Shown one piece after another: positions 1 through 64,000 of a stretch of 64,000 nt of DNA. The translations under genes and the position numbers were made by a program. Within the stretch, counting starts at the first letter, position 1. Every line of letters starts with the position of its first letter. Below the pieces are notes generated by a model. That model did no database searches, had not been told where the DNA came from, and was given only the letters and a program-made list of their open reading frames with translations. This DNA is from Nostoc sp. 106C (lineage in GTDB: Bacteria; Cyanobacteriota; Cyanobacteriia; Cyanobacteriales; Nostocaceae): NCBI RefSeq assembly GCF_002154725.1, contig NZ_MTAW01000180.1:62001-126000 (forward strand), written 5' to 3'.

Positions 1-3000
1 TATTTGAGCCACCTGTTATTTTTACAGAGCGTATCAAAGAATTGAAAGATAACTCTGAGCTAAATCGAGAGCAAGCCCAATTATTACTTGAGGTGGAACT
101 TGGCTTTGCCTTGATGGAGTGTTTAGGAATTGATGATGAACCAGTCACAGCAGTTTGGGCAATACTCAGTGGTATGCCTTTGCGACATCCACGTTTACAA
201 AACTTAGATGAAAGCCAGAGGCGTGCAGTTGCTAACGCTCGGCAAATTATCCCATTTTCTGCACGTTTCGCCTGGTTGAACGCATTACGTTTTTATATCC
301 GCAATATTTCGCAAAACTGGCGTAATTATGATTTTAATATCCAGGATTTAGATTCTCAGATTATTCATGCGGCGAAAGGTCTGCGCCATCAAGTCCACCA
401 AAATTTATATGAAAGCTGTCTGAGTGACGATTTGGAGTTTCGCCAACGCAGGGCTGAACCAGTACAGGCTGGAGTTCCCTACCAATTCCAGGCTAAGACG
501 GAAAAAGAAACTGTCACGATGCAAGTACAGTTCACACCAGAACATTTAAGTCCTGCACGACAACAGCCTTGGTTTCCCACTCCACGCGATCGCAATCCTT
601 TTTCAGTGCGAATTTCAGATTTAGAGTCAGATGCAGAGTTCCTCGATCGCCGCGAACAGTCACTAGCACGCCGATATGGTTGGCATGAAACACAAAAGGG
701 ACATTGGGTAAGCCGCTTTCGCAAAATCAACTTTCACAAAATTCAGGAAGACGGTACGGTAAGCGATCGCAATACAGAACCACTAGATTTGGATGGTTTT
801 GTACATATTGCAGGACAGGTGGCTTCTGGAAAGTCTACCCTGTCAACGTTGCAGGCCGTTAATGTTGTGCGACATCATCCCGATCGCCGTATCACCTTGG
901 TTGTCAGTGATGTACAATCAGCAATTCGGTTAGCAAATCAAATTAATTGGTGGTTCTGTGACGATCCCGAAAACGATGAGCCAGTTGCAGTACCGTTATT
1001 AGGACGCACTAAACGAGACGCGCACCTGAAAAGCTTCTATGCCTCGAAAGACTTTCAGGAACACTGGCAACGCGGACAACCACACTGGGGCGATCGCTTT
1101 TTGGGAACGGCTTGTGCTTTGCAAGGACTGCTACAAGCCAGCGACATCTTCGACCGTTTGCATGGCAAGCCACTCATACCTGGAACTGAGCCATGTCACT
1201 CTTTGAAAAAAGCACCAGAAAGCGAAAGCCAGCGTAAAAAACAAAACAATAACCCTGGCGTACCCCACTTGTGTCCGTTTTTTGCTACTTGCCCATCACA
1301 GCAAGTCTATCGTGATATGCCAAATGCCCGTGTTTGGATTACAACTCCAGGTGCAATGGCAATGGCTGGTTTACCGCGTCATCTAGAATTGCGTCCGATC
1401 AAAATAGGGGAACTCGTTTATCTACATTCCGATATTGTTGTGTTTGATGAAGTAGACACAGTGATTAAGTGGTTTGACGACGTATATGCTGAGGAAGTTT
1501 TACTGACAAATGGTGGTGTTTTTGATGATATTGGGGTACAAACTGAAGATTACATGAGATTCAACCGTGTCACCCCACCATTGATGCAGCGATGGACAAC
1601 CGCAGAACGTCATGTACAAAGTGTCGTTACAGCAACTTTAACCCTATTAGATAAGCATTTAGGTCACGAGTTTTTACGTAAATGGATAGAACGTGGCTAT
1701 TTTACACCTAATTCTCTCCTGTATAAATTTTCCCGTCGCCTAGCTGGACTTGAAGAGTTAGATTCTCCTGATGTCACTGAGCAAGAAATTAAGGCTAATA
1801 ATCGACGTGTACAGCAGATAATGCGAAATTTTGACGCATTACTTGATGATGACCCATTGCTTGGGCAACCTCGACCAAATTCTAAAGTTCAAAGACTAGC
1901 CCTTTTGATTCAACAGATTAATAGTATTGGCGAAAGTGCCACTGATGATAGTATTTATCGTGCTTGCAAAGCGTGGATAGTTGATTTTTTCCCCAAAACA
2001 GGAAAAAGGTTAGCAAGATTGCGAGAAGAACTAGAAAAACGCCAAAACAATTCACAGCAGACAGCCAAGAAAAAACGGCGGAAGTCCTCAAAACAGGAGG
2101 AAGAATTAGATCCGGTAGACACCCTAGAAACTCTAGCTTATCGTTTACAGTTTGCCCTGACAATCACTCTTTTAGATCGGCACACACGCATTGTTTTTTA
2201 TGAATGGCATCATCGACCACCCACTTTAGATGACGAGCCTCCACATCGTCGGATGCCAACAGCAATGTTAAATATTTTACCCTTACCGCCAACAGGAAGG
2301 CAGTTTGGTACTTATTATTCCCGCAAGGATGACGATCGCAACCAATCTGAGAACAGTAGCGAAAATGCTTTATCTATATTTGCCTATACCAATATTGGTC
2401 GTTACTATGTTTTGAACTTTCATCGCTTGCTGACAGACTTGGATGGTCAACGCGGCCCCAACGTCTTGGCATTATCAGGAACATCTTATCTAAGAGATTC
2501 CACTAAGTTTCATGTGGGTAATCCCCAGGGTATTTTAATGCCAGAGGCGAGTGCCACAGAAGCGATCGCCCAAAGTCGCTTCAAGTTTCTGCCTCAATCT
2601 AACCACAAAGATGAATCTATTCGTATTTCTGGGACACCTGAACGCCAGAAAATGGGAATGTTTAAAGAGATGGCACAAGCGCTAATTGGCAACAACGGCA
2701 GCGGTAATTTAGGGCAGGAGCTTGAGGAATTGAAACGGCTTGGGCAGAGCGATCCAGATTCTTGGCAGGATAGGGAACGCCTACTGTTACTCGTCAACTC
2801 CTACGAGCAGGCACGATGGGTAGCAGAGGAAATCCGTCAATCTTGGTGGGGTATGCGGGAGCAAGTCTACCATTTGCAGCGCGATCGCACAGAAAGTTTG
2901 ACTGAGGATGACATCAACTATCTCTCAAGGATGGAAGTTGGTGCGCTTAACCGTGCCGATATTGAGACTTTCGCACTGACTGGCGGTAAAATCCTAGCTG

Positions 3001-3596
3001 CACCGATAAGTGCGATGGGACGCGGATTCAACATTTTGAATGCCAATGGTAAAGCGGCTTTTGGTGCTGTTTACTTTCTCACCCGACCCTATCCTCATCC
3101 CCATGATACTCAAGTGATCGCTCAAGAAATTAACCGTCGTGCTTTGGATTGGGTAGAAGATGCGAATTTCCTTGCTTGGGAAAAAGACGGAATTTTAGGG
3201 CGTGCGGAAGCTGTGCGCCAATTGGCTGCACGTTACTGGCGATCGGTAGAACATCGTTCTTACTACAAGACACTGTATAAAAATGAAGAATTACGCGCCT
3301 TTCCCCGCCAAGATTTAGCCGCAACTACGGCTGGCGTAATCGTTCAAGCTGTAGGTCGTCTTTTGCGTGGAGGTGTTCCTTTTCACGCTTACTTTGTTGA
3401 TGCTGCTTGGGGGCCAAACTATGCCAAAGAGCAACAGCTTGATACACCACGTACCAGTCTACTAGCCGCAATCATTGATCTGCTTTCTGAATATGTTTAT
3501 GAAGATGTTATCAGTAAAGCTTTATACCAATCAATAGCAGATGCTTTGGTTGATATCGATGGCTTCAACTGGGAAATAGACTCAAGAGATAGATAA
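1..3596 (+). CDS. DinG/XPD-like superfamily 2 helicase of a pPIWI-RE island (5' end outside window)
   Basis: Probable ATP-dependent DNA or R-loop helicase that works with the pPIWI-RE protein encoded 5 nt downstream. The frame is open to base 3, so the TTG at 42 is not convincing as a start and the gene runs off the left edge. Counting residues from nt 42: Walker A GQVASGKST at 258-266, Walker B DEVD at 469-472, and a motif-VI-like QAVGRLLRGG at 1102-1111. Cysteines C358, C385, C411 and C417 lie between motifs I and II, where XPD/DinG helicases bind a 4Fe-4S cluster. The N-terminal 240 residues before Walker A would correspond to the extra domain of helicases in pPIWI-RE three-gene islands. 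That assignment comes from recall of the family, not from a search. A REase partner, usual in such islands, would lie upstream, outside the window. Confidence 0.8.
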   Translation, partial: FEPPVIFTERIKELKDNSELNREQAQLLLEVELGFALMECLGIDDEPVTAVWAILSGMPLRHPRLQNLDESQRRAVANARQIIPFSARFAWLNALRFYIRNISQNWRNYDFNIQDLDSQIIHAAKGLRHQVHQNLYESCLSDDLEFRQRRAEPVQAGVPYQFQAKTEKETVTMQVQFTPEHLSPARQQPWFPTPRDRNPFSVRISDLESDAEFLDRREQSLARRYGWHETQKGHWVSRFRKINFHKIQEDGTVSDRNTEPLDLDGFVHIAGQVASGKSTLSTLQAVNVVRHHPDRRITLVVSDVQSAIRLANQINWWFCDDPENDEPVAVPLLGRTKRDAHLKSFYASKDFQEHWQRGQPHWGDRFLGTACALQGLLQASDIFDRLHGKPLIPGTEPCHSLKKAPESESQRKKQNNNPGVPHLCPFFATCPSQQVYRDMPNARVWITTPGAMAMAGLPRHLELRPIKIGELVYLHSDIVVFDEVDTVIKWFDDVYAEEVLLTNGGVFDDIGVQTEDYMRFNRVTPPLMQRWTTAERHVQSVVTATLTLLDKHLGHEFLRKWIERGYFTPNSLLYKFSRRLAGLEELDSPDVTEQEIKANNRRVQQIMRNFDALLDDDPLLGQPRPNSKVQRLALLIQQINSIGESATDDSIYRACKAWIVDFFPKTGKRLARLREELEKRQNNSQQTAKKKRRKSSKQEEELDPVDTLETLAYRLQFALTITLLDRHTRIVFYEWHHRPPTLDDEPPHRRMPTAMLNILPLPPTGRQFGTYYSRKDDDRNQSENSSENALSIFAYTNIGRYYVLNFHRLLTDLDGQRGPNVLALSGTSYLRDSTKFHVGNPQGILMPEASATEAIAQSRFKFLPQSNHKDESIRISGTPERQKMGMFKEMAQALIGNNGSGNLGQELEELKRLGQSDPDSWQDRERLLLLVNSYEQARWVAEEIRQSWWGMREQVYHLQRDRTESLTEDDINYLSRMEVGALNRADIETFALTGGKILAAPISAMGRGFNILNANGKAAFGAVYFLTRPYPHPHDTQVIAQEINRRALDWVEDANFLAWEKDGILGRAEAVRQLAARYWRSVEHRSYYKTLYKNEELRAFPRQDLAATTAGVIVQAVGRLLRGGVPFHAYFVDAAWGPNYAKEQQLDTPRTSLLAAIIDLLSEYVYEDVISKALYQSIADALVDIDGFNWEIDSRDR

Positions 3597-3601
3597 AGAC
3601 T

Positions 3602-6568
3602 ATGACGAGCAGAAATAAACCAACAAATATTTTGCTACCTGCACGCATGAGTTTGGTAACAGATGCCTTTGCCAAGCTAGAGATTGCTGTGTTGTCATTT
3701 CCTTTTGTTCAGGTGGTAGCAGACTTTCGCCGTGATATGGAACGAGTACTGTCTCGTGGTAATAAAAAAATAGAGGTTCCGCCACCATATCGACAATTAA
3801 ATAATGCTTTACTTGCCTGTGCATCTACACTGACATACGGCTTTGAGTATGTTGGTTATGACCAGGAAAGTAACTCTTCTTTATATCAGGCGTTAGCTGT
3901 AGGAACCCCTAAGAACCCATTGAAAACTCCTACACCCCAGCAGATACATGAATTAGTAAGAATTTGGGCACAGGAGTGGACGAAGAAATATCGTGAAAAA
4001 GGTAAATCGGATGAAGTGAATAGCGTGTGCGATCGCTTTCTTGAAAGAATGGCTATCATACCACCTGATTGGGATTGGCAACGGATTAAACCAGAAACAC
4101 TTGTGCGCGATATCAACGCAGAGAGAGGATTAGGATTTCAAGCTATTCCTAGCCTTTTAGCAACTATGTTGCATGGTAAAAAGTGCATTATTAACTCTAG
4201 AAAAAGACAACAGGAAATTCAATGGCGCAAAGTACAAGGAGGCGGTTCGGGTAAGGTTGGACTGTACTTAGTTAGTAAGCCGTTTAAGGCGAATTACACA
4301 GATAATGACAAGGAAAGAGAAGGTTATTTTGCTTACCGTCTAGACTTTAATGTTGAAACCCAAGCAGCAAGATTCAATGATAATGGCAATCTAGAACCGT
4401 GGATTTTCTTACATTTGAGTTGCCAAAGATACCCTCATGAGCCGTTGTCAGATGGCAATTATGGGCGTGACATCTCTGTTTTGATGGGTATGAATAAGGC
4501 ACGTTTATCTGATTATGAGGTGGATTCAACGTTAGTGCGTCTTGTTATTGAGAACAATGGCAAAGAAGAAGAAAATTTATGGAGGTTACAACTACCGGAA
4601 CTACTTGCTGCATTCAAAGCACGCGCTCTAGAACAGCCAGACAATATTCTGAATAATCCCGCAGGATTTGGTAATTTAGATAACTCAAATAACTGGGGTG
4701 ACAGGGACGAATATTATATAGTTCATGCTGAAGGATATAAGTACGAGCATGAGAAATCTAAACGAGGACACAGTATAAAAACTGGCTTTAGTTTTTTGGA
4801 ACGGGGCGATATTATTGCACGGGTATTAGAACTACTCAACGGAGTTTTAATACCAGATAATCCAATGCAATCTGATATTCCTGCGCCATCTGGGATAACA
4901 GCACCACTAGCAATGCGGGATTATGAATTTATTTCTAAATCTCGCAAAAAACGCCAACCTTACCAGCAAATTGCTACTGATGCTATTTACCGAGCATTGC
5001 AGGGTAAAGCAATGCATATTTTTCTGATTTATCGAGAACAAGACACTTGTGAAGTAGTTTACCAGCAATTACGCGATGTATTTCTTCTGAATGAAAATGA
5101 AGATTTTCCACAAGATATAACAGTTTCAAAAATTTTGATTGATGATGCAACCCTTTTGCAGCCACTGAATACAGGTGGATTTTTGCCTAAAGATCGTCGC
5201 AAATTCGATGAGCAAATACGCAAGCAGCATCAAGCAAAGCGAGAAGCATGGCGAACTTTTCTCCAACAAAATGCTATTCCTCTGATAAATTTTGAGACTA
5301 ATCCCCACTGTTTAGCAATTATTGAAATTAGACGCATCAAAACAAAGGGAGTTCTTCCCCAACAAAATATCAAAGGAGCTATTCGTGAAGCTTGTATCAG
5401 AGAGGGAATTAGCTCCCAAATGATACAGTCGATACCGTCGATACCGACAGGTAAACCAAAATCAAGTAACACAGAAGATGATGAGGATAAATCACCAGCT
5501 TACAGCAAAGCCACAAAAGGACGGGTAATGAGTGCTGTACTGGATGGAACATTACGTCAAATTGGGGCGCTATACGGACTACCTGCTCAACTCTATGAAC
5601 AAGCAAATATACCGAAAGAAATTGCCCAAGAATTAGATGTAATTGCCTTTTGCCGTCGCAAAACTAACCAATATCAAGGTGATATTCATTATGTGCTTGC
5701 AGTGCGTTTACGTGCAACGGGTGCGGTAGATGTAATGCTTCCTGATGGTAATGATTGGATTCCTTACTCACAGGCGGGGATCACTGTGGGAAAGATTTTT
5801 GCTGAAGCACGCCGCGATCGCCTAGAAAATACAAAACGCATTCAAAGTAAAATCAAGTTGAGCGGTACAGAATTAGTACAGTTTGCTGCGCGGGTAGTAA
5901 CTAAACATTTAGACAGGCCAAGCGTTGTTTTAATTGAAGCTGAAGGTTGGCGTAACGAACGTGGTGAAGATAATGATGGTACAGTTTGGTTTCAGTTGAA
6001 AAATGAGTACCTGCTGGCGAAACGCAACGTTCTTGACTTTCGCCATGTTTCTGGTCACATTTGCGAGTACAGCCGTGAGAATAACCAACTAGAGAACTTG
6101 CTAGCAGTAATTCGGATTCGCACTGGTAAAGAAACACCACAGTACATCACCAATCGAGAAACTTGGAACAAAGATTGTCCAGCACGAGATTTCAAACATC
6201 TGAGCGGTTTTTACGATAAGTCTGTGCCAGAATTACTGCATTACTTCTCTGTGGGAAAACTACCAAAAACACAGAAGAAGCAAGATGAAATGCCAATACC
6301 CGAACTTTACAAACTCGGTTATCAAGAGGATCAATTCGGTGCTAACTTTCCATTCAAACATCAACAGCTGGTGGAAATTGTACCGTTCTTTGTACGCCCA
6401 GATTTGCAACAAGAAGAAGCTTTAAAAGCACTATGTCGCGTTCCTCACTATTTAAGATGCTCACCTGCTTGGTCTATGGGAAATATCGTTTTGCCATACC
6501 CAATGCACTTAGGTCAGGAAGTCATAGAGGATCACCTATGCATACTTGGTGTAAATTTGCAAATTTAA
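3602..6568 (+). CDS. pPIWI-RE family protein (prokaryotic PIWI relative)
   Basis: 988 residues matching the layout of pPIWI-RE proteins: an N-terminal module to about residue 430, a MID-like region about 440-620, and an RNase H-like PIWI domain about 640-985. Recognisable C-terminal signatures are LIEAEGWRN (about 777-785), RIRTGKETPQY (about 838), HLSGFYDKSVPELLHYFSVG (about 868-887) and the terminal EDHLCILG. The family is predicted to bind nucleic-acid guides or RNA-DNA hybrids and to act in defence against invading DNA; this is a family prediction, not shown here. It starts 5 nt after the helicase stop, so the two genes are almost certainly co-transcribed. No frame break was seen. The alternative of an unrelated large unknown protein is unlikely given the helicase partner. 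Confidence 0.82.
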   Translation: MTSRNKPTNILLPARMSLVTDAFAKLEIAVLSFPFVQVVADFRRDMERVLSRGNKKIEVPPPYRQLNNALLACASTLTYGFEYVGYDQESNSSLYQALAVGTPKNPLKTPTPQQIHELVRIWAQEWTKKYREKGKSDEVNSVCDRFLERMAIIPPDWDWQRIKPETLVRDINAERGLGFQAIPSLLATMLHGKKCIINSRKRQQEIQWRKVQGGGSGKVGLYLVSKPFKANYTDNDKEREGYFAYRLDFNVETQAARFNDNGNLEPWIFLHLSCQRYPHEPLSDGNYGRDISVLMGMNKARLSDYEVDSTLVRLVIENNGKEEENLWRLQLPELLAAFKARALEQPDNILNNPAGFGNLDNSNNWGDRDEYYIVHAEGYKYEHEKSKRGHSIKTGFSFLERGDIIARVLELLNGVLIPDNPMQSDIPAPSGITAPLAMRDYEFISKSRKKRQPYQQIATDAIYRALQGKAMHIFLIYREQDTCEVVYQQLRDVFLLNENEDFPQDITVSKILIDDATLLQPLNTGGFLPKDRRKFDEQIRKQHQAKREAWRTFLQQNAIPLINFETNPHCLAIIEIRRIKTKGVLPQQNIKGAIREACIREGISSQMIQSIPSIPTGKPKSSNTEDDEDKSPAYSKATKGRVMSAVLDGTLRQIGALYGLPAQLYEQANIPKEIAQELDVIAFCRRKTNQYQGDIHYVLAVRLRATGAVDVMLPDGNDWIPYSQAGITVGKIFAEARRDRLENTKRIQSKIKLSGTELVQFAARVVTKHLDRPSVVLIEAEGWRNERGEDNDGTVWFQLKNEYLLAKRNVLDFRHVSGHICEYSRENNQLENLLAVIRIRTGKETPQYITNRETWNKDCPARDFKHLSGFYDKSVPELLHYFSVGKLPKTQKKQDEMPIPELYKLGYQEDQFGANFPFKHQQLVEIVPFFVRPDLQQEEALKALCRVPHYLRCSPAWSMGNIVLPYPMHLGQEVIEDHLCILGVNLQI

Positions 6569-6797
6569 TCTGAGGTATCAAGATAGTAATATCCTCCCCT
6601 AATATTAGACAGCGGATTTTATCTGTTGTGAGGTACAACCGTAGAGGGCAATATGGCTGTATTACAAGAGTTATATTATTAATTCCTTTACCTGATATAC
6701 TTGGAATATGCTATGTAATATTAGACATTTTATAGGTTGATAATAGCAAAATCATTGAAATAACCCCAGGATTTATTACCTAAAAATAATGACAAAA

Positions 6798-7214
6798 CTA
6801 GTTAAGTCTGGCTTGTTTTGAAATGCGTTTATTTAGTTCAACTTCTTCCTTTATTTGTTCGGCTTCTTGTTGACATTCCTCTGCTAGTTCTTCGATATCG
6901 TCGGCTATTGAAACAATCTCTTGGGCTAACTTTTTAGTTTGTGCTGATTTTTGCTCGTATATTTCCAAAGCTTCTGTAATCTCAGAGAAAAGTTCTTGGT
7001 ATTCTTCAGGTGGATTTTCTAACCACTGCTCATACTCGCTTTGGGATTTTTGAATAATAGCAAGAGTTTCCTGCCAAGAAGTTTTTAGACGCATATCTAG
7101 CGTCTGAACTTCCTTATACTTAGCCTTGAGTTGTTTGGTAGTATTTACCTTAGCTAACTCGTAGACTTTAGCCTTTAGCTCTTGAAGTTTCATATTTAGG
7201 ATTGAGCATCTCAA
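6798..7214 (-). CDS. small coiled-coil protein of the defence-type cluster
   Basis: 138 residues, strongly charged and Glu/Lys/Gln-rich, predicted almost entirely helical with long heptad-like stretches (about residues 8-60 and 70-135). No catalytic motif, membrane segment or signal peptide is visible. It is the last gene of a minus-strand row and starts only 12 nt after the stop of the larger coiled-coil gene, which suggests co-transcription. It converges on the pPIWI-RE gene with a 229-bp gap. The ATG at 7192 (inside the called frame, giving MKLQELKAK) is an alternative start. Function is not recognised; a structural or adaptor role is only a guess. Confidence 0.65.
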   Translation of the reverse strand: MRCSILNMKLQELKAKVYELAKVNTTKQLKAKYKEVQTLDMRLKTSWQETLAIIQKSQSEYEQWLENPPEEYQELFSEITEALEIYEQKSAQTKKLAQEIVSIADDIEELAEECQQEAEQIKEEVELNKRISKQARLN

Positions 7215-7226
7215 ATTTAGAACATT

Positions 7227-7925
7227 TTATCGCTCTAGCTGGTTTAATTTTTGATAAAGCCTTTCATTCTCCTGACGAAGACGCTGACTCTCTAAAACTA
7301 ACATAGCAATTTGCTGTTTCTGCTGTTGAGTTAAAGCGATTGCTTCGTCCCTTTGCTGCTTGTATCTTTTCGTATGAGCCACTCTTCCACCTAAACTCTG
7401 ATTATTCTTAGCTAACTCCTGTCTTCGCTTCTCAACAGCATGATATTTCTTTTGTAAATTCTCTAGTTCTGTACGTAATTCCGCCTCTGCTTTACTATTC
7501 TCAGCTTCAGATCGGAAGGCTTCATTTTCAGCTTCTAGGGAAGCAATTCTTGCTTCTAACCTCTTAATTTCTTTGTCCTTACCAAAGAGTTTCTCTCGTA
7601 AAGCATTAACTAGAGCAAGAAGCTTAAATTTTTGTTGATCTTGTTCATGACAAGCTACTTCCAGTTCATGTGCGCGATCGCGCAGACGACCAGCCCGATT
7701 CTGTAAAACTTTGGCTGTACACTCGTACTTAATGATAGCAATAACCCTGCTACGTTCTGGTTCGCCCAATCTTTGAACTTCAAGACTGCGCCAGAGTTCG
7801 TCGTAGTTGGTACATTCATGACGTAGCTTTTGGGTTGGGACGTGTTGAGTATCTGCAATTAACTCATAGTTTTTCAGATGGACTCGGTCATGCCAATAAT
7901 CAAACAATGCTTTGCTGTCGTCCAT
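7227..7925 (-). CDS. coiled-coil protein with a short N-terminal globular part
   Basis: 232 residues. The first 75 look globular (DYWHDRVHLKNYELI; NYDELWRSLEVQRLGEPERSR). From about residue 80 to the end it is a continuous charged coiled coil rich in Lys/Glu/Gln/Arg. No signal peptide, membrane span or enzyme motif is seen. It precedes the small coiled-coil gene by 12 nt and follows the HEPN-like gene after a 267-bp gap, so it may have its own promoter. Structural coiled-coil proteins of this kind are often partners in multi-protein defence complexes, but I do not recognise the family. Confidence 0.7.
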   Translation of the reverse strand: MDDSKALFDYWHDRVHLKNYELIADTQHVPTQKLRHECTNYDELWRSLEVQRLGEPERSRVIAIIKYECTAKVLQNRAGRLRDRAHELEVACHEQDQQKFKLLALVNALREKLFGKDKEIKRLEARIASLEAENEAFRSEAENSKAEAELRTELENLQKKYHAVEKRRQELAKNNQSLGGRVAHTKRYKQQRDEAIALTQQQKQQIAMLVLESQRLRQENERLYQKLNQLER

Positions 7926-8130
7926 TGTGCGATCGCTTCTGAAAGTATTTCTTCTTAAAAGATAGAGTACCTAAAAGCCCACTTAGAGCCGTATTTACTC
8001 TGAAAATAATTAAAAAATCTTCACTATGTCCTGTTATCTGCTATCTTTGCCATGATTTAGAGCAGTCGTTTGATAGATTAGGACATAGTTGAATTATACA
8101 GCCCTTATCGCAACTAGTGTTTTAGCCTGT

Positions 8131-8155
8131 TCCCTGTCACACACTATAACAGGGA
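8131..8155. other. short inverted repeat between cluster genes
   Basis: TCCCTGT (8131-8137) and ACAGGGA (8149-8155) form a 7-bp stem around an 11-nt loop in the 267-bp gap between the HEPN-like and coiled-coil genes. There is no T-run on either side, so it is not a classical terminator. It could be a processing hairpin or a protein-binding site, or chance. Confidence 0.25.
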
Positions 8156-8192
8156 TTCCCTCAATGGGTTTCCTGCAATTTAATTGAGAATT

Positions 8193-8972
8193 CTATTTTT
8201 GGGGAGTGTACTTAGGTAATACTTGCTCAAGAATTCTTTTTTGACCATTGGGGGTGAGGGCGACTTCATCCTCCGCAATAGGACGAATATCCTTATTTTT
8301 AATTAGCCTAAATATAGCAACACTAACGTTTTGAGGATTCTGTCCGACAGCCTGTTCACGTAGTTCGGCACGACTCAAGCGATTATTGTCAGCATGATAC
8401 AGAAGCAACAAAACTTCATCCGTTGCCGAAATATCTCTTGCTAGAACTAGAGGTTTTCCATCTAATTCATGAATTATTGAATGTTCTAATTGAACAATTT
8501 GGGCAATGGTTTCTGCAACAACTTTTCGATCCTGATTCCAAACTAGACGAAGAAACTCGGCAAATATCCATTTGCTGGCATGAAGCACCAGCATCGAATC
8601 CATATAGTTAGCGGTGTACTCGGTTGATATATGAACAGCACCGCGATCTGAACGGAAGCCATATACAACCTCAATTACTTTAGCCAGATGATAACGATCC
8701 TTTGAGCCAAGTCTATGAGGAATGCTTTGATCTAGTAAATTTTTACGAATTTCACCAGGCAACTTGCGATGATCGATCTTTCCAGCATCCATTTGCAGCA
8801 AACAACGCGAAACCGCTTCACAAAACCGCCCACCGTCTAATTCTGTTGGTTGCCAGTCGCCAGCTAGAAATCGTTGCTGCATTTCGACATAGCATTCAAC
8901 CACTGCATGGGCAAAGTGAGAGTCAACAATTTTTGAAAGTTCCTGAATTAATTGCTCAGATGTCCTCCTCAT
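8193..8972 (-). CDS. HEPN-like protein with C-terminal winged helix
   Basis: 259 residues, unrecognised at family level. The N-terminal 165 residues are all-helical and contain GFRSDRGAVH at 106-114. R107 and H114 are spaced R-x6-H, as in the R-x4-6-H active site of HEPN ribonucleases, and a long helix follows, also as in HEPN folds. Residues about 185-255 read as a winged helix (LSRAELREQAVG, VSVAIFRLIK, ALTPNGQKRI). The start codon overlaps the stop of the upstream zinc-ribbon gene (ATGA at 8969-8972), which indicates translational coupling. The suggested role is an RNA-targeting effector in the defence-type cluster. The HEPN call rests on one motif and predicted helicity and could be wrong. 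Confidence 0.6.
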   Translation of the reverse strand: MRRTSEQLIQELSKIVDSHFAHAVVECYVEMQQRFLAGDWQPTELDGGRFCEAVSRCLLQMDAGKIDHRKLPGEIRKNLLDQSIPHRLGSKDRYHLAKVIEVVYGFRSDRGAVHISTEYTANYMDSMLVLHASKWIFAEFLRLVWNQDRKVVAETIAQIVQLEHSIIHELDGKPLVLARDISATDEVLLLLYHADNNRLSRAELREQAVGQNPQNVSVAIFRLIKNKDIRPIAEDEVALTPNGQKRILEQVLPKYTPQK

Positions 8973-10276
8973 GGTGACACCTCTCCAGAATTTTCAGAAG
9001 ATTCATCAATAGATGCGTTGTTTTGTTTGGAGTTTATTAATCTTTCGACTTCAGCCAAGCCAGGAGGCAGTATTTGGAAACCACCTTGCACTTTAATTAA
9101 ACTTCCTTGTCCTGAAGCAGCTTGTAAGCGCCGTTCTAAGTTACTCTCATCTACCTTGATACCAAGTCCAAAATATAAGAACTGCTTGAGCTTGTTGCTT
9201 GAAACCACTATCTCAGAGTCGCTTGTTGCTTTACCAATTGCCCACAGACCAAACAAGCCCTTCTCCATACCCGTACAATCTTTAATAAGTGCATGAAAAT
9301 CAATATTCGACGTTAGTGGTTTCCAGTTAGCGACCCAAGACTCAACTTCCTTGGACAATTCATTATTCTTACGCTTGCCATTCTTTGTGGAATTTTCTGA
9401 ATCCTCATCTGCTTTGTTATTTGACTTGGAACTGCGTGAGGCTGCACCTGATGTTAAATCCCATTTGCCTTCTATCGTTCGATCAAGCACCTCAGCGAGA
9501 ACTTTTCGTGCTTGCTCTTGTCCTGACAGCCGCAACCCAACCATATCTCTCTCAACAATCAAGTCAGCACTTTTTCCAATCCATGTAGCGGTATTGTTGT
9601 CATACAATCCAACTCTTTTGAGAATGTCATTTAATTCAGTACGAGGAATTTCCTCTCGCCTATCGACATCTAATGAATACAGGAGAACCAAAAATGTTAG
9701 CCTCCGTGCAGCATCTATCTTGTTTGCAGCTTTGAGCCGCGTTTCCATTAGCTGTAGTTGTTCGCCGTTATATCGAAAAATCTGTCTTAACTGGTTAGCA
9801 TCAACTCCATGAGCAGCAGGAAGTTGGGCAACTGTATTAACCGTTGCTTCATTGTTCTCGGTAGTAGCTTCGTAGTTGAATAAGGAAAGTTGTTGCGGTT
9901 CGGCATTACTTAGATCCCGAATCACAGGACGATTACTAGGCGGTTTTCCTGGTGTCATTTGTCCACCAACGATCGCTGCGATCGCCGCACCACCCCAGCT
10001 AATACCCACTTCGTTACTTAGAGAAGCCTGAATCTCTCGTGAGTAGCCTTTGTTGGTTTCAATGAATTTTAAGGTGTTCATTACACCAGATAAACCACCA
10101 TTGCTTGATGCCGATCCGTTATGCCCTTGACCTATTGGGGTTCCGCACATTACACATCCTTTTGCACCAGGAAGCAGTGTTTCATTACAGTTTTTACACC
10201 GAATTTGCTGAGGACAGTTCGAGCAATAGAACCCAATGGTGGGTAAGGGATGTTGGCAGGAGGGACAAGTCTGCAT
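8969..10276 (-). CDS. double-zinc-ribbon protein with two helical/winged-helix-like regions
   Basis: 435 residues. Residues 1-50 carry four CxxC pairs (CPSC, CSNC, CKNC, CVMC), a double zinc ribbon likely to bind two Zn and contact nucleic acid or protein. After a low-complexity linker come two winged-helix-like regions: about 180-260 (AARRLTFLVLLYSL to VGLRLSGQEQARKV) and about 335-425 (GLWAIGKATSDSEIVVSSNK to FQILPPGLAEVERL). A Ser/Lys/Asn-rich stretch lies between them. It is the first gene of the minus-strand row, is coupled by a 4-nt ATGA overlap to the HEPN-like gene, and is divergent from the WYL regulator 191 bp away. Function is not recognised; it could be the sensor or nucleic-acid-binding component of the cluster. 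Confidence 0.7.
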   Translation of the reverse strand: MQTCPSCQHPLPTIGFYCSNCPQQIRCKNCNETLLPGAKGCVMCGTPIGQGHNGSASSNGGLSGVMNTLKFIETNKGYSREIQASLSNEVGISWGGAAIAAIVGGQMTPGKPPSNRPVIRDLSNAEPQQLSLFNYEATTENNEATVNTVAQLPAAHGVDANQLRQIFRYNGEQLQLMETRLKAANKIDAARRLTFLVLLYSLDVDRREEIPRTELNDILKRVGLYDNNTATWIGKSADLIVERDMVGLRLSGQEQARKVLAEVLDRTIEGKWDLTSGAASRSSKSNNKADEDSENSTKNGKRKNNELSKEVESWVANWKPLTSNIDFHALIKDCTGMEKGLFGLWAIGKATSDSEIVVSSNKLKQFLYFGLGIKVDESNLERRLQAASGQGSLIKVQGGFQILPPGLAEVERLINSKQNNASIDESSENSGEVSP

Positions 10277-10294
10277 ATTATTTAGTCTCCAAAA

Positions 10295-10334
10295 CTCTAT
10301 CTGAACTGCATATTACACAGAGGTTCAGATAGAG
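10295..10334. promoter_or_regulatory. perfect 12-bp inverted repeat in divergent promoter region (candidate WYL operator)
   Basis: CTCTATCTGAAC (10295-10306) and GTTCAGATAGAG (10323-10334) are perfect inverted copies separated by 16 nt. They sit in the 191-bp gap between the divergently transcribed zinc-ribbon and WYL genes. The repeat starts 18 bp upstream of the zinc-ribbon start codon, so bound protein would block that promoter or leader. WYL regulators of defence loci (BrxR, CapW) bind inverted repeats in comparable positions. The operator role here is inferred. A hairpin in the minus-strand leader is the alternative. Confidence 0.6.
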
Positions 10335-10467
10335 CGCGACTATTTCGCAGTATTGGTGACTCTAGAGTTAAATCTTTACAAGCTATACTTAGCAAATGTT
10401 TTCACTTTTTTCTAAATTAGAGGCTAATACTTTCTTATTATTGACATTTATGAGTGAAATATAGTTT

Positions 10468-11625
10468 ATGAAGCATTCTTATAGCAATCTTCCTGCCTTT
10501 GAGCGACTTTTACTGTTAATTGCTACGTTTGCTCGAAACCCAGGAGTTGGTTGTCACGATCCTATGCAATCTGACTATGATAATCATGATACCTTAAATA
10601 TAGTACAGATGTATTTATATGAGCTAGCAAGTGAATTGAATATAGAGCTACCCCTTTATTCGCGTCATACCATTCAAAGTGATTTGAAGACTCTTCGCCG
10701 CTACGGGCTTTTAGATAAAAGAGCTTACCGATGGGGTTATTATCTTGGCACAGGAGTAATGAACCGCGAGGAATTACAAGTTGCGCTCAATGCCCTACAC
10801 TCTCAGGCAAGGTATCAGGAAGACCCTCAAATTAACCAGATCTATCAAAGACTAACGCGGCGATTACAAGGTTCAAACCTGAAAGATGAGATGTTTTATC
10901 CGGTGAGAACCCAATTAGACCGAGTTATTGTCTACACCGATCCGGTGGAAATGATGGCTGAGGGCAAATATCAAAGCCGAGGCACGCTATTTGAAAAACT
11001 AGATGTACTGGAAGAGGCAATCATAAAAGGGCAAGCAGTTGAGCTTTTTCGCTATCGTAATCCTTACAATCCTAAAAGAATCGGATATGAGCAAGTTTAT
11101 CCCTTACAGTTAATTTATGCTGACATTGCCTGGTATTTGTTGCACCAGGACTATAAAGACGGTCATCTGGCAGTGTCACGTATTGATCGCTTTAGCGATC
11201 ACTTCAAGGTTCTAGATAGCAAAGGTCGCGGCTCAATAACCCAATGGAAAAGTTTACATATCGCTCATCGGCTCTTAAAGGCGGGTTGGGGCTTGAAGTT
11301 AGGTTCAAGAGAAGATCAGCAAAGGGAGATTTGTGGAGAACTAGAGCTTGTAAAAGTAAAAGTTCGATTTTTTCCTGAAGTCATGGAATTTATCCAGGAG
11401 GGTGTGAAGCGGCATCCTAAGCAAGAAATCAAACCAGGGCCAACGGGAAAAGATGGCAAACCTGCTTACGTAGATTATATTGTTAAATTGCCTAAACGAT
11501 CGCTAGAAGAGTTTTGTCGCTGGGTGTATCGTTTTATGGACAATGCTCAATTTATCTATCCTCAATATCTAGCTGAACAACACCACAAATTGGGTTCTGC
11601 CTTACTAGCTCGGTATGTTGTGTAA
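10468..11625 (+). CDS. WYL-domain transcriptional regulator
   Basis: 385 residues. The N-terminal part carries a winged helix (about 15-95; YSRHTIQSDLKTLRRYGLL is the recognition-helix region). The WYL domain spans about 170-255: LEEAIIKGQAVELFRYRN, then YPLQLIYADIAWYLLHQDY, then SRIDRFSDHFKVL. The canonical W-Y-L triplet is present in AWYLL. A WCX-type C-terminal dimerisation region follows to the end. WYL proteins bind a small ligand, often nucleotide- or nucleic-acid-derived, and commonly repress defence operons. It diverges from the zinc-ribbon operon and likely controls it, and itself, through the inverted repeat at 10295-10334. A TTGACA hexamer at 10441 lies close to the start, but no well-spaced -10 is evident. 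Confidence 0.85.
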   Translation: MKHSYSNLPAFERLLLLIATFARNPGVGCHDPMQSDYDNHDTLNIVQMYLYELASELNIELPLYSRHTIQSDLKTLRRYGLLDKRAYRWGYYLGTGVMNREELQVALNALHSQARYQEDPQINQIYQRLTRRLQGSNLKDEMFYPVRTQLDRVIVYTDPVEMMAEGKYQSRGTLFEKLDVLEEAIIKGQAVELFRYRNPYNPKRIGYEQVYPLQLIYADIAWYLLHQDYKDGHLAVSRIDRFSDHFKVLDSKGRGSITQWKSLHIAHRLLKAGWGLKLGSREDQQREICGELELVKVKVRFFPEVMEFIQEGVKRHPKQEIKPGPTGKDGKPAYVDYIVKLPKRSLEEFCRWVYRFMDNAQFIYPQYLAEQHHKLGSALLARYVV

Positions 11626-11642
11626 AAAAATAAAAGAATGTT

Positions 11643-11843
11643 ATGGCAAATAAAAAATCTCCACCTCATCTCGACTTTATCCAAAATTAAGAACTCGGTT
11701 TTTCTTATCCAGAAAAAACCTTGGCTTTTGGCAAATACTTTTTCCATGTGGCTGATTTCCGCTCAAGCCCAAAAATTAAAACTACTGTCCCACAATGGTT
11801 TCAGCGTCAGGTTTTAGATTTCGTAAAAAGGGATGAAATTTAG
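11643..11843 (+). pseudogene. small broken reading frame downstream of the WYL gene
   Basis: An ATG at 11643 opens a 67-codon frame, interrupted only by TAA at codon 16 and ending at TAG 11841-11843. The part after the stop reads as ordinary protein (ELGFSYPEKTLAFGKYFF, then VADFRSSPKIKTTVPQWF, then RQVLDFVKRDEI). It begins 17 nt after the WYL stop. A one-codon nonsense mutation in a small cluster gene would explain it. I do not recognise the product, and chance is possible for a frame this short. Confidence 0.35.
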
Positions 11844-12049
11844 CTAATATCCTATATGTAAATAGCCAAGTATCTACAAGAATGCTTAGTTTGCTACCAA
11901 AAAAGTCAAGTTGTTATAATTACGTCAGAAATATGATTGCCTCTAGCACTTGAATAAGTCCCATATTGCTGAAATCAAATTCTAATAACCCTTCTCATCA
12001 TGAATTTTTTAACTGAATTATTTCTCTACATACAATAGTTATGAGAGGT

Positions 12050-12089
12050 TATAGATCCCCGACTTCTTCAAAGAAGTCGGGGATCTATA
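12050..12089. repeat. palindromic GACTTCTT hairpin repeat, copy 1
   Basis: A perfect 19-bp inverted repeat with only a 2-nt centre (arm core GATCCCCGACTTCTT). It lies downstream of the broken frame and of the minus-strand oxidoreductase gene. Related copies at 13217-13249 and 62019-62049 differ by paired changes that keep the stem. It is likely a bidirectional terminator or a dispersed hairpin element. Confidence 0.7.
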
Positions 12090-12169
12090 GTCACTAAAGT
12101 GCTTACTACAGCCTATTTTTTATATTTTTTTGGGGACTATTGCAAACAGCCACAAAGCCAAAGAATAAA

Positions 12170-13177
12170 TTAAAACTGAACGACTACTTTACCGCTATTT
12201 TGACCACTCAAAAGATATTGAACAGCGCTAGGAATAGATTCTAGACCTTGAAATTGAGTAGGGTCAACGGCAACCTTGAGTTTGCCAGTGTAGAAAAGAT
12301 TTAACAGGCGATCGCGTGCTTCTGGTATATGTTCTTGATAATGAGGCATGAGAAAGCCGCGCACAGAAGCAGCTTTCCAAAATAGTTGGTGATAAATGCG
12401 GGGTTGGGTAATTTGTTCTACATCCCTTGCGTATTCGGAGATGAAACCAACCACCACTAAACGTCCTCGTATTGCCAAATTATCAATGCAAGTATCGAAA
12501 ACCTGTTTACCTACACAGTCAAAAATTAAATTAATCCCATTGGGGTATTCTTGCTTGAGGGCTTGGTTGAGGTTTTCTGTGCGATAGTTGATAATGCGAT
12601 CGCATCCCAATTCTCTCAGTAAGTTTGCCTTCGCTTCTGAACTACAAGTACCAACGACATGATTACCTGCTAACTTTGCCAATTGCACCGCAATGTGACC
12701 AGTTCCCCCTGCTGCTGCTGTCACTAAAACCACTTCATTACTTTTCATCTCCCCGACTTGTTCCAATGCCACCAAAGCTGATACACCTGTAGGCATGAGT
12801 GTGAGTAACTCTGGTGTTGCTTGGCGCACCTTCACCGCCAAGTTTGCATCTACAACTTGATATTCTCGATAACCACCACCACGTGCTGTAGTGATGACAG
12901 CATCACCAATTTGAAAATCTTTGACATTTTCACCCATAGCGACAATCTCTCCCACTGCTTCCACACCCAAATCAAAGGGAGGAATTAAATTCACATAGGG
13001 AACATCACCACGACAAATTAAGGTGTCAAAGCCACCATTAACTCCCGCAAATTTGTTTTGAATTAAAAGTTGATTAACGCCAGGTTTAGGAATAGAAACT
13101 TCGACAATCTCAACAGCAGATTTAAAATTTTCATTCAGTTGCTTTGCTATTAACTTTCTATAGATTGTTGCGTTCAT
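12170..13177 (-). CDS. zinc-independent MDR-family oxidoreductase (quinone/prostaglandin reductase-like)
   Basis: 335 residues, the usual length for the quinone oxidoreductase branch of the medium-chain dehydrogenases. The GroES-like N-terminal domain (about 25-130) lacks the cysteines of zinc enzymes. The Rossmann NADPH-binding segment is at about 150-170 (AAAGGTGHIAVQLAKLAG). Closest in character to ZADH2/prostaglandin reductase-3-like proteins (FDTLICRGDVPYV; LGVEAVGEIVAMG). It probably reduces alpha,beta-unsaturated carbonyls or quinones in the cytosol. It is on the same strand as the hydroxylase-like gene upstream, separated by a palindromic hairpin, so the two may be transcribed separately. 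The physiological substrate cannot be read from sequence. Confidence 0.85.
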   Translation of the reverse strand: MNATIYRKLIAKQLNENFKSAVEIVEVSIPKPGVNQLLIQNKFAGVNGGFDTLICRGDVPYVNLIPPFDLGVEAVGEIVAMGENVKDFQIGDAVITTARGGGYREYQVVDANLAVKVRQATPELLTLMPTGVSALVALEQVGEMKSNEVVLVTAAAGGTGHIAVQLAKLAGNHVVGTCSSEAKANLLRELGCDRIINYRTENLNQALKQEYPNGINLIFDCVGKQVFDTCIDNLAIRGRLVVVGFISEYARDVEQITQPRIYHQLFWKAASVRGFLMPHYQEHIPEARDRLLNLFYTGKLKVAVDPTQFQGLESIPSAVQYLLSGQNSGKVVVQF

Positions 13178-13216
13178 TTCTAAAATTTAAATATACCTGA
13201 ATTCTCAACGATTGAT

Positions 13217-13249
13217 AGATACCCGACTTCTTTAAGAAGTCGGGTATCT
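13217..13249. repeat. palindromic GACTTCTT hairpin repeat, copy 2
   Basis: Inverted repeat with core GATACCCGACTTCTT and a 3-nt centre, in the 89-bp gap between two minus-strand genes. It matches copy 1 at 12050, except that the C-G pair before CCC is A-T here, so pairing is kept. It would sit at the 3' end of the hydroxylase-like transcript. Confidence 0.65.
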
Positions 13250-13266
13250 GGTTGCTGTTTAATATT

Positions 13267-14070
13267 TTATGGTGTTCCTAAAGCTTTATCCCACTCTAAC
13301 TGATGAGCTAAACCATACTTGACAAAATCTTCTTCTTTAGCTTTATCGCTTTTACCAAAAACACCTAAGCTGTAAGGATTATCTTGCATCCGTTCTGCTA
13401 CTTGCTCTTGCTCAAATCTGATTACTTCCTCTCTAGGCATATCCGGTTTAAAAAAGTCTACAACCAAAACGGTTCTATCATAATTAGTGTAATTATGCGG
13501 GCAGTGTGGATAGCTATGGTCTAAAACCATGAATTCTCCTTTATACCAATAAAGCTGCTCATGGCATATCTTCATAGCCACATCTCCCTCTGGGACAATT
13601 AAGCCTAAATAGCCACGATTCATGTGAGGGTTATAGTTAACATGCAGCTTAATATCCAAGCCTGGATGGAATGTCCCAAAATACACGTTTCTGACAATAT
13701 TATCATCGCTAAAGTTGACTTTTTCTATTGCATTAGTCAAATTCACAAAGTATTTATGCCTTAATGTAAGTGCTTTTTGCGATGCCTCATCTGTATCATA
13801 ATCTGGATATTTTATTTGATGTGCTTTAATATATTCTTCAATAAACAAACCCTGGAATAAAATGCCAAAAGCACTATATTTTGAATTACCTTTTGTTTTA
13901 ATTGTTTTACTTTTAGGTCCCAAAACATCGTAAGCAAATTTTAACTCTTCATCAGATGCTTGGTGAATAAAGCTGGTAAACTCATCTCTAATTACTTGCC
14001 AATTATCTTGAAGAATTTTGAGAAAAGGAAACTCTTTTGGGTTTAGATGATACTCATTAAAACTTTGCAT
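13267..14070 (-). CDS. aspartyl/asparaginyl beta-hydroxylase-domain protein
   Basis: 267 residues. The C-terminal half matches the Asp/Asn hydroxylase fold of 2-oxoglutarate/Fe(II) oxygenases. It has LDIKLHVNYNPHMNRGYLGL, then a second block MVLDHSYPHCPHNYTNYDRT ending in VLVVDFFKPD. The histidines of KLHVNYN and of HSYPHCPHNY are the likely Fe ligands, and the R of NYDRT a 2-oxoglutarate contact. Cyanobacterial members are soluble and their substrates (peptide, lipid or secondary metabolite) are mostly unknown. There is no signal peptide or membrane segment. It is divergent from the amidohydrolase gene 124-136 bp away, so the two could share a control region. Confidence 0.78.
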   Translation of the reverse strand: MQSFNEYHLNPKEFPFLKILQDNWQVIRDEFTSFIHQASDEELKFAYDVLGPKSKTIKTKGNSKYSAFGILFQGLFIEEYIKAHQIKYPDYDTDEASQKALTLRHKYFVNLTNAIEKVNFSDDNIVRNVYFGTFHPGLDIKLHVNYNPHMNRGYLGLIVPEGDVAMKICHEQLYWYKGEFMVLDHSYPHCPHNYTNYDRTVLVVDFFKPDMPREEVIRFEQEQVAERMQDNPYSLGVFGKSDKAKEEDFVKYGLAHQLEWDKALGTP

Positions 14071-14206
14071 TATTTTTATCCTAAAGATGATTGAATAAAA
14101 AACTGTTACATAGTAATGGGTTTTAGCTTGCGTTCCGGTACGATGTTGGAATTCCTGACTAAACTAAAACTTTAGCTTCTGTATTCATTTTAGTGTGAGG
14201 TCTACT

Positions 14207-15694
14207 GTGTCTGAACCTCCTGTATTGGATAAAATTATCAAAAATGTGCGGGTAGTTCGTCCCCATGATGATGCGGTCAAACTACTTGATATAGGAATTA
14301 AGGATGGAAAATTTGCCCAGATTGCTCCTAATATTAGCCCAGACCAAGGCAAAGAAGTATTTGATGCCAAAAACCTGCTAGGCTTTCCTGGGGTCGTAGA
14401 TGCTCATATGCACATCGGTATCTATCAACCCTTAGACAAAGATGCGGTAACTGAAACCAAAGCAGCTGCAATGGGAGGCGTAACTACCAGCCTGAATTAC
14501 ATCCGGACTGGACAGTATTATCTCAACAAAGGCGGTTCCTACCGTGATTTTTTCCCAGAAGTGTTGGCTTTATCTGAGGGGAATTTTTTTGTAGATTACA
14601 GCTATCACATTGCACCTATAGCTAGTCAGCATATCGAAGAAATACCGCTACTTTTTGAACAATACGGTGTATCTTCGTTTAAAATCTTTATGTTTTATGG
14701 CGGCTATGGGTTGCATGGTTTGTCAGACCATCAAAACCTCTTTTTAATGATTAACAAAGAGGAAAGGTACGACTTTGCCCATTTTGAATTTATTATGCGC
14801 GGTCTAACACGCTTAATAGAAGCACATCCAGAAGCGCGAGAGACCATTAGCTTGAGTTTGCACTGTGAAGTTGCAGAAATTCTCAACGCTTATACAAAAA
14901 TTGTGGAATATGATTCTAGTCTCAGCGGACTACACGCCTATAGTGCAGCGCGTCCGCCTCATTCCGAAGGTTTAGCAATTTGCATTGCTTCTTATTTAGC
15001 ACATGAAACAAACTGTGCAAATATCAATTTGTTACATCTAAGTTCGCGTAAAGCAATGGAAGCAGCTTTGACTATGCAAACTGCTTTTCCTCATATCAAT
15101 TTTCGGCGAGAAGTTACTGTGGGACATTTACTATTAGATGTTGATACTCCTAATGGTACTTGGGCAAAAGTAAATCCTCCTATACGCCCCCGCGCAGATG
15201 TGGAATATCTATGGCAAGCAGTACTCAACAATCAAGTAGATTGGATAGTTAGCGATCATGCTTGCTGTTCTGCTGAAAAAAAACGCAGTGCTAAATACCC
15301 AAATAATATTTGGTTAGCAAAATCTGGTTTTGGTGGTACAGAATATTTACTTTCTGGTGTTTTGAGTGAAGGTAGCAAGCGGGGAATGTCTTATAACCAC
15401 ATGGCAAAATTGCTATCTTGGAATCCATCGCGGCGTTTTGGTTTGTTAGAAAAAGGTGATATTGCTATTGGTTACGATGCTGACTTGGTATTGGTAAATC
15501 CCAATGAAAGTTTTGTGGTAAGTGCTGCTGAGTCGGAGTCGCAACAAGGTTATACACCGTTTGAAGGTGTGGAGTTAACAGGAAGGGTGAAGACTACCTT
15601 TTTGCGCGGAAATCTGATTTATCACAATGGACAAATTTTGGGTTCACCAACTGGACGTTATTTAAAACGCTTCCATCCTGCAATAAAGACATAG
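14207..15694 (+). CDS. dihydropyrimidinase/hydantoinase-like amidohydrolase
   Basis: A cyclic-amidohydrolase of the D-hydantoinase/dihydropyrimidinase family, with a binuclear metal site. In numbering from the GTG at 14195 the ligands are all present: H71 and H73 (DAHMHIG), carboxylated K163 (SSFKIFM), H223 (SLHCEVAE), H281 (LLHLSSR) and D354 (VSDHACC). It probably opens a cyclic amide such as a hydantoin or dihydropyrimidine in the cytosol; the exact substrate is unknown. I prefer GTG at 14207 because GAGG lies 6 nt before it. The GTG at 14195 adds four residues. It may be functionally linked to the divergent hydroxylase-like gene, but that is inference. Confidence 0.85.
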   Translation: MSEPPVLDKIIKNVRVVRPHDDAVKLLDIGIKDGKFAQIAPNISPDQGKEVFDAKNLLGFPGVVDAHMHIGIYQPLDKDAVTETKAAAMGGVTTSLNYIRTGQYYLNKGGSYRDFFPEVLALSEGNFFVDYSYHIAPIASQHIEEIPLLFEQYGVSSFKIFMFYGGYGLHGLSDHQNLFLMINKEERYDFAHFEFIMRGLTRLIEAHPEARETISLSLHCEVAEILNAYTKIVEYDSSLSGLHAYSAARPPHSEGLAICIASYLAHETNCANINLLHLSSRKAMEAALTMQTAFPHINFRREVTVGHLLLDVDTPNGTWAKVNPPIRPRADVEYLWQAVLNNQVDWIVSDHACCSAEKKRSAKYPNNIWLAKSGFGGTEYLLSGVLSEGSKRGMSYNHMAKLLSWNPSRRFGLLEKGDIAIGYDADLVLVNPNESFVVSAAESESQQGYTPFEGVELTGRVKTTFLRGNLIYHNGQILGSPTGRYLKRFHPAIKT

Positions 15695-15742
15695 GTGTAG
15701 TGTTTGAGGATGCGATCGCTTTTAAGGTAGGAGTATAAAAAC

Positions 15743-15865
15743 ATGAGCCAGCCATTAGAAAAAGTTGATTTAGCCAAAGCTGAGAATCAATCTTGGCTTC
15801 AGGAAGTAATCCCTCGTCGTCAAAGTGTCGAACTAGAAAGGGGAAGCCTTTGGATGGTTAATTAA
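15743..15865 (+). CDS. candidate 40-residue small protein
   Basis: A short frame of 40 codons (MSQPLEKVDLAKAE to LERGSLWMVN). An AGGTAGGAG ribosome-binding site about 8 nt upstream of the ATG is better than that of many neighbours. A second ATG directly abuts its stop (15866) and encodes only 15 residues (MPEEVLKVVVDFLKE) before a stop at 15913. The pair looks like either a genuine micro-operon or a decayed antitoxin-like gene. No family is recognised. Confidence 0.35.
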   Translation: MSQPLEKVDLAKAENQSWLQEVIPRRQSVELERGSLWMVN

Positions 15866-15931
15866 ATGCCAGAAGAAGTATTAAAAGTAGTAGTCGATTT
15901 TCTGAAAGAATAGTGAGTATTAGAATTATTG

Positions 15932-15958
15932 AGGGTGCGTTGCGCGACAACGCACCCT
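15932..15958. terminator. GC-rich hairpin between convergent genes
   Basis: AGGGTGCGTTG (15932-15942) pairs perfectly with CAACGCACCCT (15948-15958) around a CGCGA loop, giving an 11-bp stem. It lies between the 3' ends of the convergent amidohydrolase/small-ORF and ABM-like genes. The GGTGCGTT...AACGCACC type is a common cyanobacterial dispersed hairpin. Bidirectional termination is the likely role; T-runs are weak. Confidence 0.6.
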
Positions 15959-15974
15959 AGATTTTAATTTAAAA

Positions 15975-16436
15975 TTATTTGCGATCGTCTAGCATGACAT
16001 CAAAGTGTTTAACTTTAGTTTCTGGTTTTATGAGATATTCGTTATCTCTGGGTAGAGGATGGACTTTTTCAATGTCATTACCAGCAAACTTACGAATTGC
16101 ATCCCGTGATTCCCAGTAAGAGATAACAGTAAATTCTGTGTTATTTCCATTAGTGCGGCGAAGTACTTGTGCCCCCAAATTACCAGGAATTGACTCAATT
16201 TTTTTAATTCCAGATTCTACCAAATAAGCATAATATTCATCTGCTTTTGATGTCAGGACCGTACCATGCCAAATACGTGCGACTACTTTCTTGGATTGGG
16301 TAGTAGCAGGATTATTTGGTATAGGTTCTGCTGAAACTGCAATGGTTTCAACCTGTGCAAATGAAGCCAGTGGCAAAATCAAAGCTGAAATCGCCAATCC
16401 ATAAAGAATACCCGAAAAATTACTTGGTTTAATCAT
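15975..16436 (-). CDS. secreted ABM-superfamily (antibiotic biosynthesis monooxygenase-like) protein
   Basis: 153 residues. An N-terminal hydrophobic segment (FSGILYGLAISALILPLASFAQ) is a signal peptide cleaved near residue 27. Residues about 48-150 form a ferredoxin-like ABM fold (VVARIWHGTV; ADEYYAYLVESG; LGAQVLRRTNG; FTVISYWESRDAIRKFAG). Export is unusual for this fold. Its ATG overlaps the TAA of the upstream cupin gene (TAATG), so translation is coupled. The two products probably act on the same small molecule, but which one is unknown. A dimeric heme- or quinol-handling role is conceivable from the fold alone. Confidence 0.7.
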   Translation of the reverse strand: MIKPSNFSGILYGLAISALILPLASFAQVETIAVSAEPIPNNPATTQSKKVVARIWHGTVLTSKADEYYAYLVESGIKKIESIPGNLGAQVLRRTNGNNTEFTVISYWESRDAIRKFAGNDIEKVHPLPRDNEYLIKPETKVKHFDVMLDDRK

Positions 16437-17392
16437 TAGGTATCTCCAGGTTTATATGATAATACTGTACTTACTTTTGATAAATCTCTATCAACTCGGA
16501 TAAAGAATAAGCAACCGTCATCAGTTCTGTGCCAAGGAGAGGTAGTAAAGCTAGGAACGTAGCCATAGCAATCCTTTACAAATCGAAAATCTCCTATATC
16601 ACAGTATCCACCCAAACAATATGCATCTTCGTTATAACATTGTATCTCTGGATATCTACCATCATAATGTGGCAATATAGCAAGCAACCATGCGCCACCA
16701 CCGTTAGCATCTTTTCTTAACCATTTCTTATTTGCTTGCACAAATTGGACTGTCTCTGTCTTTCCCCACGGTAGTAATTTGCTATTCAATGCTGGAATAA
16801 AGTCACTCATCCTAGCGTCTGGATGATTGCTTTCTGCATATCTATAACTTAATGGAACTGGGCCATTTTCCATCCAAAGAATTTGGACTTCCTTTCCACC
16901 TAAAACTTTCCAAGGCCCCACTTTTACTCCTGCGGGGATAAAGGAATAACCATGTTTATTTAGTTGCCATTCCCCAATTTGAATTGTGCCAGAAAGAATA
17001 AAAATCTCTAAATCAGCTGTAAATATACCAGATGGTGCTTCAAACTGAGATGGTAGAACTACTTTTGAAGTCGATGCACCGCAATCACTCCATGACAGCA
17101 ATCGACTGCTTGCAGATGTTACATTCTCAGGTATTCCACTTATTCGCCATACTTTTTCTTCGGGCACAGTATTGGTATCAAAGTACTGATATTGGCGAGG
17201 TACGTATTCTTTGGAGATAGCTGTGCGTCTTCCTGAAAGATTCATACGCCCTCTTCCATCTCCGCCCCAATCTTCCTTAACGGGGGCTATATGCAGAAAG
17301 TTATCAGCCTCGTCTGCTCTTTCGGAATTGTATTGGTCTTTCATGGATTTAGGACTTACACAGTCAGTACTTAAGATAATATAGTGCGTCAA
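16436..17392 (-). CDS. two-domain cupin protein (DUF4437/ChrR-like)
   Basis: 318 residues with two cupin barrels: about 85-190 (FTADLEIFILSGTIQIGEW; HGYSFIPAGVKVGPW) and about 205-310 (CYNEDAYCLGGYCDIG; YGYVPSFTTSPWHRT). Soluble, no signal peptide. Metal ligands are sparse in the first barrel, so catalysis is uncertain; H-x-T near the end of the second could bind metal. It is coupled by TAATG to the secreted ABM-like gene. The called ATG at 17392 gives a non-conserved N-terminus (MTHYIILSTDC). The ATG at residue 17 is a plausible alternative start. Confidence 0.65.
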   Translation of the reverse strand: MTHYIILSTDCVSPKSMKDQYNSERADEADNFLHIAPVKEDWGGDGRGRMNLSGRRTAISKEYVPRQYQYFDTNTVPEEKVWRISGIPENVTSASSRLLSWSDCGASTSKVVLPSQFEAPSGIFTADLEIFILSGTIQIGEWQLNKHGYSFIPAGVKVGPWKVLGGKEVQILWMENGPVPLSYRYAESNHPDARMSDFIPALNSKLLPWGKTETVQFVQANKKWLRKDANGGGAWLLAILPHYDGRYPEIQCYNEDAYCLGGYCDIGDFRFVKDCYGYVPSFTTSPWHRTDDGCLFFIRVDRDLSKVSTVLSYKPGDT

Positions 17393-17429
17393 GTTTTTAA
17401 CGCACTTTACAATGTAAATAAATTTTTAA

Positions 17430-18818
17430 TTATGCTAGCCTTTTTTTTACTTCCTCTACCAAATTTTCTAACTTAACTTCTACTTGTTCGCCTGTTTTTA
17501 AATCTTTCAGCGATGATTTTTGCGCTGCTGCTTCTTCAGAACCAATAATGACGCAGAATTGAACGCCTTGTTTATCGGCTAGCTGGAATTGTTTCCCTAA
17601 GGGACGCTTATCAAAATTAGTTATAACATTAATACCAGCCTTACGCAGATTTTGTGACACTTTTAAATAAGTGGGCATCAAATCTTCTTGCATATTCATA
17701 ACCATCACCTGTGCAGGTGTAGCAGCTAAGGTATTAAGAATACCAGCTTTTAATAAGCGGCTAATTAAGCGAGTTAAGCCGATGGAAATGCCTACCCCAG
17801 GCATCTTTTCACCGATAAACATCCCAACTAATTCTTCATATCTGCCACCAGAACAAATACTGCCTAAAGCTTCATGTCCGATGAGAGTTGTTTCGTAAAC
17901 TGTGCCAGTATAGTAATTCAGACCGCGTGCGATCGCTAAATCAATACAGAAACGCTTTTCAGGAACACCCAAATTACGCACACCTGCAATTACTGTTTCT
18001 ATTTCGGTAACGCCTAGGCTCAATTGTTCGGCATCGGGGAGATTTTGTGACAGGTGTTTAAGTTTATCTAATACCTCATCAACATTACCTTTAATATTAA
18101 TAAATTCAATAATTTTTTGTGTTTGCTCTGGTGAAATTCCTTCTTTGTCTAACTCTTGTTTGACTTTAGCTTCACCAATTTTTTCTAAGTTATCAATGAT
18201 ACCTATACAAGATTTAATTTGATTTTCACTTATTCCTAAGGATTGAAAAAATCCTGTAAGAATTTTACGATTATTGATGCGAATAAGAAAATCACCGATG
18301 TTAATGGCTTCAAATATCTCGGTAATAATTGCAGGCATTTGCGCATCATAAAGCAAGCTTAATTGAGTACGAGCAACCACATCAATATCACACTGGCGAA
18401 ATTGGCGGAAACGCCCATCTTTTGCGCGTTCGCCACGAAATACCACATCCATTTGATAGCGCGCAAAGGGAAAGGTTAGTTCGTTGAGGTGACGGGCAAT
18501 GTATGCTGCTAAAGGAACTGTTTGGTCAAATTTTAAAGCTCTAGCTTCCGAACCTGTTTCGCCTGCTTTATCTTTCTCTGCTTGGCGATTTGGTGGCAGG
18601 ATGGGGTCGATACCATAGATAATGTTATCACCCTGATTCCCCTTCGCTTGCAGAACTTCTAAGCGTTCTACAGCAGGTGTTTCGATGGGTGTAAATCCGT
18701 AATTTTCAAAAACTCTGCGGATGGTATCTAGCAAATATAATTCCAAGCGTTTTTCGCTAGGAAGGAATTCTGGAAACCCGCTAGGAGTAGAAAAATTAAT
18801 TCTGTCACCTTTTGCCAT
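17430..18818 (-). CDS. hisS: histidine--tRNA ligase
   Basis: Class II histidyl-tRNA synthetase that charges tRNA-His in the cytosol. It has motif 1 in the N-terminal part (RRVFENYGFTPIETPAVE), motif 2 FRGERAKDGRFRQFRQCDID, the histidine-A signatures GLNYYTGTVYE and SICSGGRYEEL, and motif 3 GVGISIGLTRL. The anticodon-binding domain occupies about residues 365-460. It is 462 residues, longer than the E. coli type (424), because of an insertion around residues 195-260. The N-terminus GDRINFSTPSGFPEFLP is the pattern seen in cyanobacterial HisRS. It is the one clear housekeeping gene in this part of the window and appears intact. Confidence 0.97.
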   Translation of the reverse strand: MAKGDRINFSTPSGFPEFLPSEKRLELYLLDTIRRVFENYGFTPIETPAVERLEVLQAKGNQGDNIIYGIDPILPPNRQAEKDKAGETGSEARALKFDQTVPLAAYIARHLNELTFPFARYQMDVVFRGERAKDGRFRQFRQCDIDVVARTQLSLLYDAQMPAIITEIFEAINIGDFLIRINNRKILTGFFQSLGISENQIKSCIGIIDNLEKIGEAKVKQELDKEGISPEQTQKIIEFINIKGNVDEVLDKLKHLSQNLPDAEQLSLGVTEIETVIAGVRNLGVPEKRFCIDLAIARGLNYYTGTVYETTLIGHEALGSICSGGRYEELVGMFIGEKMPGVGISIGLTRLISRLLKAGILNTLAATPAQVMVMNMQEDLMPTYLKVSQNLRKAGINVITNFDKRPLGKQFQLADKQGVQFCVIIGSEEAAAQKSSLKDLKTGEQVEVKLENLVEEVKKRLA

Positions 18819-18865
18819 AACCTACACTGCCAGTTTTAGACTTGAGATTTTGCGAAAAGTTTGAG

Positions 18866-18880
18866 CGGAGGTTTCCTCCG
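18866..18880. repeat. CGGAGG-TTT-CCTCCG short hairpin
   Basis: A 6-bp perfect stem with a 3-nt loop, upstream of hisS. It resembles the GC-stem/3-nt-loop hairpins clustered at 63424-63555 and is a member of the dispersed hairpin repeats of this genome. Confidence 0.4.
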
Positions 18881-18986
18881 TCCCCCGTAGAGGTTGCCGC
18901 AGGCATCAAACCTTTTCAAGACGAATTTTAGAGGAGAATGGACTACGCCGTATATATGCAGCGATCGCATCTCCTGGGAAGACGAT

Positions 18987-19526
18987 CTATTTATGTACTA
19001 CTACTAAAGTCCCAACTTTTGCCCAGTTATACAATTGACGAGCCTGCTTGACTTGCAAATTTACACAACCGTGGCTCACTGGAGTGCCAAAATTGTTATG
19101 CCAGTAAGCACCATGAATGGCATAGCCTTCATAAAAATACATGGCATAAGGAACATCAGGAATATCGTAGTCCTCGCCCCGCATTCGAGTAGTGCGATAC
19201 TTAGTGTTAATCTCAAACTTGCCCTTGGGTGTGGGAGTTGCGCGTTTACCTGTGGAAATGCGGAAGGAATAGATACGCTTTTTACCTTCCCATGCAAATA
19301 ACCGTTGCTCAGACAGGTCAATTTCAATCCAGCGAGGTTCAGATGTCTGTTTTTGGTCAGAGACAGTCTTGCTGTTACTATCTCCTGAAGCAGCTCTTGC
19401 TGTTGCCAAATTAGAATCAAGTGTAATTGGCGGCGACCAAGCAAATAAAGCCACCAACACTAACATCATACTTGTACAGATATTTCTTGAACTATGTAAC
19501 CACCGACTGTGAATTCTGCTCTGCAT
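18987..19526 (-). CDS. L,D-transpeptidase (YkuD domain), secreted
   Basis: Cross-links or modifies peptidoglycan in the periplasm. 179 residues: an N-terminal signal/anchor (about 17-45) and a YkuD catalytic domain from about residue 65 to the end. The active-site block [20 protein letters not shown] includes H138, H152 and nucleophile C154. The substrate groove sequence [18 protein letters not shown] is shared with the paralogue at 20536-21048. The two genes are separated by 1 kb of repeat-rich DNA. No other cell-wall gene is adjacent. Confidence 0.92.
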
Positions 19527-20535
19527 GAAGTCTCACCTTCTAGTTCATCTGCTAAAAATTAAATTTTTTGGAGCAATAGGGCAAAGAATGGTAAAACGTA
19601 TAAAATTGTCTTGTATCTTTAACCTTGAGTCTTTGCCTAGCTATTGCACAATCTACTTTTGGAAGAAATGTATTGAGTTGTTCTAAGCCGATAAGTAGAG
19701 CAGCTAAAAGATTAGAGACATTTTTACTCAATTTGGAAATATGCAAGCTTGGTAACTAGACGTTATTAAATCTAAGATATTTATTAGTTTTTAGTTACTG
19801 CCTAATAGCGCCACAACTACTGCATAACAATTGATATCTTTAATTGATTCACATCTAGCTAATCCACACAGATAATTTGGCTACCAATAGAAAAATCGTC
19901 ATTAAATCTGTTAGCTAAATACTTATTGACTAAAAAATTTATAAATTTTTCTGCTAAGATTCCCTGATATTATTCTCATGCGATGTCTACGACAAGCCCT
20001 ACCCTTTGGGAACGTCTTCGACGAACGGGTTCAGCAGTTGCTACCCTGCGGGAACGCTTTTAGGACTTACGCACTCGTGACGAAAAACTAAGCCTTTGCG
20101 ATTACTTCGCTTCGCTCGTAATGACGTAAAATTGTAGTCCTTGCGTAAGTCCTGGCTTTCAGCGAACAAGTCGGGAAACCCGCCCAAGGCACTGCTGACG
20201 CTCCTACGTCGCTACAGCTGCGCTAACACCGCTCCGCGTCTACGCTCTATCACAATCACATTTATTACTGCTAAATTAGCAAAAATTAAAACCTGAGAGT
20301 TTTTAGTGTCTAAGGGCTTGCAGTAGATGCAAAATTTTTCTGAGATTACTATTTCTACCTGGAATAGTATCCAGATTTTTTAAGATTTACGCCTATTGTT
20401 TTAGGCAGATTTTATTTGATCCTTCTCTATATTTTACTTCAATTTTAGTTATTTCTATTCCAGAGATTCCCAGGAGATTTTAATATAGGAATCTCTCAAT
20501 ATTATTGTTTTATATTTGTTTTTAATTGAGATTTG
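19527..20535. other. gene-poor spacer with dispersed repeats
   Basis: About 1 kb without a convincing gene between the two L,D-transpeptidase genes. A 64-codon frame at 19552-19746 lacks supporting features. Between about 19980 and 20250 lie repeat fragments common in Nostocales (CTACCCTGCGGGAACGC, GTCGGGAAACCCGCC, GCGATTACTTCGCTTCGC) and a MITE-like element at 20062-20153. The rest is AT-rich. Confidence 0.6.
20062..20153. mobile_element. 92-bp MITE-like element with 12-bp terminal inverted repeats
   Basis: AGGACTTACGCA at the left end and TGCGTAAGTCCT at the right end are perfect inverted copies. The interior is non-coding and contains the repeat GCGATTACTTCGCTTCGC. No clear target duplication is visible. 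A related end sequence, GGACTTACGCAAGTC, occurs alone near 21770. It is probably a miniature element mobilised in trans, or a relic. Confidence 0.5.
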
Positions 20536-21048
20536 CTACCTATGAATAAATACTGGTGTTCCTACAGATGCCCAATTAAATAACCATTTAGCATGATTAG
20601 GGGCAACATTCACACAACCATGACTGACTGGAGTGCCAAATCTCTTATGCCAATAGGCACCGTGAATTCCGTAACTCCCTTGGTAAAACATTGCATAAGG
20701 AACATCGGGAACATCATAGTCTCTACCACGCATTCTGGTAGATTTAAGTTTGGTTTGAATTTTAAAAGTACCAATGCGAGTAGGTGTAGATTTTTTGCCC
20801 GTAGAAATAGTAATAGCATAAACAGGTTTTTTACCTTCCCAAGCAATTAGCCGTTGATTAGAAAGATCAATTTGAATCCAACGTTGCTCAGATTGTTTGA
20901 GTGTCTCGATACTTTGGGTAGTTGTATCATCCTTTGCTTTTGCTGAAACTTCGCACGCTCCCGGATTTGTCACACTCAAGGAGAGTGTTACACTCGCAAG
21001 CAATATTGCAAGGGAGCGCATCCAGTGATGAATAATCAAGCTTTTCAT
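20536..21048 (-). CDS. L,D-transpeptidase (YkuD domain), paralogue
   Basis: 170 residues with signal peptide (hydrophobic segment about 11-28) and a YkuD domain from about residue 55. Catalytic residues are H129, H143 and C145 in [21 protein letters not shown]. It is closely similar to the product of 18987-19526 through the catalytic domain but diverges in the signal peptide and linker, indicating an older local duplication. It starts 25 nt downstream of the KDPG-aldolase stop on the same strand and so could be co-transcribed with it. Peptidoglycan 3-3 cross-linking or modification in the periplasm is the expected role. Confidence 0.92.
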   Translation of the reverse strand: MKSLIIHHWMRSLAILLASVTLSLSVTNPGACEVSAKAKDDTTTQSIETLKQSEQRWIQIDLSNQRLIAWEGKKPVYAITISTGKKSTPTRIGTFKIQTKLKSTRMRGRDYDVPDVPYAMFYQGSYGIHGAYWHKRFGTPVSHGCVNVAPNHAKWLFNWASVGTPVFIHR

Positions 21049-21072
21049 CGTAAATATACTTAAATAGGAAGC

Positions 21073-21735
21073 TTAGGGAAAATTTTCAGTTTTTACCCTA
21101 AAGTACCCTATCTGTTGTATCAATTTTTTCACCTGTTCGGCAATCGCTGGCCAATTTTCCTCGGTTAATAAATGCTTTGGGAATAATTGACTACTTAAAC
21201 CTACAGCGATCGCTCCTGCTTGTAAAAATTCCTTGGCATTCTCTAAATTTACTCCTCCAGTGGGAATCAAAGGAATTTTCCCTAATGGTCCTTGGAGGCT
21301 TTTGATATAATTAGCACCTCCCACTGCTTCTATAGGAAATACTTTCACACAGCTAGCACCATGACTCCAGGCGGTGACAATTTCTGTGGGTGACAGCGCC
21401 CCGGGAATAATCGGTACATCTTGCTCCACTGCTGCTTGAATCATTGCTAAATCAACGTGGGGTGTGAAGAGAAATTGTGCCCCACAGGCGATCGCCTCTT
21501 GTAACTGTTGGACGTTAAATAGCGTACCAGTACCAATCGTACAGTTTGGTAATTCAGTGCGGAGTTGGCTAATTAATTCGGCGGCGCGATCGCTATTCCA
21601 CGTAACCTCAATTAGCTGCATTCCCTCTGCTGCAACAGTTAAAGCCATTTGCTTTGCCAATTCAATTTTGGGTGCACGGATGACGGCGATCGCTCGGTGT
21701 TGTTGTAATTGTGATAACCAAACTAGATTAGACAT
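21073..21735 (-). CDS. eda: 2-dehydro-3-deoxy-phosphogluconate aldolase (KDPG/KHG aldolase)
   Basis: Class I aldolase of the Entner-Doudoroff route that splits KDPG into pyruvate and glyceraldehyde-3-phosphate; family members also act on 4-hydroxy-2-oxoglutarate. 220 residues, close to E. coli Eda. E43 in the IEVTW block, the GTGT phosphate/substrate motif at 68-71, and the Schiff-base lysine K131 in CVKVFP are present, as is the phosphate-binding PTGGV loop near residue 170. It is consistent with the Entner-Doudoroff pathway reported in cyanobacteria. No edd neighbour is visible. Confidence 0.9.
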   Translation of the reverse strand: MSNLVWLSQLQQHRAIAVIRAPKIELAKQMALTVAAEGMQLIEVTWNSDRAAELISQLRTELPNCTIGTGTLFNVQQLQEAIACGAQFLFTPHVDLAMIQAAVEQDVPIIPGALSPTEIVTAWSHGASCVKVFPIEAVGGANYIKSLQGPLGKIPLIPTGGVNLENAKEFLQAGAIAVGLSSQLFPKHLLTEENWPAIAEQVKKLIQQIGYFRVKTENFP

Positions 21736-21948
21736 TTTAACTGTGAATTAGAAGCAAAAAGCATTTGGGACTTACGCAAGTCTCACATTTTTTTCGCTCA
21801 GGTTGTCCACAATCTATTGACAATTGACTCTTACCCTTGCTTATTGAACCAAGCTATGCCATATTTTTATAAACTACGTTAATACTATCGATTTGCCGTA
21901 GTTTATCAATCGCGTGCCCTGCTGTTGGGATTTAAAGGAGTAGTAAAA

Positions 21949-22245
21949 ATGGCAATGATTAGCAACAAGCCCTTGGGCATCTTAGCGCAGCAAAACACAG
22001 CATCTTTGGAAATCACAATTCAAAATTCCCCAGTATTTAATCAAAGCAGCCTGTGGAGGCTTGTAACAATTAGTAGGGCATCAATACAAAGATTGTGGTG
22101 GCACGGTCAAGCATATGGAAGCATTTTTGGCATTATGCTGCTGACCTTAGTGAGTATGATATTCCTGGGCTTTCATTGGTCTTACCGCAAGCTACTCTTA
22201 GGGTTCACTTATGGTAAAGATACAGTAGAATCAACCAGTGACTAA
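21949..22245 (+). CDS. small single-span membrane protein coupled to PhnD-like gene
   Basis: 98 residues from the ATG at 21949, which has AAAGGAG 8 nt upstream. The longer frame from 21925 uses a TTG with no such site. One hydrophobic span (YGSIFGIMLLTLVSMIFLGF) near residues 62-82 is followed by a basic, short C-terminus. No family is recognised. The last 8 nt overlap the GTG start of the PhnD-like gene, so the two are translationally coupled. It may anchor the PhnD-like protein or act with it in sensing. Confidence 0.65.
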   Translation: MAMISNKPLGILAQQNTASLEITIQNSPVFNQSSLWRLVTISRASIQRLWWHGQAYGSIFGIMLLTLVSMIFLGFHWSYRKLLLGFTYGKDTVESTSD

Positions 22246-23047
22246 ATCAAAAAAGCTACAAGTTATTTCTTACCTGGCTCCGAATTGGTTTGGGTTTTAT
22301 CAAGCAGTGTTGGCTTATCTAGGTCGCGTGTTGGAAGTGGAAACGCAATTAAAGCAAGGTGAATGCGAACCATTATTAGACCCTTTGCTTTTGAAAGACC
22401 AACTAGATCTAGCCTTTATTTGTGGATTACCACTGATTCGTTATAGTCAGATAGTCTTAGATCAGTTGCAGCCTGTGATTGCTCCAGTCATGCAAGCACC
22501 GCGTTATCAAAACCGTCCGATTTACTTCTCAGATGTGATAGTGAATGCTGAGAGCAATCTGGCAAGTTTTGATGATTTGGCTGGTAAAACTGTATGCTAC
22601 AACGATCCTGGCTCTAACAGTGGCTATAATCTGCTGCGTCATCGGTTGTTACAGGGGAGACATCCTAAGCATTTTTTTGGTAAAGTCGTGCAATCAGGCT
22701 CTCACCAGCGTTCGCTGCAGTGGGTGGCAGCAGGGAAAGTAGACTGTGCTGCTATTGATAGTGTTGTATTAGAGCAAGAATTGCGTGATTTTCCAGAGCT
22801 ATCTCAGCAGTTGCGAGTAGTAGAGGTGCTCGGCCCTTGCCCCATGCCGCCTTTGGTAGCAGCCCAGCATCTTAGTAAATTTCTGATTCAGCAGTTACAG
22901 TTGGCTTTGCTTCAGCCAGATGCAGAACTACAAGCAGCAATGAACCGAGTAGGAGTGCAGCGTTTCGCCGCAGTAGAATTGGCAGATTATCAAGCGATCG
23001 CTGATATTTATAATGCTGCTATTAAGGCAGGCTATGCATCTTTATAG
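22238..23047 (+). CDS. PhnD-like phosphate/phosphonate-type substrate-binding protein without signal peptide
   Basis: 269 residues with the type-2 periplasmic-binding fold of PhnD-type proteins: the PNWFGFYQAVLAYL start, LDLAFICGLPLIRY, the hinge/ligand block DLAGKTVCYNDPGSNSGYN, and the second-lobe AAGKVDCAAIDSVV. There is no signal peptide or lipobox, and no ABC permease or ATPase gene is adjacent. It therefore looks like a cytoplasmic ligand-binding protein or one held by the coupled membrane protein. It starts at GTG, overlapping the upstream gene by 8 nt. The ligand is unknown. Confidence 0.75.
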   Translation: MTKSKKLQVISYLAPNWFGFYQAVLAYLGRVLEVETQLKQGECEPLLDPLLLKDQLDLAFICGLPLIRYSQIVLDQLQPVIAPVMQAPRYQNRPIYFSDVIVNAESNLASFDDLAGKTVCYNDPGSNSGYNLLRHRLLQGRHPKHFFGKVVQSGSHQRSLQWVAAGKVDCAAIDSVVLEQELRDFPELSQQLRVVEVLGPCPMPPLVAAQHLSKFLIQQLQLALLQPDAELQAAMNRVGVQRFAAVELADYQAIADIYNAAIKAGYASL

Positions 23048-23671
23048 ACCAAACTCTTGCGTTCTTATGTGCAACCTTGCGCAACGGACACTTTTCTTAA
23101 CCAAGAAAATCTCCCCTGATCATTGTTACTATATTAAATGTTACATATAAATTAAAGCCGCGATCGCTTAACCAAAATAGCGTAAGCTTTAAAATAGTTA
23201 AGGCTCCCTGTAATCTTGGAATTACTGCGTTCCAGCGGCAGACTTATGGATATAATTTCTTAATCTTTATTTAAGAATAAGGATTTAATATATTTTAATA
23301 TTTTAGACTCGATGAGTCTTTTAAATTAAGCTAATCACTGAGTTCGTTGAATACTACTTGAAAATTATTGGTCTTTAATAATACCTAAAAAATTAATAGG
23401 TGAGAATTTAATCTCTAAAATTAAGAGCATAGACAAACTGATAATTTTTCCATGAAGATGGCAAAGTTTAAGCTTGAGGTAACTTTGCAGCGATCGCGTA
23501 CAGAAAGTCTAGCAAATATAGAATGCAGGTAATTTTTGCTGTGAAAGATTTTACTCAATAAGAACTTAAAATTTTTGGCGAATTAATCATTTAGGTAATC
23601 AATTATGTAAATGATACTTTGTATGCGGAGATTTTTCAAATTACTGCATTGTTGCTCAAGAGGTAAAAATC
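23048..23671. other. 624-bp AT-rich region upstream of the aldehyde oxidoreductase operon
   Basis: No gene is seen. A small hairpin AGACTC-GAT-GAGTCT followed by TTT (about 23306-23323) could end a transcript from the PhnD-like gene. The remainder presumably holds the promoter of the oxidoreductase operon. I could not recognise a molybdenum-cofactor riboswitch by eye. Confidence 0.4.
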
Positions 23672-24385
23672 ATGCCAGACAATGAAAAAGGTGGGGGGAA
23701 AACCTCCCGACGCGGTTTTTTGGGACAAGCACTAACCGCAGCGGGCACGGCCATAGCCGCTCCGACTTTACTCAATCAAGCAAGCATGGCCAAGGAAGCT
23801 ACTCAAAATTCCCAAGGAGAGATAACCGTGAAACTTACGGTAAATGGTGAGCAGCAAACTCTTAATATTGAGCCGCGTGTTACCCTTCTGGATGCACTGC
23901 GTGAGCATTTAGGGCTAGTGGGCAGTAAGAAGGGATGCGATCATGGGCAGTGTGGAGCCTGTACAGTTTTAATTGATGGTGAACGAGTTTATTCTTGCTT
24001 AGCTCTGGCAGTGATGCAGGAAGATAAAAAAATTGTCACTATTGAAGGCTTGGCAAAGGGCGATACTCTTCATCCAGTGCAAGCAGCATTTATTGATAAC
24101 GATGGCTTTCAGTGCGGTTATTGTACGCCAGGACAGATTTGTGCCTCTGTTGCTCTACTTGATGAAGTTAAACGAGGTTGTGCTAGCGTTGTCACCGCAG
24201 ATTTGACTCGTCCGCCACAGCTGGCTGAACTTTCGGAAAAGGAAATCAAAGAGCGATTAAGCGGTAATCTCTGTCGATGCAGCGCTTACAACGGCATTGT
24301 AGCAGCAGTGCAACAAGCAGCGGGACAAACACCACCCTCTGCTGTTGCAGATGTAATGGTTCGTGAATCAGGGGAAAGGACATGA
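23672..24385 (+). CDS. paoA: aldehyde oxidoreductase, 2Fe-2S subunit (PaoA/YagT type, Tat-exported)
   Basis: Small electron-transfer subunit of a periplasmic molybdenum aldehyde oxidoreductase of the xanthine oxidase family. The Tat signal is SRRGFLGQ at 12-19, followed by a hydrophobic Ala-rich stretch and cleavage near residue 40. The plant-type 2Fe-2S cluster uses C89, C94, C97 and C109. The second, alpha-helical cluster uses C148, C151, C201 and C203 (GYCTPGQ and CRCSAYN). It overlaps the next gene by ATGA. The Tat signal on this subunit is expected to carry the folded heterotrimer across the membrane, as for E. coli PaoABC. Confidence 0.93.
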
Positions 24386-25377
24386 AAAATTTCACCTACA
24401 CCCGCGCTAGTTCTGTGAAGGATGCAGTGCAAAGAGCTAGTGCCGATCGAGATGCCTTGTTTATTGCCGGGGGGACAAATCTAGTTGATCGCCTGAAGGT
24501 TTTCTTAGATGAGCCATCGCAACTCATTGATATTTCTCGATTGGAGATGAAGCGAATTGAAAAGCTGGCTAATGGCGGTTTGCGTTTAGGAGCATTAGTC
24601 ACAAATACTGCTGTAGCAGACAATGCCGATGTGCGCCGTGACTACCCAATCCTCGCTCGCGCCATTCTTTCGGGAGCATCTCAGCAAATTCGCAACGCTG
24701 CCACAGTAGGCGGTAATTTACTACAACGTACCCGTTGTCCTTACTACTACGATACTGCCTTCCCTTGCAACAAACGACAGCCAGGGCAAGGTTGCCCAGC
24801 TATAAGTGGCATCAATCGCATACACGCTATCCTTGGAGCTAGCGACCAATGTGTAGCAGTGAATCCTTCCGATATGAGTGTTGCTTTGGCGACTTTAGAT
24901 GCCGTCGTTGATGTTGTCGGTCCTCAAGGAAAGCGGCAAATACCATTTACAGAGTTCCATCGTCTTCCAGGAAATACGCCCCAGCGAGATACAAATCTGG
25001 AGGTAGGGGAGTTGATTACTGCTGTAATTTTGCCACCAGTACCTTTGGCTAAATCGGGAGTTTACTTAAAGTTACGCGATCGCACTTCTTATGCTTTTGC
25101 ATTGGTTTCTGTGGCGGCGGCTATTGACCTAAAAGGCGAACGCATTCAAGATGTCCGTTTAGCACTAGGTGGTGTAGCCCACAAACCCTGGCGATCAATA
25201 GAAGCAGAAAAGTTTTTAATTGGCAAGACTGCTGAATCCACCACATTTCAACAAGCAGCAGAAATTGCTCTCAAGGGAGCCACTCCCTTATCTGACAACG
25301 CTTACAAAGTGGACTTAGCAAAGCGAGCAATTCGTCGCGCACTCACTATTTCTGCCAAAGGAGGCGGCGTAGCATGA
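24382..25377 (+). CDS. paoB: aldehyde oxidoreductase, FAD subunit with extra 4Fe-4S site (PaoB/YagS type)
   Basis: 331 residues. FAD-binding PCMH-type domain ([11 protein letters not shown] at 29-39, and the [16 protein letters not shown] block near 105-120), then the CO-dehydrogenase flavoprotein C-terminal domain. Cysteines C119, C129, C138 and C157 lie in an insertion matching the additional 4Fe-4S cluster described for E. coli PaoB, which ordinary xanthine dehydrogenase FAD subunits lack. It overlaps both neighbours by 4 nt, so the three subunits are translationally coupled. Confidence 0.92.
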
Positions 25378-27488
25378 ATAAAGTAATTGGCACAGGTGTT
25401 AACCGCAAGGATGGACTGGCAAAAGTCACAGGTACTGCCACCTACGCCGCCGAACATCAAATTCCGGGTTTGGTTCATGGTTATCTTGTTACCGCCACTA
25501 TTGCCAACGGACAAATTAAAAATATCGATACCAGTGCAGCCGAAAAAGCACCAGGGGTAATTGCTGTTTTCACCCACAAAAACCCACCCAAGATATTTAA
25601 ACCTGCCAATGACTTTATGACCTCGAAAATCTACGAGGCGCGTTTACCGTTGTCAGATGACAAAGTGCATTACGGTGGTCAAATTATCGGTTTGGTAGTA
25701 GCAGATACCTTCGAGCGAGCAAGAGATGCAGCCCATTTAGTTAAGGTGGAATACACAACCCAAAAGCCTTTGGTAGATGCCACAAAAGCCAACTTCAAAG
25801 AAGCACCGCCTTTGTTTGGTGAAGAACTAAAGTTCGAGAAAGGCAATATCGCAGCAGGTAACTCAGCCGCAGCAGTCAAAATTGAAGCAACTTACAAAAC
25901 TGCTACCGAACTGCACGCGCCAATGGAACCCCACGCCATTATTGCCCATTGGCAAGATAACAACTCTCTGACAGTCTACGAGCCATCGCAATGGGTAATG
26001 GGTACGCAGCGCACCTATGCACAACTTTTCGGACTGCCAACTGAACGAGTCCGGATTGTTACTCCTTTTCTGGGTGGGGGTTTTGGTTCCAAAGCTTTTC
26101 CCTGGCCTCATGGTGTTCTGGCGGCGGCCGCGGCTCGGCAAATCCAGCGTCCGCTTAAAGTTGTCCTCAGCCGTCGGCAAATGACAGCTAACGCCGGACA
26201 TCGCTCGGAAACTGAGCAATTGATCCGTTTGGGAGCAACTGCTGATGGTAGGCTAACTGTCATTGAGCATGAAGCAAAATCTGCTACCTCACCCGTAGAA
26301 GTCTTTCCCGAAGGTTGCACAGGTATTACGCCAGCAATGTATACTGCGCCAAATCTGCGACTCAAGCAAGAAATCGCAACTATGAATGTAGGTACACCCA
26401 CATTTATGCGTGCTCCGGGAGAGAATCCTGGAATGTGGGCAATGGAATCAGCAATTGATGAATTGGCTTGGGCGCTGAAGATTGACCCAGTAGAACTGCG
26501 CTTAAAAAACGAAACCAAAGAACACCAAAAGAAGGGTTTACCATTTTCAGCCAAGCATTTTGCTGATTGTTTGCGAGTGGGTGCAGAGAAATTTGGCTGG
26601 AAAGACAGACCAAAACAAGTGCGAACGCTCACCCGTGACGGTAAACTCATTGGTTGGGGAGTAGCAGCCGCCACCTTCCCTGGTATGAGAGGGAAAGCAT
26701 CAGTTAAAGCACGCTTGCTACCAGACGGTATAGCCCACATCCTGACTGCTGGCAATGATATGGGTACTGGCGCTTATACCGTTGTTGCTGCCACAGCCGC
26801 CGAGGTTTTGGGTTTACCAGTAGAAAAGGTACGGGTGGAAATGGGCGACTCCTTATTACCAGATGGTGGCTTGGCAGGTGGTTCGCAAATGACAGCATCT
26901 CTTATGCCAGCGGTAATGTCAGCCTGTCAGGAAGTCCTGAAAACTGCTAACGCTAAAACTGCACAGGAAGCGTTGACAAAACTGCATCAATCTGGAAGAG
27001 CCGCTTTTGAAGCCACAGCCTCCACCGCTCCAGGTGATGAAGCTAAGAAATGGGCGTTTCAGTCTTGGGGCGCACATTTCTGCGAAGTCAGTATCGATGA
27101 AGAAATTGGACGCCTACAGGTAACGCGCTGGGTATCGGTGATGGATATTGGCAAAGTCATCAATGCCAAAACCGCAGCTAGCCAAGTACGCGGCGGCGTC
27201 ATTATGGGTATTGGACAAGCTCTAATGGAAGAGTGCCACTTTGACCCTAACATCGGCTACCCCGTAGTCTACGATTTAGCTACTTACCACTTTCCCGCCC
27301 ATGCAGACATTCCCCGCATTCAAGTAGCCTTTGTTGGTGAACCAGATCTCAACTTCAACCCAGCAGGTGCAAGGGGTGTGGGTGAAATTGGTATTACAGG
27401 TGTATCAGCTGCGATCGCCAACGCAGTTTATCATGCCACAGGTAAACGCATCCGTGAGTTACCCATAACACCAGATAAATTATTGTAA
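25374..27488 (+). CDS. paoC: aldehyde oxidoreductase, molybdenum-cofactor subunit (PaoC/YagR type)
   Basis: 704-residue catalytic subunit that oxidises aldehydes to carboxylic acids at a molybdopterin centre in the periplasm. It has the usual hammerhead domain (about 15-120) and Moco-binding domains: GGGFGSKAF, RAPGENPGMWAMESA, MGTGAYTV, GGLAGGSQMTAS. The catalytic glutamate is E671 in GARGVGEIGITG. There is no own signal peptide, consistent with co-export with the Tat subunit. The last 80 bp of the gene plus the following 70 bp recur downstream (28439-28590, and more diverged at 29884-29990). The Moco-insertion chaperone gene is 6.5 kb downstream instead of adjacent. Confidence 0.93.
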   Translation: MNKVIGTGVNRKDGLAKVTGTATYAAEHQIPGLVHGYLVTATIANGQIKNIDTSAAEKAPGVIAVFTHKNPPKIFKPANDFMTSKIYEARLPLSDDKVHYGGQIIGLVVADTFERARDAAHLVKVEYTTQKPLVDATKANFKEAPPLFGEELKFEKGNIAAGNSAAAVKIEATYKTATELHAPMEPHAIIAHWQDNNSLTVYEPSQWVMGTQRTYAQLFGLPTERVRIVTPFLGGGFGSKAFPWPHGVLAAAAARQIQRPLKVVLSRRQMTANAGHRSETEQLIRLGATADGRLTVIEHEAKSATSPVEVFPEGCTGITPAMYTAPNLRLKQEIATMNVGTPTFMRAPGENPGMWAMESAIDELAWALKIDPVELRLKNETKEHQKKGLPFSAKHFADCLRVGAEKFGWKDRPKQVRTLTRDGKLIGWGVAAATFPGMRGKASVKARLLPDGIAHILTAGNDMGTGAYTVVAATAAEVLGLPVEKVRVEMGDSLLPDGGLAGGSQMTASLMPAVMSACQEVLKTANAKTAQEALTKLHQSGRAAFEATASTAPGDEAKKWAFQSWGAHFCEVSIDEEIGRLQVTRWVSVMDIGKVINAKTAASQVRGGVIMGIGQALMEECHFDPNIGYPVVYDLATYHFPAHADIPRIQVAFVGEPDLNFNPAGARGVGEIGITGVSAAIANAVYHATGKRIRELPITPDKLL

Positions 27489-27560
27489 TTTTCTTGGTTA
27501 TGCGATCGCATCTCTAATTGTCACTGCTTACTCGGTGCGATCGCTATCTGAGTTGAGCTG
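27409..27560 (+). repeat. paoC 3'-tail repeat, copy 1 (native)
   Basis: The final codons of paoC plus 72 bp of downstream DNA. It matches 28439-28590 over 152 bp with 6 substitutions and no gaps, and matches 29884-29990 in its coding part. The three copies bracket two cargo segments. Confidence 0.9.
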
Positions 27561-27609
27561 AATCAGCCATAATCAACAAAGAAGAAGCATTAGAAAGCAA
27601 GAGTGAACC

Positions 27610-27861
27610 ATGCATATCCTATCCCTTCATTATCCCGATGATTTACTCATTACCTCCGGCAAATCACCCCAAGCATTAGAAGCGGAACTAACATTTTTGC
27701 TTGCAGTCAAGCTATTTGAACTACGCCGACTATCTCTGGGTAAAGCCGCCGCCTTTTGCAACATGAATAAACCCCGATTCATGTATGAACTAGGACGTTT
27801 GCAAATTCCGGTTATCAACCTAGATGATGATCAAATCAGCGACGAATTACGCGATGACTAA
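27610..27861 (+). CDS. UPF0175-family antitoxin
   Basis: 83 residues with the UPF0175 pattern: an N-terminal beta-strand part (ILSLHYPDDLLITSGKS), then a helical DNA-binding region with LFELRRLSLGKAAAFCNMNKPRFMYELGR. This family is typically paired with DUF3368 PIN-like toxins. The last 8 nt overlap the toxin start (ATGACTAA), so expression is coupled. The protein would bind and silence the toxin and repress the operon. It lies directly after the first copy of the paoC tail repeat. Confidence 0.85.
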   Translation: MHILSLHYPDDLLITSGKSPQALEAELTFLLAVKLFELRRLSLGKAAAFCNMNKPRFMYELGRLQIPVINLDDDQISDELRDD

Positions 27862-28349
27862 CCCTGTGATTGTTGCTGATAGCAGTCCCCTCATCTCTTT
27901 ATCAATTATCGAGCAACTAGAAATTCTTCCCCAACTGTATCAGCGAATATTAATTCCTCCAGCAGTATGGGATGAAGTTACAGTCCAAGGTGTAGGTTTA
28001 CCTGGGTCACAAGCTGTTAGTCAACTAACTTGGTTAGAGATTGAAAATCCTGAAGCCCTATTATTAGAACCATTATCAATCTTATGTTGATCGTGGAGAA
28101 GCTGAAGCTATTGCCTTGGCTCAGTCCATCCCTGATAGTACGGTACTTTTGGATGATGCTCAAGCACGGAGGGTTGCAGAACGTTTAGGAATTCGCCGGA
28201 TAGGTACTCTTGGCATTTTGCGTAAGGCGAAAAAAGCGGGATTAATTGTTGAGATTAAAGTATATATTGAGCAGTTACGCATCAATGGCATTTATATTCG
28301 ACCTAGCTTGATTGATGCAATATTACGAGATGTGGGAGAAATAGAATAA
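27854..28349 (+). pseudogene. DUF3368 PIN-like toxin gene, frameshifted
   Basis: The toxin partner of the UPF0175 gene. The first part (NPVIVADSSPLISLSIIEQL to EPLSI) and the second part (YVDRGEAEAIALAQ to the end) are in different frames. Removing one T near 28082 (ATC-T-TAT) joins them into a normal DUF3368 protein of about 164 residues. The PIN acidic residues are present (VADSSPL; GEAEAIALA; VLLDDAQARR). As read, translation stops at 28090 after about 78 residues and the nuclease should be inactive. A sequencing error in the short TT run would restore it. Confidence 0.8.
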
Positions 28350-28438
28350 TTACTGATTCAGAGAATTTATTAGTAGGACTAGTATGAGGAATATTTTTTA
28401 CTTTCCGACATATTTCATAAATTATGACGAAGATAAAA

Positions 28439-28590
28439 CTGCGATCGCTAACGCAATTTATCATGCCACAGGTAAACGCATCCGTGAGTTACCCATAACA
28501 CCAGATAAATTATTGTAATTTTCTTGGTTATGCGATCGCATCTCTAATTGTCACTGCTTATTCGATGTGATCGCTATCTGAGTTGGGCTG
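28439..28590 (+). repeat. paoC 3'-tail repeat, copy 2
   Basis: 152 bp, about 96% identical to 27409-27560, including the last 24 codons of paoC, its stop and 70 bp beyond. It separates the toxin-antitoxin segment from the kinase-like gene. Confidence 0.9.
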
Positions 28591-28628
28591 TTCATGCAGT
28601 TTCTCATGCTGTGGCTGGACGGGGGAAA

Positions 28629-29762
28629 ATGGCTAAAAATCCTATAGAACTGAGAAGCAAGAGGTATTTCCATCTCAGTTCACAAATCGCTCAGTTGGAT
28701 AATGCACAATTGCGTTCTCTGTTTGGCAATAATGAGTCGAATGAGTCGAGCACGGGTTGGGGGATGAATCACACCATCGTCCTTGGGGAATCTAAGGTTT
28801 TTGTGAAACGTGTTCCAGTTACAAACATCGAATTTGACAACCTGTTCTCTACCAGAAACCTCTATGACCTGCCGACTTATTGTAATTACGGCTTCGGTTC
28901 TACTGGTTTTGGGGTCTTCCGAGAACTCGTGACCCACATCAAGACAACCAATTGGGTATTGTCGGGGGCGATCGCTTCCTTTCCACTGATGTATCATTAT
29001 CGGATTATTCCCTTCTTTGGGCGACGTGCAGATGTGGATGAGTCGCATCTGAAAGATTATGTTGAGTACTGGGGCAATAGTGCAAACGCTGGGAATTACC
29101 TGGTAGATAGAGCAAATGCCAACTATGAGTTAGTTCTGTTCCTAGAGTACATTCCGTATATTCTGGAAACATGGTTGCGGGACAACCCGAACAAACTTCA
29201 GCAACCCCTAAATGACTTACGTAAAACGATTGATTTTTTGAGGACGAAGGAAATCATCCACTTCGACGCACATTTTCGTAACGTCCTCACCGACGGCGAG
29301 CAGACATATTTAACCGATTTTGGGTTGGTACTAGACAAAAGTTTCGCGTTGACGAAAGATGAAGAGTCTTTCTTTGAGCAGAACAGATTTTATGATTACG
29401 GAGAAGTCTTGCGGAATCTTAGTCACCTGATTCGCTCACCGTATGATTCATGTTCGGAGAACGATAAACGCAGGATAATGAAGAAATATGGCATCAAAGA
29501 AGACTTAAAACCTTATGAATTGCGGTCTATATTACTCGACAACATCGAGCAGATACATACTGACGGAGACATCAAGTTAGATGAGTTCTATGTTGCCAGC
29601 ATCATCAAATACCGTAGCATCATTACGCTGATGCAAAACTTCTTTGCTGATATGTGGGAAAATAACAAGAAGGACACGAAACTTCGTCACATAGAACTAC
29701 AGCTGCTACTCAAACAGACGGGGTTTATTTCTGTTGCTGGAACCCACGGCGGATATTCGTGA
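28629..29762 (+). CDS. protein-kinase-like (Ser/Thr or small-molecule kinase fold) protein
   Basis: 377 residues from the ATG at 28629. The open frame extends to 28548, but that part lies in the repeat copy and is unlikely to be coding. Kinase-fold motifs: HFDAHFRNVLTDG (catalytic HxD...N loop) near residues 215-227 and LTDFGLVLD (DFG metal motif) near 232-240. VFVKRVPV near residue 57 holds the likely ATP-binding Lys. The N-lobe is short and there is no obvious glycine loop. It resembles APH/ChoK-like or defence-associated solitary kinases; the substrate is unknown. It is flanked on both sides by copies of the paoC tail, indicating acquired cargo. Confidence 0.72.
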   Translation: MAKNPIELRSKRYFHLSSQIAQLDNAQLRSLFGNNESNESSTGWGMNHTIVLGESKVFVKRVPVTNIEFDNLFSTRNLYDLPTYCNYGFGSTGFGVFRELVTHIKTTNWVLSGAIASFPLMYHYRIIPFFGRRADVDESHLKDYVEYWGNSANAGNYLVDRANANYELVLFLEYIPYILETWLRDNPNKLQQPLNDLRKTIDFLRTKEIIHFDAHFRNVLTDGEQTYLTDFGLVLDKSFALTKDEESFFEQNRFYDYGEVLRNLSHLIRSPYDSCSENDKRRIMKKYGIKEDLKPYELRSILLDNIEQIHTDGDIKLDEFYVASIIKYRSIITLMQNFFADMWENNKKDTKLRHIELQLLLKQTGFISVAGTHGGYS

Positions 29763-29883
29763 AAAGTTAACGTAATCGCACTTTTGTCAAGATGGCGCTG
29801 CTCATATTATAAGTACGACCAAGCTAGAAGGATTAACAGCATTGGCTTTCTAAAGATTTGCTATTGCTTGTTTGTTGCAAGTA

Positions 29884-29990
29884 AAATTGGCATTACAGGT
29901 TTGTCAACTGCGATCGCCAACGCAGTTTATCATGCCACAGGTAAACGCATCCGTGAATTATCCATAACACCTGATAAATTATTGTAATTT
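29884..29990 (+). repeat. paoC 3'-tail repeat, copy 3 (more diverged)
   Basis: It matches 27384-27490, encoding IGITGLSTAIANAVYH to TPDKLL plus the stop, with several substitutions. It starts further upstream in paoC than copy 2 but stops right after the stop codon. It sits at the end of a meaningless open frame (29784-29987), so it is a relic, not a gene. Confidence 0.85.
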
Positions 29991-30134
29991 GCTTTTGTTG
30001 AGAGCAGATTGCTAAGTGACTTTTCAGTTATCAGTTAATCCCTGAGTCTGAGGTTACCGTCGCAGATGGTAGGTTTCCCTTGGGGTCTCAATCTCCATGT
30101 GAACTGATAACTGTTCACTGTCCTTAGCATTGAT

Positions 30135-30300
30135 TTGACGTTTCAGTGTTTCGCGTAGCCTGAATCAACTTCCGGGTTCCTGGAATCAACATTAGGGTTG
30201 ACGTTTCAGTGTTTCGCGTAGTCTGAATCGACTTCCGGGTTCTTGGAATCAACATCAGGGTTGACGTTTCAGTGTTTCGCGTAGTCTGAATCAACTTCCG
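30135..30300. repeat. 63-bp tandem repeat, about 2.6 units
   Basis: Units begin at 30135, 30198 and 30261 with TTGACGTTTCAGTGTTTCGC. The first two are full length and differ at a few positions; the third stops after 40 bp. The unit length is a multiple of three and yields a repetitive 64-codon minus-strand frame, but no start signal or family supports coding. Confidence 0.85.
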
Positions 30301-30383
30301 CTTTGTGGTTAACACAAACAGACTGGCGTTCTAAAATTATCAATTAGAAAAAAATATCAGATGGGTAGGGGCATAGCAATGCC

Positions 30384-30577
30384 CAGTGGTGTCAACTTAA
30401 CGTGAAACCTGCTCTTGTGCAAGGTTTCGCCCTCACCCCCAGCCCCTCTCCCTGTGGGTGAGGGGAGCAAGAGATTTAATTCCCCAACTCCAGGGGGAGA
30501 AGGGTTAGGGGATGAGGGCGCGAGGTATTTGTACAACACCCGCCGTATATAGCTTTTAGCTTAAGTTGACACCAATG
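30384..30577. mobile_element. 194-bp MITE with 14-bp perfect TIRs and 9-bp target duplication
   Basis: TGGTGTCAACTTAA (30387-30400) and TTAAGTTGACACCA (30561-30574) are perfect inverted ends; three more bases on each side pair partly. Direct 9-bp repeats AGCAATGCC flank it (30375-30383 and 30578-30586). The interior carries CCTCACCCCCAGCCCCTCTC-type sequence and no gene. It is inserted in a GTAGGGGCATAGCAATGCC hairpin repeat, a relative of the element at 47808. Confidence 0.75.
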
Positions 30578-30901
30578 AGCAATGCCATGTCTATCGCTGT
30601 GTAAGCAGAGGGGCAGGGGGAGAAAAATCTCAGAAATTGGGTAATTTATTTTTTGGAGTTCGCTAAGATAAAAGTTATTAAGTAATAAAACTTGTATATC
30701 TACGGAAATACGGAAAGTAGTTAAGCAACTTAAAGACTAATAAATTTCCTGATGAGAAACTGTTTTAATTTTGTTATGGTCTGCCAGTGAAAAGACATTT
30801 TCCTAACTCTTGTTCCAATGCCATGTAGATGACACTGTTTCTAATTAGAAATACGTCACTGCTACCAAGGTAACGCCCTTTACTTGAAGAAACAGTTTCC
30901 T

Positions 30902-33900
30902 ATGAGTGACAATACGTCTGTTGGGAGTCTTTCTGAATCTGGTGTTTTGATTACCGAACAACTGTATCAGCGCCCTTGCAGACCGCTCAACCTGGAAGCC
31001 GAAGTTCAAATGCTTCGGGCATTAGGGCAACAGCTAACCCGCACTCCGCAAGCGATACTCAAGTATTTGGTGTCAGCAGCAGTTGATTTGTGCCAAGCCG
31101 GAACAGCTGGGGTCAGTTTAATTGAAACTCTGCTGAGTGGGAAAGAGGTATTCCGTTGGGTTGCCCTAGCCGGAGTTTATGAACAGTATGAGGGCAGCAC
31201 TACGGATCTGGAACACAGTCCTTGTGGAGTCTGCTTGAGTCGAGGCTGTCCGCAACTGTATCATCACCCAGAACGCTATTTTCCCAGCTTACCGTCAGCA
31301 GACCCGCCGATTGTCGAAGGGCTGGTGGTGCCACTGCTGTTAGAGGGGCAAGCACTAGGCACGATCTGGATTGTATCGCACGATAAGCAGCGGCAGTTTG
31401 ATGGCGAAGATGTGCGGATTCTGACCAGCTTGGCAGACTTTACTGCTGCGGCTTTACAAAGTAGTCGCCTTCGTCAAGCAGCTCTTGAGGCACAACAGGC
31501 GCAGCATCAAAGCCAAGCTCAGATGCACGCCTTGATGACAAATATGCCAGGGATGGTTTATCGCTATAGCCCCTGTGCTGATGGAGATCGCTTTAGTTTT
31601 GTTAATTCAGGTTGTCGCGACTTGTTTGAAGTCGAGCCAGAAGCAGCATTACAGGACGCAGGCTCCATTTTTAACCTGATTCACCCTGACGATCGCTCCT
31701 TGTTTCAATCATCGGTTGCAGCAGCCATTGAGAACTTTCTGCCGTGGGACTGGGAAGGCAGAATTATTACTCCATCCGGGCAACTGAAGTGGATTCATGG
31801 CAGGTCAAGTGCAGTACAAACCACACATGGAGATGTCTGGGATGGATTGCTAATTGATATCACCCAACGCAAACAAGCGGAACTGCTGCTGGTTGAGCAG
31901 AAGCGACTGCTGGAGTTGACTGCATCGGGACACCCACTCGATGAATGTCTTTCTTCGCTGTGTGCCTCAATGTCCAGACTGAATCCTCATGTTCGCGCTT
32001 GCATATTGCTGCCCAATGCTCAACGATCGGCGTTCAAGAGCTTAATTACTCTGGACTTTCCGCCATCGTTTGGGCAAGGACTCAAGGACGCTCCCATTAA
32101 TGAGCTGGCCATTGGCACCTGTGGCACAGCCGTGTATTGTGGTCAGCCTGTCACCTGCGCGGACATTGCCAATGATGATCGCTGGTCGCAAGGATGGCGA
32201 GATTTATGCGTAGCACATGGAATTCTAGCCTGCCATTCTGCACCTGTGCTGGGTTTGGACGGTCAGCCTCTTGGATCTTTGATGCTTTGCTTTGACGAAG
32301 CACGGATGCCGACCGATTGGGAATACGAACTAGCTGAGTTCGGCACTCATATTGCCAGTATCGTATTTGAGCGCGATCGCTCTAACTTGGCTCTGCGGGA
32401 AAGCGAAGAACTCAAGCAACGCATCCTAGAAAGCAGTCAAGACTGCATCAAAGTTTTAACGTTGAACGGCGAAATCCTTTACATGAGTCAAGGTGGACGA
32501 TGCCTTTTGGAAATTGACGAGCCAACGTCTTTTCTAAACGTCGATTGGACGAGTTTCTGGCAAGGTGAAGACTATGAGAATGTATTAGCCGCTATAGCCG
32601 TTGCTCAAGCGGGCAGTATCGGACAATTTCAAGGCTATCTCCCGACTATGAAGGGTAAGCCAAAATGGTGGGATAGCGTGATTTCGCCGATTAGAGATGG
32701 GTCAGGACAAGTTGTCCAACTGGTTGCCATCTCACGGGACATTACCAAGCAAAAGCTTGCTGAAGCCGAACGCGAACACATCTTGCAACAAGAACAAGCC
32801 GCACGCCAAGAAGCCGAACGCGCCAACCAAATTAAAGACGAGTTTTTGGCAGTACTGTCTCATGAATTGCGATCGCCCCTTAACCCCATTTTGGGTTGGA
32901 CAAGCTTACTTCGCAACGGCAGATTGGATGGGGTAAAAACTGCTTACGCACTGGAAACCATTGAGCGCAACGCCAAGCTACAGGTGCAATTAATTGAGGA
33001 TTTGCTTGATGTTTCTCGCATTTTACGCGGCAAACTGAGTTTGAATGTTATGCCTGTCGATCTGAATCTAGCGATCAAAGCTGCCTTAGAAACTGTTCGA
33101 TTAGCAGCAGAAGCGAAGTCACTGCAAATTCAGACGAAACTTTCACCAAAGGTTGTCACAATTACCGGAGATCCAGGGCGATTGCAGCAGGTGGTATGGA
33201 ATCTGTTATCGAATGCAGTCAAATTTACACCGAATGGAGGTCAGATTACAGTTGTATTAACAATAGTTGAAAATTATGCTCAAATTCAAGTGAGCGACAC
33301 TGGAAAAGGCATTAATCCTGACTTTCTCCCTTATATTTTTGAATATTTCCGCCAAGAAGATGGAACAACGACCCGCAAATTTGGCGGATTGGGGTTAGGA
33401 CTGGCGATCGCACGGCAAATTGTCGAATTGCATGGAGGCACGATTCAAGCTGATAGTCTAGGCGGGGAACAGGGGGCAACATTTATTGTCAAGTTGCCGT
33501 TGCCCAGAAATGAAAATCATGGTGCAACAGATGAGCAGATTCCTGTATTACCGACACTTCAGGCTTTACCTCTGGCAAATGTTCAGGTGCTTGTAATTGA
33601 AGATGATACAGACACTCGTGAATTAATCATCTTTATTCTCGAACAGGCTGGAGCGATTATCACCGCTGTACCGTCGGCTCTAGCAGCATTGCAGGCCCTA
33701 GCCCAATTTCAACCTGATGTGCTAGTTAGTGACATAGGAATGCCAGAGATGGATGGTTATATGCTCATGCAAAACATTCGGGCAATAATACAAGATAAGC
33801 CAATTCCAGCAGTTGCCCTGACTGCCTATGCTGGTGAAACCGATCGGCAGCAGGCTCAAAAGGCCGGATTTCAAAAGCATCTTTCTAAACCAATCGAGCC

Positions 33901-33946
33901 AGAGATGCTTGTGCAAGCGATTATAAGTTTAATTGAAAATCATTAG
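30902..33946 (+). CDS. hybrid sensor histidine kinase (GAF-PAS-GAF-PAS-HisKA-HATPase-REC)
   Basis: About 1014 residues from the ATG at 30902; a TTG at 30884 would add six. Numbering from 30884: GAF about 50-200, PAS/PAC about 205-330, GAF about 335-505, PAS about 510-630, phospho-acceptor H660 in VLSHELRSPLNP, HATPase with NLLSNAVKF (N box) and GLGLGLAIARQIV, and a receiver with acceptor D950 in VSDIGMPEMDG. There are no transmembrane segments, so it is a cytosolic sensor. The first GAF has a CGVCLSRGCPQLYHHPERYF segment, with cysteines that might hold a cofactor. It ends 2 nt before the XdhC gene, so the two are probably one transcript. Its output partner is not visible. Confidence 0.92.
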   Translation: MSDNTSVGSLSESGVLITEQLYQRPCRPLNLEAEVQMLRALGQQLTRTPQAILKYLVSAAVDLCQAGTAGVSLIETLLSGKEVFRWVALAGVYEQYEGSTTDLEHSPCGVCLSRGCPQLYHHPERYFPSLPSADPPIVEGLVVPLLLEGQALGTIWIVSHDKQRQFDGEDVRILTSLADFTAAALQSSRLRQAALEAQQAQHQSQAQMHALMTNMPGMVYRYSPCADGDRFSFVNSGCRDLFEVEPEAALQDAGSIFNLIHPDDRSLFQSSVAAAIENFLPWDWEGRIITPSGQLKWIHGRSSAVQTTHGDVWDGLLIDITQRKQAELLLVEQKRLLELTASGHPLDECLSSLCASMSRLNPHVRACILLPNAQRSAFKSLITLDFPPSFGQGLKDAPINELAIGTCGTAVYCGQPVTCADIANDDRWSQGWRDLCVAHGILACHSAPVLGLDGQPLGSLMLCFDEARMPTDWEYELAEFGTHIASIVFERDRSNLALRESEELKQRILESSQDCIKVLTLNGEILYMSQGGRCLLEIDEPTSFLNVDWTSFWQGEDYENVLAAIAVAQAGSIGQFQGYLPTMKGKPKWWDSVISPIRDGSGQVVQLVAISRDITKQKLAEAEREHILQQEQAARQEAERANQIKDEFLAVLSHELRSPLNPILGWTSLLRNGRLDGVKTAYALETIERNAKLQVQLIEDLLDVSRILRGKLSLNVMPVDLNLAIKAALETVRLAAEAKSLQIQTKLSPKVVTITGDPGRLQQVVWNLLSNAVKFTPNGGQITVVLTIVENYAQIQVSDTGKGINPDFLPYIFEYFRQEDGTTTRKFGGLGLGLAIARQIVELHGGTIQADSLGGEQGATFIVKLPLPRNENHGATDEQIPVLPTLQALPLANVQVLVIEDDTDTRELIIFILEQAGAIITAVPSALAALQALAQFQPDVLVSDIGMPEMDGYMLMQNIRAIIQDKPIPAVALTAYAGETDRQQAQKAGFQKHLSKPIEPEMLVQAIISLIENH

Positions 33947-33948
33947 TA

Positions 33949-35103
33949 ATGAAAGAAATTACTACTATTTTGCAAGCATTTGCAGAAATTCAGCATGATG
34001 CTGAACCAAGTTTTCTAGCAACTGTAGTTAATGTTAAAGGCTCTACCTATCGTCGGCCAGGTGCGCGGATGTTGATGACACAGACTGGCTCCATCATAGG
34101 CATGATTAGCGGCGGTTGCTTAGAAAATGATGTGTTTGAACATACTCGTGTTTCAATGCCAGATGGGCAACCAATTGCTATTACCTACGACTCAACTGCG
34201 GATGAGGATATTGTTTGGGGGTTTGGGCTTGGCTGTAACGGATTGGTGCAAGTTCTGATTGAACGGTTAGATCGAGATGATCTACTGAATCCCTTGGTTT
34301 TTATTCAGGAGTGTTTTGATAAACATCAACAAGGTGCGATCGCAACTGTTTTTGCTGTAGAAGGTGCAATTAATATAAAAGTAGGCGAACGCTTAATCAT
34401 TCATCCAGACAATAATATAACTAGTAATATTTCAGAATATTCTTTAAAATCTGCTCTAATTAAAGATGCTCAAATCGCCCTTCAAAATCAGAAGTCAGCT
34501 ATTAATAAATATCAATTATCGTTAGGTAGGGTTGACGTATTTATAGAAGTTATCCAGCCACCCACAAACTTAATAATTTTTGGTGCAGGTCAAGATGCTT
34601 TACCTACAGTACAGTTTGCCAAAGCTTTAGGTTGGCAAGTGACTATTGTTGATTGTCGAGCAAATGAGGCAACTAAAGAGCGTTTTACTATAGCTGATCA
34701 GATAATCCTCAGCCGTCGAGAAATTTTACATAAACAAATATCTGTAAATGAGCAAACTATTGCAGTAGTAATGACTCATAATTACCTCGATGATTTAGAA
34801 ATCCTGAAAATGGTACTGCCATCTTCTGCAAAGTATCTTGGTATTTTAGGGCCAAAACGGCGCACTGAAAAATTACTTCAAGATTTACTTACAGCAGGAG
34901 TAGAATACACTTCAGAACAACTTGAAAAATTACATAGTCCTATTGGTCTCGACATTGGGGCAGATACACCAGAAGCAATAGCCTTATCTATCATTGCTGA
35001 AATTCAAGCAGTATTAACAAACCGTTGTGGCGGCTTTTTAAAAAATCGCACCTTACCAATTCACCAGCAAAATGAAATTAAAGAAATCTCCATTCATCTG
35101 TAG
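33949..35103 (+). CDS. XdhC/CoxI-family molybdenum-cofactor insertion protein
   Basis: 384 residues. The N-terminal XdhC_CoxI domain includes GSTYRRPGARMLM and MISGGCLENDVFEHT, the latter with the conserved Cys. The C-terminal Rossmann-type XdhC_C domain includes IFGAGQDALPTVQFAKALGW and LGILGPKRRTEKLL. Such proteins bind and sulfurate or load Moco into xanthine-oxidase-family enzymes; PaoD does this for E. coli PaoABC. The only such enzyme in the window is the paoABC-type operon 6.5 kb upstream, so it most likely serves that. It starts 2 nt after the hybrid-kinase stop. Confidence 0.88.
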   Translation: MKEITTILQAFAEIQHDAEPSFLATVVNVKGSTYRRPGARMLMTQTGSIIGMISGGCLENDVFEHTRVSMPDGQPIAITYDSTADEDIVWGFGLGCNGLVQVLIERLDRDDLLNPLVFIQECFDKHQQGAIATVFAVEGAINIKVGERLIIHPDNNITSNISEYSLKSALIKDAQIALQNQKSAINKYQLSLGRVDVFIEVIQPPTNLIIFGAGQDALPTVQFAKALGWQVTIVDCRANEATKERFTIADQIILSRREILHKQISVNEQTIAVVMTHNYLDDLEILKMVLPSSAKYLGILGPKRRTEKLLQDLLTAGVEYTSEQLEKLHSPIGLDIGADTPEAIALSIIAEIQAVLTNRCGGFLKNRTLPIHQQNEIKEISIHL

Positions 35104-35152
35104 CAATTTCAAAAATGAGACGCTAATCTATATCCACACTAATCAAGTTAAT

Positions 35153-35280
35153 AAGTAGAACGGTGCAAATAAACCAAAGTATGTAACGAAAAGTAAAGTT
35201 GCCTAAAACCTCTTCCCTTCTGCCTTCTGCCCTCTGCCTCCTGCCTTGTCATAACGACAATTTTTAACACCGACCTACTT
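35153..35280. mobile_element. 128-bp heptamer-containing MITE-like element, copy A
   Basis: The ends AAGTAGAACGGTG and CACCGACCTACTT are inverted copies at 11 of 13 positions. Inside lie four tandem CTGCC heptamers (35218-35245). A second copy with the same ends and heptamer block is at 59030-59158. There is no coding content. Confidence 0.6.
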
Positions 35281-35328
35281 AATTACTTTGACTAAATTGT
35301 TTGACTCTACTGGCTTAGTCGCCCTGTG

Positions 35329-38300
35329 TTAACCTAGAGTCTGAGCCAAAATCGGTAAGGTAATAACAAATTCAGTTTTCTCACCTAGTGTAGAATTCAC
35401 AAACAGCGAACCGTTGTGTTTTTCTACGACTATTTGATGAGCGATCGCTAATCCTAATCCTGTACCTTTACCAACAGCTTTAGTAGTAAATAAGTGGTCA
35501 AATACTTTTTCTTTGATTTGTTCATTTATCCCGTTGCCATTATCAGCAATGGTAATTTTAACTTGCTTATCTTGGACTGAAGTTGTAATTATAATTCGAT
35601 TAGGATTAGCTTTAATTTCTTCAAATTTGCGTTCATTATTCGCCTCTTCTAATGCGTCAATCGCATTGGCGAGGATATTCATGAATACCTGATTTATTTG
35701 ACCAGGAAAGCATTCAACCTGGGGTACATTACCATAATCTGTGATCACCTCAATAGCTGGACGCTGTTCGTTAGCTTTGAGGCGATGTTTCAGAATTAAA
35801 ATTGTGCTATCGATACCTTGATGAATATTAAAAGGTACTTTGTAATCTTTATCTGCTCGTGAGAAAGTACGAAGACTAGTGCTAATATTTTTCAATCTCT
35901 CAGATGCCATTACCATTGCATCAATCGTCTTGGGTAAGTCTTCTAAGGTATAATCCAAGTCAATTTCTTCGGCATGATTAAGAATTTCATCACTTGGATT
36001 TGGTAAACTTTCTTGATAGAGTTTTAAGTGTTCAACAATATCAGCAACAGTTGGTTTAGCTTGTTTGAGACTAGCAGCTATAAAACCGAGGGGATTATTC
36101 ATTTCGTGAGCCACACCAGCAACTAAGTTACCCAATGCTGACATTTTTTCACTTTGGACAATTTGTAATTGAGCGTTTTGCAAATCGTTCAATGCTTGTT
36201 GCAAATCAAGTGATTTTTGCTGTAAGGCAAGTTCGGCTTTTTTGCGATCGCTAATTTCAAACGTTGTGCCAATAATTCGATAAACTCGTCCCTCTGCATT
36301 CTTGATGGGGTTGATGGTGGAAAACCACCAAGTTTCCTGCCCATGAAAACTGAGACAATCCTCAGAATAAATAGACTTTGCCGTGCTGGCGCACTCGGCA
36401 AAGTTTTGTTGTATATTTTTCCCCTCTACTGCTCCAAACACTTCAATGGGTGTTTTGCCAACAGTATCAGCCACACTAATCCCGGAGGCTCTCTCGGAAG
36501 CGGCATTCCATCCAGCATAGCGGAAACTGCCATCTTCTAACACATCCACCACAAAGATGACTATTTCGGCTCCGTCGTAGATACTGCTCAGAAACTGCTC
36601 TTTCTCTTGAAGTGCGATTTCCGCCTGTTTGCGATCGCTAATATCAATCACCACCCCATCCCAGATGATTGCGCCATCGGCTTGACGCTCTGGTCGAGCA
36701 GCCGATTGAACCCATTTCACGGTTCCTGAAGGCAGGACAATGCGCCATTCTTGCTCAAATGGTCTAAGATTTTGGGCAGATTCGGTCATTGCTTGTACCA
36801 TAGCTAGGCAATCGTCAGGATGATGCATGGTGTCAAGGCTATGTGTCCCTGCCATCACCAACTCTGGCTCTAACTCATACAAGTCGAAACAGCCAGAGCT
36901 AACATAAGGTGTGGAAGTTGAACCGTCAGCCGCCAAACGGAATTGATACACCATCCCAGGAATATTATTCGCCAAATTTTGGAAGCGAATTTCACTAGCC
37001 TGCAATTTTGCTAGAGATTGTGCTAACTGTTGTGCAGATTTTTGATAATTTTGATAAAGTCGGGCATTTTCTAGCGAAATTGCAGCTTGAGCACAAATTA
37101 AGTTGAGCAGTTCGACGCGATCGCTAGTAAAGGCTCCAGTTGCTAAGTTATTTTCCAGATACAAAATGCCTAGCAACTTACCTTGATGCAAAATCGGGCA
37201 ACACAAGATACTCTTGGGCTGCTGTTGCTGGATATAAGAATCGTTGATTAATTGCGGATGCACCGTGGCATCAATAATTACCGCTGGTTGCAAGCTGCGT
37301 TTGACGTTATTAATTACGCCTATCGGCACATCAACAGAGTCTTCAATCGGCTCTGGGTTGAGCAACATTGAGGAAAAATTAACAGCACCCTGGGAAAGCC
37401 ATGCTAAGGCCTGAATTAGCAAACGACCTGACTCCAAAAGCATGAACACACACTTATCTGCTCCGGCATTTTCAATAACGATAGAAAGCAACACCGAGAG
37501 CAGTTTTTCAAGTTCGATTTCCCCAGAAAGGGTTTGAGAAGCTTTAAGAATGGTAGCTAAATCTAAAGTCACAGAAACGCTGCTACTACTGGAAGTTGGG
37601 GAACTGGTAGAGGTGACAGTTCCTAATGGAAAGATTGTTTCGTTTGTTGAGATGGGAGAAGGGGTTTGCTGGAGGATGGGGACGAGGAGTTGGGGATAGC
37701 GTCGTTCCAAATCAGCAACTTTAGCTTTAGCTCCCCAACGAGCATAGCCGTAATAGGCTTGGATTATGTATTCCCCTGCTATCCGCTCTTTGCCCCAATC
37801 AAGGTAAAATTTAGCTGCCAGTTCATTGGCAAGTGCTTCTTCTTGAATATAGCCGTTTTCTTTGGCTTCTGCGATCGCGCGATCGTAGCGATCGCTAGCC
37901 TCGATCTTATTTCCCAAGACTCTATGCTTTTCTGCCTCCACCAAATGCCATTTGTGCAAGTGGTTCATTGGTGCATGGTGTGCCCACTTGTGCAACTTTG
38001 CCTGATTCTCTGCTACTCGTTCCAAGCGATCGCCCAATTCAGAATCCGCACTTAAATATCCGCTTAAAGCAGCAAGAGAATCGTAGAAGTAAAATATTGG
38101 CACTGTGATAAAACCTACACCCGCGGCTAAATACTGGCGGCCGTGAATCGCAAGGCCTGACAAAGATTCGGCCCTGTCGCCAAACAAATAACCCAGAATC
38201 AGTTTATGCAGATAGAAGAAATGCAGCCCCATGAGGTCATTCGCTGCCAGCAACTGCGGTAAAACCTTTGCCTCGTCGTAGATATCACTTACTAGAAGTC

Positions 38301-41300
38301 GGGGATTCTTAGCGATGCCCAACAAATTTAAAACCACTTGCCTGAACAGTTGACAGTAGTTAAACATCATGACCTGTTTGAGGCTCGTCAGCATATGGCT
38401 GTAAGCTTGTATGTCTCGCTCTAGCGTTCCCAGTTCCTGACTGTTGAAGTAGGCATATTGGCAGCTATGAGATACAGCGTGACCCGCAAACTCGATGTCT
38501 CCAGTTTCTAATCCAATTTGATAGCTCTCTCGTAAACATTGCAGCGACGTTTGCAGATGAGCTGTTCCATGCACAACCAGCGCGCCCAAAATAAACTGGG
38601 TTTTACATTGAAATTCCTTGGCATTGAGTTTTTCCAGCACCCCTAATGCTAACTTACCAGCGCGATCGGCTGCTTCCATGTCTTCCAAAATGCCATTCAA
38701 GAGCAGACCATAGCTGGCATAAAAGAAAGCAGATAATGGTGCGTTGCCGTGTTGAATAGAAGCATTCACCTGCGACAGAATCAAGAATGGATACAGCATA
38801 GGAGCCGCAAAGTAAATGGCTGGTGCAGTGCTGGCGGCAATTCTCATTGCTGCTAGGGGTTCAGATGCCGTCATCAGGGGCAGGTTCAATAATTCTTCGA
38901 TTGGTCTACCAGCGAACTGGTTCACTGTATGCTGAAATTCCTGCCGGATATCTTCTTGAGTCGGTTGATCGGGCAATTGAATTCCAAATTGGCTCAGTAC
39001 CTTTTTCCCCAAAGCGATCGCTTCCAATGGTTGATGTTGCGATATGTAATTTAGAATCTTGATTTCGTAGATTTTTACCTGGTCGAGTGGTGTTTTCGCT
39101 TGCTGCAACAAGATATGTGCCCAATGTTCCATTTGCTCAAGATCTCTGGCAAGAAAGGCATTTTCAGCGGCTAATTCATGCAGCACTAATGCTAGTTCAT
39201 ACTGACTCTGCCAACAATCAGGACTTAACAGTGCTATTCCCGTGGTTGCGTAGGTCATAGCAGACTCATAGGCGGTTGCAGACCTGGCTTTTTTGGCGGC
39301 AAGTTCATTTAACTGGGCGATTTGCTCTTGCTTTGTTGGCTCAACGACCAATCTCGATCCCCTGTTCAGGTGATTAACTATATCAAATAGTTTGTTGTCC
39401 TGTTCTCCCGGCTGAAAGCAACTGGCTTCCGATCTGCCGTCGCTCAACGCCAGTTCGCCCAAGTCGGCAGAGCCGCCCAAGCGACTGACTCGACTTTGCG
39501 CTATGTCCAACCTGTGATTGAGCAGCAGTTGACCGATTTTCAGATGGATTGATGGTTTCTGCTCCTGGGCGATAAGAGAGTAGGCTGCCTGCTGGACGCG
39601 ATCATGAAGAAATTTGTAATGGGATAGTGGTTGATGGGTAAAGGGTAATGAGTCAATGGTTTTCTCATTGCCGTCATCTTGGTAAAACTTATAAACTTCA
39701 CTTGTCGGCAGAATCAATCCTTCTTGTAATGCTTTCCAAAGATTGGCTGCTGTTTCCATTTCGGATTGCTCAGAGGCGATCGCTAGTGTCGTCAAATCAA
39801 AAGAGTTGCCAATGCAGGCTGCCAACTTCAAGCTAGCCTGGGTTGTAACAGGCAGCTTTTGGAGTTGCAGCGCCATGAATTCAACCACATCATCGCTGAG
39901 TGTGAGTTGTCGCACTTGAGCAATATTACATTCCCAATAGTTACCACTGGCATTGAAGGTAATCAGTCCATCTTCATACAGTGCCCTGAGAAACTGCGTT
40001 GTGAAGAATGGATTGCCATTGGTCTTGGTTATTACCAACTCTGTTAATGGCAATGCCAATTTGCCATCACAACTCAATGTATCAGTAATCAATTGATTGA
40101 CCGACGACTGGTCTAACGGAGCCAGTGTCATAGTGTTGACGATCCTGTGCGCTTTCTCTATGTCGTCCAGAGTCTGGATCAACGGATGGATTGGCGAAAC
40201 TTCGTTGTCACGGTAAGCTCCTAAGAGCAGCAAATACTGTGTGTCATTCATCAACAGTTGCAGCAGTTTCAGCGAGGCGGAATCAGCCCACTGCAAATCG
40301 TCAATGAAAATCACTAGCGGATGAGCTTGAGTGGTAAACACCTGAATAAACTTCTCAAACGACAGATTGAAGCGATTTTGTGCCGCGTTTCCAGACAGTT
40401 CTGGCACCGCAGGCTGTTTACCTAGAATCTTTTCCAGCTCGGGAATCACGTCGATAATAACCTGAGCATTCTCGCCCAAGGTATCCAAAAGTCGGGTTTT
40501 CCAATGCTGGAGTTGAGCATCACTTTCACTCAGCAGTTGCTCCATCAAGTCGCGGAAGGCTTGCACAAAGGCATCCAAGGGAATAATATTGCGGTTGAAC
40601 TGGTCAAACTTGCCCTTGATGAAGTAGCCTTTGCACCGGACAATTGGCTTATGCACTTCGTTCACGACAGCAGTTTTGCCCATACCCGAAAAGCCCGCCA
40701 CTAGCATTAGCTCACAAGCACCTTTGGCAACTCGTCCAAAGGCTGACAGTAAGGTTTGTACTTCTTGCTCCCGTCCATAAAGCTTTTCTCTGATCAAAAA
40801 GCGATCGCTAATATCTCGCTGTCCCAACCCAAACCAGGTGTGCTTGCCTATTTGTTGCCACTGCTCTAAGCAGGTTACTAGGTCATGTTTAAGTCCCAGC
40901 ACAGTCTGATAGCGGTCTTCAGCGTTCTTCGCCATCAGTTTGCGGACAATTTCACCTAGTACCAAAGGTAAATCGGGGTTAAAATCGCAGACAAAAGGTG
41001 GAAGCTTTGCAATGTGGCAATGTACCAACTCCATCGGTTCATGGGACTCAAAAGGCAGTTGTCCACTCAGTAGCTCAAAGAAAGTCACACCTAATGAATA
41101 GAAGTCGCTACGGTAGTCAATGCCTCTGTTCATTCGTCCGGTTTGCTCTGGCGACAAATATGCTAGCGTTCCCTCCAGCCCATTGGCACTTTGGATCTCT
41201 TTAGTTTCTCGTGGTAGTAGTGAGGCAATACTGAAGTCAATCAGCTTGATTTGTTTCGTCTCAGGGTGAATCAGGATATTGGCTGGTTTAATATCTTTGT

Positions 41301-41697
41301 GAATGACGTGCTGTTGATGCAACTGGTGTAAGGTGTCTAGCAGTTGCAGAGCTATCGGTAGGAATTGCTCTAGTGTCAGTGTTTTTCCTTGAGTAAATTG
41401 CCGTAAGGAAATGCCACCAAAGTCTTCCATTACCAAGGCATAGCCATTGTGATAGGTCTCTAGGCTGTAAGGTTTGATAATGCCAGGAATATCTAGATTT
41501 TTGGCGATCGCATATTGGTTGCGAAACTGTACTAGCTCGCTGAAGGTAGGGTATTCTCGTTTTAAAAGCTTGATGACAACTGGTTGATTATTAGATTCTC
41601 GTACTGCCCGATAAACTTGGGTACGCGAACCTGAATATAGTTGCTCTATGATTTGATACCCAGCGAGCTTTACAGTTCCATCAACTTTTGCGCGCAT
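35329..41697 (-). CDS. HstK-type tandem Ser/Thr kinase - AAA ATPase - sensor histidine kinase
   Basis: 2122 residues. Domain order: Ser/Thr protein kinase about 10-275 (K43, catalytic HKDIKPAN at 133-140, DFS at 154-156), AAA/STAND-like ATPase from about 310 (GFSGMGKTAVV near 335-345, Walker B FIDDLQWAD), a long helical TPR-like region about 700-1340, GAF about 1400-1560, two PAS/PAC domains about 1590-1830, and a histidine kinase with acceptor His in VAHEMNNPLGF near 1866 and HATPase motifs to the end. This is the trifunctional architecture common in heterocystous cyanobacteria (HstK family). It is cytosolic; the signal and target are unknown. There is no adjacent response regulator. The gene stands alone between repeat-rich spacers. 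Confidence 0.93.
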   Translation of the reverse strand: MRAKVDGTVKLAGYQIIEQLYSGSRTQVYRAVRESNNQPVVIKLLKREYPTFSELVQFRNQYAIAKNLDIPGIIKPYSLETYHNGYALVMEDFGGISLRQFTQGKTLTLEQFLPIALQLLDTLHQLHQQHVIHKDIKPANILIHPETKQIKLIDFSIASLLPRETKEIQSANGLEGTLAYLSPEQTGRMNRGIDYRSDFYSLGVTFFELLSGQLPFESHEPMELVHCHIAKLPPFVCDFNPDLPLVLGEIVRKLMAKNAEDRYQTVLGLKHDLVTCLEQWQQIGKHTWFGLGQRDISDRFLIREKLYGREQEVQTLLSAFGRVAKGACELMLVAGFSGMGKTAVVNEVHKPIVRCKGYFIKGKFDQFNRNIIPLDAFVQAFRDLMEQLLSESDAQLQHWKTRLLDTLGENAQVIIDVIPELEKILGKQPAVPELSGNAAQNRFNLSFEKFIQVFTTQAHPLVIFIDDLQWADSASLKLLQLLMNDTQYLLLLGAYRDNEVSPIHPLIQTLDDIEKAHRIVNTMTLAPLDQSSVNQLITDTLSCDGKLALPLTELVITKTNGNPFFTTQFLRALYEDGLITFNASGNYWECNIAQVRQLTLSDDVVEFMALQLQKLPVTTQASLKLAACIGNSFDLTTLAIASEQSEMETAANLWKALQEGLILPTSEVYKFYQDDGNEKTIDSLPFTHQPLSHYKFLHDRVQQAAYSLIAQEQKPSIHLKIGQLLLNHRLDIAQSRVSRLGGSADLGELALSDGRSEASCFQPGEQDNKLFDIVNHLNRGSRLVVEPTKQEQIAQLNELAAKKARSATAYESAMTYATTGIALLSPDCWQSQYELALVLHELAAENAFLARDLEQMEHWAHILLQQAKTPLDQVKIYEIKILNYISQHQPLEAIALGKKVLSQFGIQLPDQPTQEDIRQEFQHTVNQFAGRPIEELLNLPLMTASEPLAAMRIAASTAPAIYFAAPMLYPFLILSQVNASIQHGNAPLSAFFYASYGLLLNGILEDMEAADRAGKLALGVLEKLNAKEFQCKTQFILGALVVHGTAHLQTSLQCLRESYQIGLETGDIEFAGHAVSHSCQYAYFNSQELGTLERDIQAYSHMLTSLKQVMMFNYCQLFRQVVLNLLGIAKNPRLLVSDIYDEAKVLPQLLAANDLMGLHFFYLHKLILGYLFGDRAESLSGLAIHGRQYLAAGVGFITVPIFYFYDSLAALSGYLSADSELGDRLERVAENQAKLHKWAHHAPMNHLHKWHLVEAEKHRVLGNKIEASDRYDRAIAEAKENGYIQEEALANELAAKFYLDWGKERIAGEYIIQAYYGYARWGAKAKVADLERRYPQLLVPILQQTPSPISTNETIFPLGTVTSTSSPTSSSSSVSVTLDLATILKASQTLSGEIELEKLLSVLLSIVIENAGADKCVFMLLESGRLLIQALAWLSQGAVNFSSMLLNPEPIEDSVDVPIGVINNVKRSLQPAVIIDATVHPQLINDSYIQQQQPKSILCCPILHQGKLLGILYLENNLATGAFTSDRVELLNLICAQAAISLENARLYQNYQKSAQQLAQSLAKLQASEIRFQNLANNIPGMVYQFRLAADGSTSTPYVSSGCFDLYELEPELVMAGTHSLDTMHHPDDCLAMVQAMTESAQNLRPFEQEWRIVLPSGTVKWVQSAARPERQADGAIIWDGVVIDISDRKQAEIALQEKEQFLSSIYDGAEIVIFVVDVLEDGSFRYAGWNAASERASGISVADTVGKTPIEVFGAVEGKNIQQNFAECASTAKSIYSEDCLSFHGQETWWFSTINPIKNAEGRVYRIIGTTFEISDRKKAELALQQKSLDLQQALNDLQNAQLQIVQSEKMSALGNLVAGVAHEMNNPLGFIAASLKQAKPTVADIVEHLKLYQESLPNPSDEILNHAEEIDLDYTLEDLPKTIDAMVMASERLKNISTSLRTFSRADKDYKVPFNIHQGIDSTILILKHRLKANEQRPAIEVITDYGNVPQVECFPGQINQVFMNILANAIDALEEANNERKFEEIKANPNRIIITTSVQDKQVKITIADNGNGINEQIKEKVFDHLFTTKAVGKGTGLGLAIAHQIVVEKHNGSLFVNSTLGEKTEFVITLPILAQTLG

Positions 41698-42159
41698 AAA
41701 TTTTTAGGAAAACAACTAAAGTTAGAATTCCCAGCACATCATCTTGTCTAACAAACGCCTCAATGCAGTCTACCTATATTTTTAGACCAAAAAATTCTGT
41801 CTAAAATATTTGATCGATGACCCCAAAATCAGGGCATTCCCCATACCAATATTTAAGCCATTAACGCGAAATAAAGCTGCGCGATATTAGCTTTCACAAG
41901 TTTCCTTTCACTACCCTACGGGAACGCCTAACGGGAAGCCGCCTTTCAGGTGTCTACGTTCCACTCGCTGCGGACATATTCAGGGTAATTTGCCGGACAT
42001 CATATCACCTATAAAATCTCATATCGCCCACGGTGATAGGTAGCTCATCGCCTTCTGCGGTAAAAGGTTAGATAAATTCACTCTAACCTTTGTTATCACC
42101 TTAAAACTCTGATAATTATGCGATTTAATCAATAAATTGGTAGGATTAACAAATTTTTC
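41698..42159. other. 462-bp spacer with dispersed repeats
   Basis: No gene is seen. Around 41905-41975 lie fragments of the CTACGGGAACGC / GGGAAGCCGCC repeat type found elsewhere in the window. The part next to 41697 should contain the promoter of the large kinase. Confidence 0.5.
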
Positions 42160-43536
42160 TTAAATAGCAGCCAGCTTTCCTGTTTTTACCGTACCCAGGA
42201 AATAAATTTGACTCTGCTTTTGAATTCGCAATAAAGCATCTCGATAAACATGCTCAAATAATACTCTTTGAGCATGGCTACCGCCTATTTGAGACAATCT
42301 TGGTAATACAGGTTGTAATTTAGCAACTGCCTCTAACCAATCACCATTGGCATGGGCAACCATACCTCTAGCACAGGGAATTGTAATCTCAGTCCAGTGT
42401 CGGCGCACAAAGGGGTTAACAGTCAAAGCATGTTGCTGGATACTCAACCACATCTGTTCTAACCAATCAGTACGTCCGGCCTTGGCTAATGCATAGATAT
42501 AGTGCAAGTCTTGAAAGGGTAGAGCATGTTCGTGAAGCCGAGGCAGCAGATAAGCACTCAACTTCTGCCAGCGTTCTCCGACATCAAACCCTCGCAACTC
42601 CAGCCTTAACAATAAAGCGATCGCTCCCACCTGATCTTTGGGAGAATATTTCTGCGCACGTCCCCAGACGTGGCTATCATACAGTGCCAATACTTTCTCC
42701 GAATTACTTTGCTCTAAATAATAGAGAGCTATATGCCACCAATTGTGCGTGTAAAGCATAGAGTTGCAGTTTTCCCAGGTATCGGCAAGGCTTTCCATCC
42801 AAGCAATACCCTCATCCACTCGTCCTTGAGTTTCCATCACATGGGCAACAGCATGATGGGCCCAAGGGTCATCACGATTCATCGATGTTGCTATGCGTCC
42901 CATAGCTTCGGCTTCCTGTAATCGATGGCACTGTTCTAAACCAAATGCCACCATGCCATATAGATAATGATTTTCTAGATTCTCAGGTAACACCTTTTTG
43001 GCTATGGAAAGCAATCTTTCTTGGTCACCCAAGTAGAAGTAGTGATACTGTCCCTGTTGTACAGAAATCAGGTCACGAGGAAATTTTTGGGTAATGGTTT
43101 CGTGTAAGGCGATCGCTCGATCAATTGCTCCCTTCGCCCAAGCGGCGATCGCCTGCACATATAACTGCTCTCTTTTGGTAATTCGGGGTAATTGCTGTTG
43201 CGCAGCTTCTAGATGAGGCTTGGCTTGCTGCCAGGCTTGAGCATTTTCCTGAGAAAGATAATAAGCCGCTGCATAGGCATGAATTATTGCACAGTCGGGA
43301 TCGGCTGCAATTCCTTGGCGAATGACTGCTTCTGCATTTTTACCATAGCTGAGGGCTTGATCGATGAAGTTATTGACCGCTGCGATCGCTGCTTTTGAGT
43401 CTGTTGTAACTTCAAGTCCTTGAGCGTCTTCTAACATAGTTTTTTCCTGGAATTGCGAGGCTTGTAATCCACTAAATTTTGGATTTAAATAATTTAACTC
43501 CGGTAAATCGGTCGGAATACTGTATTTATTTTTCAT
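42160..43536 (-). CDS. TTC38-like tetratricopeptide repeat protein
   Basis: 458 residues, soluble and helical, with degenerate TPR units across most of the length (NAEAVIRQGIAADPDC; AWQQAKPHLEAAQQQLP; ARGMVAHANGDWLEAVAKLQP). The HYLYGMVAFGLEQCHRLQEAE, DPWAHHAVAHVMETQGR and YTHNWWHIALYYLEQ blocks are those of the TTC38/STAR-type TPR family found in bacteria and eukaryotes. The biochemical role of the family is not known; a protein-interaction scaffold is expected. It stands alone with no clear operon partner. Confidence 0.82.
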   Translation of the reverse strand: MKNKYSIPTDLPELNYLNPKFSGLQASQFQEKTMLEDAQGLEVTTDSKAAIAAVNNFIDQALSYGKNAEAVIRQGIAADPDCAIIHAYAAAYYLSQENAQAWQQAKPHLEAAQQQLPRITKREQLYVQAIAAWAKGAIDRAIALHETITQKFPRDLISVQQGQYHYFYLGDQERLLSIAKKVLPENLENHYLYGMVAFGLEQCHRLQEAEAMGRIATSMNRDDPWAHHAVAHVMETQGRVDEGIAWMESLADTWENCNSMLYTHNWWHIALYYLEQSNSEKVLALYDSHVWGRAQKYSPKDQVGAIALLLRLELRGFDVGERWQKLSAYLLPRLHEHALPFQDLHYIYALAKAGRTDWLEQMWLSIQQHALTVNPFVRRHWTEITIPCARGMVAHANGDWLEAVAKLQPVLPRLSQIGGSHAQRVLFEHVYRDALLRIQKQSQIYFLGTVKTGKLAAI

Positions 43537-43823
43537 GAGTATGTCATAGCAAATGTGAAAATGGCAAGATAATTTCCTAAATGAACTACTTCACCTGTAT
43601 CTGGCAATTGCTTACAGTTCAAACCATGAAAGGAATTGGCTGATTTTGGTATTCCTGAGAAATCATTCCCTAGGTAGAGCAGTACACCAAGCTTGATGCA
43701 CAATTAGCCAGATGGAAGTGATGTCAGAGATTTTTATGCTGAATTTAGAGAAGGTATTGTTTTTGTCTCAAAATTCCATCTCTTCTGTGCAGGAGTGAGA
43801 TTCACGTCCCTAGAGGATAAATT

Positions 43824-45215
43824 TTGGAATTTTTTGGTCAGTGGTTAACTTGGAATGAACAAAGAGCTAGAAATATGCCAGGAGCAACGATAGGCAACTT
43901 AGTCGATGCGGTGCGTAGATCTGCATACCAACTGACAGGAGCGAGTGCAGACTACGATCCATTGATGAACTTAATCGGCAATGCCCGCTTTGTCCTGATT
44001 GGCGAAGCTTCTCACGGAACCCATGAGTTCTACGAGCAACGGGCTGAGATTACCAAACGGCTGATTCAAGAGAAAGGCTTTACAGCCGTTGCTGTAGAGG
44101 CAGACTGGCCCGATGCTTACCGTATTAATCGCTACGTTCGTGGTGTTAGTGAAGATCCAACACCTGGGGAAGCACTTTCTAACTTTCAACGCTTTCCTGC
44201 CTGGATGTGGCGAAATATAGATGTATTAAAATTTGTCAGTTGGCTCAGGGAATATAATGATGCTTTACCAGAAAATGCTATTAAAGTTGGCTTTTATGGG
44301 TTAGACCTTTATAGTATGTATGCTTCAATGGCAGAGGTTCTCAACTATCTCGATCGAGTTGACCTAGAAGCCGCCCAACGCGCTCGTTATCGCTACTCAT
44401 GCTTTGAGCATTTTGGCGAAGATAGCCAGCACTATGGGTATGCTGCCAGTTTTGGACTCAGCGAATCCTGCGAACAAGAAGTAGTCAATCAGCTGCGGGA
44501 ACTACAACGCCGTGCTAACGAGTCCAAACATCACAATCCTGTAGCAGCAGACGAGTTGTTCTACATCGAGCAAAACGCGCGATTGGTGAAGAATGCTGAG
44601 GCCTACTATCGCTCTATGTTTCAAGAACGGGTGTCCTCATGGAATATTCGCGATCGCCACATGGCAGAAACTCTAGATCACCTAACAGCTCATCTCGATC
44701 AACAAGGACAACCAAGCAAGGTTGTCGTTTGGGAACACAACTCGCACTTGGGAGATGCACGAGCAACTGCTATGGGTAGAGGTGGTGAGATCAATCTTGG
44801 TCAATTGGTGCGCGAAAAGTATGGACGTGACTCAGTACTGATCGGCTTGAGCACTTATACAGGTACAGTTACCGCTGCTTCTAATTGGGGAGGTACAGCC
44901 GAACTAAAGCTAGTTCGCCCTGCTTTACCAAATAGTTACGAAGCTCTCTTCCATGAGACACAACTACCTCAGTTTTGCTTACAACTTCGGGATAATCCGA
45001 CAATTGCGGGATTAGAAAAACGGCGATTAGAAAGAGCGATCGGAGTTATTTACCAACCAGAAACCGAGCGGATCAGTCACTACTTTTATGCCTGTCTTCC
45101 CGAGCAGTTTGATGCCATTATCCACATAGATGACACAAAGGGAGTACAACCCTTAGACCGCAATATCCAAGAAAATATAGGCGATCCTCCAGAAACCTTT
45201 CCTTTTGCTGTTTGA
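43824..45215 (+). CDS. erythromycin esterase-family protein
   Basis: 463 residues. Carries the EreA/EreB-like core: LIGEASHGTHEFYEQRAEI near residue 52 and VVWEHNSHLGDAR near 303, the glutamate and histidines used by Ere enzymes. Most environmental members are not macrolide esterases; succinoglycan-type or unknown ester substrates are suggested, so resistance should not be assumed. The TTG start at 43824 has AGAGG 7 nt upstream. The ATG at 43875 is an alternative giving 446 residues. There is no signal peptide. It precedes a disordered-protein gene and a CbpA/CbpM pair on the same strand, a grouping that might reflect stress regulation. Confidence 0.85.
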   Translation: MEFFGQWLTWNEQRARNMPGATIGNLVDAVRRSAYQLTGASADYDPLMNLIGNARFVLIGEASHGTHEFYEQRAEITKRLIQEKGFTAVAVEADWPDAYRINRYVRGVSEDPTPGEALSNFQRFPAWMWRNIDVLKFVSWLREYNDALPENAIKVGFYGLDLYSMYASMAEVLNYLDRVDLEAAQRARYRYSCFEHFGEDSQHYGYAASFGLSESCEQEVVNQLRELQRRANESKHHNPVAADELFYIEQNARLVKNAEAYYRSMFQERVSSWNIRDRHMAETLDHLTAHLDQQGQPSKVVVWEHNSHLGDARATAMGRGGEINLGQLVREKYGRDSVLIGLSTYTGTVTAASNWGGTAELKLVRPALPNSYEALFHETQLPQFCLQLRDNPTIAGLEKRRLERAIGVIYQPETERISHYFYACLPEQFDAIIHIDDTKGVQPLDRNIQENIGDPPETFPFAV

Positions 45216-45306
45216 GTCTTTCAGTAGAGGCATCACTAATGACAGATGAGCTGTCTGCTAATTTACATTAAGCTTAAGCATTCTCAGAGCTGATGGAGAA
45301 TGAGTG

Positions 45307-45645
45307 ATGGATGATAAAACAAGGGCGGCGCAAGCAGCAGTTCCCAATCAAGCAGCCGCCGAAGCTCAACAAACTAACTACGAACAAAAAAGCGCCAGTG
45401 GTGGTAATGCCATGCTCGATGCCCAAAGACAAGCAGGTGAAATGCTTGGCGAGCCAGTTGGCGAACATCCCAGCGCCACCAATATTGCAGGGGATACAAA
45501 TGACCCCACAGATACCAAATTGTTTACAACTACAGGAGACTATCCCGTAGACGCCAACGAACTACAAAAAGACTATACCCCACCTCCAATCACCGCCGAA
45601 CAAGACGCGCCAAATCCTGATATGGGAACCGATCGACCGATGTAG
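45307..45645 (+). CDS. small disordered, stress-type hypothetical protein
   Basis: 112 residues, rich in Ala, Gln, Asp, Thr and Pro, with no hydrophobic core and no membrane segment, so intrinsically disordered. GGAG lies 8 nt before the ATG at 45307; a GTG at 45304 is equally possible. No family function is known to me. It sits between an erythromycin esterase-like gene and the cbpA-like chaperone gene on the same strand, which suggests a protective or stress role by association only. Confidence 0.6.
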   Translation: MDDKTRAAQAAVPNQAAAEAQQTNYEQKSASGGNAMLDAQRQAGEMLGEPVGEHPSATNIAGDTNDPTDTKLFTTTGDYPVDANELQKDYTPPPITAEQDAPNPDMGTDRPM

Positions 45646-45681
45646 TGAGGAGTTAGGAATAGGCGATCGCCAAATTGTAAT

Positions 45682-46656
45682 ATGGCAAAGGTAACAGACT
45701 TTAAAGACTATTACACTATTCTGGGGGTAGATAAAAAAGCTACACCAGACGAAATCAAACGGGCTTACCGCAAACTTGCCCGTAAATATCATCCTGACTT
45801 GAATCCTGGAGATCAAAAAGCCGAGGAACGTTTTAAAGAAATTAATGAAGCGAATGAAGTACTATCTGACCCTGAAAAGCGGCAGAAGTACGACCAGTTT
45901 GGGCAGTACTGGAATCAGGTAAATCAGGCCGGAACACCTCCACCGAGAAGCACAGGTGTGGGTACAGCTACTCAGGGCTTTGATTTTGACCAATACGGTG
46001 ACTTTGACTCATTCATCAATGATTTGCTGGGGCGCTATAGTACCCCAGGCGAAACCAGGGGCAGAACCTATACCTACCGTAATACTACAGGGCGAACTAG
46101 TGATACTGATACAACTCCTGGCACTGATACGGAAGCTGCGATCGCTCTTACTTTCTCAGAAGCTTTTCATGGTACGCAAAAGCGTCTCCAACTGGATGAT
46201 GAGACAATTAACGTGCGGATTCCACCAGGAGCTACACCAGGAAGCCGAGTTCGGATTAAAGGCAAAAGTCATCCTAGTCCCTTTTCCCAACAACGGGGAG
46301 ACTTGTATCTGACAATTGAAGTTTTGCCCCATCCCTTTTTCCAATTTGAAGGCGATAACATTACCTGTGAAGTGCCAATTCGCCCAGATGAAGCAGTTTT
46401 GGGCGCTGAAATTGATGTCCCAACTCCCGATGGTAATATTAATGTCAAGGTGCCATCAGGAGTGCGTTCTGGTCAATCCCTCCGAATCCGTGGTAAAGGC
46501 TGGAAGTTACCTCAAGGTAAACGAAGTGACCTCATAATTAAACTCCAGATTGTGCCTCCAAAAGATATCAGCCCCATTGAACGTGAAGCTTACGAAACAA
46601 TTCAGGCACACAGCAACTTTAATCCCCGCGCTCAGTTGCAGGAGGTAAAATTATGA
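45682..46656 (+). CDS. cbpA: DnaJ-class co-chaperone, CbpA type
   Basis: 324 residues. J domain at 7-72 with the HPD motif (RKYHPDLNPG) that stimulates DnaK ATPase, a Gly/Thr-rich linker about 80-150, and C-terminal substrate-binding beta domains (EAAIALTFSEAFHG to the end). It lacks the zinc-finger CxxCxGxG repeats of DnaJ, as CbpA does. The C-terminus overlaps the next gene by ATGA. With DnaK it would act in protein folding; nucleoid binding as in E. coli CbpA is possible. Confidence 0.92.
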   Translation: MAKVTDFKDYYTILGVDKKATPDEIKRAYRKLARKYHPDLNPGDQKAEERFKEINEANEVLSDPEKRQKYDQFGQYWNQVNQAGTPPPRSTGVGTATQGFDFDQYGDFDSFINDLLGRYSTPGETRGRTYTYRNTTGRTSDTDTTPGTDTEAAIALTFSEAFHGTQKRLQLDDETINVRIPPGATPGSRVRIKGKSHPSPFSQQRGDLYLTIEVLPHPFFQFEGDNITCEVPIRPDEAVLGAEIDVPTPDGNINVKVPSGVRSGQSLRIRGKGWKLPQGKRSDLIIKLQIVPPKDISPIEREAYETIQAHSNFNPRAQLQEVKL

Positions 46657-46955
46657 CCGAGTTCAGCCTTTCTCAAACAGTTGTTTCTCAAGATGGAGAA
46701 CAGCTTTATTCCTATGAATATGCAGCAAGGATGACAGAGACATCCACAGTGTTAGTTGAACGCTTTGCTGAGTTAGGATTGATTGAACCGATAGGGGTAA
46801 TGCTGCACCAGCGCGATATTACTCGCATTGCTAAAATTCAACGCCTGCGTCGAGATTTAGGATTAAATTTAGTAGGAGCAGCAATGGTGCTAGATATGGC
46901 GCAGGAAATTGCTCAGTTACGTGCTCAAATCAAGGCATATCAATCACTGAAGTAA
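46653..46955 (+). CDS. cbpM: chaperone modulator CbpM
   Basis: 100 residues with the MerR-like helical fold of CbpM: YEYAARMTETSTVLVERFAELGLIEP, then IARIQRLRRDLGL-like helix (IAKIQRLRRDLGLNL) and a C-terminal amphipathic helix. CbpM binds the J domain of CbpA and inhibits it. Translational overlap with the cbpA-like gene (46653-46656) fits the usual cbpAM operon. Confidence 0.88.
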   Translation: MTEFSLSQTVVSQDGEQLYSYEYAARMTETSTVLVERFAELGLIEPIGVMLHQRDITRIAKIQRLRRDLGLNLVGAAMVLDMAQEIAQLRAQIKAYQSLK

Positions 46956-47133
46956 ATTTTTAGATCTTTGCTAGTCTAATTTTGGCTGTCAGAAGCAACG
47001 CGATCGCAATAAAAGCTCAAGGGATTTTGCGCAGAGGGATGACCCGCCTGCGCAAACACACGCCCCAGGTTATCCTTAACTTTCGAGAGAATCGTACCTT
47101 GACCGCTAATTTGCACGAGATAATCTCCTCCAT

Positions 47134-47592
47134 TCACACCGTGGTTAAGTCCGGGGTGTGGCGTTTTCTGCTTTGTCGCCTTGAAGCTGAGTTGCCTGTC
47201 AAGGGAGCATATTCGTTAGGTTCAGCTGTGAATGATTCGGATAGCTGTATCAGCGAATTATTTACCACTGTGCCCGGCCCAGTTCCAATCTGTAGTATGC
47301 GGGAGGTGGATTCATGTTCCCAACGGCTGAACTTTTCCGACTGTATAAAGTCCAATACAAAGGAAGTTTGTTGTTGATTGTCCTGGACTGGAGTGTTGAT
47401 TTGTAAAAGTTCAATGTTAGACCACTTGGTGACTGCGCACTCTAATACTGGAGTTACTTGTTGAGTTAGTCCAAATTTTGGCACTGGTAAAGCGGTTACT
47501 CGGGAAACTGCACTGCAAATACAGCTACCCACCACACTACCAATAACTATAATGCTTAGACGCATTAAGTGAGGACGAGCAGATAAGTTCAT
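47134..47592 (-). CDS. putative secreted hypothetical protein
   Basis: 152 residues. The first 30 contain a hydrophobic run after Arg (LMRLSIIVIGSVVGSCICSAV), consistent with a signal peptide. The rest is hydrophilic without recognisable motifs. An opposite-strand frame at 46982-47377 overlaps it but has no signal or family features. No ribosome-binding site is striking. It may be a lineage-specific exported protein, and the coding call is uncertain. Confidence 0.42.
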   Translation of the reverse strand: MNLSARPHLMRLSIIVIGSVVGSCICSAVSRVTALPVPKFGLTQQVTPVLECAVTKWSNIELLQINTPVQDNQQQTSFVLDFIQSEKFSRWEHESTSRILQIGTGPGTVVNNSLIQLSESFTAEPNEYAPLTGNSASRRQSRKRHTPDLTTV

Positions 47593-47807
47593 AGTCGGAA
47601 ACTTGGCTAGTTGTTAGTATAAAAATTCCAGCAAAATGAACTATATCGCCCGTTAAGTCCTTGGTCAATAGTTAGCAGTCAAGCTGTGTGTAATTGACAG
47701 GCTAAAGTAATTTCCTAAATCCTACTTTTTTCCGCTGAAAGGTGAGAACTAAATATCTAATACCAAATCAAATAATGTTTGCGACACATCAATAATATTC
47801 TAGAGGT

Positions 47808-47822
47808 CACGGCAGTGCCGTG
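47808..47822. repeat. GTAGGGGCACGGC-type hairpin repeat
   Basis: CACGGC-AGT-GCCGTG hairpin within GTCACGGCAGTGCCGTGCCCCTAC. It is a relative of the GTAGGGGCATAGCAATGCC element that hosts the MITE at 30384. Confidence 0.55.
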
Positions 47823-47871
47823 CCCCTACAATCTGTCGCATTCTTTTTTCAAATTGGTATACTATATATTT

Positions 47872-49227
47872 TTATTTCTTCAGTAAAATGTACGCTGTAG
47901 CATAGTCAGGTAAGTTACCGATATGCTGACCAAAATCTTTTTGATTCTGAAAAATACCTGCTAAAAAATCGAGTTGGTGAAGATTAGGTAAAAACGCTCC
48001 GCCTGTATCAGCAATGACGCCCATCTGTAGCTGTTTGCGTCCACTTACATTATGCTCAAGCACAATCACTTTACCCAAACCAATATTTAGAACATCGCCA
48101 GCAAAAGTTACTCCTGGTTTGATGGATATTTTTGCATCTATCTTGTATCCGTAACCTTTGATAGCATCAACTTTTCTAAAATACCAGTAACGCTTTTGCG
48201 CTGTTGCTTTTAAACCTCTCACATAAGGCATTTCATTACTTCTATCTACATTGAAATATCCTTGTGTTCCATCTGGGAATTTAATTAAAATTGTGCCCTC
48301 CATAAGAGCTTCTTCAAAACCATTACGAGTTAAATATGCCAGGGGTTCAACTTTGCCAAACTCTTTACCACCTGGTTCATAAATTCCCGATAAAACATCT
48401 TGCTTTGTATATCTCGTATAGAATTTATCAATAGCAAGATTATCTTTTAAACTATAAATGGGTATGTTGAAAGTGGAGGTTTTTTTCTGAGAACCGACAT
48501 GAGTAAATACAGCATATTTTGTGATTCTTAGTTGCTGTTGATTTCTGCTTTTCGGGTTATACGCAGACCATTTTATAACTTTAAAATTCGCATTAATAAA
48601 ATTAGGGTCTTGTAAACGAGTAGTTCGACGATTCGCAATATCTTCTTTTAAAACAGCAATCATGAAATCTAAGGTTTTGAGAACATCCTCCACAGTAACT
48701 CCCTTAGTTTCAAGCAGCCCTGTACGTAAAATATCAGGGTCTTGAGTAGAGTAGTCTTGGTAATATTTTCTAGTATTAGAAAGAACACTTAGTAAATCTT
48801 TTTGATTAAAATTAATCTTTGCTGCTGGTAGTTTTCCTACATTAAAAACCTGACTACCATTAACACTAAATTTATATTTTTTTAACTCATCAATGACTGC
48901 ATAGCTTGTAGATGCTGATATCAAATTCTGCCCAGATGGATAAATTTTTTGCTGGCTAAAATCGCGCTCAAACCCTTGTTGAGCACTTAAGAGATTTAGC
49001 AAACTTGTGGCGAGTATCTGAGCAGACTGAATAAAGGGTAGTGAAATACCTGTTTGAGTTAGAGGTTTTTCCTGTTGAGTAAAAGAGACATTCTGTACAG
49101 TCTGATGTTGTTGAGTTAGCTGTTTAGTTTTTGACTGACTAGATAAATGGTTATTGGCTAAACCGAAAAGTAATAAGGTAGCAAAACTTACCGTAAAACT
49201 AATTTTTTTACTGAATAGTATACTCAT
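47872..49227 (-). CDS. secreted MltA/3D-domain-like protein (putative lytic transglycosylase)
   Basis: 451 residues with an N-terminal signal peptide (FTVSFATLLLFGLANNHL). The central part (YLTRNGFEEALMEGTILIKF, then GYFNVDRSNEMPYVRGL) resembles the MltA insert domain. The C-terminal VIADTGGAFLPNLHQLDFLAG resembles the 3D/double-psi barrel DTGxAI...D motif that includes the MltA catalytic Asp. Expected to cut peptidoglycan glycan strands in the periplasm. The match is by motif only and the N-terminal third is unlike standard MltA, so a non-catalytic relative is possible. Confidence 0.6.
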   Translation of the reverse strand: MSILFSKKISFTVSFATLLLFGLANNHLSSQSKTKQLTQQHQTVQNVSFTQQEKPLTQTGISLPFIQSAQILATSLLNLLSAQQGFERDFSQQKIYPSGQNLISASTSYAVIDELKKYKFSVNGSQVFNVGKLPAAKINFNQKDLLSVLSNTRKYYQDYSTQDPDILRTGLLETKGVTVEDVLKTLDFMIAVLKEDIANRRTTRLQDPNFINANFKVIKWSAYNPKSRNQQQLRITKYAVFTHVGSQKKTSTFNIPIYSLKDNLAIDKFYTRYTKQDVLSGIYEPGGKEFGKVEPLAYLTRNGFEEALMEGTILIKFPDGTQGYFNVDRSNEMPYVRGLKATAQKRYWYFRKVDAIKGYGYKIDAKISIKPGVTFAGDVLNIGLGKVIVLEHNVSGRKQLQMGVIADTGGAFLPNLHQLDFLAGIFQNQKDFGQHIGNLPDYATAYILLKK

Positions 49228-49472
49228 GGTATGAAAAATTTCTATTGCTACATAATAATTGCACTTAGTTAATATCTGAACAACTCACCTAAAAAAGGTT
49301 CCTTGAACTGTAATCTGGGAATTAGGAATAGGAAAAGAGCACAGAGTAGGGGAGACAAGGAAGAATTAACTAACGAGCGTTAGGGATTTCCAATTAAAAA
49401 AATATCTAAATGGTAGAGTACGTTATGGAGTTTCGCCTAACGCATAGCCAATGAATGGGTAGTTGACTAGTC

Positions 49473-49919
49473 CTACCGTAGCCGTTCTTCTTGGATGAGA
49501 GTACGTTGGTAAACTTGATGATTTTTAAACCATTGCCAAGTACGGGCACGATAGTTATTATCTGGACTAATTTGAATCATTTCATACAAGTACATTGCTG
49601 GTACTTCTTTATAGGAAAACCACAAAATAACTGTAGAATCGTCAACTTCCCAGGCTTTTCCTTGAATACGTTCAGTATCAAAAAATAGAGTTTTATCCCG
49701 ATAGGTTCCGGGAAATTGATGTTCTTCTTGTTTACCGTTAGACCACTTGTAGCGATTAATTTGGTAATAAGGATAAGGACTATTTTCGGGAAACTGGCAG
49801 CTTAAGTGAGATTCATGCGCATCAAGGATTTTTCCTGCTGTATCGATTAGTGTATACGTACCTACCCATTCTCCTTCATGACGGGCAAGTACGGGCATTC
49901 CTTCTCGGATTGTAGACAT
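49473..49919 (-). CDS. DUF3598-like calycin-fold protein
   Basis: 148 residues. The start MPVLARHEGEWVGTYTLID is a lipocalin/calycin-type first strand (GxWxGxY). Alternating beta-strand segments follow (YYQINRYKWSNGKQEEHQF; TVILWFSYKEVPAMYLYEMI; YRARTWQWFKN). Soluble, no signal peptide. Cyanobacterial relatives are of unknown function; the fold binds small hydrophobic molecules. It is monocistronic as far as can be seen. Confidence 0.62.
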   Translation of the reverse strand: MSTIREGMPVLARHEGEWVGTYTLIDTAGKILDAHESHLSCQFPENSPYPYYQINRYKWSNGKQEEHQFPGTYRDKTLFFDTERIQGKAWEVDDSTVILWFSYKEVPAMYLYEMIQISPDNNYRARTWQWFKNHQVYQRTLIQEERLR

Positions 49920-50271
49920 AGAAAACTCCTTTAGATTGGCTGCTCTGCGTCAATTGTCAGGTTTGAATTGTTACAGTAGCATTCAGAATTTAGAAGTCAG
50001 AATTCAGAGGTAAAACAGGCTTTTATATCAAGTTCGGATAAACACTTGTGATTGCTACCCTACGGGAAGCCGCTAGCCTGCGGAACGCTCCGCGTAGCTT
50101 GCTTCTTTGAAGGAGTACGCGTCTACCTGTCTACGCTACACTTTTTTGCGATCGCAATAACGTTTGATAAGTGATTTAGCAAACATGATATTATACCTAG
50201 TTTTAAGGAGTACGTTGTGTATTTAAGCAAATTACAATCTGCTATAGTTGTAGATTTTAAATTTTTCTGAG
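49920..50271. other. 352-bp spacer with dispersed repeat
   Basis: No gene. At about 50055-50140 lies a repeat block with CTACGGGAAGCC, GCGGAACGCTCCGC and CGCGTCTACCTGTCTACGC, of the type also seen near 20200 and 41920. The remainder is AT-rich. Confidence 0.5.
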
Positions 50272-51687
50272 TTAATTATCAAACCACCAAGGGTCATTTG
50301 CAGAATTGGTTTTGATCAAAAAAGCTTTTTTCCGCATGAACCGTTTTAATGCTGCTGGACCCATACGTGACCCACCCAGACCAGAGAATTTGAATGAATT
50401 TTTCTCACCTTCATGCATGATAGCGGTAAGAGCAGCATCGTTGATACTGATGCCTCCTGCATCTATTTGCTGGGCGACTTCTAAAGCTAATTCTTCTGAG
50501 CCTGCAAACACAGCAGCACTCAGTCCATAAATTGAGTCATTAGCTAAATGAATTGCTTCCTCAACATTAGCAAATGGCATGATTGGCATAATCGGACCAA
50601 AAGTTTCGTCGGTCATCACTTTCATTGAGTGGTTGACCTGAGTCAGAACTGTGGGACGACACCACCAACCCCCACCTAATTCTTCAACCTTACCGCCGCA
50701 GTGGATTACAGCACCTTTGTCTAATGCATCTAGAAGATGGTCGCTAATAATTGCTGCTTGTTTTTCGGCAATGATTGGGCCAAGTTCCCCAGTTTCTAAT
50801 GTAGGGTGAGCTAATTTGAGTTTTTGAGCTTTAGTTACTAGCTGGTCAACAAATTTATCAAATATAGATTCGGCAACGTAAATTCGCTCAATTGAAAGAC
50901 ATGACTGTCCGGTGTTGACAACTGCACCCCATAAAATTGCTGAAGTTGCTAAATCTAAATTAGTGGATTCTAAAACGATCGCCGGGTCTTTGCCACCTAA
51001 TTCTAAAAATACCGGAATAAACTTTTTCGCTGCTACTTCGGCAACTTTTCGCCCTGTTGCCACACTACCTGTAAAGCAGACTAAATCTACATATTCAATC
51101 AGAGCAGCTCCTGTTTCACCTGCTCCTTCAATAAAGGTAAATACATCGCGTAATTTGGGCACAGCATTAAGTGCTGTCATCAGTGGTGCTACAAAACGGG
51201 GAGCAATCTCACTAGGTTTGACAACAACCGCACAACCCGCTAGCAATGCTGGAATCGCATCAATCGTAGATAGCAATAACGGAAAATTCCACGGACTAAT
51301 CACCCCAACTAAGGAATAAGGAACGGCTGTTTGTTGCAAGGCGATAAATGGAATTGCTGTATTTTTTGCCGATTCTTGCAGCAATTCTGGCGCTAATCGA
51401 CACCAGCGATCAATGCTAGAGATAAACGAGTCAATTTCCATTTCCGAGATTGACAATCTTCCCGTATCATTGACCAAAGCCTCAGTTAAGCGATCGCGTC
51501 CTGATAATATCGCTTGTTTCCATTCCTGTAATGCTTCAATTCTCTCTTCTACACTCAGCTGCTGCCAACGAACTTGCGACCTCCGCAGCCGATTGCATAG
51601 CTGCGCCAGTAGCTTTGGCGGCGGCGGTATAATCACATAGTCAAATTTTCCCGTCCGAGGATTACGAACATCTATTGATTTTGTCAT
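50272..51687 (-). CDS. NAD(P)-dependent aldehyde dehydrogenase
   Basis: 471 residues, ALDH superfamily. It oxidises an aldehyde to the acid in the cytosol. Catalytic residues are visible: N134 (SPWNFPLLL), K157 (VVVKPSE), E229 (FLELGGKDPA) and C263 (NTGQSCLS), along with the FTGSVATGRKV cofactor loop. The substrate is not determinable. It is downstream of the nitrilase-like gene on the same strand, 78 nt away, so a common transcript is plausible. Confidence 0.93.
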   Translation of the reverse strand: MTKSIDVRNPRTGKFDYVIIPPPPKLLAQLCNRLRRSQVRWQQLSVEERIEALQEWKQAILSGRDRLTEALVNDTGRLSISEMEIDSFISSIDRWCRLAPELLQESAKNTAIPFIALQQTAVPYSLVGVISPWNFPLLLSTIDAIPALLAGCAVVVKPSEIAPRFVAPLMTALNAVPKLRDVFTFIEGAGETGAALIEYVDLVCFTGSVATGRKVAEVAAKKFIPVFLELGGKDPAIVLESTNLDLATSAILWGAVVNTGQSCLSIERIYVAESIFDKFVDQLVTKAQKLKLAHPTLETGELGPIIAEKQAAIISDHLLDALDKGAVIHCGGKVEELGGGWWCRPTVLTQVNHSMKVMTDETFGPIMPIMPFANVEEAIHLANDSIYGLSAAVFAGSEELALEVAQQIDAGGISINDAALTAIMHEGEKNSFKFSGLGGSRMGPAALKRFMRKKAFLIKTNSANDPWWFDN

Positions 51688-51765
51688 TGGTCATTTGTCA
51701 TTGGTCAAGAGTTATAGTTATTTCTTGCTTGTCTTCCTTGTCTCCTTGCTCCCTTCCAGCCCCTA

Positions 51766-52809
51766 TCAAATCACCCCTAAGTTGGCTAGGCGTTCAATGG
51801 TCGCTTGCTGTGTTTGTAGGAAGTGTTTGCGGTCTACTTCTGTTTCCAGCATAGTGTTTGGTGGGTAAAATTGCGATTGAAGGTAACTTTGGGCATATAG
51901 CTCAAATCTTTGGCGAGAGAGTAAATTATTTAACCCCGGTCGGCGGCGATCGCGTCGTAAAGCAGCTAGGTCTATCTCTGCAAAAGCTGCCATACTTTCG
52001 CCTGTAGCTGTCTCTGCTAAAACTATTCCGCGATGGTCAATAATTTTAGAACCACCATCAACAGACGCGGCAGGGATGGGAATATTAGCAATACCTGCTG
52101 TATTGGCGGAAACTACGTAGGCTGAATTTTCCACCGCACGGGTGATTTTGGCTGCGTCTTTGGGTGTTAAAGCTTTGCTATAAACTTCAGAAGTGGAGTG
52201 GAGAAAAATTTCAGCTCCGCGCATTGCTAAACACCGTGCAACTTCCGGATACAAAATTTCTTCTGATGCTAAGGCGGCTAAATTGCCGATCGCAGTTTTC
52301 GCAACAGGAAAAACTCCTTCTAATCCGTAGCAGTCAAGATATTTATCCCAAACATCATGGGGTGTGGGGGCGAACATGGAATTTAGCCGCCGATACCGCA
52401 AGACAATGTTTCCTGATGGGTCGATAGCAAAGCAAGTTTGGAAGTACAACCCAGGAAAATTAGGATCAACTTCGTAGGCGTTCCCAGCTAAAAAGATACG
52501 ATGTTTTTGAGCGATTTGACCAAGAGCTTCATACTCAGCACCATCCATTTCCAAACAGGCTTTTTCTGCCCACACCGCTAGGGATTCACCAAGAGGAAAA
52601 CCTGTGAGGAAATATTCTGGTAAAACAATTAAACGACAGTCAAAGCCGATAAAAGCAATACTGGCAGCGATTTGTTGTGCCAAGCGGTTGATAGTATTTA
52701 GAATTAAAGAACGAGCTTCAGTGCGATCGCGTGCCTGATTAACGGCATGACAGGTAACTTGAAGTGCCAAGGCTCGATATGAATCTAGATTATCGGTGTA
52801 GGCTGTCAT
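51766..52809 (-). CDS. nitrilase-superfamily protein lacking catalytic Lys and Cys
   Basis: 347 residues with the carbon-nitrogen hydrolase fold. The catalytic Glu is present (E65 in LIVLPEYFLTGF). The position of the catalytic Lys is Arg (R141 in LRYRRLNS), and the nucleophile Cys is Ser (S182 in ALASEEILYPE, aligned to the usual ICxDxxFPE). The rest of the fold is intact (FLAGNAYEV; RGAEIFLHSTSEV; NSAYVVSANTAG), so this is not a decaying gene. It may be a non-hydrolytic binding protein, a regulator, or an enzyme with altered chemistry. It is upstream of the aldehyde dehydrogenase on the same strand. Confidence 0.82.
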   Translation of the reverse strand: MTAYTDNLDSYRALALQVTCHAVNQARDRTEARSLILNTINRLAQQIAASIAFIGFDCRLIVLPEYFLTGFPLGESLAVWAEKACLEMDGAEYEALGQIAQKHRIFLAGNAYEVDPNFPGLYFQTCFAIDPSGNIVLRYRRLNSMFAPTPHDVWDKYLDCYGLEGVFPVAKTAIGNLAALASEEILYPEVARCLAMRGAEIFLHSTSEVYSKALTPKDAAKITRAVENSAYVVSANTAGIANIPIPAASVDGGSKIIDHRGIVLAETATGESMAAFAEIDLAALRRDRRRPGLNNLLSRQRFELYAQSYLQSQFYPPNTMLETEVDRKHFLQTQQATIERLANLGVI

Positions 52810-52840
52810 AATTGCTGGGTGAAAATTTTAACTGCCACTC

Positions 52841-52978
52841 TTAAGAATACGATCGCCACCCTAGAGCGATCGCACGGCGCATAATCAAGTCACGTTTAGC
52901 CAAAGCGGAACGTTCCGATTCTGGTACAGTTTCAGCTTCATCTTACTTATTATCCAAATCTGGTTGCTGCTCAGTCAT
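52841..52978 (-). pseudogene. 46-codon broken reading frame upstream of the nitrilase-like gene
   Basis: On the minus strand an ATG at 52978 opens MTEQQPDLDNK, then TAA, then DEAETVPESERSALAKRD and LIMRRAIALGWRSYS to a stop at 52841. Continuous protein-like sequence on both sides of one stop suggests a small gene lost to a nonsense mutation. The product is not recognised. The coding part contains a HIP1 site. Confidence 0.35.
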
Positions 52979-53109
52979 TGTTTGTGTCGGCCTCTCGCTT
53001 GCCTCAATACTCTAAAATGAAATGGTTAGGTAGTCGTACTAATCAAAGCTAACTTTAATTTTTCTCTTACTGGCGAACACGACCAAAACATCACTCCTAA
53101 GTGTGATTC

Positions 53110-54303
53110 ATGTCGGAAAACAACCCAACACAATCTCCTGTAGCGTTAGCATCGAAAGTTGCCATCATTGGTGCTGGTCTTGGAGGTTTAACAGTTGCTT
53201 TAGCATTACGAAAACAAGGTATTGAAGCGCAAGTCTACGAAAAAGCAAGGGAATTGCGAGCAGTAGGTGCTGGTCTGACGCTTTTTCCTAACGGCTTGAA
53301 TAGTCTTTATGCCATTGATGCAGGTATAGTTGAGTCTTTGAAATCCGCAGGTAGCCAAACCCGAATGCTGAACCTAAAAAAAAGCACGGGAGAAATCATC
53401 ATGCAAAGCCCTATTACTCTATTAGCGAAATATGGGCAGCCGATGTTAAACATCCGGTGGTCGCGCTTGCAAGAGATACTCGCTGCTGGACTGCCAAAGG
53501 AAGTCATTCACCTCAATTCTCGGTGTATAGGCTTTCAAGAAAATGACCAAGGTGTAGAAGTTGAGTTTGAAGATGGCAAGAAAGTTCAGGCAGATTTACT
53601 GATAGGGGCTGATGGCATAAACTCCGTTGTGAGACAGACACTCATTGGTGACGGTTCCCCTCGCTATTCGGGACGCTTGTCTTGGCGTGCTGTCGTTAAA
53701 TATAACCACGAGCTACTTGGTGCTGACGAATCAATTTTTATGCTTGGAACTGATGGCAAAGCTTTCACTCTCATCGATGTTGGAGACGGATACATATTTT
53801 GGAGCGCTGGAGCAATATGGGCAGATGCTAATTGTCTGCAAAGCGCCTCAGAGATAAAATCTCGTGTTTTCGAGGTATTTGCTGGATGGGCAGAACCCGT
53901 GCAGGAAATCGTCGAGGCGACAGATGCCAACGAAATTGTCGAACGTCCAATATACGACAGACCACCCTTGCAAAGTTGGAGTCAAGGCAGAGTAACACTT
54001 TTGGGCGATGCAGCTCATCCAGTAGTACCAGTTTTAGGACAAGGAGCGAATATGGCTTTTGAGGATGCATGGGAGTTGCAAGAGTGCCTTTCCCATGCAG
54101 GCAGTATTGAAACAGCCCTTGCTAGCTACGAAAAAAGTCGCATCCACCGCACCCAAGTCATTCAAGCTCGTAGTGCATTCCAGGGCGCACGCTCTTATGA
54201 TGCTGACAGCGAGACATTTCTGCGTGGAGTTGCAGAACAAGCACAGATGAGTCAGTCAGAGTTTGAGGATTGGCTTTATAGCTATAAATCAACAAGCTTG
54301 TGA
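53110..54303 (+). CDS. FAD-dependent monooxygenase (PHBH/salicylate hydroxylase type)
   Basis: 397 residues, group A flavin monooxygenase. N-terminal dinucleotide-binding VAIIGAGLGGLTVALALR (18-35), the central LLIGADGINSVVRQ (DG motif) and the C-terminal VTLLGDAAHPVVPVLGQGAN (GD motif) are all present. Closest in type to salicylate hydroxylase or zeaxanthin-epoxidase-like enzymes; the substrate is unknown. No signal peptide. The NmrA-like gene follows 149 bp downstream on the same strand. Confidence 0.9.
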   Translation: MSENNPTQSPVALASKVAIIGAGLGGLTVALALRKQGIEAQVYEKARELRAVGAGLTLFPNGLNSLYAIDAGIVESLKSAGSQTRMLNLKKSTGEIIMQSPITLLAKYGQPMLNIRWSRLQEILAAGLPKEVIHLNSRCIGFQENDQGVEVEFEDGKKVQADLLIGADGINSVVRQTLIGDGSPRYSGRLSWRAVVKYNHELLGADESIFMLGTDGKAFTLIDVGDGYIFWSAGAIWADANCLQSASEIKSRVFEVFAGWAEPVQEIVEATDANEIVERPIYDRPPLQSWSQGRVTLLGDAAHPVVPVLGQGANMAFEDAWELQECLSHAGSIETALASYEKSRIHRTQVIQARSAFQGARSYDADSETFLRGVAEQAQMSQSEFEDWLYSYKSTSL

Positions 54304-54452
54304 TTCGATTGCAAATTTTACAGCGGATTTTAAGTTGATTAAGCACAGATAATCAGCCTCAAACTCAGGTAGAAAGCCTGTTTAACTTCTAAATTCTGGA
54401 TTCTGACAGCTTTATTCTGCTGTAATACTCTTATCCCTGTCAAAGGTTAAAA

Positions 54453-55355
54453 ATGAGTAAAGTTCTACTTATTGGCATTACTGGTGGTACTGGTGGGAAT
54501 GTCGTCAAGGGATTTCTCGAGCAGGGCGTCACTAATCTGCGTGCCATCACCAGAAAGATAGACCTAAATCGTCCATCTCTTTCAAAGTTGAATGATGCTG
54601 GAGTTGAACTAGTTGAAGCTGACCTAGACGATACAAACTCCCTCACCCCGGCTTTTACAGGAGTTACATCTGTTTACTGTCACGCCACCTCTGGAGACTC
54701 TAGTAAGGCTGACCCCTTAGAAGTTGAGAGGGCAAAGCAAGTGGCACAAGCTGCAAAGCAAGCTAATATTCAGCACTTAGTCTACAATTCCGCAGGTGGG
54801 GCAGATAGAAATTCTGGCATTCCCCATATTGAGCAAAAGTATGGAGTCGAGCAAATTTTCAAAGCAGCTGGCTTACCAACAACCATGTTGCGGGCTTGCT
54901 TGTTTATGGAAGAGTTTTGGAAAAAGTACACACGGCCCTCTATTCTCAAGGGTGTTTTTCCATTTTCCATTCAGCCAAATAAGCCCCTACATCTGATTAC
55001 AACTAAAGATATGGGACGTGTAGCTGCCTATGTAATTCAACATCCCTCTCAATACATCGGGCGAGAAATTGAGTTAGCTGGCGATGTGCTGACGCCTACG
55101 CAAATGGCAGAGGCATTTTCTCAAGCGCAAGGGATAAAAGTTACCCACAAAGAAACACCTGCTTGGATTTTCCTACTGCTTTGGCAAAAGGAACTCTTCG
55201 ATTTGATTCAGTGGTATCGTCACAAAGGTTATCAAGCCGATGTTCAGCAGTTGCGCACAGAATTTCCGGGGCTGTTAACTACATTCAGTGAATTTCTTGA
55301 ACAAACCAACTGGGCAAACCCCGAACTTACTTATGAGAATTCCCTGTACTGCTAG
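54453..55355 (+). CDS. NmrA-family NAD(P)-binding protein
   Basis: 300 residues, atypical short-chain dehydrogenase. N-terminal Rossmann LLIGITGGTGGNVVKGFLEQ (about 5-24). There is no YxxxK catalytic pair in the usual place (LVYNSAGGADRNSG precedes IEQKYGVEQIF). Members act as redox sensors or as reductases. It has the substrate-side block IELAGDVLTPTQMAEAFSQ typical of NmrA-like proteins. It may act with the FAD monooxygenase upstream; that is inferred from position only. Confidence 0.85.
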   Translation: MSKVLLIGITGGTGGNVVKGFLEQGVTNLRAITRKIDLNRPSLSKLNDAGVELVEADLDDTNSLTPAFTGVTSVYCHATSGDSSKADPLEVERAKQVAQAAKQANIQHLVYNSAGGADRNSGIPHIEQKYGVEQIFKAAGLPTTMLRACLFMEEFWKKYTRPSILKGVFPFSIQPNKPLHLITTKDMGRVAAYVIQHPSQYIGREIELAGDVLTPTQMAEAFSQAQGIKVTHKETPAWIFLLLWQKELFDLIQWYRHKGYQADVQQLRTEFPGLLTTFSEFLEQTNWANPELTYENSLYC

Positions 55356-55452
55356 CATTACTTATTCTCAATAATAATTGATGCACAAAGGGCTTCGCGG
55401 TTTAGGAGTTAGTATATGCTACATTGAAATACAATATTTACATCAGCTTAAA

Positions 55453-56235
55453 ATGAAATATAAAGCATTAACAACAGACCCTTTTGAGCATTATTTCTAT
55501 GAACACGCTCAATGGCTAGAAGAAGCATGGTCTGTCACTGCTGCGAATACATTAGCCACATCTTATCTGGATGCACTTGCAGAGATTTGGCTGCGTGATT
55601 TTCCTGATGCTAAGAAAAAGTTAGAAAAAGACAATTCTGGTAAACCTCCAGCATCTATTAGACTTGCCAGGTTTTTAAAGCAATTTATTCCGAATGATCC
55701 AGATGTCAATAAAGTTGCTGTTCTCTGTTTCGCTGAGGATTGGAAGCATTACCGTCCACAGGATGCTCACCTAGCTGACCAGATTATTAATAAACGAGTT
55801 AACAAAGATCCTAATAATATATTCTACGGGAATGAAGTACCTAAAGCTTACCTTGATGTTCCTCGTGATGAACTTGCTAAAGAATGCCCAGAACTTGCAG
55901 CCAACCCTGACCTTTTGGCCTTAGTTGAAGAGTATGAGTATGGGGCAATTCTCTACTCTCTTTATCGCTGTCCTTTAGTTCATACTGCTACTAACTCAAA
56001 TCGAACGAATGGTTTTGTAGGAAGAGAGGAACGAAGTATGTACTATTGGTCACTTGATGGTAGCGGTAGAGTTACTATTGGCTTTGGAACTCATCTGATT
56101 ACTCGTTGGCTGTGTAATGCGGTTACTGGGTATGTTCAAGCTTGCCATGAAGCAGGCATTATTCCAGCAAATAATATTGATGCTGGATCTAGCCAAGAAG
56201 AACGTTTTAAGAAACTTTGGAGCAAAATTAAATAA
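55453..56235 (+). CDS. unrecognised 260-residue protein with an R-x4-H motif
   Basis: I prefer the ATG at 55453 (MKYKALTTDPFEHYF) because the preceding 25 codons from a TTG at 55378 look non-coding. Helical N-terminal half. In the C-terminal half, ILYSLYRCPLVHTAT contains R-x4-H after an aromatic helix, similar to HEPN-type motifs, followed by a short beta region (SMYYWSLDGSGRVTIGFG) and a last helix. No membrane span or signal peptide. Function unknown; the HEPN suggestion is weak. Confidence 0.6.
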   Translation: MKYKALTTDPFEHYFYEHAQWLEEAWSVTAANTLATSYLDALAEIWLRDFPDAKKKLEKDNSGKPPASIRLARFLKQFIPNDPDVNKVAVLCFAEDWKHYRPQDAHLADQIINKRVNKDPNNIFYGNEVPKAYLDVPRDELAKECPELAANPDLLALVEEYEYGAILYSLYRCPLVHTATNSNRTNGFVGREERSMYYWSLDGSGRVTIGFGTHLITRWLCNAVTGYVQACHEAGIIPANNIDAGSSQEERFKKLWSKIK

Positions 56236-56365
56236 GAGTATTATCTTGCCTTACTCCTGGGAGGGGACAGTACTCCCAAGTTAACTATCCTGTTATGGAT
56301 TTAGCCGTTATACGTCTTCCTTTTCCTTATTTGTGTAGATGTGACAAAAAATTATGAGTTAGTAA

Positions 56366-57520
56366 TTAGTTAAATTTGGATGATAACAATTGAGAAATTT
56401 GCTGATTAATAATTTTTACATCAAAGTGCTGACTAGCTATTTTTCTGGCATTATGAGCCATAGTTGCAGTTTTATGTCTCTCATGAAGGCAAGTAGTAAT
56501 TACTTGTGCTAGTTCTTGAAAATCTCCGGGTTGAACTAAAAAACCATTAATTCCAGGTTCGATTAATTCCATTGCACCCCCAGCTTTAGTTGCAACTACA
56601 GGTGTACCACACAGCATAGCTTCAACAATTACTCTACCAAAGGGTTCTGCAAAAGTGGAGGTATGAGCAACTAAGTCACAAGCTGCCATTAACTGAGGAA
56701 CATCAGCACGAAATCCTAAAAAATTTACGCGATTTTTTAGCCCCAATGCAGTAACTTGGCGATGCAATTGTTGCACATAATCTTGTTCGCCAAATAAAGC
56801 ATCTCCAACTAAAATTACTGTTACTTGTTGCGGACATTTGGCAAGTGCATCAATTAAAATATGCTGTCCTTTCCAAGGTGCAAGCCGACTGAAGTGACCG
56901 ATTACAAATTTTCCTATCAGACCTAATTCTTGCTGTAATTGCCTAACATCAGATTCGCAAGTTTGATAAATTTTGGGTTCAAAGCCGTTATAGACAACTG
57001 TAGTGATATTTGCACGTCCTCCCGCTTGCACAAAGGCTGTTTGACTTGCTTGGGAGTTAGCAATTACTAACGATGCAAAATAATTAGCTAAGTTAATAGC
57101 AATGCGTCGGTTAGTTTGGCTAAAATGTTCTTTTGACAGAATATCATGCAAATGATAGACCAAAGGACGACGGGCAAAAAAGCTAGCGATCGCGCCTATG
57201 ACTAATGCTTTTTGAGTATTTGCATAAATTAAATCGTAGCCCTTAGCTCTTTTTACTACTTTAATTATTAACGGGATTATTTGTCTGAGACTTTTTAATC
57301 CTTGAAGAAAACTACTAGATTTTTTAACTTGAATTGATTGAGTTGTTAAAACTTCTACCGAAATCTGATTTTGCTGTAGTAAAGTTTTAAATGGTCCATC
57401 TGCAAATAAGCCTACAAGAGCACGATCGCGATAGGGTTTAGCAATATCTATCAAACATAGTTCTGCACCTCCTGGCTTACCACTTTGATCTAAAAAAAGA
57501 ATTTTCATAATATTTGTCAA
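56366..57520 (-). CDS. family 4 (GT-B) glycosyltransferase
   Basis: 384 residues. Rossmann N-domain (ILFLDQSGKPGGAELCLIDI), the C-domain KFVIGHFSRLAPWKGQHILI, and the sugar-nucleotide E-x7-E region (FAEPFGRVIVEAMLCGTPVVA). Transfers a sugar from a nucleotide donor, probably in exopolysaccharide or glycolipid assembly. It is 43 nt downstream of a second GT4 gene on the same strand, so one operon is likely. A possible alternative start is ATG at residue 5 (MKILFLDQ). Confidence 0.92.
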   Translation of the reverse strand: MTNIMKILFLDQSGKPGGAELCLIDIAKPYRDRALVGLFADGPFKTLLQQNQISVEVLTTQSIQVKKSSSFLQGLKSLRQIIPLIIKVVKRAKGYDLIYANTQKALVIGAIASFFARRPLVYHLHDILSKEHFSQTNRRIAINLANYFASLVIANSQASQTAFVQAGGRANITTVVYNGFEPKIYQTCESDVRQLQQELGLIGKFVIGHFSRLAPWKGQHILIDALAKCPQQVTVILVGDALFGEQDYVQQLHRQVTALGLKNRVNFLGFRADVPQLMAACDLVAHTSTFAEPFGRVIVEAMLCGTPVVATKAGGAMELIEPGINGFLVQPGDFQELAQVITTCLHERHKTATMAHNARKIASQHFDVKIINQQISQLLSSKFN

Positions 57521-57563
57521 TAGTCAATAGTTTCTCTTTTCTCTAATTCCTACTTTCCAAGCA

Positions 57564-58727
57564 CTAAGCAAGTAAAACTTGCCGTACTTGCTGGGCTATT
57601 TTATGCCAGTTAAAGTTTGTGGCGGCGTACTGGTGACAAGCTTCGCGTGAAGGGATGAGTATGCTTCCTAGTAAGACTTGTTCTAATTTTTCTGCAATAG
57701 CTGAAACTTCTGTAGAATCAGTAATTAAATCTGGTGATAAGGGTTCTAAAATTTCTGGCATTCCGCCAACAGGGGTACATAAAACAGGAGTACCACAGGC
57801 AAGAGATTCTACTATTGCTAATCCAAATCCTTCAAAAGATTGACTGGGCATAATTGTTAAGTCAGCAGCTTGGTAAGCTAAAGGTAGCTGCTCATCAGGA
57901 AGAAAACCTAGAAATTTAACGTTGTCTTCTAGTCCTAATTCTTTAGCCTGTTGTTGTAGTGCAGCTTGTATATGACCACGACCTGCGATCGCTAGCCAAA
58001 CATCAGGAATTTTTGGTTTAATTATTGCTAGTGCTTCCAACAATTTATCCAACCCAACTCGATACACTAAACGCCGGGATGTAAATAATATTTGGCGACT
58101 ATCAGGCCAGCCTAATTTGTTTCGAGCTTCTTGCGGTGATAGATTGGCTTGAAATTTATTAACGTCAACTCCACCAGGAATTATGTGAATTTTCTTCCAA
58201 GGAACTTGATATTGTTGATGTAGAATTTTACCAAATGCTTTGCTGAGAACAATAAAGCGATCGCAACGTTTATATGTACTTTTTTCTATTAGCCAGCGTT
58301 TAAGTAATACACTCAGTATCTGATTATCTACTTCCTCTTGGCTTTCAGATGCCCAAGGCCCATGAAAGTTAAAAGTAATGGGCACTTCTTTGGGCAAAAT
58401 ATCCAAAATTGGGAAGCTGTATAATGCAAAATGCAGGTTAATAGCATCTGGTTTACCTACTCTGGTCTTCTTAAAATTAGTGCGAATAGACCACAGCCTG
58501 CGCCAAATTACAGTATCTGGCTCTGCCAAATTAGTTAGCTTAATTGACGTATTTATTATTGTTTTTGGTAAGCCTACTCCACATAATTCTACATAGTCTT
58601 GATTTGCTGCTAATTGATGAGTTAGTTCATAAATATAGCGCTCTAATCCTCCTGGTGTTTCAGGAAACCAGCCCATTCCCAAGGTGAGGATAGATGCTGA
58701 AGCGAAATTGTCTTTGTTATCTTCCAC
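57564..58727 (-). CDS. family 4 (GT-B) glycosyltransferase
   Basis: 387 residues. GMGWFPETPGGLERYIYEL is the acceptor-side signature of GT4 enzymes. HIIPGGVDVNKFQ, LFTSRRLVYRVGLDKLLEAL and the E-x7-E segment SFEGFGLAIVESLACGTPVL are donor-domain motifs. It is the first gene of a two-gene GT operon. It differs in sequence from its neighbour, so it probably adds a different sugar or linkage. The polysaccharide is unknown. Confidence 0.92.
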   Translation of the reverse strand: MEDNKDNFASASILTLGMGWFPETPGGLERYIYELTHQLAANQDYVELCGVGLPKTIINTSIKLTNLAEPDTVIWRRLWSIRTNFKKTRVGKPDAINLHFALYSFPILDILPKEVPITFNFHGPWASESQEEVDNQILSVLLKRWLIEKSTYKRCDRFIVLSKAFGKILHQQYQVPWKKIHIIPGGVDVNKFQANLSPQEARNKLGWPDSRQILFTSRRLVYRVGLDKLLEALAIIKPKIPDVWLAIAGRGHIQAALQQQAKELGLEDNVKFLGFLPDEQLPLAYQAADLTIMPSQSFEGFGLAIVESLACGTPVLCTPVGGMPEILEPLSPDLITDSTEVSAIAEKLEQVLLGSILIPSREACHQYAATNFNWHKIAQQVRQVLLA

Positions 58728-59764
58728 CTATTTTACTCCTGTGATTTGTTAAACCCGCTTCCGTAGTTTTTACACCAAGCCCAACCACTTTTTTTGAAGC
58801 AATAAATTAGCTTTGCTAGTACTTCTATTCCGCTATCCATTACATTATCAGTACATTTCTATTCATGAATGGATAAATATGTGCCAGCAAAGCCACAACT
58901 TTATTTAAAATATTTATTACAAAAATATAATATAGTCACAAATCATCGATTCAGGCTTAAATAAGGCAGAACATTCTGTTTTAATGCATTTATGTTTGAC
59001 TGTCAACTAGTAAATTTAAACTGGTATTTAAGTAGAACGGTGTGGAAAAACAAAACTATGTTTTGAAAAATCAAATAGGCTTAAATTCTCTTCCCTCCTG
59101 CCTTCTGCCTCCTGCCTCCTGCCTCATCCCAACGATAAATATTCACGCCGACCTACTTATCTGGGCTAGAAAATCCATTTACGATAAATATGATACTCTC
59201 ATGCTAAATAAGCACTGATATTTTTCATATTAGCTCTCAACATTAGGCGTACAATCTCAGATTATTACAGAAATATTCTGTATTCAGTTTTACGATATTC
59301 AACAATAATAAAGTAAAGATTAATACTTTAATAAAAAAATGGCGATCGCCTAGGAAAGTAAATTTAAAAATACATGTGATTTTTATAAAGTTTTAGTAAA
59401 ATTAAACTTTTTAATATTGGGTCTTTGTTATTTATGTATATATCTTGTTGAAAGCAAGATTAGTCATAAGGATTCAAAAATTTATTATTTAGGGCTAGAC
59501 GATCTTAGGTAGTCGAGCGCAAAATAAACCTATACATCTACACTAACCAATATTCTTTAGCTACAAGTCAAAATATCAGGGTTTTGGCAATTAAATTGGG
59601 TTAGAATCATTAGCTAATATTTATTAGGAATTGCAAAGTATCAAGTAATACATTGTAATTAATTAATGATTTTAGCTTTTGAAGAATAAGTGGTATCAAT
59701 TAATATTCTCCGAATCGATAAAAACAATATTTTTGAGCCTTAAGTATATAAATTTGGAGATTAG
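58728..59764. other. 1-kb AT-rich spacer between divergent genes
   Basis: No gene is seen. It holds copy B of the heptamer element (59030-59158) and the divergent promoter regions of the GT pair and the beta-propeller gene. The stretch 59160-59760 is very AT-rich without recognisable structure. Confidence 0.55.
59030..59158. mobile_element. 129-bp heptamer-containing MITE-like element, copy B
   Basis: The same AAGTAGAACGG and GACCTACTT ends as copy A at 35153, with a block of four tandem CTGCC heptamers (59096-59123). The ends and the heptamer block are conserved; the AT-rich filler differs more. Confidence 0.6.
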
Positions 59765-61987
59765 ATGAAATTTAGATTAATCAAAAAACTCGGCATAATC
59801 TGCCCTAAATTTGACCAATCGATCAAGAAAATGTCTCGAAAGCGAAGTTTTAATCAGAGAAAGTTTTTAACATTTTTACTTTGTCTTACTATCGGAATAA
59901 TTGTTAGTTCTACAGCTATAACAACACGCTGGACTGTTAGTGGCTCACCCACACATACGTACAAAACATCTTGGATAGGTAATAGTTTTGGCGGCGGAAA
60001 AGATTGGGTACAAAACAACATAGAAGCAATGTATGTTGCTGCTAATGGCACAGTGTATACCAACAGTGTTTGGGATGAAGCAGGCAGAGAAGCCGGAATT
60101 TATCAAGATGGCAAGATTATTGGTATGGCTAATGATACTCACGGATGGAGCCGTACTGGTGGTAAAGCAGTAACAGTAGATAGTAAATATATTTACTTAG
60201 CCATAACTCAGGGATCGATTGGCAAAACAGAGAAAGATTATCCGCCAGATGGAACAACTTGGTACTGCGTAAGGCGATATGACTTATCTGGAAAACCTGC
60301 GCCGTTTACTAGCGGTCGTGGTTGGGATAAAAGTATGTTAATTGCTAGTACCAAAGGAGAAATTACTGGATTAGCAACTGCAAAAAAAGAATTATATGTC
60401 AGTGACTCTGCTGCTAACCGCATTCGCATTTATAGTACCGAAACTATGCAGGAACTACGCAGTTTTAGCGTTACTAGACCGGGAGCAATAACTGTTGATC
60501 AAAAAGCTAATCTGTGGATTATTCAAAATAAAAAAGGTAGTAATCCTGCCAAGATTCTGCATTATTCTCATACTGGCAAGCAATTACCTCAAGAGATTAC
60601 TAAAGTTATCGAACCAACTGCGATCGCCATCGATCCTCAAGGTAGGCTTTTAGTTGCAGAAAACGGGCCGCTTCAACAAGTATTGATTTACAACGTTACA
60701 GATAAGCCAGTACAAGTTGGGACTTTCGGCACTAAAGGCGGTGTTTTTGCGGGTAATCCTGGAGAAGTCCAAGATTTGAAACTGTATGGGATTACAGGCT
60801 TAGGTACAGATGCCACAGGCAACATTTATATAAATAGTAATGGTTTCAATAGATCGGGAACAGACTTAAGAAAGTTTTCGCCATCAGGAAAACAACTGTG
60901 GCGATTGTTGGGATTGCTGTTTGTCGATAATGCGGATGCAGATCCTCAAACTGATGGAGTTGATGTCTTCACCAAAGAAGAACACTTTGTCATGGACTAC
61001 AGTCAACCGCCTGGAAAGCAATGGACTTTTAAGAACTACACACTCAATCCTTTCAAATATCCTCAAGATCCACGTCTGCATACATCCCCAGATGCTACCT
61101 TTGTCCGCCGCATCCAAGGTAAGCCATTTTTATTTATCACAAATATGTACAGCAGCTTTCTGCAAATTTATCGTTTTGATACAAGCAAAAATAATAAAGT
61201 TGCTATTCCATCGGGGATGTTTGTCGGTACTAACGGTGAAGGTAAAAAATCAATCGCTGGTAACTGGCCACCGCATCAACCTGCAAAAGGCGAATGGATT
61301 TGGCGCGATCGCAACGGTAATGGTGCGTTCGATGAGGGTGAGTACGACAAAAGCGAAGATTATCCCTACTTGGGGGGGTGGTGGGTAGACAGTAAAGGAG
61401 ATGTGTGGAAAACTTTACGAACTCAAGATAGTATTGGTATCCGCCACTATCCCTTACAGGGACTAGATGCTAATGGTAACCCCATCTATGCTTATAGCTC
61501 CATGCAAAAGCAAAAGACGCCGAGTATGTTTACCGATTTGCGGCGGATTGAGTATTTCCCTGAAACAGATACCATGTATTTGTCAGGCTTCACTGTAGAT
61601 CACCCGGCGAAAGGTGACGATACTGGCGTTGTCGGATCTGAGATTGTCCGGTTTGATAATTGGAGCCAAGAAAACCCTACTCCCCGGTGGCGCATCGTAG
61701 TTCCTCATGACACCACAGGTAAGCGCGAAGTCTCTACCGCAGCCATGAGTGTAGCAGGAGACTATGTATTTATCGTCACATTCAAAACAGCAGAAGTACA
61801 TATTTATAACGCCGCAACAGGAGTGCAAGTACAACAGTTCAAACCTGGCTCAGAAGTTGCACATGAAAGTGGTTGGATTGATATACCCCACGGTATCCGC
61901 GCTTTTCGCCGTTCAAATGGTGAGTACTTAGTGTTTGTTGAAGAAGATTGGAAAGGAAAAGTAATTATCTATCGATTGATGGGGTAA
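59765..61987 (+). CDS. secreted/anchored beta-propeller-like protein with one EF-hand loop
   Basis: 740 residues. The N-terminal basic stretch and hydrophobic segment about 33-52 (FLTFLLCLTIGIIVSSTAI) suggest a signal anchor; M23 is an alternative start. The body has repeated NHL/SMP-30-like blades (GEITGLATAKKELYVSDSAA; PTAIAIDPQGRLLVAENGP; GLGTDATGNIYINSN). D515-E526 (DRNGNGAFDEGE) is a canonical 12-residue EF-hand loop. It probably works outside the cytoplasmic membrane, binding Ca2+ or a carbohydrate. It lies among glycan genes but the ligand is unknown. Confidence 0.75.
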   Translation: MKFRLIKKLGIICPKFDQSIKKMSRKRSFNQRKFLTFLLCLTIGIIVSSTAITTRWTVSGSPTHTYKTSWIGNSFGGGKDWVQNNIEAMYVAANGTVYTNSVWDEAGREAGIYQDGKIIGMANDTHGWSRTGGKAVTVDSKYIYLAITQGSIGKTEKDYPPDGTTWYCVRRYDLSGKPAPFTSGRGWDKSMLIASTKGEITGLATAKKELYVSDSAANRIRIYSTETMQELRSFSVTRPGAITVDQKANLWIIQNKKGSNPAKILHYSHTGKQLPQEITKVIEPTAIAIDPQGRLLVAENGPLQQVLIYNVTDKPVQVGTFGTKGGVFAGNPGEVQDLKLYGITGLGTDATGNIYINSNGFNRSGTDLRKFSPSGKQLWRLLGLLFVDNADADPQTDGVDVFTKEEHFVMDYSQPPGKQWTFKNYTLNPFKYPQDPRLHTSPDATFVRRIQGKPFLFITNMYSSFLQIYRFDTSKNNKVAIPSGMFVGTNGEGKKSIAGNWPPHQPAKGEWIWRDRNGNGAFDEGEYDKSEDYPYLGGWWVDSKGDVWKTLRTQDSIGIRHYPLQGLDANGNPIYAYSSMQKQKTPSMFTDLRRIEYFPETDTMYLSGFTVDHPAKGDDTGVVGSEIVRFDNWSQENPTPRWRIVVPHDTTGKREVSTAAMSVAGDYVFIVTFKTAEVHIYNAATGVQVQQFKPGSEVAHESGWIDIPHGIRAFRRSNGEYLVFVEEDWKGKVIIYRLMG

Positions 61988-62018
61988 TAACAATTTTCGG
62001 CTTCAAAGTGTTTTGTTT

Positions 62019-62049
62019 GATTCCCGACTTCTTTGGGAAGTCGGGAATC
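62019..62049. repeat. palindromic GACTTC hairpin repeat, copy 3
   Basis: GATTCCCGACTTC pairs with GAAGTCGGGAATC around TTTGG, about 30 bp after the beta-propeller gene stop. It is the same family as copies at 12050 and 13217, with a T-A pair in place of the C-G or A-T pair next to CCC. It is probably a terminator here. Confidence 0.65.
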
Positions 62050-62507
62050 TAAGGTGGGCGTTGCCTACTTTACAAGCTTATAATGTACGGATTTTTTTCA
62101 TTAATAAAATTTTTATTTAGCTTTTATCTACTTTTAAAAAAGTATTTAATTAATATAATTATTTTCTTATATATCCAAATATAAAGATATATTATAAGAT
62201 TATTTTGTCTACAATTAAAATGTAGCTATTGCTTTTTAATTACGTAAATAAAAATTTAACAATTGCTATTTATTTTCGTTATAGATTTCGCTAAAACTTT
62301 ATAACTAACTTGTAAAAGCATCGATGCTTTTACACAAATAATAAAAATAGTTAATGACAAGTTTTAGTAATTAAATTATGATTTTATAACAACCAAAGCA
62401 AGGTTAAAAGAGAATACCTAGCAGATTACTAGTGTATCGAGCTAATAGTAACCAAATATTTTGAACTGTAATTATGAAGTATCAAAGCCTAAATAAAGCG
62501 AGTAATT
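62050..62507. other. AT-rich spacer upstream of the PIG-L gene
   Basis: About 460 bp, very AT-rich. No gene or clear structure, apart from the short palindrome GCATCGATGC at about 62318. It presumably carries the promoter of the PIG-L gene. Confidence 0.4.
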
Positions 62508-63293
62508 ATGAGTATCAAAAGTCATTTACAGCAATTACAAAAATTAATTCCCCATACCTGGCTTGAGCGGATACAACATTTGCACTCTAGCTTACTGTTT
62601 CGATGGATTGTACAGAATGGAAGTAAACCAATCGCATTAAGCCACAAATCAGTAATGGTGTTTTCTCCTCACCAAGATGATGAAACATTTGGTTGTGGCG
62701 GGATGATTGCTCTAAAACGAGAGTATGACATCCCAGTAATAGTAACTTTTCTTACTGATGGTCAAGGTTCAGGTAATCCTGAGCAAAATTCCCAAAATAA
62801 AATAATCCAAATTCGCAAACAAGAAGCAGTCAACGCATTAGAAATTTTAGGAGTTAAACCCTCAGATATTCATTTTCTGGAAAAACCAGATGGCACTTTG
62901 CCTGATTTAAAGAATGAGGAAAGGCAACAAACAATTAAACAGCTAGCTGAACTGCTAATGCAGTATCAGCCAGAAGAAGTTTATGTACCTCATCGTAAAG
63001 ACTGCCATCGAGATCATGAAGCAACATATGAATTAGTGAAAGCTGCGATCGCTCAAGCAGGAATCACAGTCGAACTATTGCAATATCCTATTTGGTTGTT
63101 CTGGAGAGCACCGTTATTTATTCTGCTGAAATTGCCGGATATAGCCGCAGCTTCCTATCTTTCTATCGCATCAGTTCAAGATAAAAAAAATAGAGCAATT
63201 TCTGCATATTGTTCTCAAATACATAGCCTACCTAGTGGCTTTATACAGCGATTTTCTGGATCGCATGAAATATTTTTTAAATCTGAATCCTAA
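62508..63293 (+). CDS. PIG-L/LmbE-family deacetylase
   Basis: 261 residues. Zn-dependent N-deacetylase fold: SPHQDDETFGCGG near residues 51-63 (a variant of the HPDDE motif, with Gln in place of Pro) and the third metal ligand in HRKDCHRDHEA near 165. Removes an acetyl group from an N-acetylated amino sugar or similar compound. No signal peptide. It stands between the secreted propeller and a third GT4, so a role in glycan or glycolipid synthesis is likely. Confidence 0.9.
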   Translation: MSIKSHLQQLQKLIPHTWLERIQHLHSSLLFRWIVQNGSKPIALSHKSVMVFSPHQDDETFGCGGMIALKREYDIPVIVTFLTDGQGSGNPEQNSQNKIIQIRKQEAVNALEILGVKPSDIHFLEKPDGTLPDLKNEERQQTIKQLAELLMQYQPEEVYVPHRKDCHRDHEATYELVKAAIAQAGITVELLQYPIWLFWRAPLFILLKLPDIAAASYLSIASVQDKKNRAISAYCSQIHSLPSGFIQRFSGSHEIFFKSES

Positions 63294-63654
63294 TATTTGG
63301 GAATCAGTATAGTTTTTGACTAAAAACTACCCCTATTCATCTGGGTAGAAAACGAACCCAAATCTGAGCACAGAAGACTATTTTCTTCTTTGTGACGGGC
63401 AGTTTGACGCCAGTTGCTACAACGGAGGGAACCTCCCTCCGGGTTCACCAGTCCCCTACGGCGGGAAACCCGCCTTTAGGGCTGGATTCACCGCAACGCA
63501 CTGGCTCCTCAAGTCGGGAAACCCTTTCGGCAGTTGCTCATGGGGGAAACCCCCAAGACCGCACTGCCTCACCACGCAACTGCCCTCGCCTTAGTGTCTC
63601 TGTGGTTCAAAACAATTCATTTCTAAGACCGTGCTTTCTGTGGAGAATATTTAA
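63294..63654. repeat. cluster of short GC hairpins before the last gene
   Basis: Three tight hairpins: GGAGG-GAA-CCTCC (63424-63436), GGCGGG-AAA-CCCGCC (63460-63474) and TGGGGG-AAA-CCCCCA (63541-63555). CAGTTGCT occurs at about 63411 and 63531. A 105-codon frame across the block (63392-63709) is an artefact of the repeats. These are dispersed cyanobacterial repeats. Confidence 0.65.
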
Positions 63655-64000
63655 ATGCGAATACTACATCTCACCAATCATGTACAACAAATTGGCAATG
63701 GAATTGTGAATGTGGCAGTAGATCTAGCTTGTCTGCAAGCAGATAATGGTCATTATGTTGCCGTAGCCTCAGATGGGGGAGAATACGAAGCATTACTTGC
63801 ACGTCATGGCGTTCAACACTTTCACCTCGATCAGTCGAGAACACCAGTAAATATGATCAAGGCTGCTTGGCGTTATCGAGAGATAATCCAAGAATTTCAG
63901 CCAGATATTGTTCATGCACATATGATGACTGGGGTTGTACTAGCAGGACTGATGAGAAACGGTTGTGAATATAGTTTAGTTTCTACTGTACACAATGAGT
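63655..64000 (+). CDS. family 4 glycosyltransferase, N-terminal part (cut by right edge)
   Basis: 115 codons visible from the ATG at 63655, with GGAG about 10 nt upstream. MRILHLTNHVQQIGNGIVN is the acceptor-domain start of GT4 enzymes, and IVHAHMMTGVVLAGLM follows near residue 90. The donor domain lies beyond the window. It probably belongs to the same glycan region as the two GT4 genes at 56-59 kb. Confidence 0.85.
   Translation, partial: MRILHLTNHVQQIGNGIVNVAVDLACLQADNGHYVAVASDGGEYEALLARHGVQHFHLDQSRTPVNMIKAAWRYREIIQEFQPDIVHAHMMTGVVLAGLMRNGCEYSLVSTVHNE

Follow-up and report, generated by a model that had tools for sequence, protein, structure and literature searches.

The window, a stretch of 64,000 nt (G000:C9:62001-126000) in a host genome of 8.66 Mb, begins inside a complete three-gene pPIWI-RE island of a known kind (PMC3702460), with genes for a REase, a helicase and a PIWI protein in that order. 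Genes for a predicted XRE HTH repressor and an M78 peptidase diverge from the REase gene, and across the clade to which this island belongs the pair is linked to the island beyond mere neighbourhood. On balance, we favour a reading in which the five genes form a Nostocales module with the pair as its control unit: a guide- or hybrid-directed restriction island would be kept silent by the XRE protein and released when the M78 peptidase destroys that repressor on DNA damage. This reading, taken as a whole, is held with moderate confidence.

The features are collected in Table 1. The first-pass annotation had read a helicase gene followed on the same strand, after 5 nt, by a PIWI gene, and the open reading frames confirmed this. 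Its assignment to the pPIWI-RE family was also borne out: in the Pfam check that it had proposed, the X, MID and RNase H domains of the 988-aa protein and the Z domain of the helicase all scored above curated cut-offs. Neither a 988-aa protein lacking a pPIWI_RE profile nor a helicase of an unrelated family, the two outcomes named as telling against the assignment, was found, as Pfam and PADLOC matched both proteins. A REase gene had been expected upstream; when the DNA left of base 1 was fetched, this gene was found to end 4 nt before the helicase start. The family, the helicase-PIWI pairing and the upstream REase thus stood, and only the description of the island as truncated did not. That description was an artefact of the window edge, which removes 16 nt of the helicase gene. 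Because the REase gene lies directly 5′ on contig C9, the island comprises all three genes, and truncation in the genome was ruled out. The remark that such systems have sparse experimental support fits the literature found, in which the experimental study is that of PsPIWI-RE (PMC10991935). The minus-strand genes downstream (window 6798-10276) were considered as island members and rejected, since the 435-aa gene among them, for which 18 of 192 host-family genomes gave a match, also occurs in genomes in which no clade PIWI was found, e.g. G048, G162 and G180.

Table 1. Features of the pPIWI-RE island and the divergent gene pair (C9, contig; a feature with no window position lies left of the window).
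Feature	Window position	Contig position	Strand	Profile matches
M78 (ImmA/IrrE-type) peptidase, 181 aa		C9:59763-60308	-	PF06114
XRE HTH repressor (predicted), 120 aa		C9:60327-60689	-	HTH_3
Divergent gap XRE/REase, 139 nt		C9:60690-60828		
Palindrome GAAACAGTGTTTC in divergent gap		C9:60711-60723		
REase, 383 aa		C9:60829-61980	+	PF18154, PF18156
DinG/XPD-type helicase, N-terminal Z domain, 1203 aa	1..3596	C9:61985-65596	+	PF18155, PprDinG
pPIWI-RE protein, 988 aa	3602..6568		+	PF13111, PF18157, PF13032, PprPIWI

The island resembles those described in PMC3702460, and the PADLOC set PprRE/PprDinG/PprPIWI, in its three proteins, their order and their tight spacing (4 and 5 nt). The likeness extends to the domains, namely Y, zinc-ribbon Cys and REase in the first protein, Z and helicase in the second, and X, MID and RNase H in the third. 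Compared with the islands of PMC3702460, the present locus belongs to a divergent clade and carries the divergent XRE and M78 pair in addition. The helicase, of which 1197 aa are visible inside the window, matched Pfam pPIWI_RE_Z (8.8e-32) and PADLOC PprDinG (1.9e-124). It contains a Walker A motif GQVASGKS at 277, IVVFDEVD at 484 and a motif VI QAVGRLLR at 1121. Conservation in the helicase and REase was counted over 24 aligned clade rows, with gapped rows omitted from each count. The helicase Cys 377, 404, 430 and 436, at the Fe-S position, were invariant (23/23). The REase gene starts with TTG, preceded by AGGAGG, and its product was recognised by profile for the REase domain (pPIWI_RE_REase, 1.1e-30) and the Y domain (pPIWI_RE_Y, 1.9e-07). 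Its zinc ribbon was recognised solely as four invariant Cys (190, 199 and 202, 23/23; 220, 24/24). The residues D288, D302 and K304 were invariant in all 24 rows. In the 988-aa protein, RNaseH_pPIWI_RE (1.8e-22), pPIWI_RE_X (2.7e-14) and MID_pPIWI_RE (2.2e-07) were matched, as was PADLOC PprPIWI (1.1e-48). Its PF13032 score in the genome search was 84.5 bits, whereas full-length proteins of the largest other group scored about 146-209 bits.

The M78 protein matched PF06114 (6.7e-16). Its HExxH motif reads HEFGH, and residues H99, E100, H103, E127 and E129 were invariant in 10 of 10 sequences. The XRE protein matched Pfam HTH_3 (2.8e-08). In its AF2 model (mean pLDDT 73) the HTH was confident, and helices 81-90 and 97-117 had block pLDDT values of 52-69. 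These two modestly predicted C-terminal helices are joined by an LRA...LDPA stretch, in which L89 R90 A91 and L95 D96 P97 A98 were invariant (14/14); that this stretch might serve as a cleavage loop is a guess. Searches of the PDB gave no accepted relative of M78, the single cyanoglobin returned by one search at E 0.5 being taken as chance, and no relative of the single XRE sequence up to E 0.01. With an XRE profile, 16 chains, of HTH type or other, came up at E 1 or below, the best at 1.7e-4; DdrO chains were reached at E 0.035-0.038, over the HTH only. With PADLOC, the M78 protein matched capP at E 0.0057 only, and the capH profile did not match the XRE protein at E up to 1. From the weak capP match and the missing capH match, the pair is, as judged by its sequences, not canonical CapH/CapP.

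The gap between the XRE and REase genes contains an operator-like palindrome, a candidate XRE site. The palindrome GAAACAGTGTTTC has its only genomic site there, and GAAACANTGTTTC, the form that the palindrome takes in this gap, is present at one place in the 8.66-Mb genome. Across the clade 30 distinct gaps were available, and the short one (L051) was left out of the motif test. The motif GAWAC-N3/4-GTWTC, picked after inspection of the gaps, was found in 15 of the 29 tested (500 shuffles gave a mean of 0.04 and never more than 2) and in its strict form was missing from 14; half-sites numbered 63, against 13.9 in shuffles. These shuffle comparisons, like the Fisher and Mantel figures below, are overstated because the loci are related by descent. 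In 11 loci, which represent several families and include three from that of the host, a block running from TTGACA to TGTAnGnTTnATgAAACgATTGTATC could be aligned. It consists of TTGACA, mostly 17-18 nt, TAnGnT and then ATgAAACgATTGTATC; the remainder of the gap was unalignable. The conserved block looks like an operator that overlaps the beginning of the promoter of the operon. A different layout, GTTTC...GAAAC-AGT-GTTTC plus more half-sites, is found in the 8 loci of the window's own group, and in the gap of the present locus no promoter was detected above shuffle level (2 found, shuffle mean 1.2).

Linkage of the pair to the island was assessed in 34 clade loci, defined as those in which a single frame held at least 440 PIWI residues and the contig also covered upstream sequence. 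Genes were scored as intact when a single ORF reached at least 340 (REase), 1050 (helicase), 940 (PIWI), 110 (XRE) or 160 aa (M78). Nine loci cut by contig ends (L041, L050, L057, L077, L085, L086, L087, L109 and L113) were omitted, as were repeat loci of genomes already counted and remnants. The latter were G136, where a PIWI piece and an M78 fragment of 61 aa lie about 3 kb apart, G056, with scattered pieces, and G602, G637, G760, G771 and G779, whose PIWI pieces sit in frames of at most 101 aa. Among the contig-cut cases, REase-XRE-M78 was found on another contig in G079 and G122, and a REase piece with M78 in G141.

M78 of at least 160 aa was present in all 34 loci, and in 31 of them both XRE and M78 were long enough to count as intact. 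The operon was intact in 17 loci, all of which had the pair, and broken in the other 17, where the pair kept full length in 14; this difference is by itself not significant. The three loci lacking an intact XRE all had broken operons. Individual M78 genes showed some irregularity: in L053, whose operon is intact, the final 27 residues sit 1.3 kb off, and in L068 (broken operon) the C-terminal end differs, so that the match is limited to residues 2-138. The flanks vary, the commonest flanking gene family occurring in only 7 of the 34 loci. The arrangement was kept while PIWI identity to the window protein dropped to 44%.

Among the 192 host-family genomes, any pPIWI-RE was found in 71 and clade PIWI in 27, as counted from fetched loci; a piece of 117 aa and 64 bits in G033 was unassigned, and other matches were set aside by score. 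Clade-type M78 (at least 170 bits) occurred in 26 genomes, all among these 27, and the 27th contains an M78 remnant (Fisher 2.8e-31 for co-occurrence, overstated as noted). Pair remnants with no pPIWI-RE match there were seen in G142 and G183. A 55-residue M78 piece with stops was noted in G172. Distances between PIWI proteins followed those of XRE (r 0.76) and M78 (r 0.88) in a Mantel analysis of 24 loci, with 0 of 2000 permutations as high, a figure inflated by the same shared descent. The clade M78s formed one group (support 99/99) against four outside rows. In the order sample, which overlaps the family set, clade PIWI was found in 25 of 388 genomes, fragments included, and in the phylum sample in 4 of 386, which all belong to that order and include the host's own genome. 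Relatives in named genomes comprised 15 loci in Nostoc, Mojavia, Amazonocrinis, Komarekiella and Trichormus, all of which we take to be Nostocales. In viral contigs 82 stretches fitted a search pattern and none was a relative; in plasmids clade PIWI gave no match.

Further analysis concerned the nearest relatives of the pair. Next in score among the 192 genomes came ten full-length M78s (73-115 bits), all divergent from a multiubiquitin and ThiF/E1 operon; in nine this operon combined multiubiquitin, E2 and E1/JAB, and in the remaining one, G184, multiubiquitin and ThiF. An XRE gene lay between M78 and the ubiquitin-like operon in 9 of the 10. One of the ten is in the host's own genome (C71); its pair matched capP at 3.7e-06, and that of G184 at 6.7e-11. 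From these capP matches on the Bub side, the pair at the pPIWI-RE island appears to represent a distant branch of CapH/CapP-like controllers, one that Bub and pPIWI-RE operons have in common. An Abditibacteriota plasmid, one of 16 plasmid records found, had the same arrangement beside an E1-E2-JAB protein and an LmuA-like protein. Association of Bub operons with CapW or CapH+CapP has been reported in 219 of 544 cases (PMC13373217).

Control by XRE and M78 is not general among pPIWI-RE loci. Outside the clade, the check covered the nearest upstream ORFs, by an HExxH search and for ten proteins by Pfam, and some loci, L127 and L129 among them, had little upstream sequence. By this limited check, a separate XRE and M78 pair was found in 0 of 20 group-B loci, one of which (L121) has an HTH-M78 fusion adjoining a weak HigB-like match, and a control pair was not seen in 10 of 11 other loci. 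In a second pPIWI-RE clade, the pair of L071 matched PADLOC capH (1.8e-13) and capP (2.1e-34). A divergent WYL gene was present in 2 of 6 plasmid pPIWI-RE islands inspected (25 records found). It is, in our estimate, an even chance that PIWI-type immunity in bacteria can be inducible, with a pPIWI-RE restriction island held off by a repressor of its own and armed by an ssDNA-activated protease from a controller family shared with Bub operons, and with the clades having recruited different controllers (XRE and M78, CapH/CapP, WYL).

The accessible text of PMC3702460 describes REase proteins that carry fused HTH domains and stand-alone members that are rarely fused to a zincin-like peptidase, and contains no mention of an XRE and M78 pair. 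Nor is such a pair described near PsPIWI-RE in the accessible part of PMC10991935, and no PIWI or Argonaute term was found in the published papers on immune-operon controllers that were looked through. As far as could be seen among the listed papers of the open literature, preprints and supplements aside, a fixed XRE and M78 controller of pPIWI-RE is undescribed. Another paper retrieved with the family, PMC7641849, concerns 'Piwi-related' proteins instead. Two known systems are comparable. CapH and CapP, which control immune operons such as CBASS, BREX, Pycsar, DISARM and Bub (PMC13373217), likewise pair a small HTH protein with an M78 peptidase, encoded together at the start of a conflict operon; the present pair differs in falling outside the capH and capP profiles and in its attachment to a PIWI-type island. 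DdrO and PprI/IrrE of Deinococcus also combine an XRE repressor with an HExxH metallopeptidase. However, DdrO/PprI governs a global regulon, whereas the pair here apparently serves one local operon, and at 181 aa the M78 protein is too short to hold the C-terminal GAF-like domain of PprI/IrrE. Cleavage by PprI in Deinococcus is activated by ssDNA (PMC10904395), as is CapP (cited in PMC10904395 and PMC13373217).

These parallels with PprI/DdrO (PMC10904395) and CapH/CapP underlie the control half of the mechanism that we propose. At rest, XRE would sit on the gap palindrome, holding the promoters low and the effector operon silent. DNA damage or invading ssDNA may then activate M78; as with PprI/IrrE and CapP, ssDNA would be the likeliest cue. 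Active M78 would cut XRE, perhaps in the LRA...LDPA stretch, and derepression would allow the REase, helicase and PIWI proteins to be made. The effector half draws on the 2013 proposal of guide- or hybrid-/R-loop-directed restriction by pPIWI-RE islands, itself a prediction (PMC3702460), and on PsPIWI-RE. On invading DNA the PIWI protein would engage either a guide or an RNA-DNA hybrid, the helicase would open or track that structure, and the REase, with its PD-(D/E)xK site intact, would cut the DNA so marked. The role of the island would accordingly be read as one of putative defence.

Were the damage link wrong, the pair could still regulate the island, either without cleaving the repressor or through a different cue (a phage protein, redox, a metal or the binding of a partner). 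Only a weak resemblance to CapP and to proteins of solved structure was seen, and the four invariant Fe-S-type Cys of the helicase could sense redox. However, M78 retains an invariant HExxH and two downstream Glu, and its ten next-best relatives lie beside ubiquitin-like operons, a class with the reported CapW or CapH+CapP associations given above. We regard a different cue as doubtful, though worth some weight.

It is also unlikely, in our view, that the island is an aid to replication or repair under DNA damage rather than a defence system, with XRE and M78 serving repair. Its patchy presence (71 of 192 genomes for any pPIWI-RE and, for the clade, 25 of 388 order genomes with fragments included), the frequent decay of the operon (17 of 34) and the changing sites argue against such a role, and a stand-alone REase together with the plasmid carriage of other clades looks like a conflict system. 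A damage-type controller would fit repair too, and a knockout of piwi-re in Pseudomonas stutzeri lowered survival of ciprofloxacin about 15 times and produced filaments; phage or plasmid interference by PsPIWI-RE is not reported in the accessible part of that study (PMC10991935).

A further question within the preferred defence reading is which protein cuts. PsPIWI-RE, of the same family and likewise encoded near a DinG helicase and a restriction-type gene, performs RNA-guided ssDNA cleavage and DNA-guided RNA cleavage, with D525/D610 as the catalytic pair for the former (PMC10991935). By this precedent, the clade protein could be a guide-programmed nuclease cutting through its own RNase H site, with the REase as an auxiliary. 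Unlike in PsPIWI-RE, D525/D610 were not matched residue for residue: all clade rows carried Glu in the second catalytic column, and the first column lacked an Asp in clade rows in two alignments judged by eye. The first Asp was also missing, again by eye, in the other pPIWI-RE proteins of those alignments. The family Arg and Glu were present and matched by alignment (R838, R840 and E925, 12/12 clade rows), and the 'vRvR' Arg and 'lEi' Glu of most other groups fall in the same columns; the Glu alignment fails in L059-L063 and L064-L067. Invariant D679 and E779 occur near the expected catalytic places, and since D679 is so close, an initial reading of the PIWI protein as likely dead was withdrawn. 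An AF2 model from 12 sequences (mean pLDDT 33.4) was too poor for placement of the catalytic site, and no PDB relative was found up to E 10. Because the PsPIWI-RE pair is not matched and the REase site is invariant, the REase appears to be the sole island nuclease with a clearly whole site, and cutting chiefly by the PIWI protein seems to us improbable.

A pair upstream by chance, either as an unrelated neighbour or as a toxin-antitoxin-like unit, would suit the divergent orientation, the 14 of 17 broken-operon loci in which the pair keeps its length, the pair remnants without PIWI in two genomes and the HTH-M78 fusion beside a weak HigB-like match in one group-B locus, but it is very hard to reconcile with the near one-to-one occurrence of pair and clade across varied flanks, the common gap with its conserved footprint and the placement of the pair's relatives likewise at operon starts. 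M78 is not known to be a toxin fold.

On the preferred reading of a silenced and damage-released island, the arrangement gives a testable idea of how pPIWI-RE islands are turned on. These islands have been predicted since 2013, and a repressor-protease pair with a candidate operator would tell when they are switched on, probably by ssDNA. Dedicated control would explain how a stand-alone REase is tolerated, and would offer a simple laboratory handle on the island through loss of the repressor or activation of the protease. It would also tie a PIWI-type system to a controller family otherwise found at bacterial ubiquitin-like operons.

Downstream of the pPIWI-RE island (REase-helicase-PIWI operon) whose helicase and PIWI genes open the window lies a minus-strand gene group (see table), in which the 259-aa protein had no Pfam match. 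The group is patchy, its zinc-ribbon gene occurring in 18 of 192 host-family genomes. The group was also found away from the PIWI island, and both coiled-coil genes occurred again downstream of the island at three further loci (L036, L037 and L038). It may form a mobile or conflict unit in its own right. As regards WYL genes, a divergent WYL-domain gene was seen upstream of pPIWI-RE islands on plasmids of Bradyrhizobium elkanii (L153) and Microvirga (L156), whose third gene is a very long (>9 kb) RNaseH-domain gene.

The second island of the Nostoc genome represents a different pPIWI-RE clade from the window's, and no XRE + M78 pair (HTH repressor and ImmA/IrrE-like peptidase genes) was found in 2.7 kb of upstream sequence. 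At another locus (L067, G072:C245), the helicase model matched an open frame of 1718 aa, and a Pfam domain search of the 192 family genomes gave an RNaseH_pPIWI_RE match in the same frame, an apparent helicase-PIWI fusion.

Coordinates of the features discussed
Feature	Location	Strand	Description
Gene group	window 6798-10276	minus	two coiled-coil proteins, 259-aa protein, 435-aa zinc-ribbon protein
WYL-WCX regulator, 385 aa	window 10468-11625	plus	downstream of island; PADLOC WYL/Csx1 match, 7.2e-41
Second pPIWI-RE island, three genes	G000:C49 (own genome), L055:2779-10367		REase 449 aa, helicase 1175 aa, PIWI 909 aa
Related XRE + M78 pair	G000:C71 (own genome), L151:4248-7653		divergent from multiubiquitin, Prok-E2_E, ThiF/JAB operon
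E1-E2-JAB operon, LmuA-like protein	AP024153.1 (L138), Abditibacteriota bacterium plasmid		adjoining XRE + M78 pair

Relatives of the XRE + M78 pair occurred at ubiquitin-like operons. The M78 protein of the Abditibacteriota plasmid was 46% identical to that at the window's island. In the Nostoc genome, the multiubiquitin, Prok-E2_E and ThiF/JAB operon at L151 is of the Bub (bacterial ubiquitin-like) type, and the gap there has a palindrome of its own, TTTCACAAGTGAAA, identified by eye. Across the 192 family genomes, multiubiquitin operons were divergent from all ten full-length M78s ranking next below the clade-type proteins (10/10; L150, L151 and L160-L167). These loci point to XRE + M78 as a putative controller of Bub-type systems in cyanobacteria.
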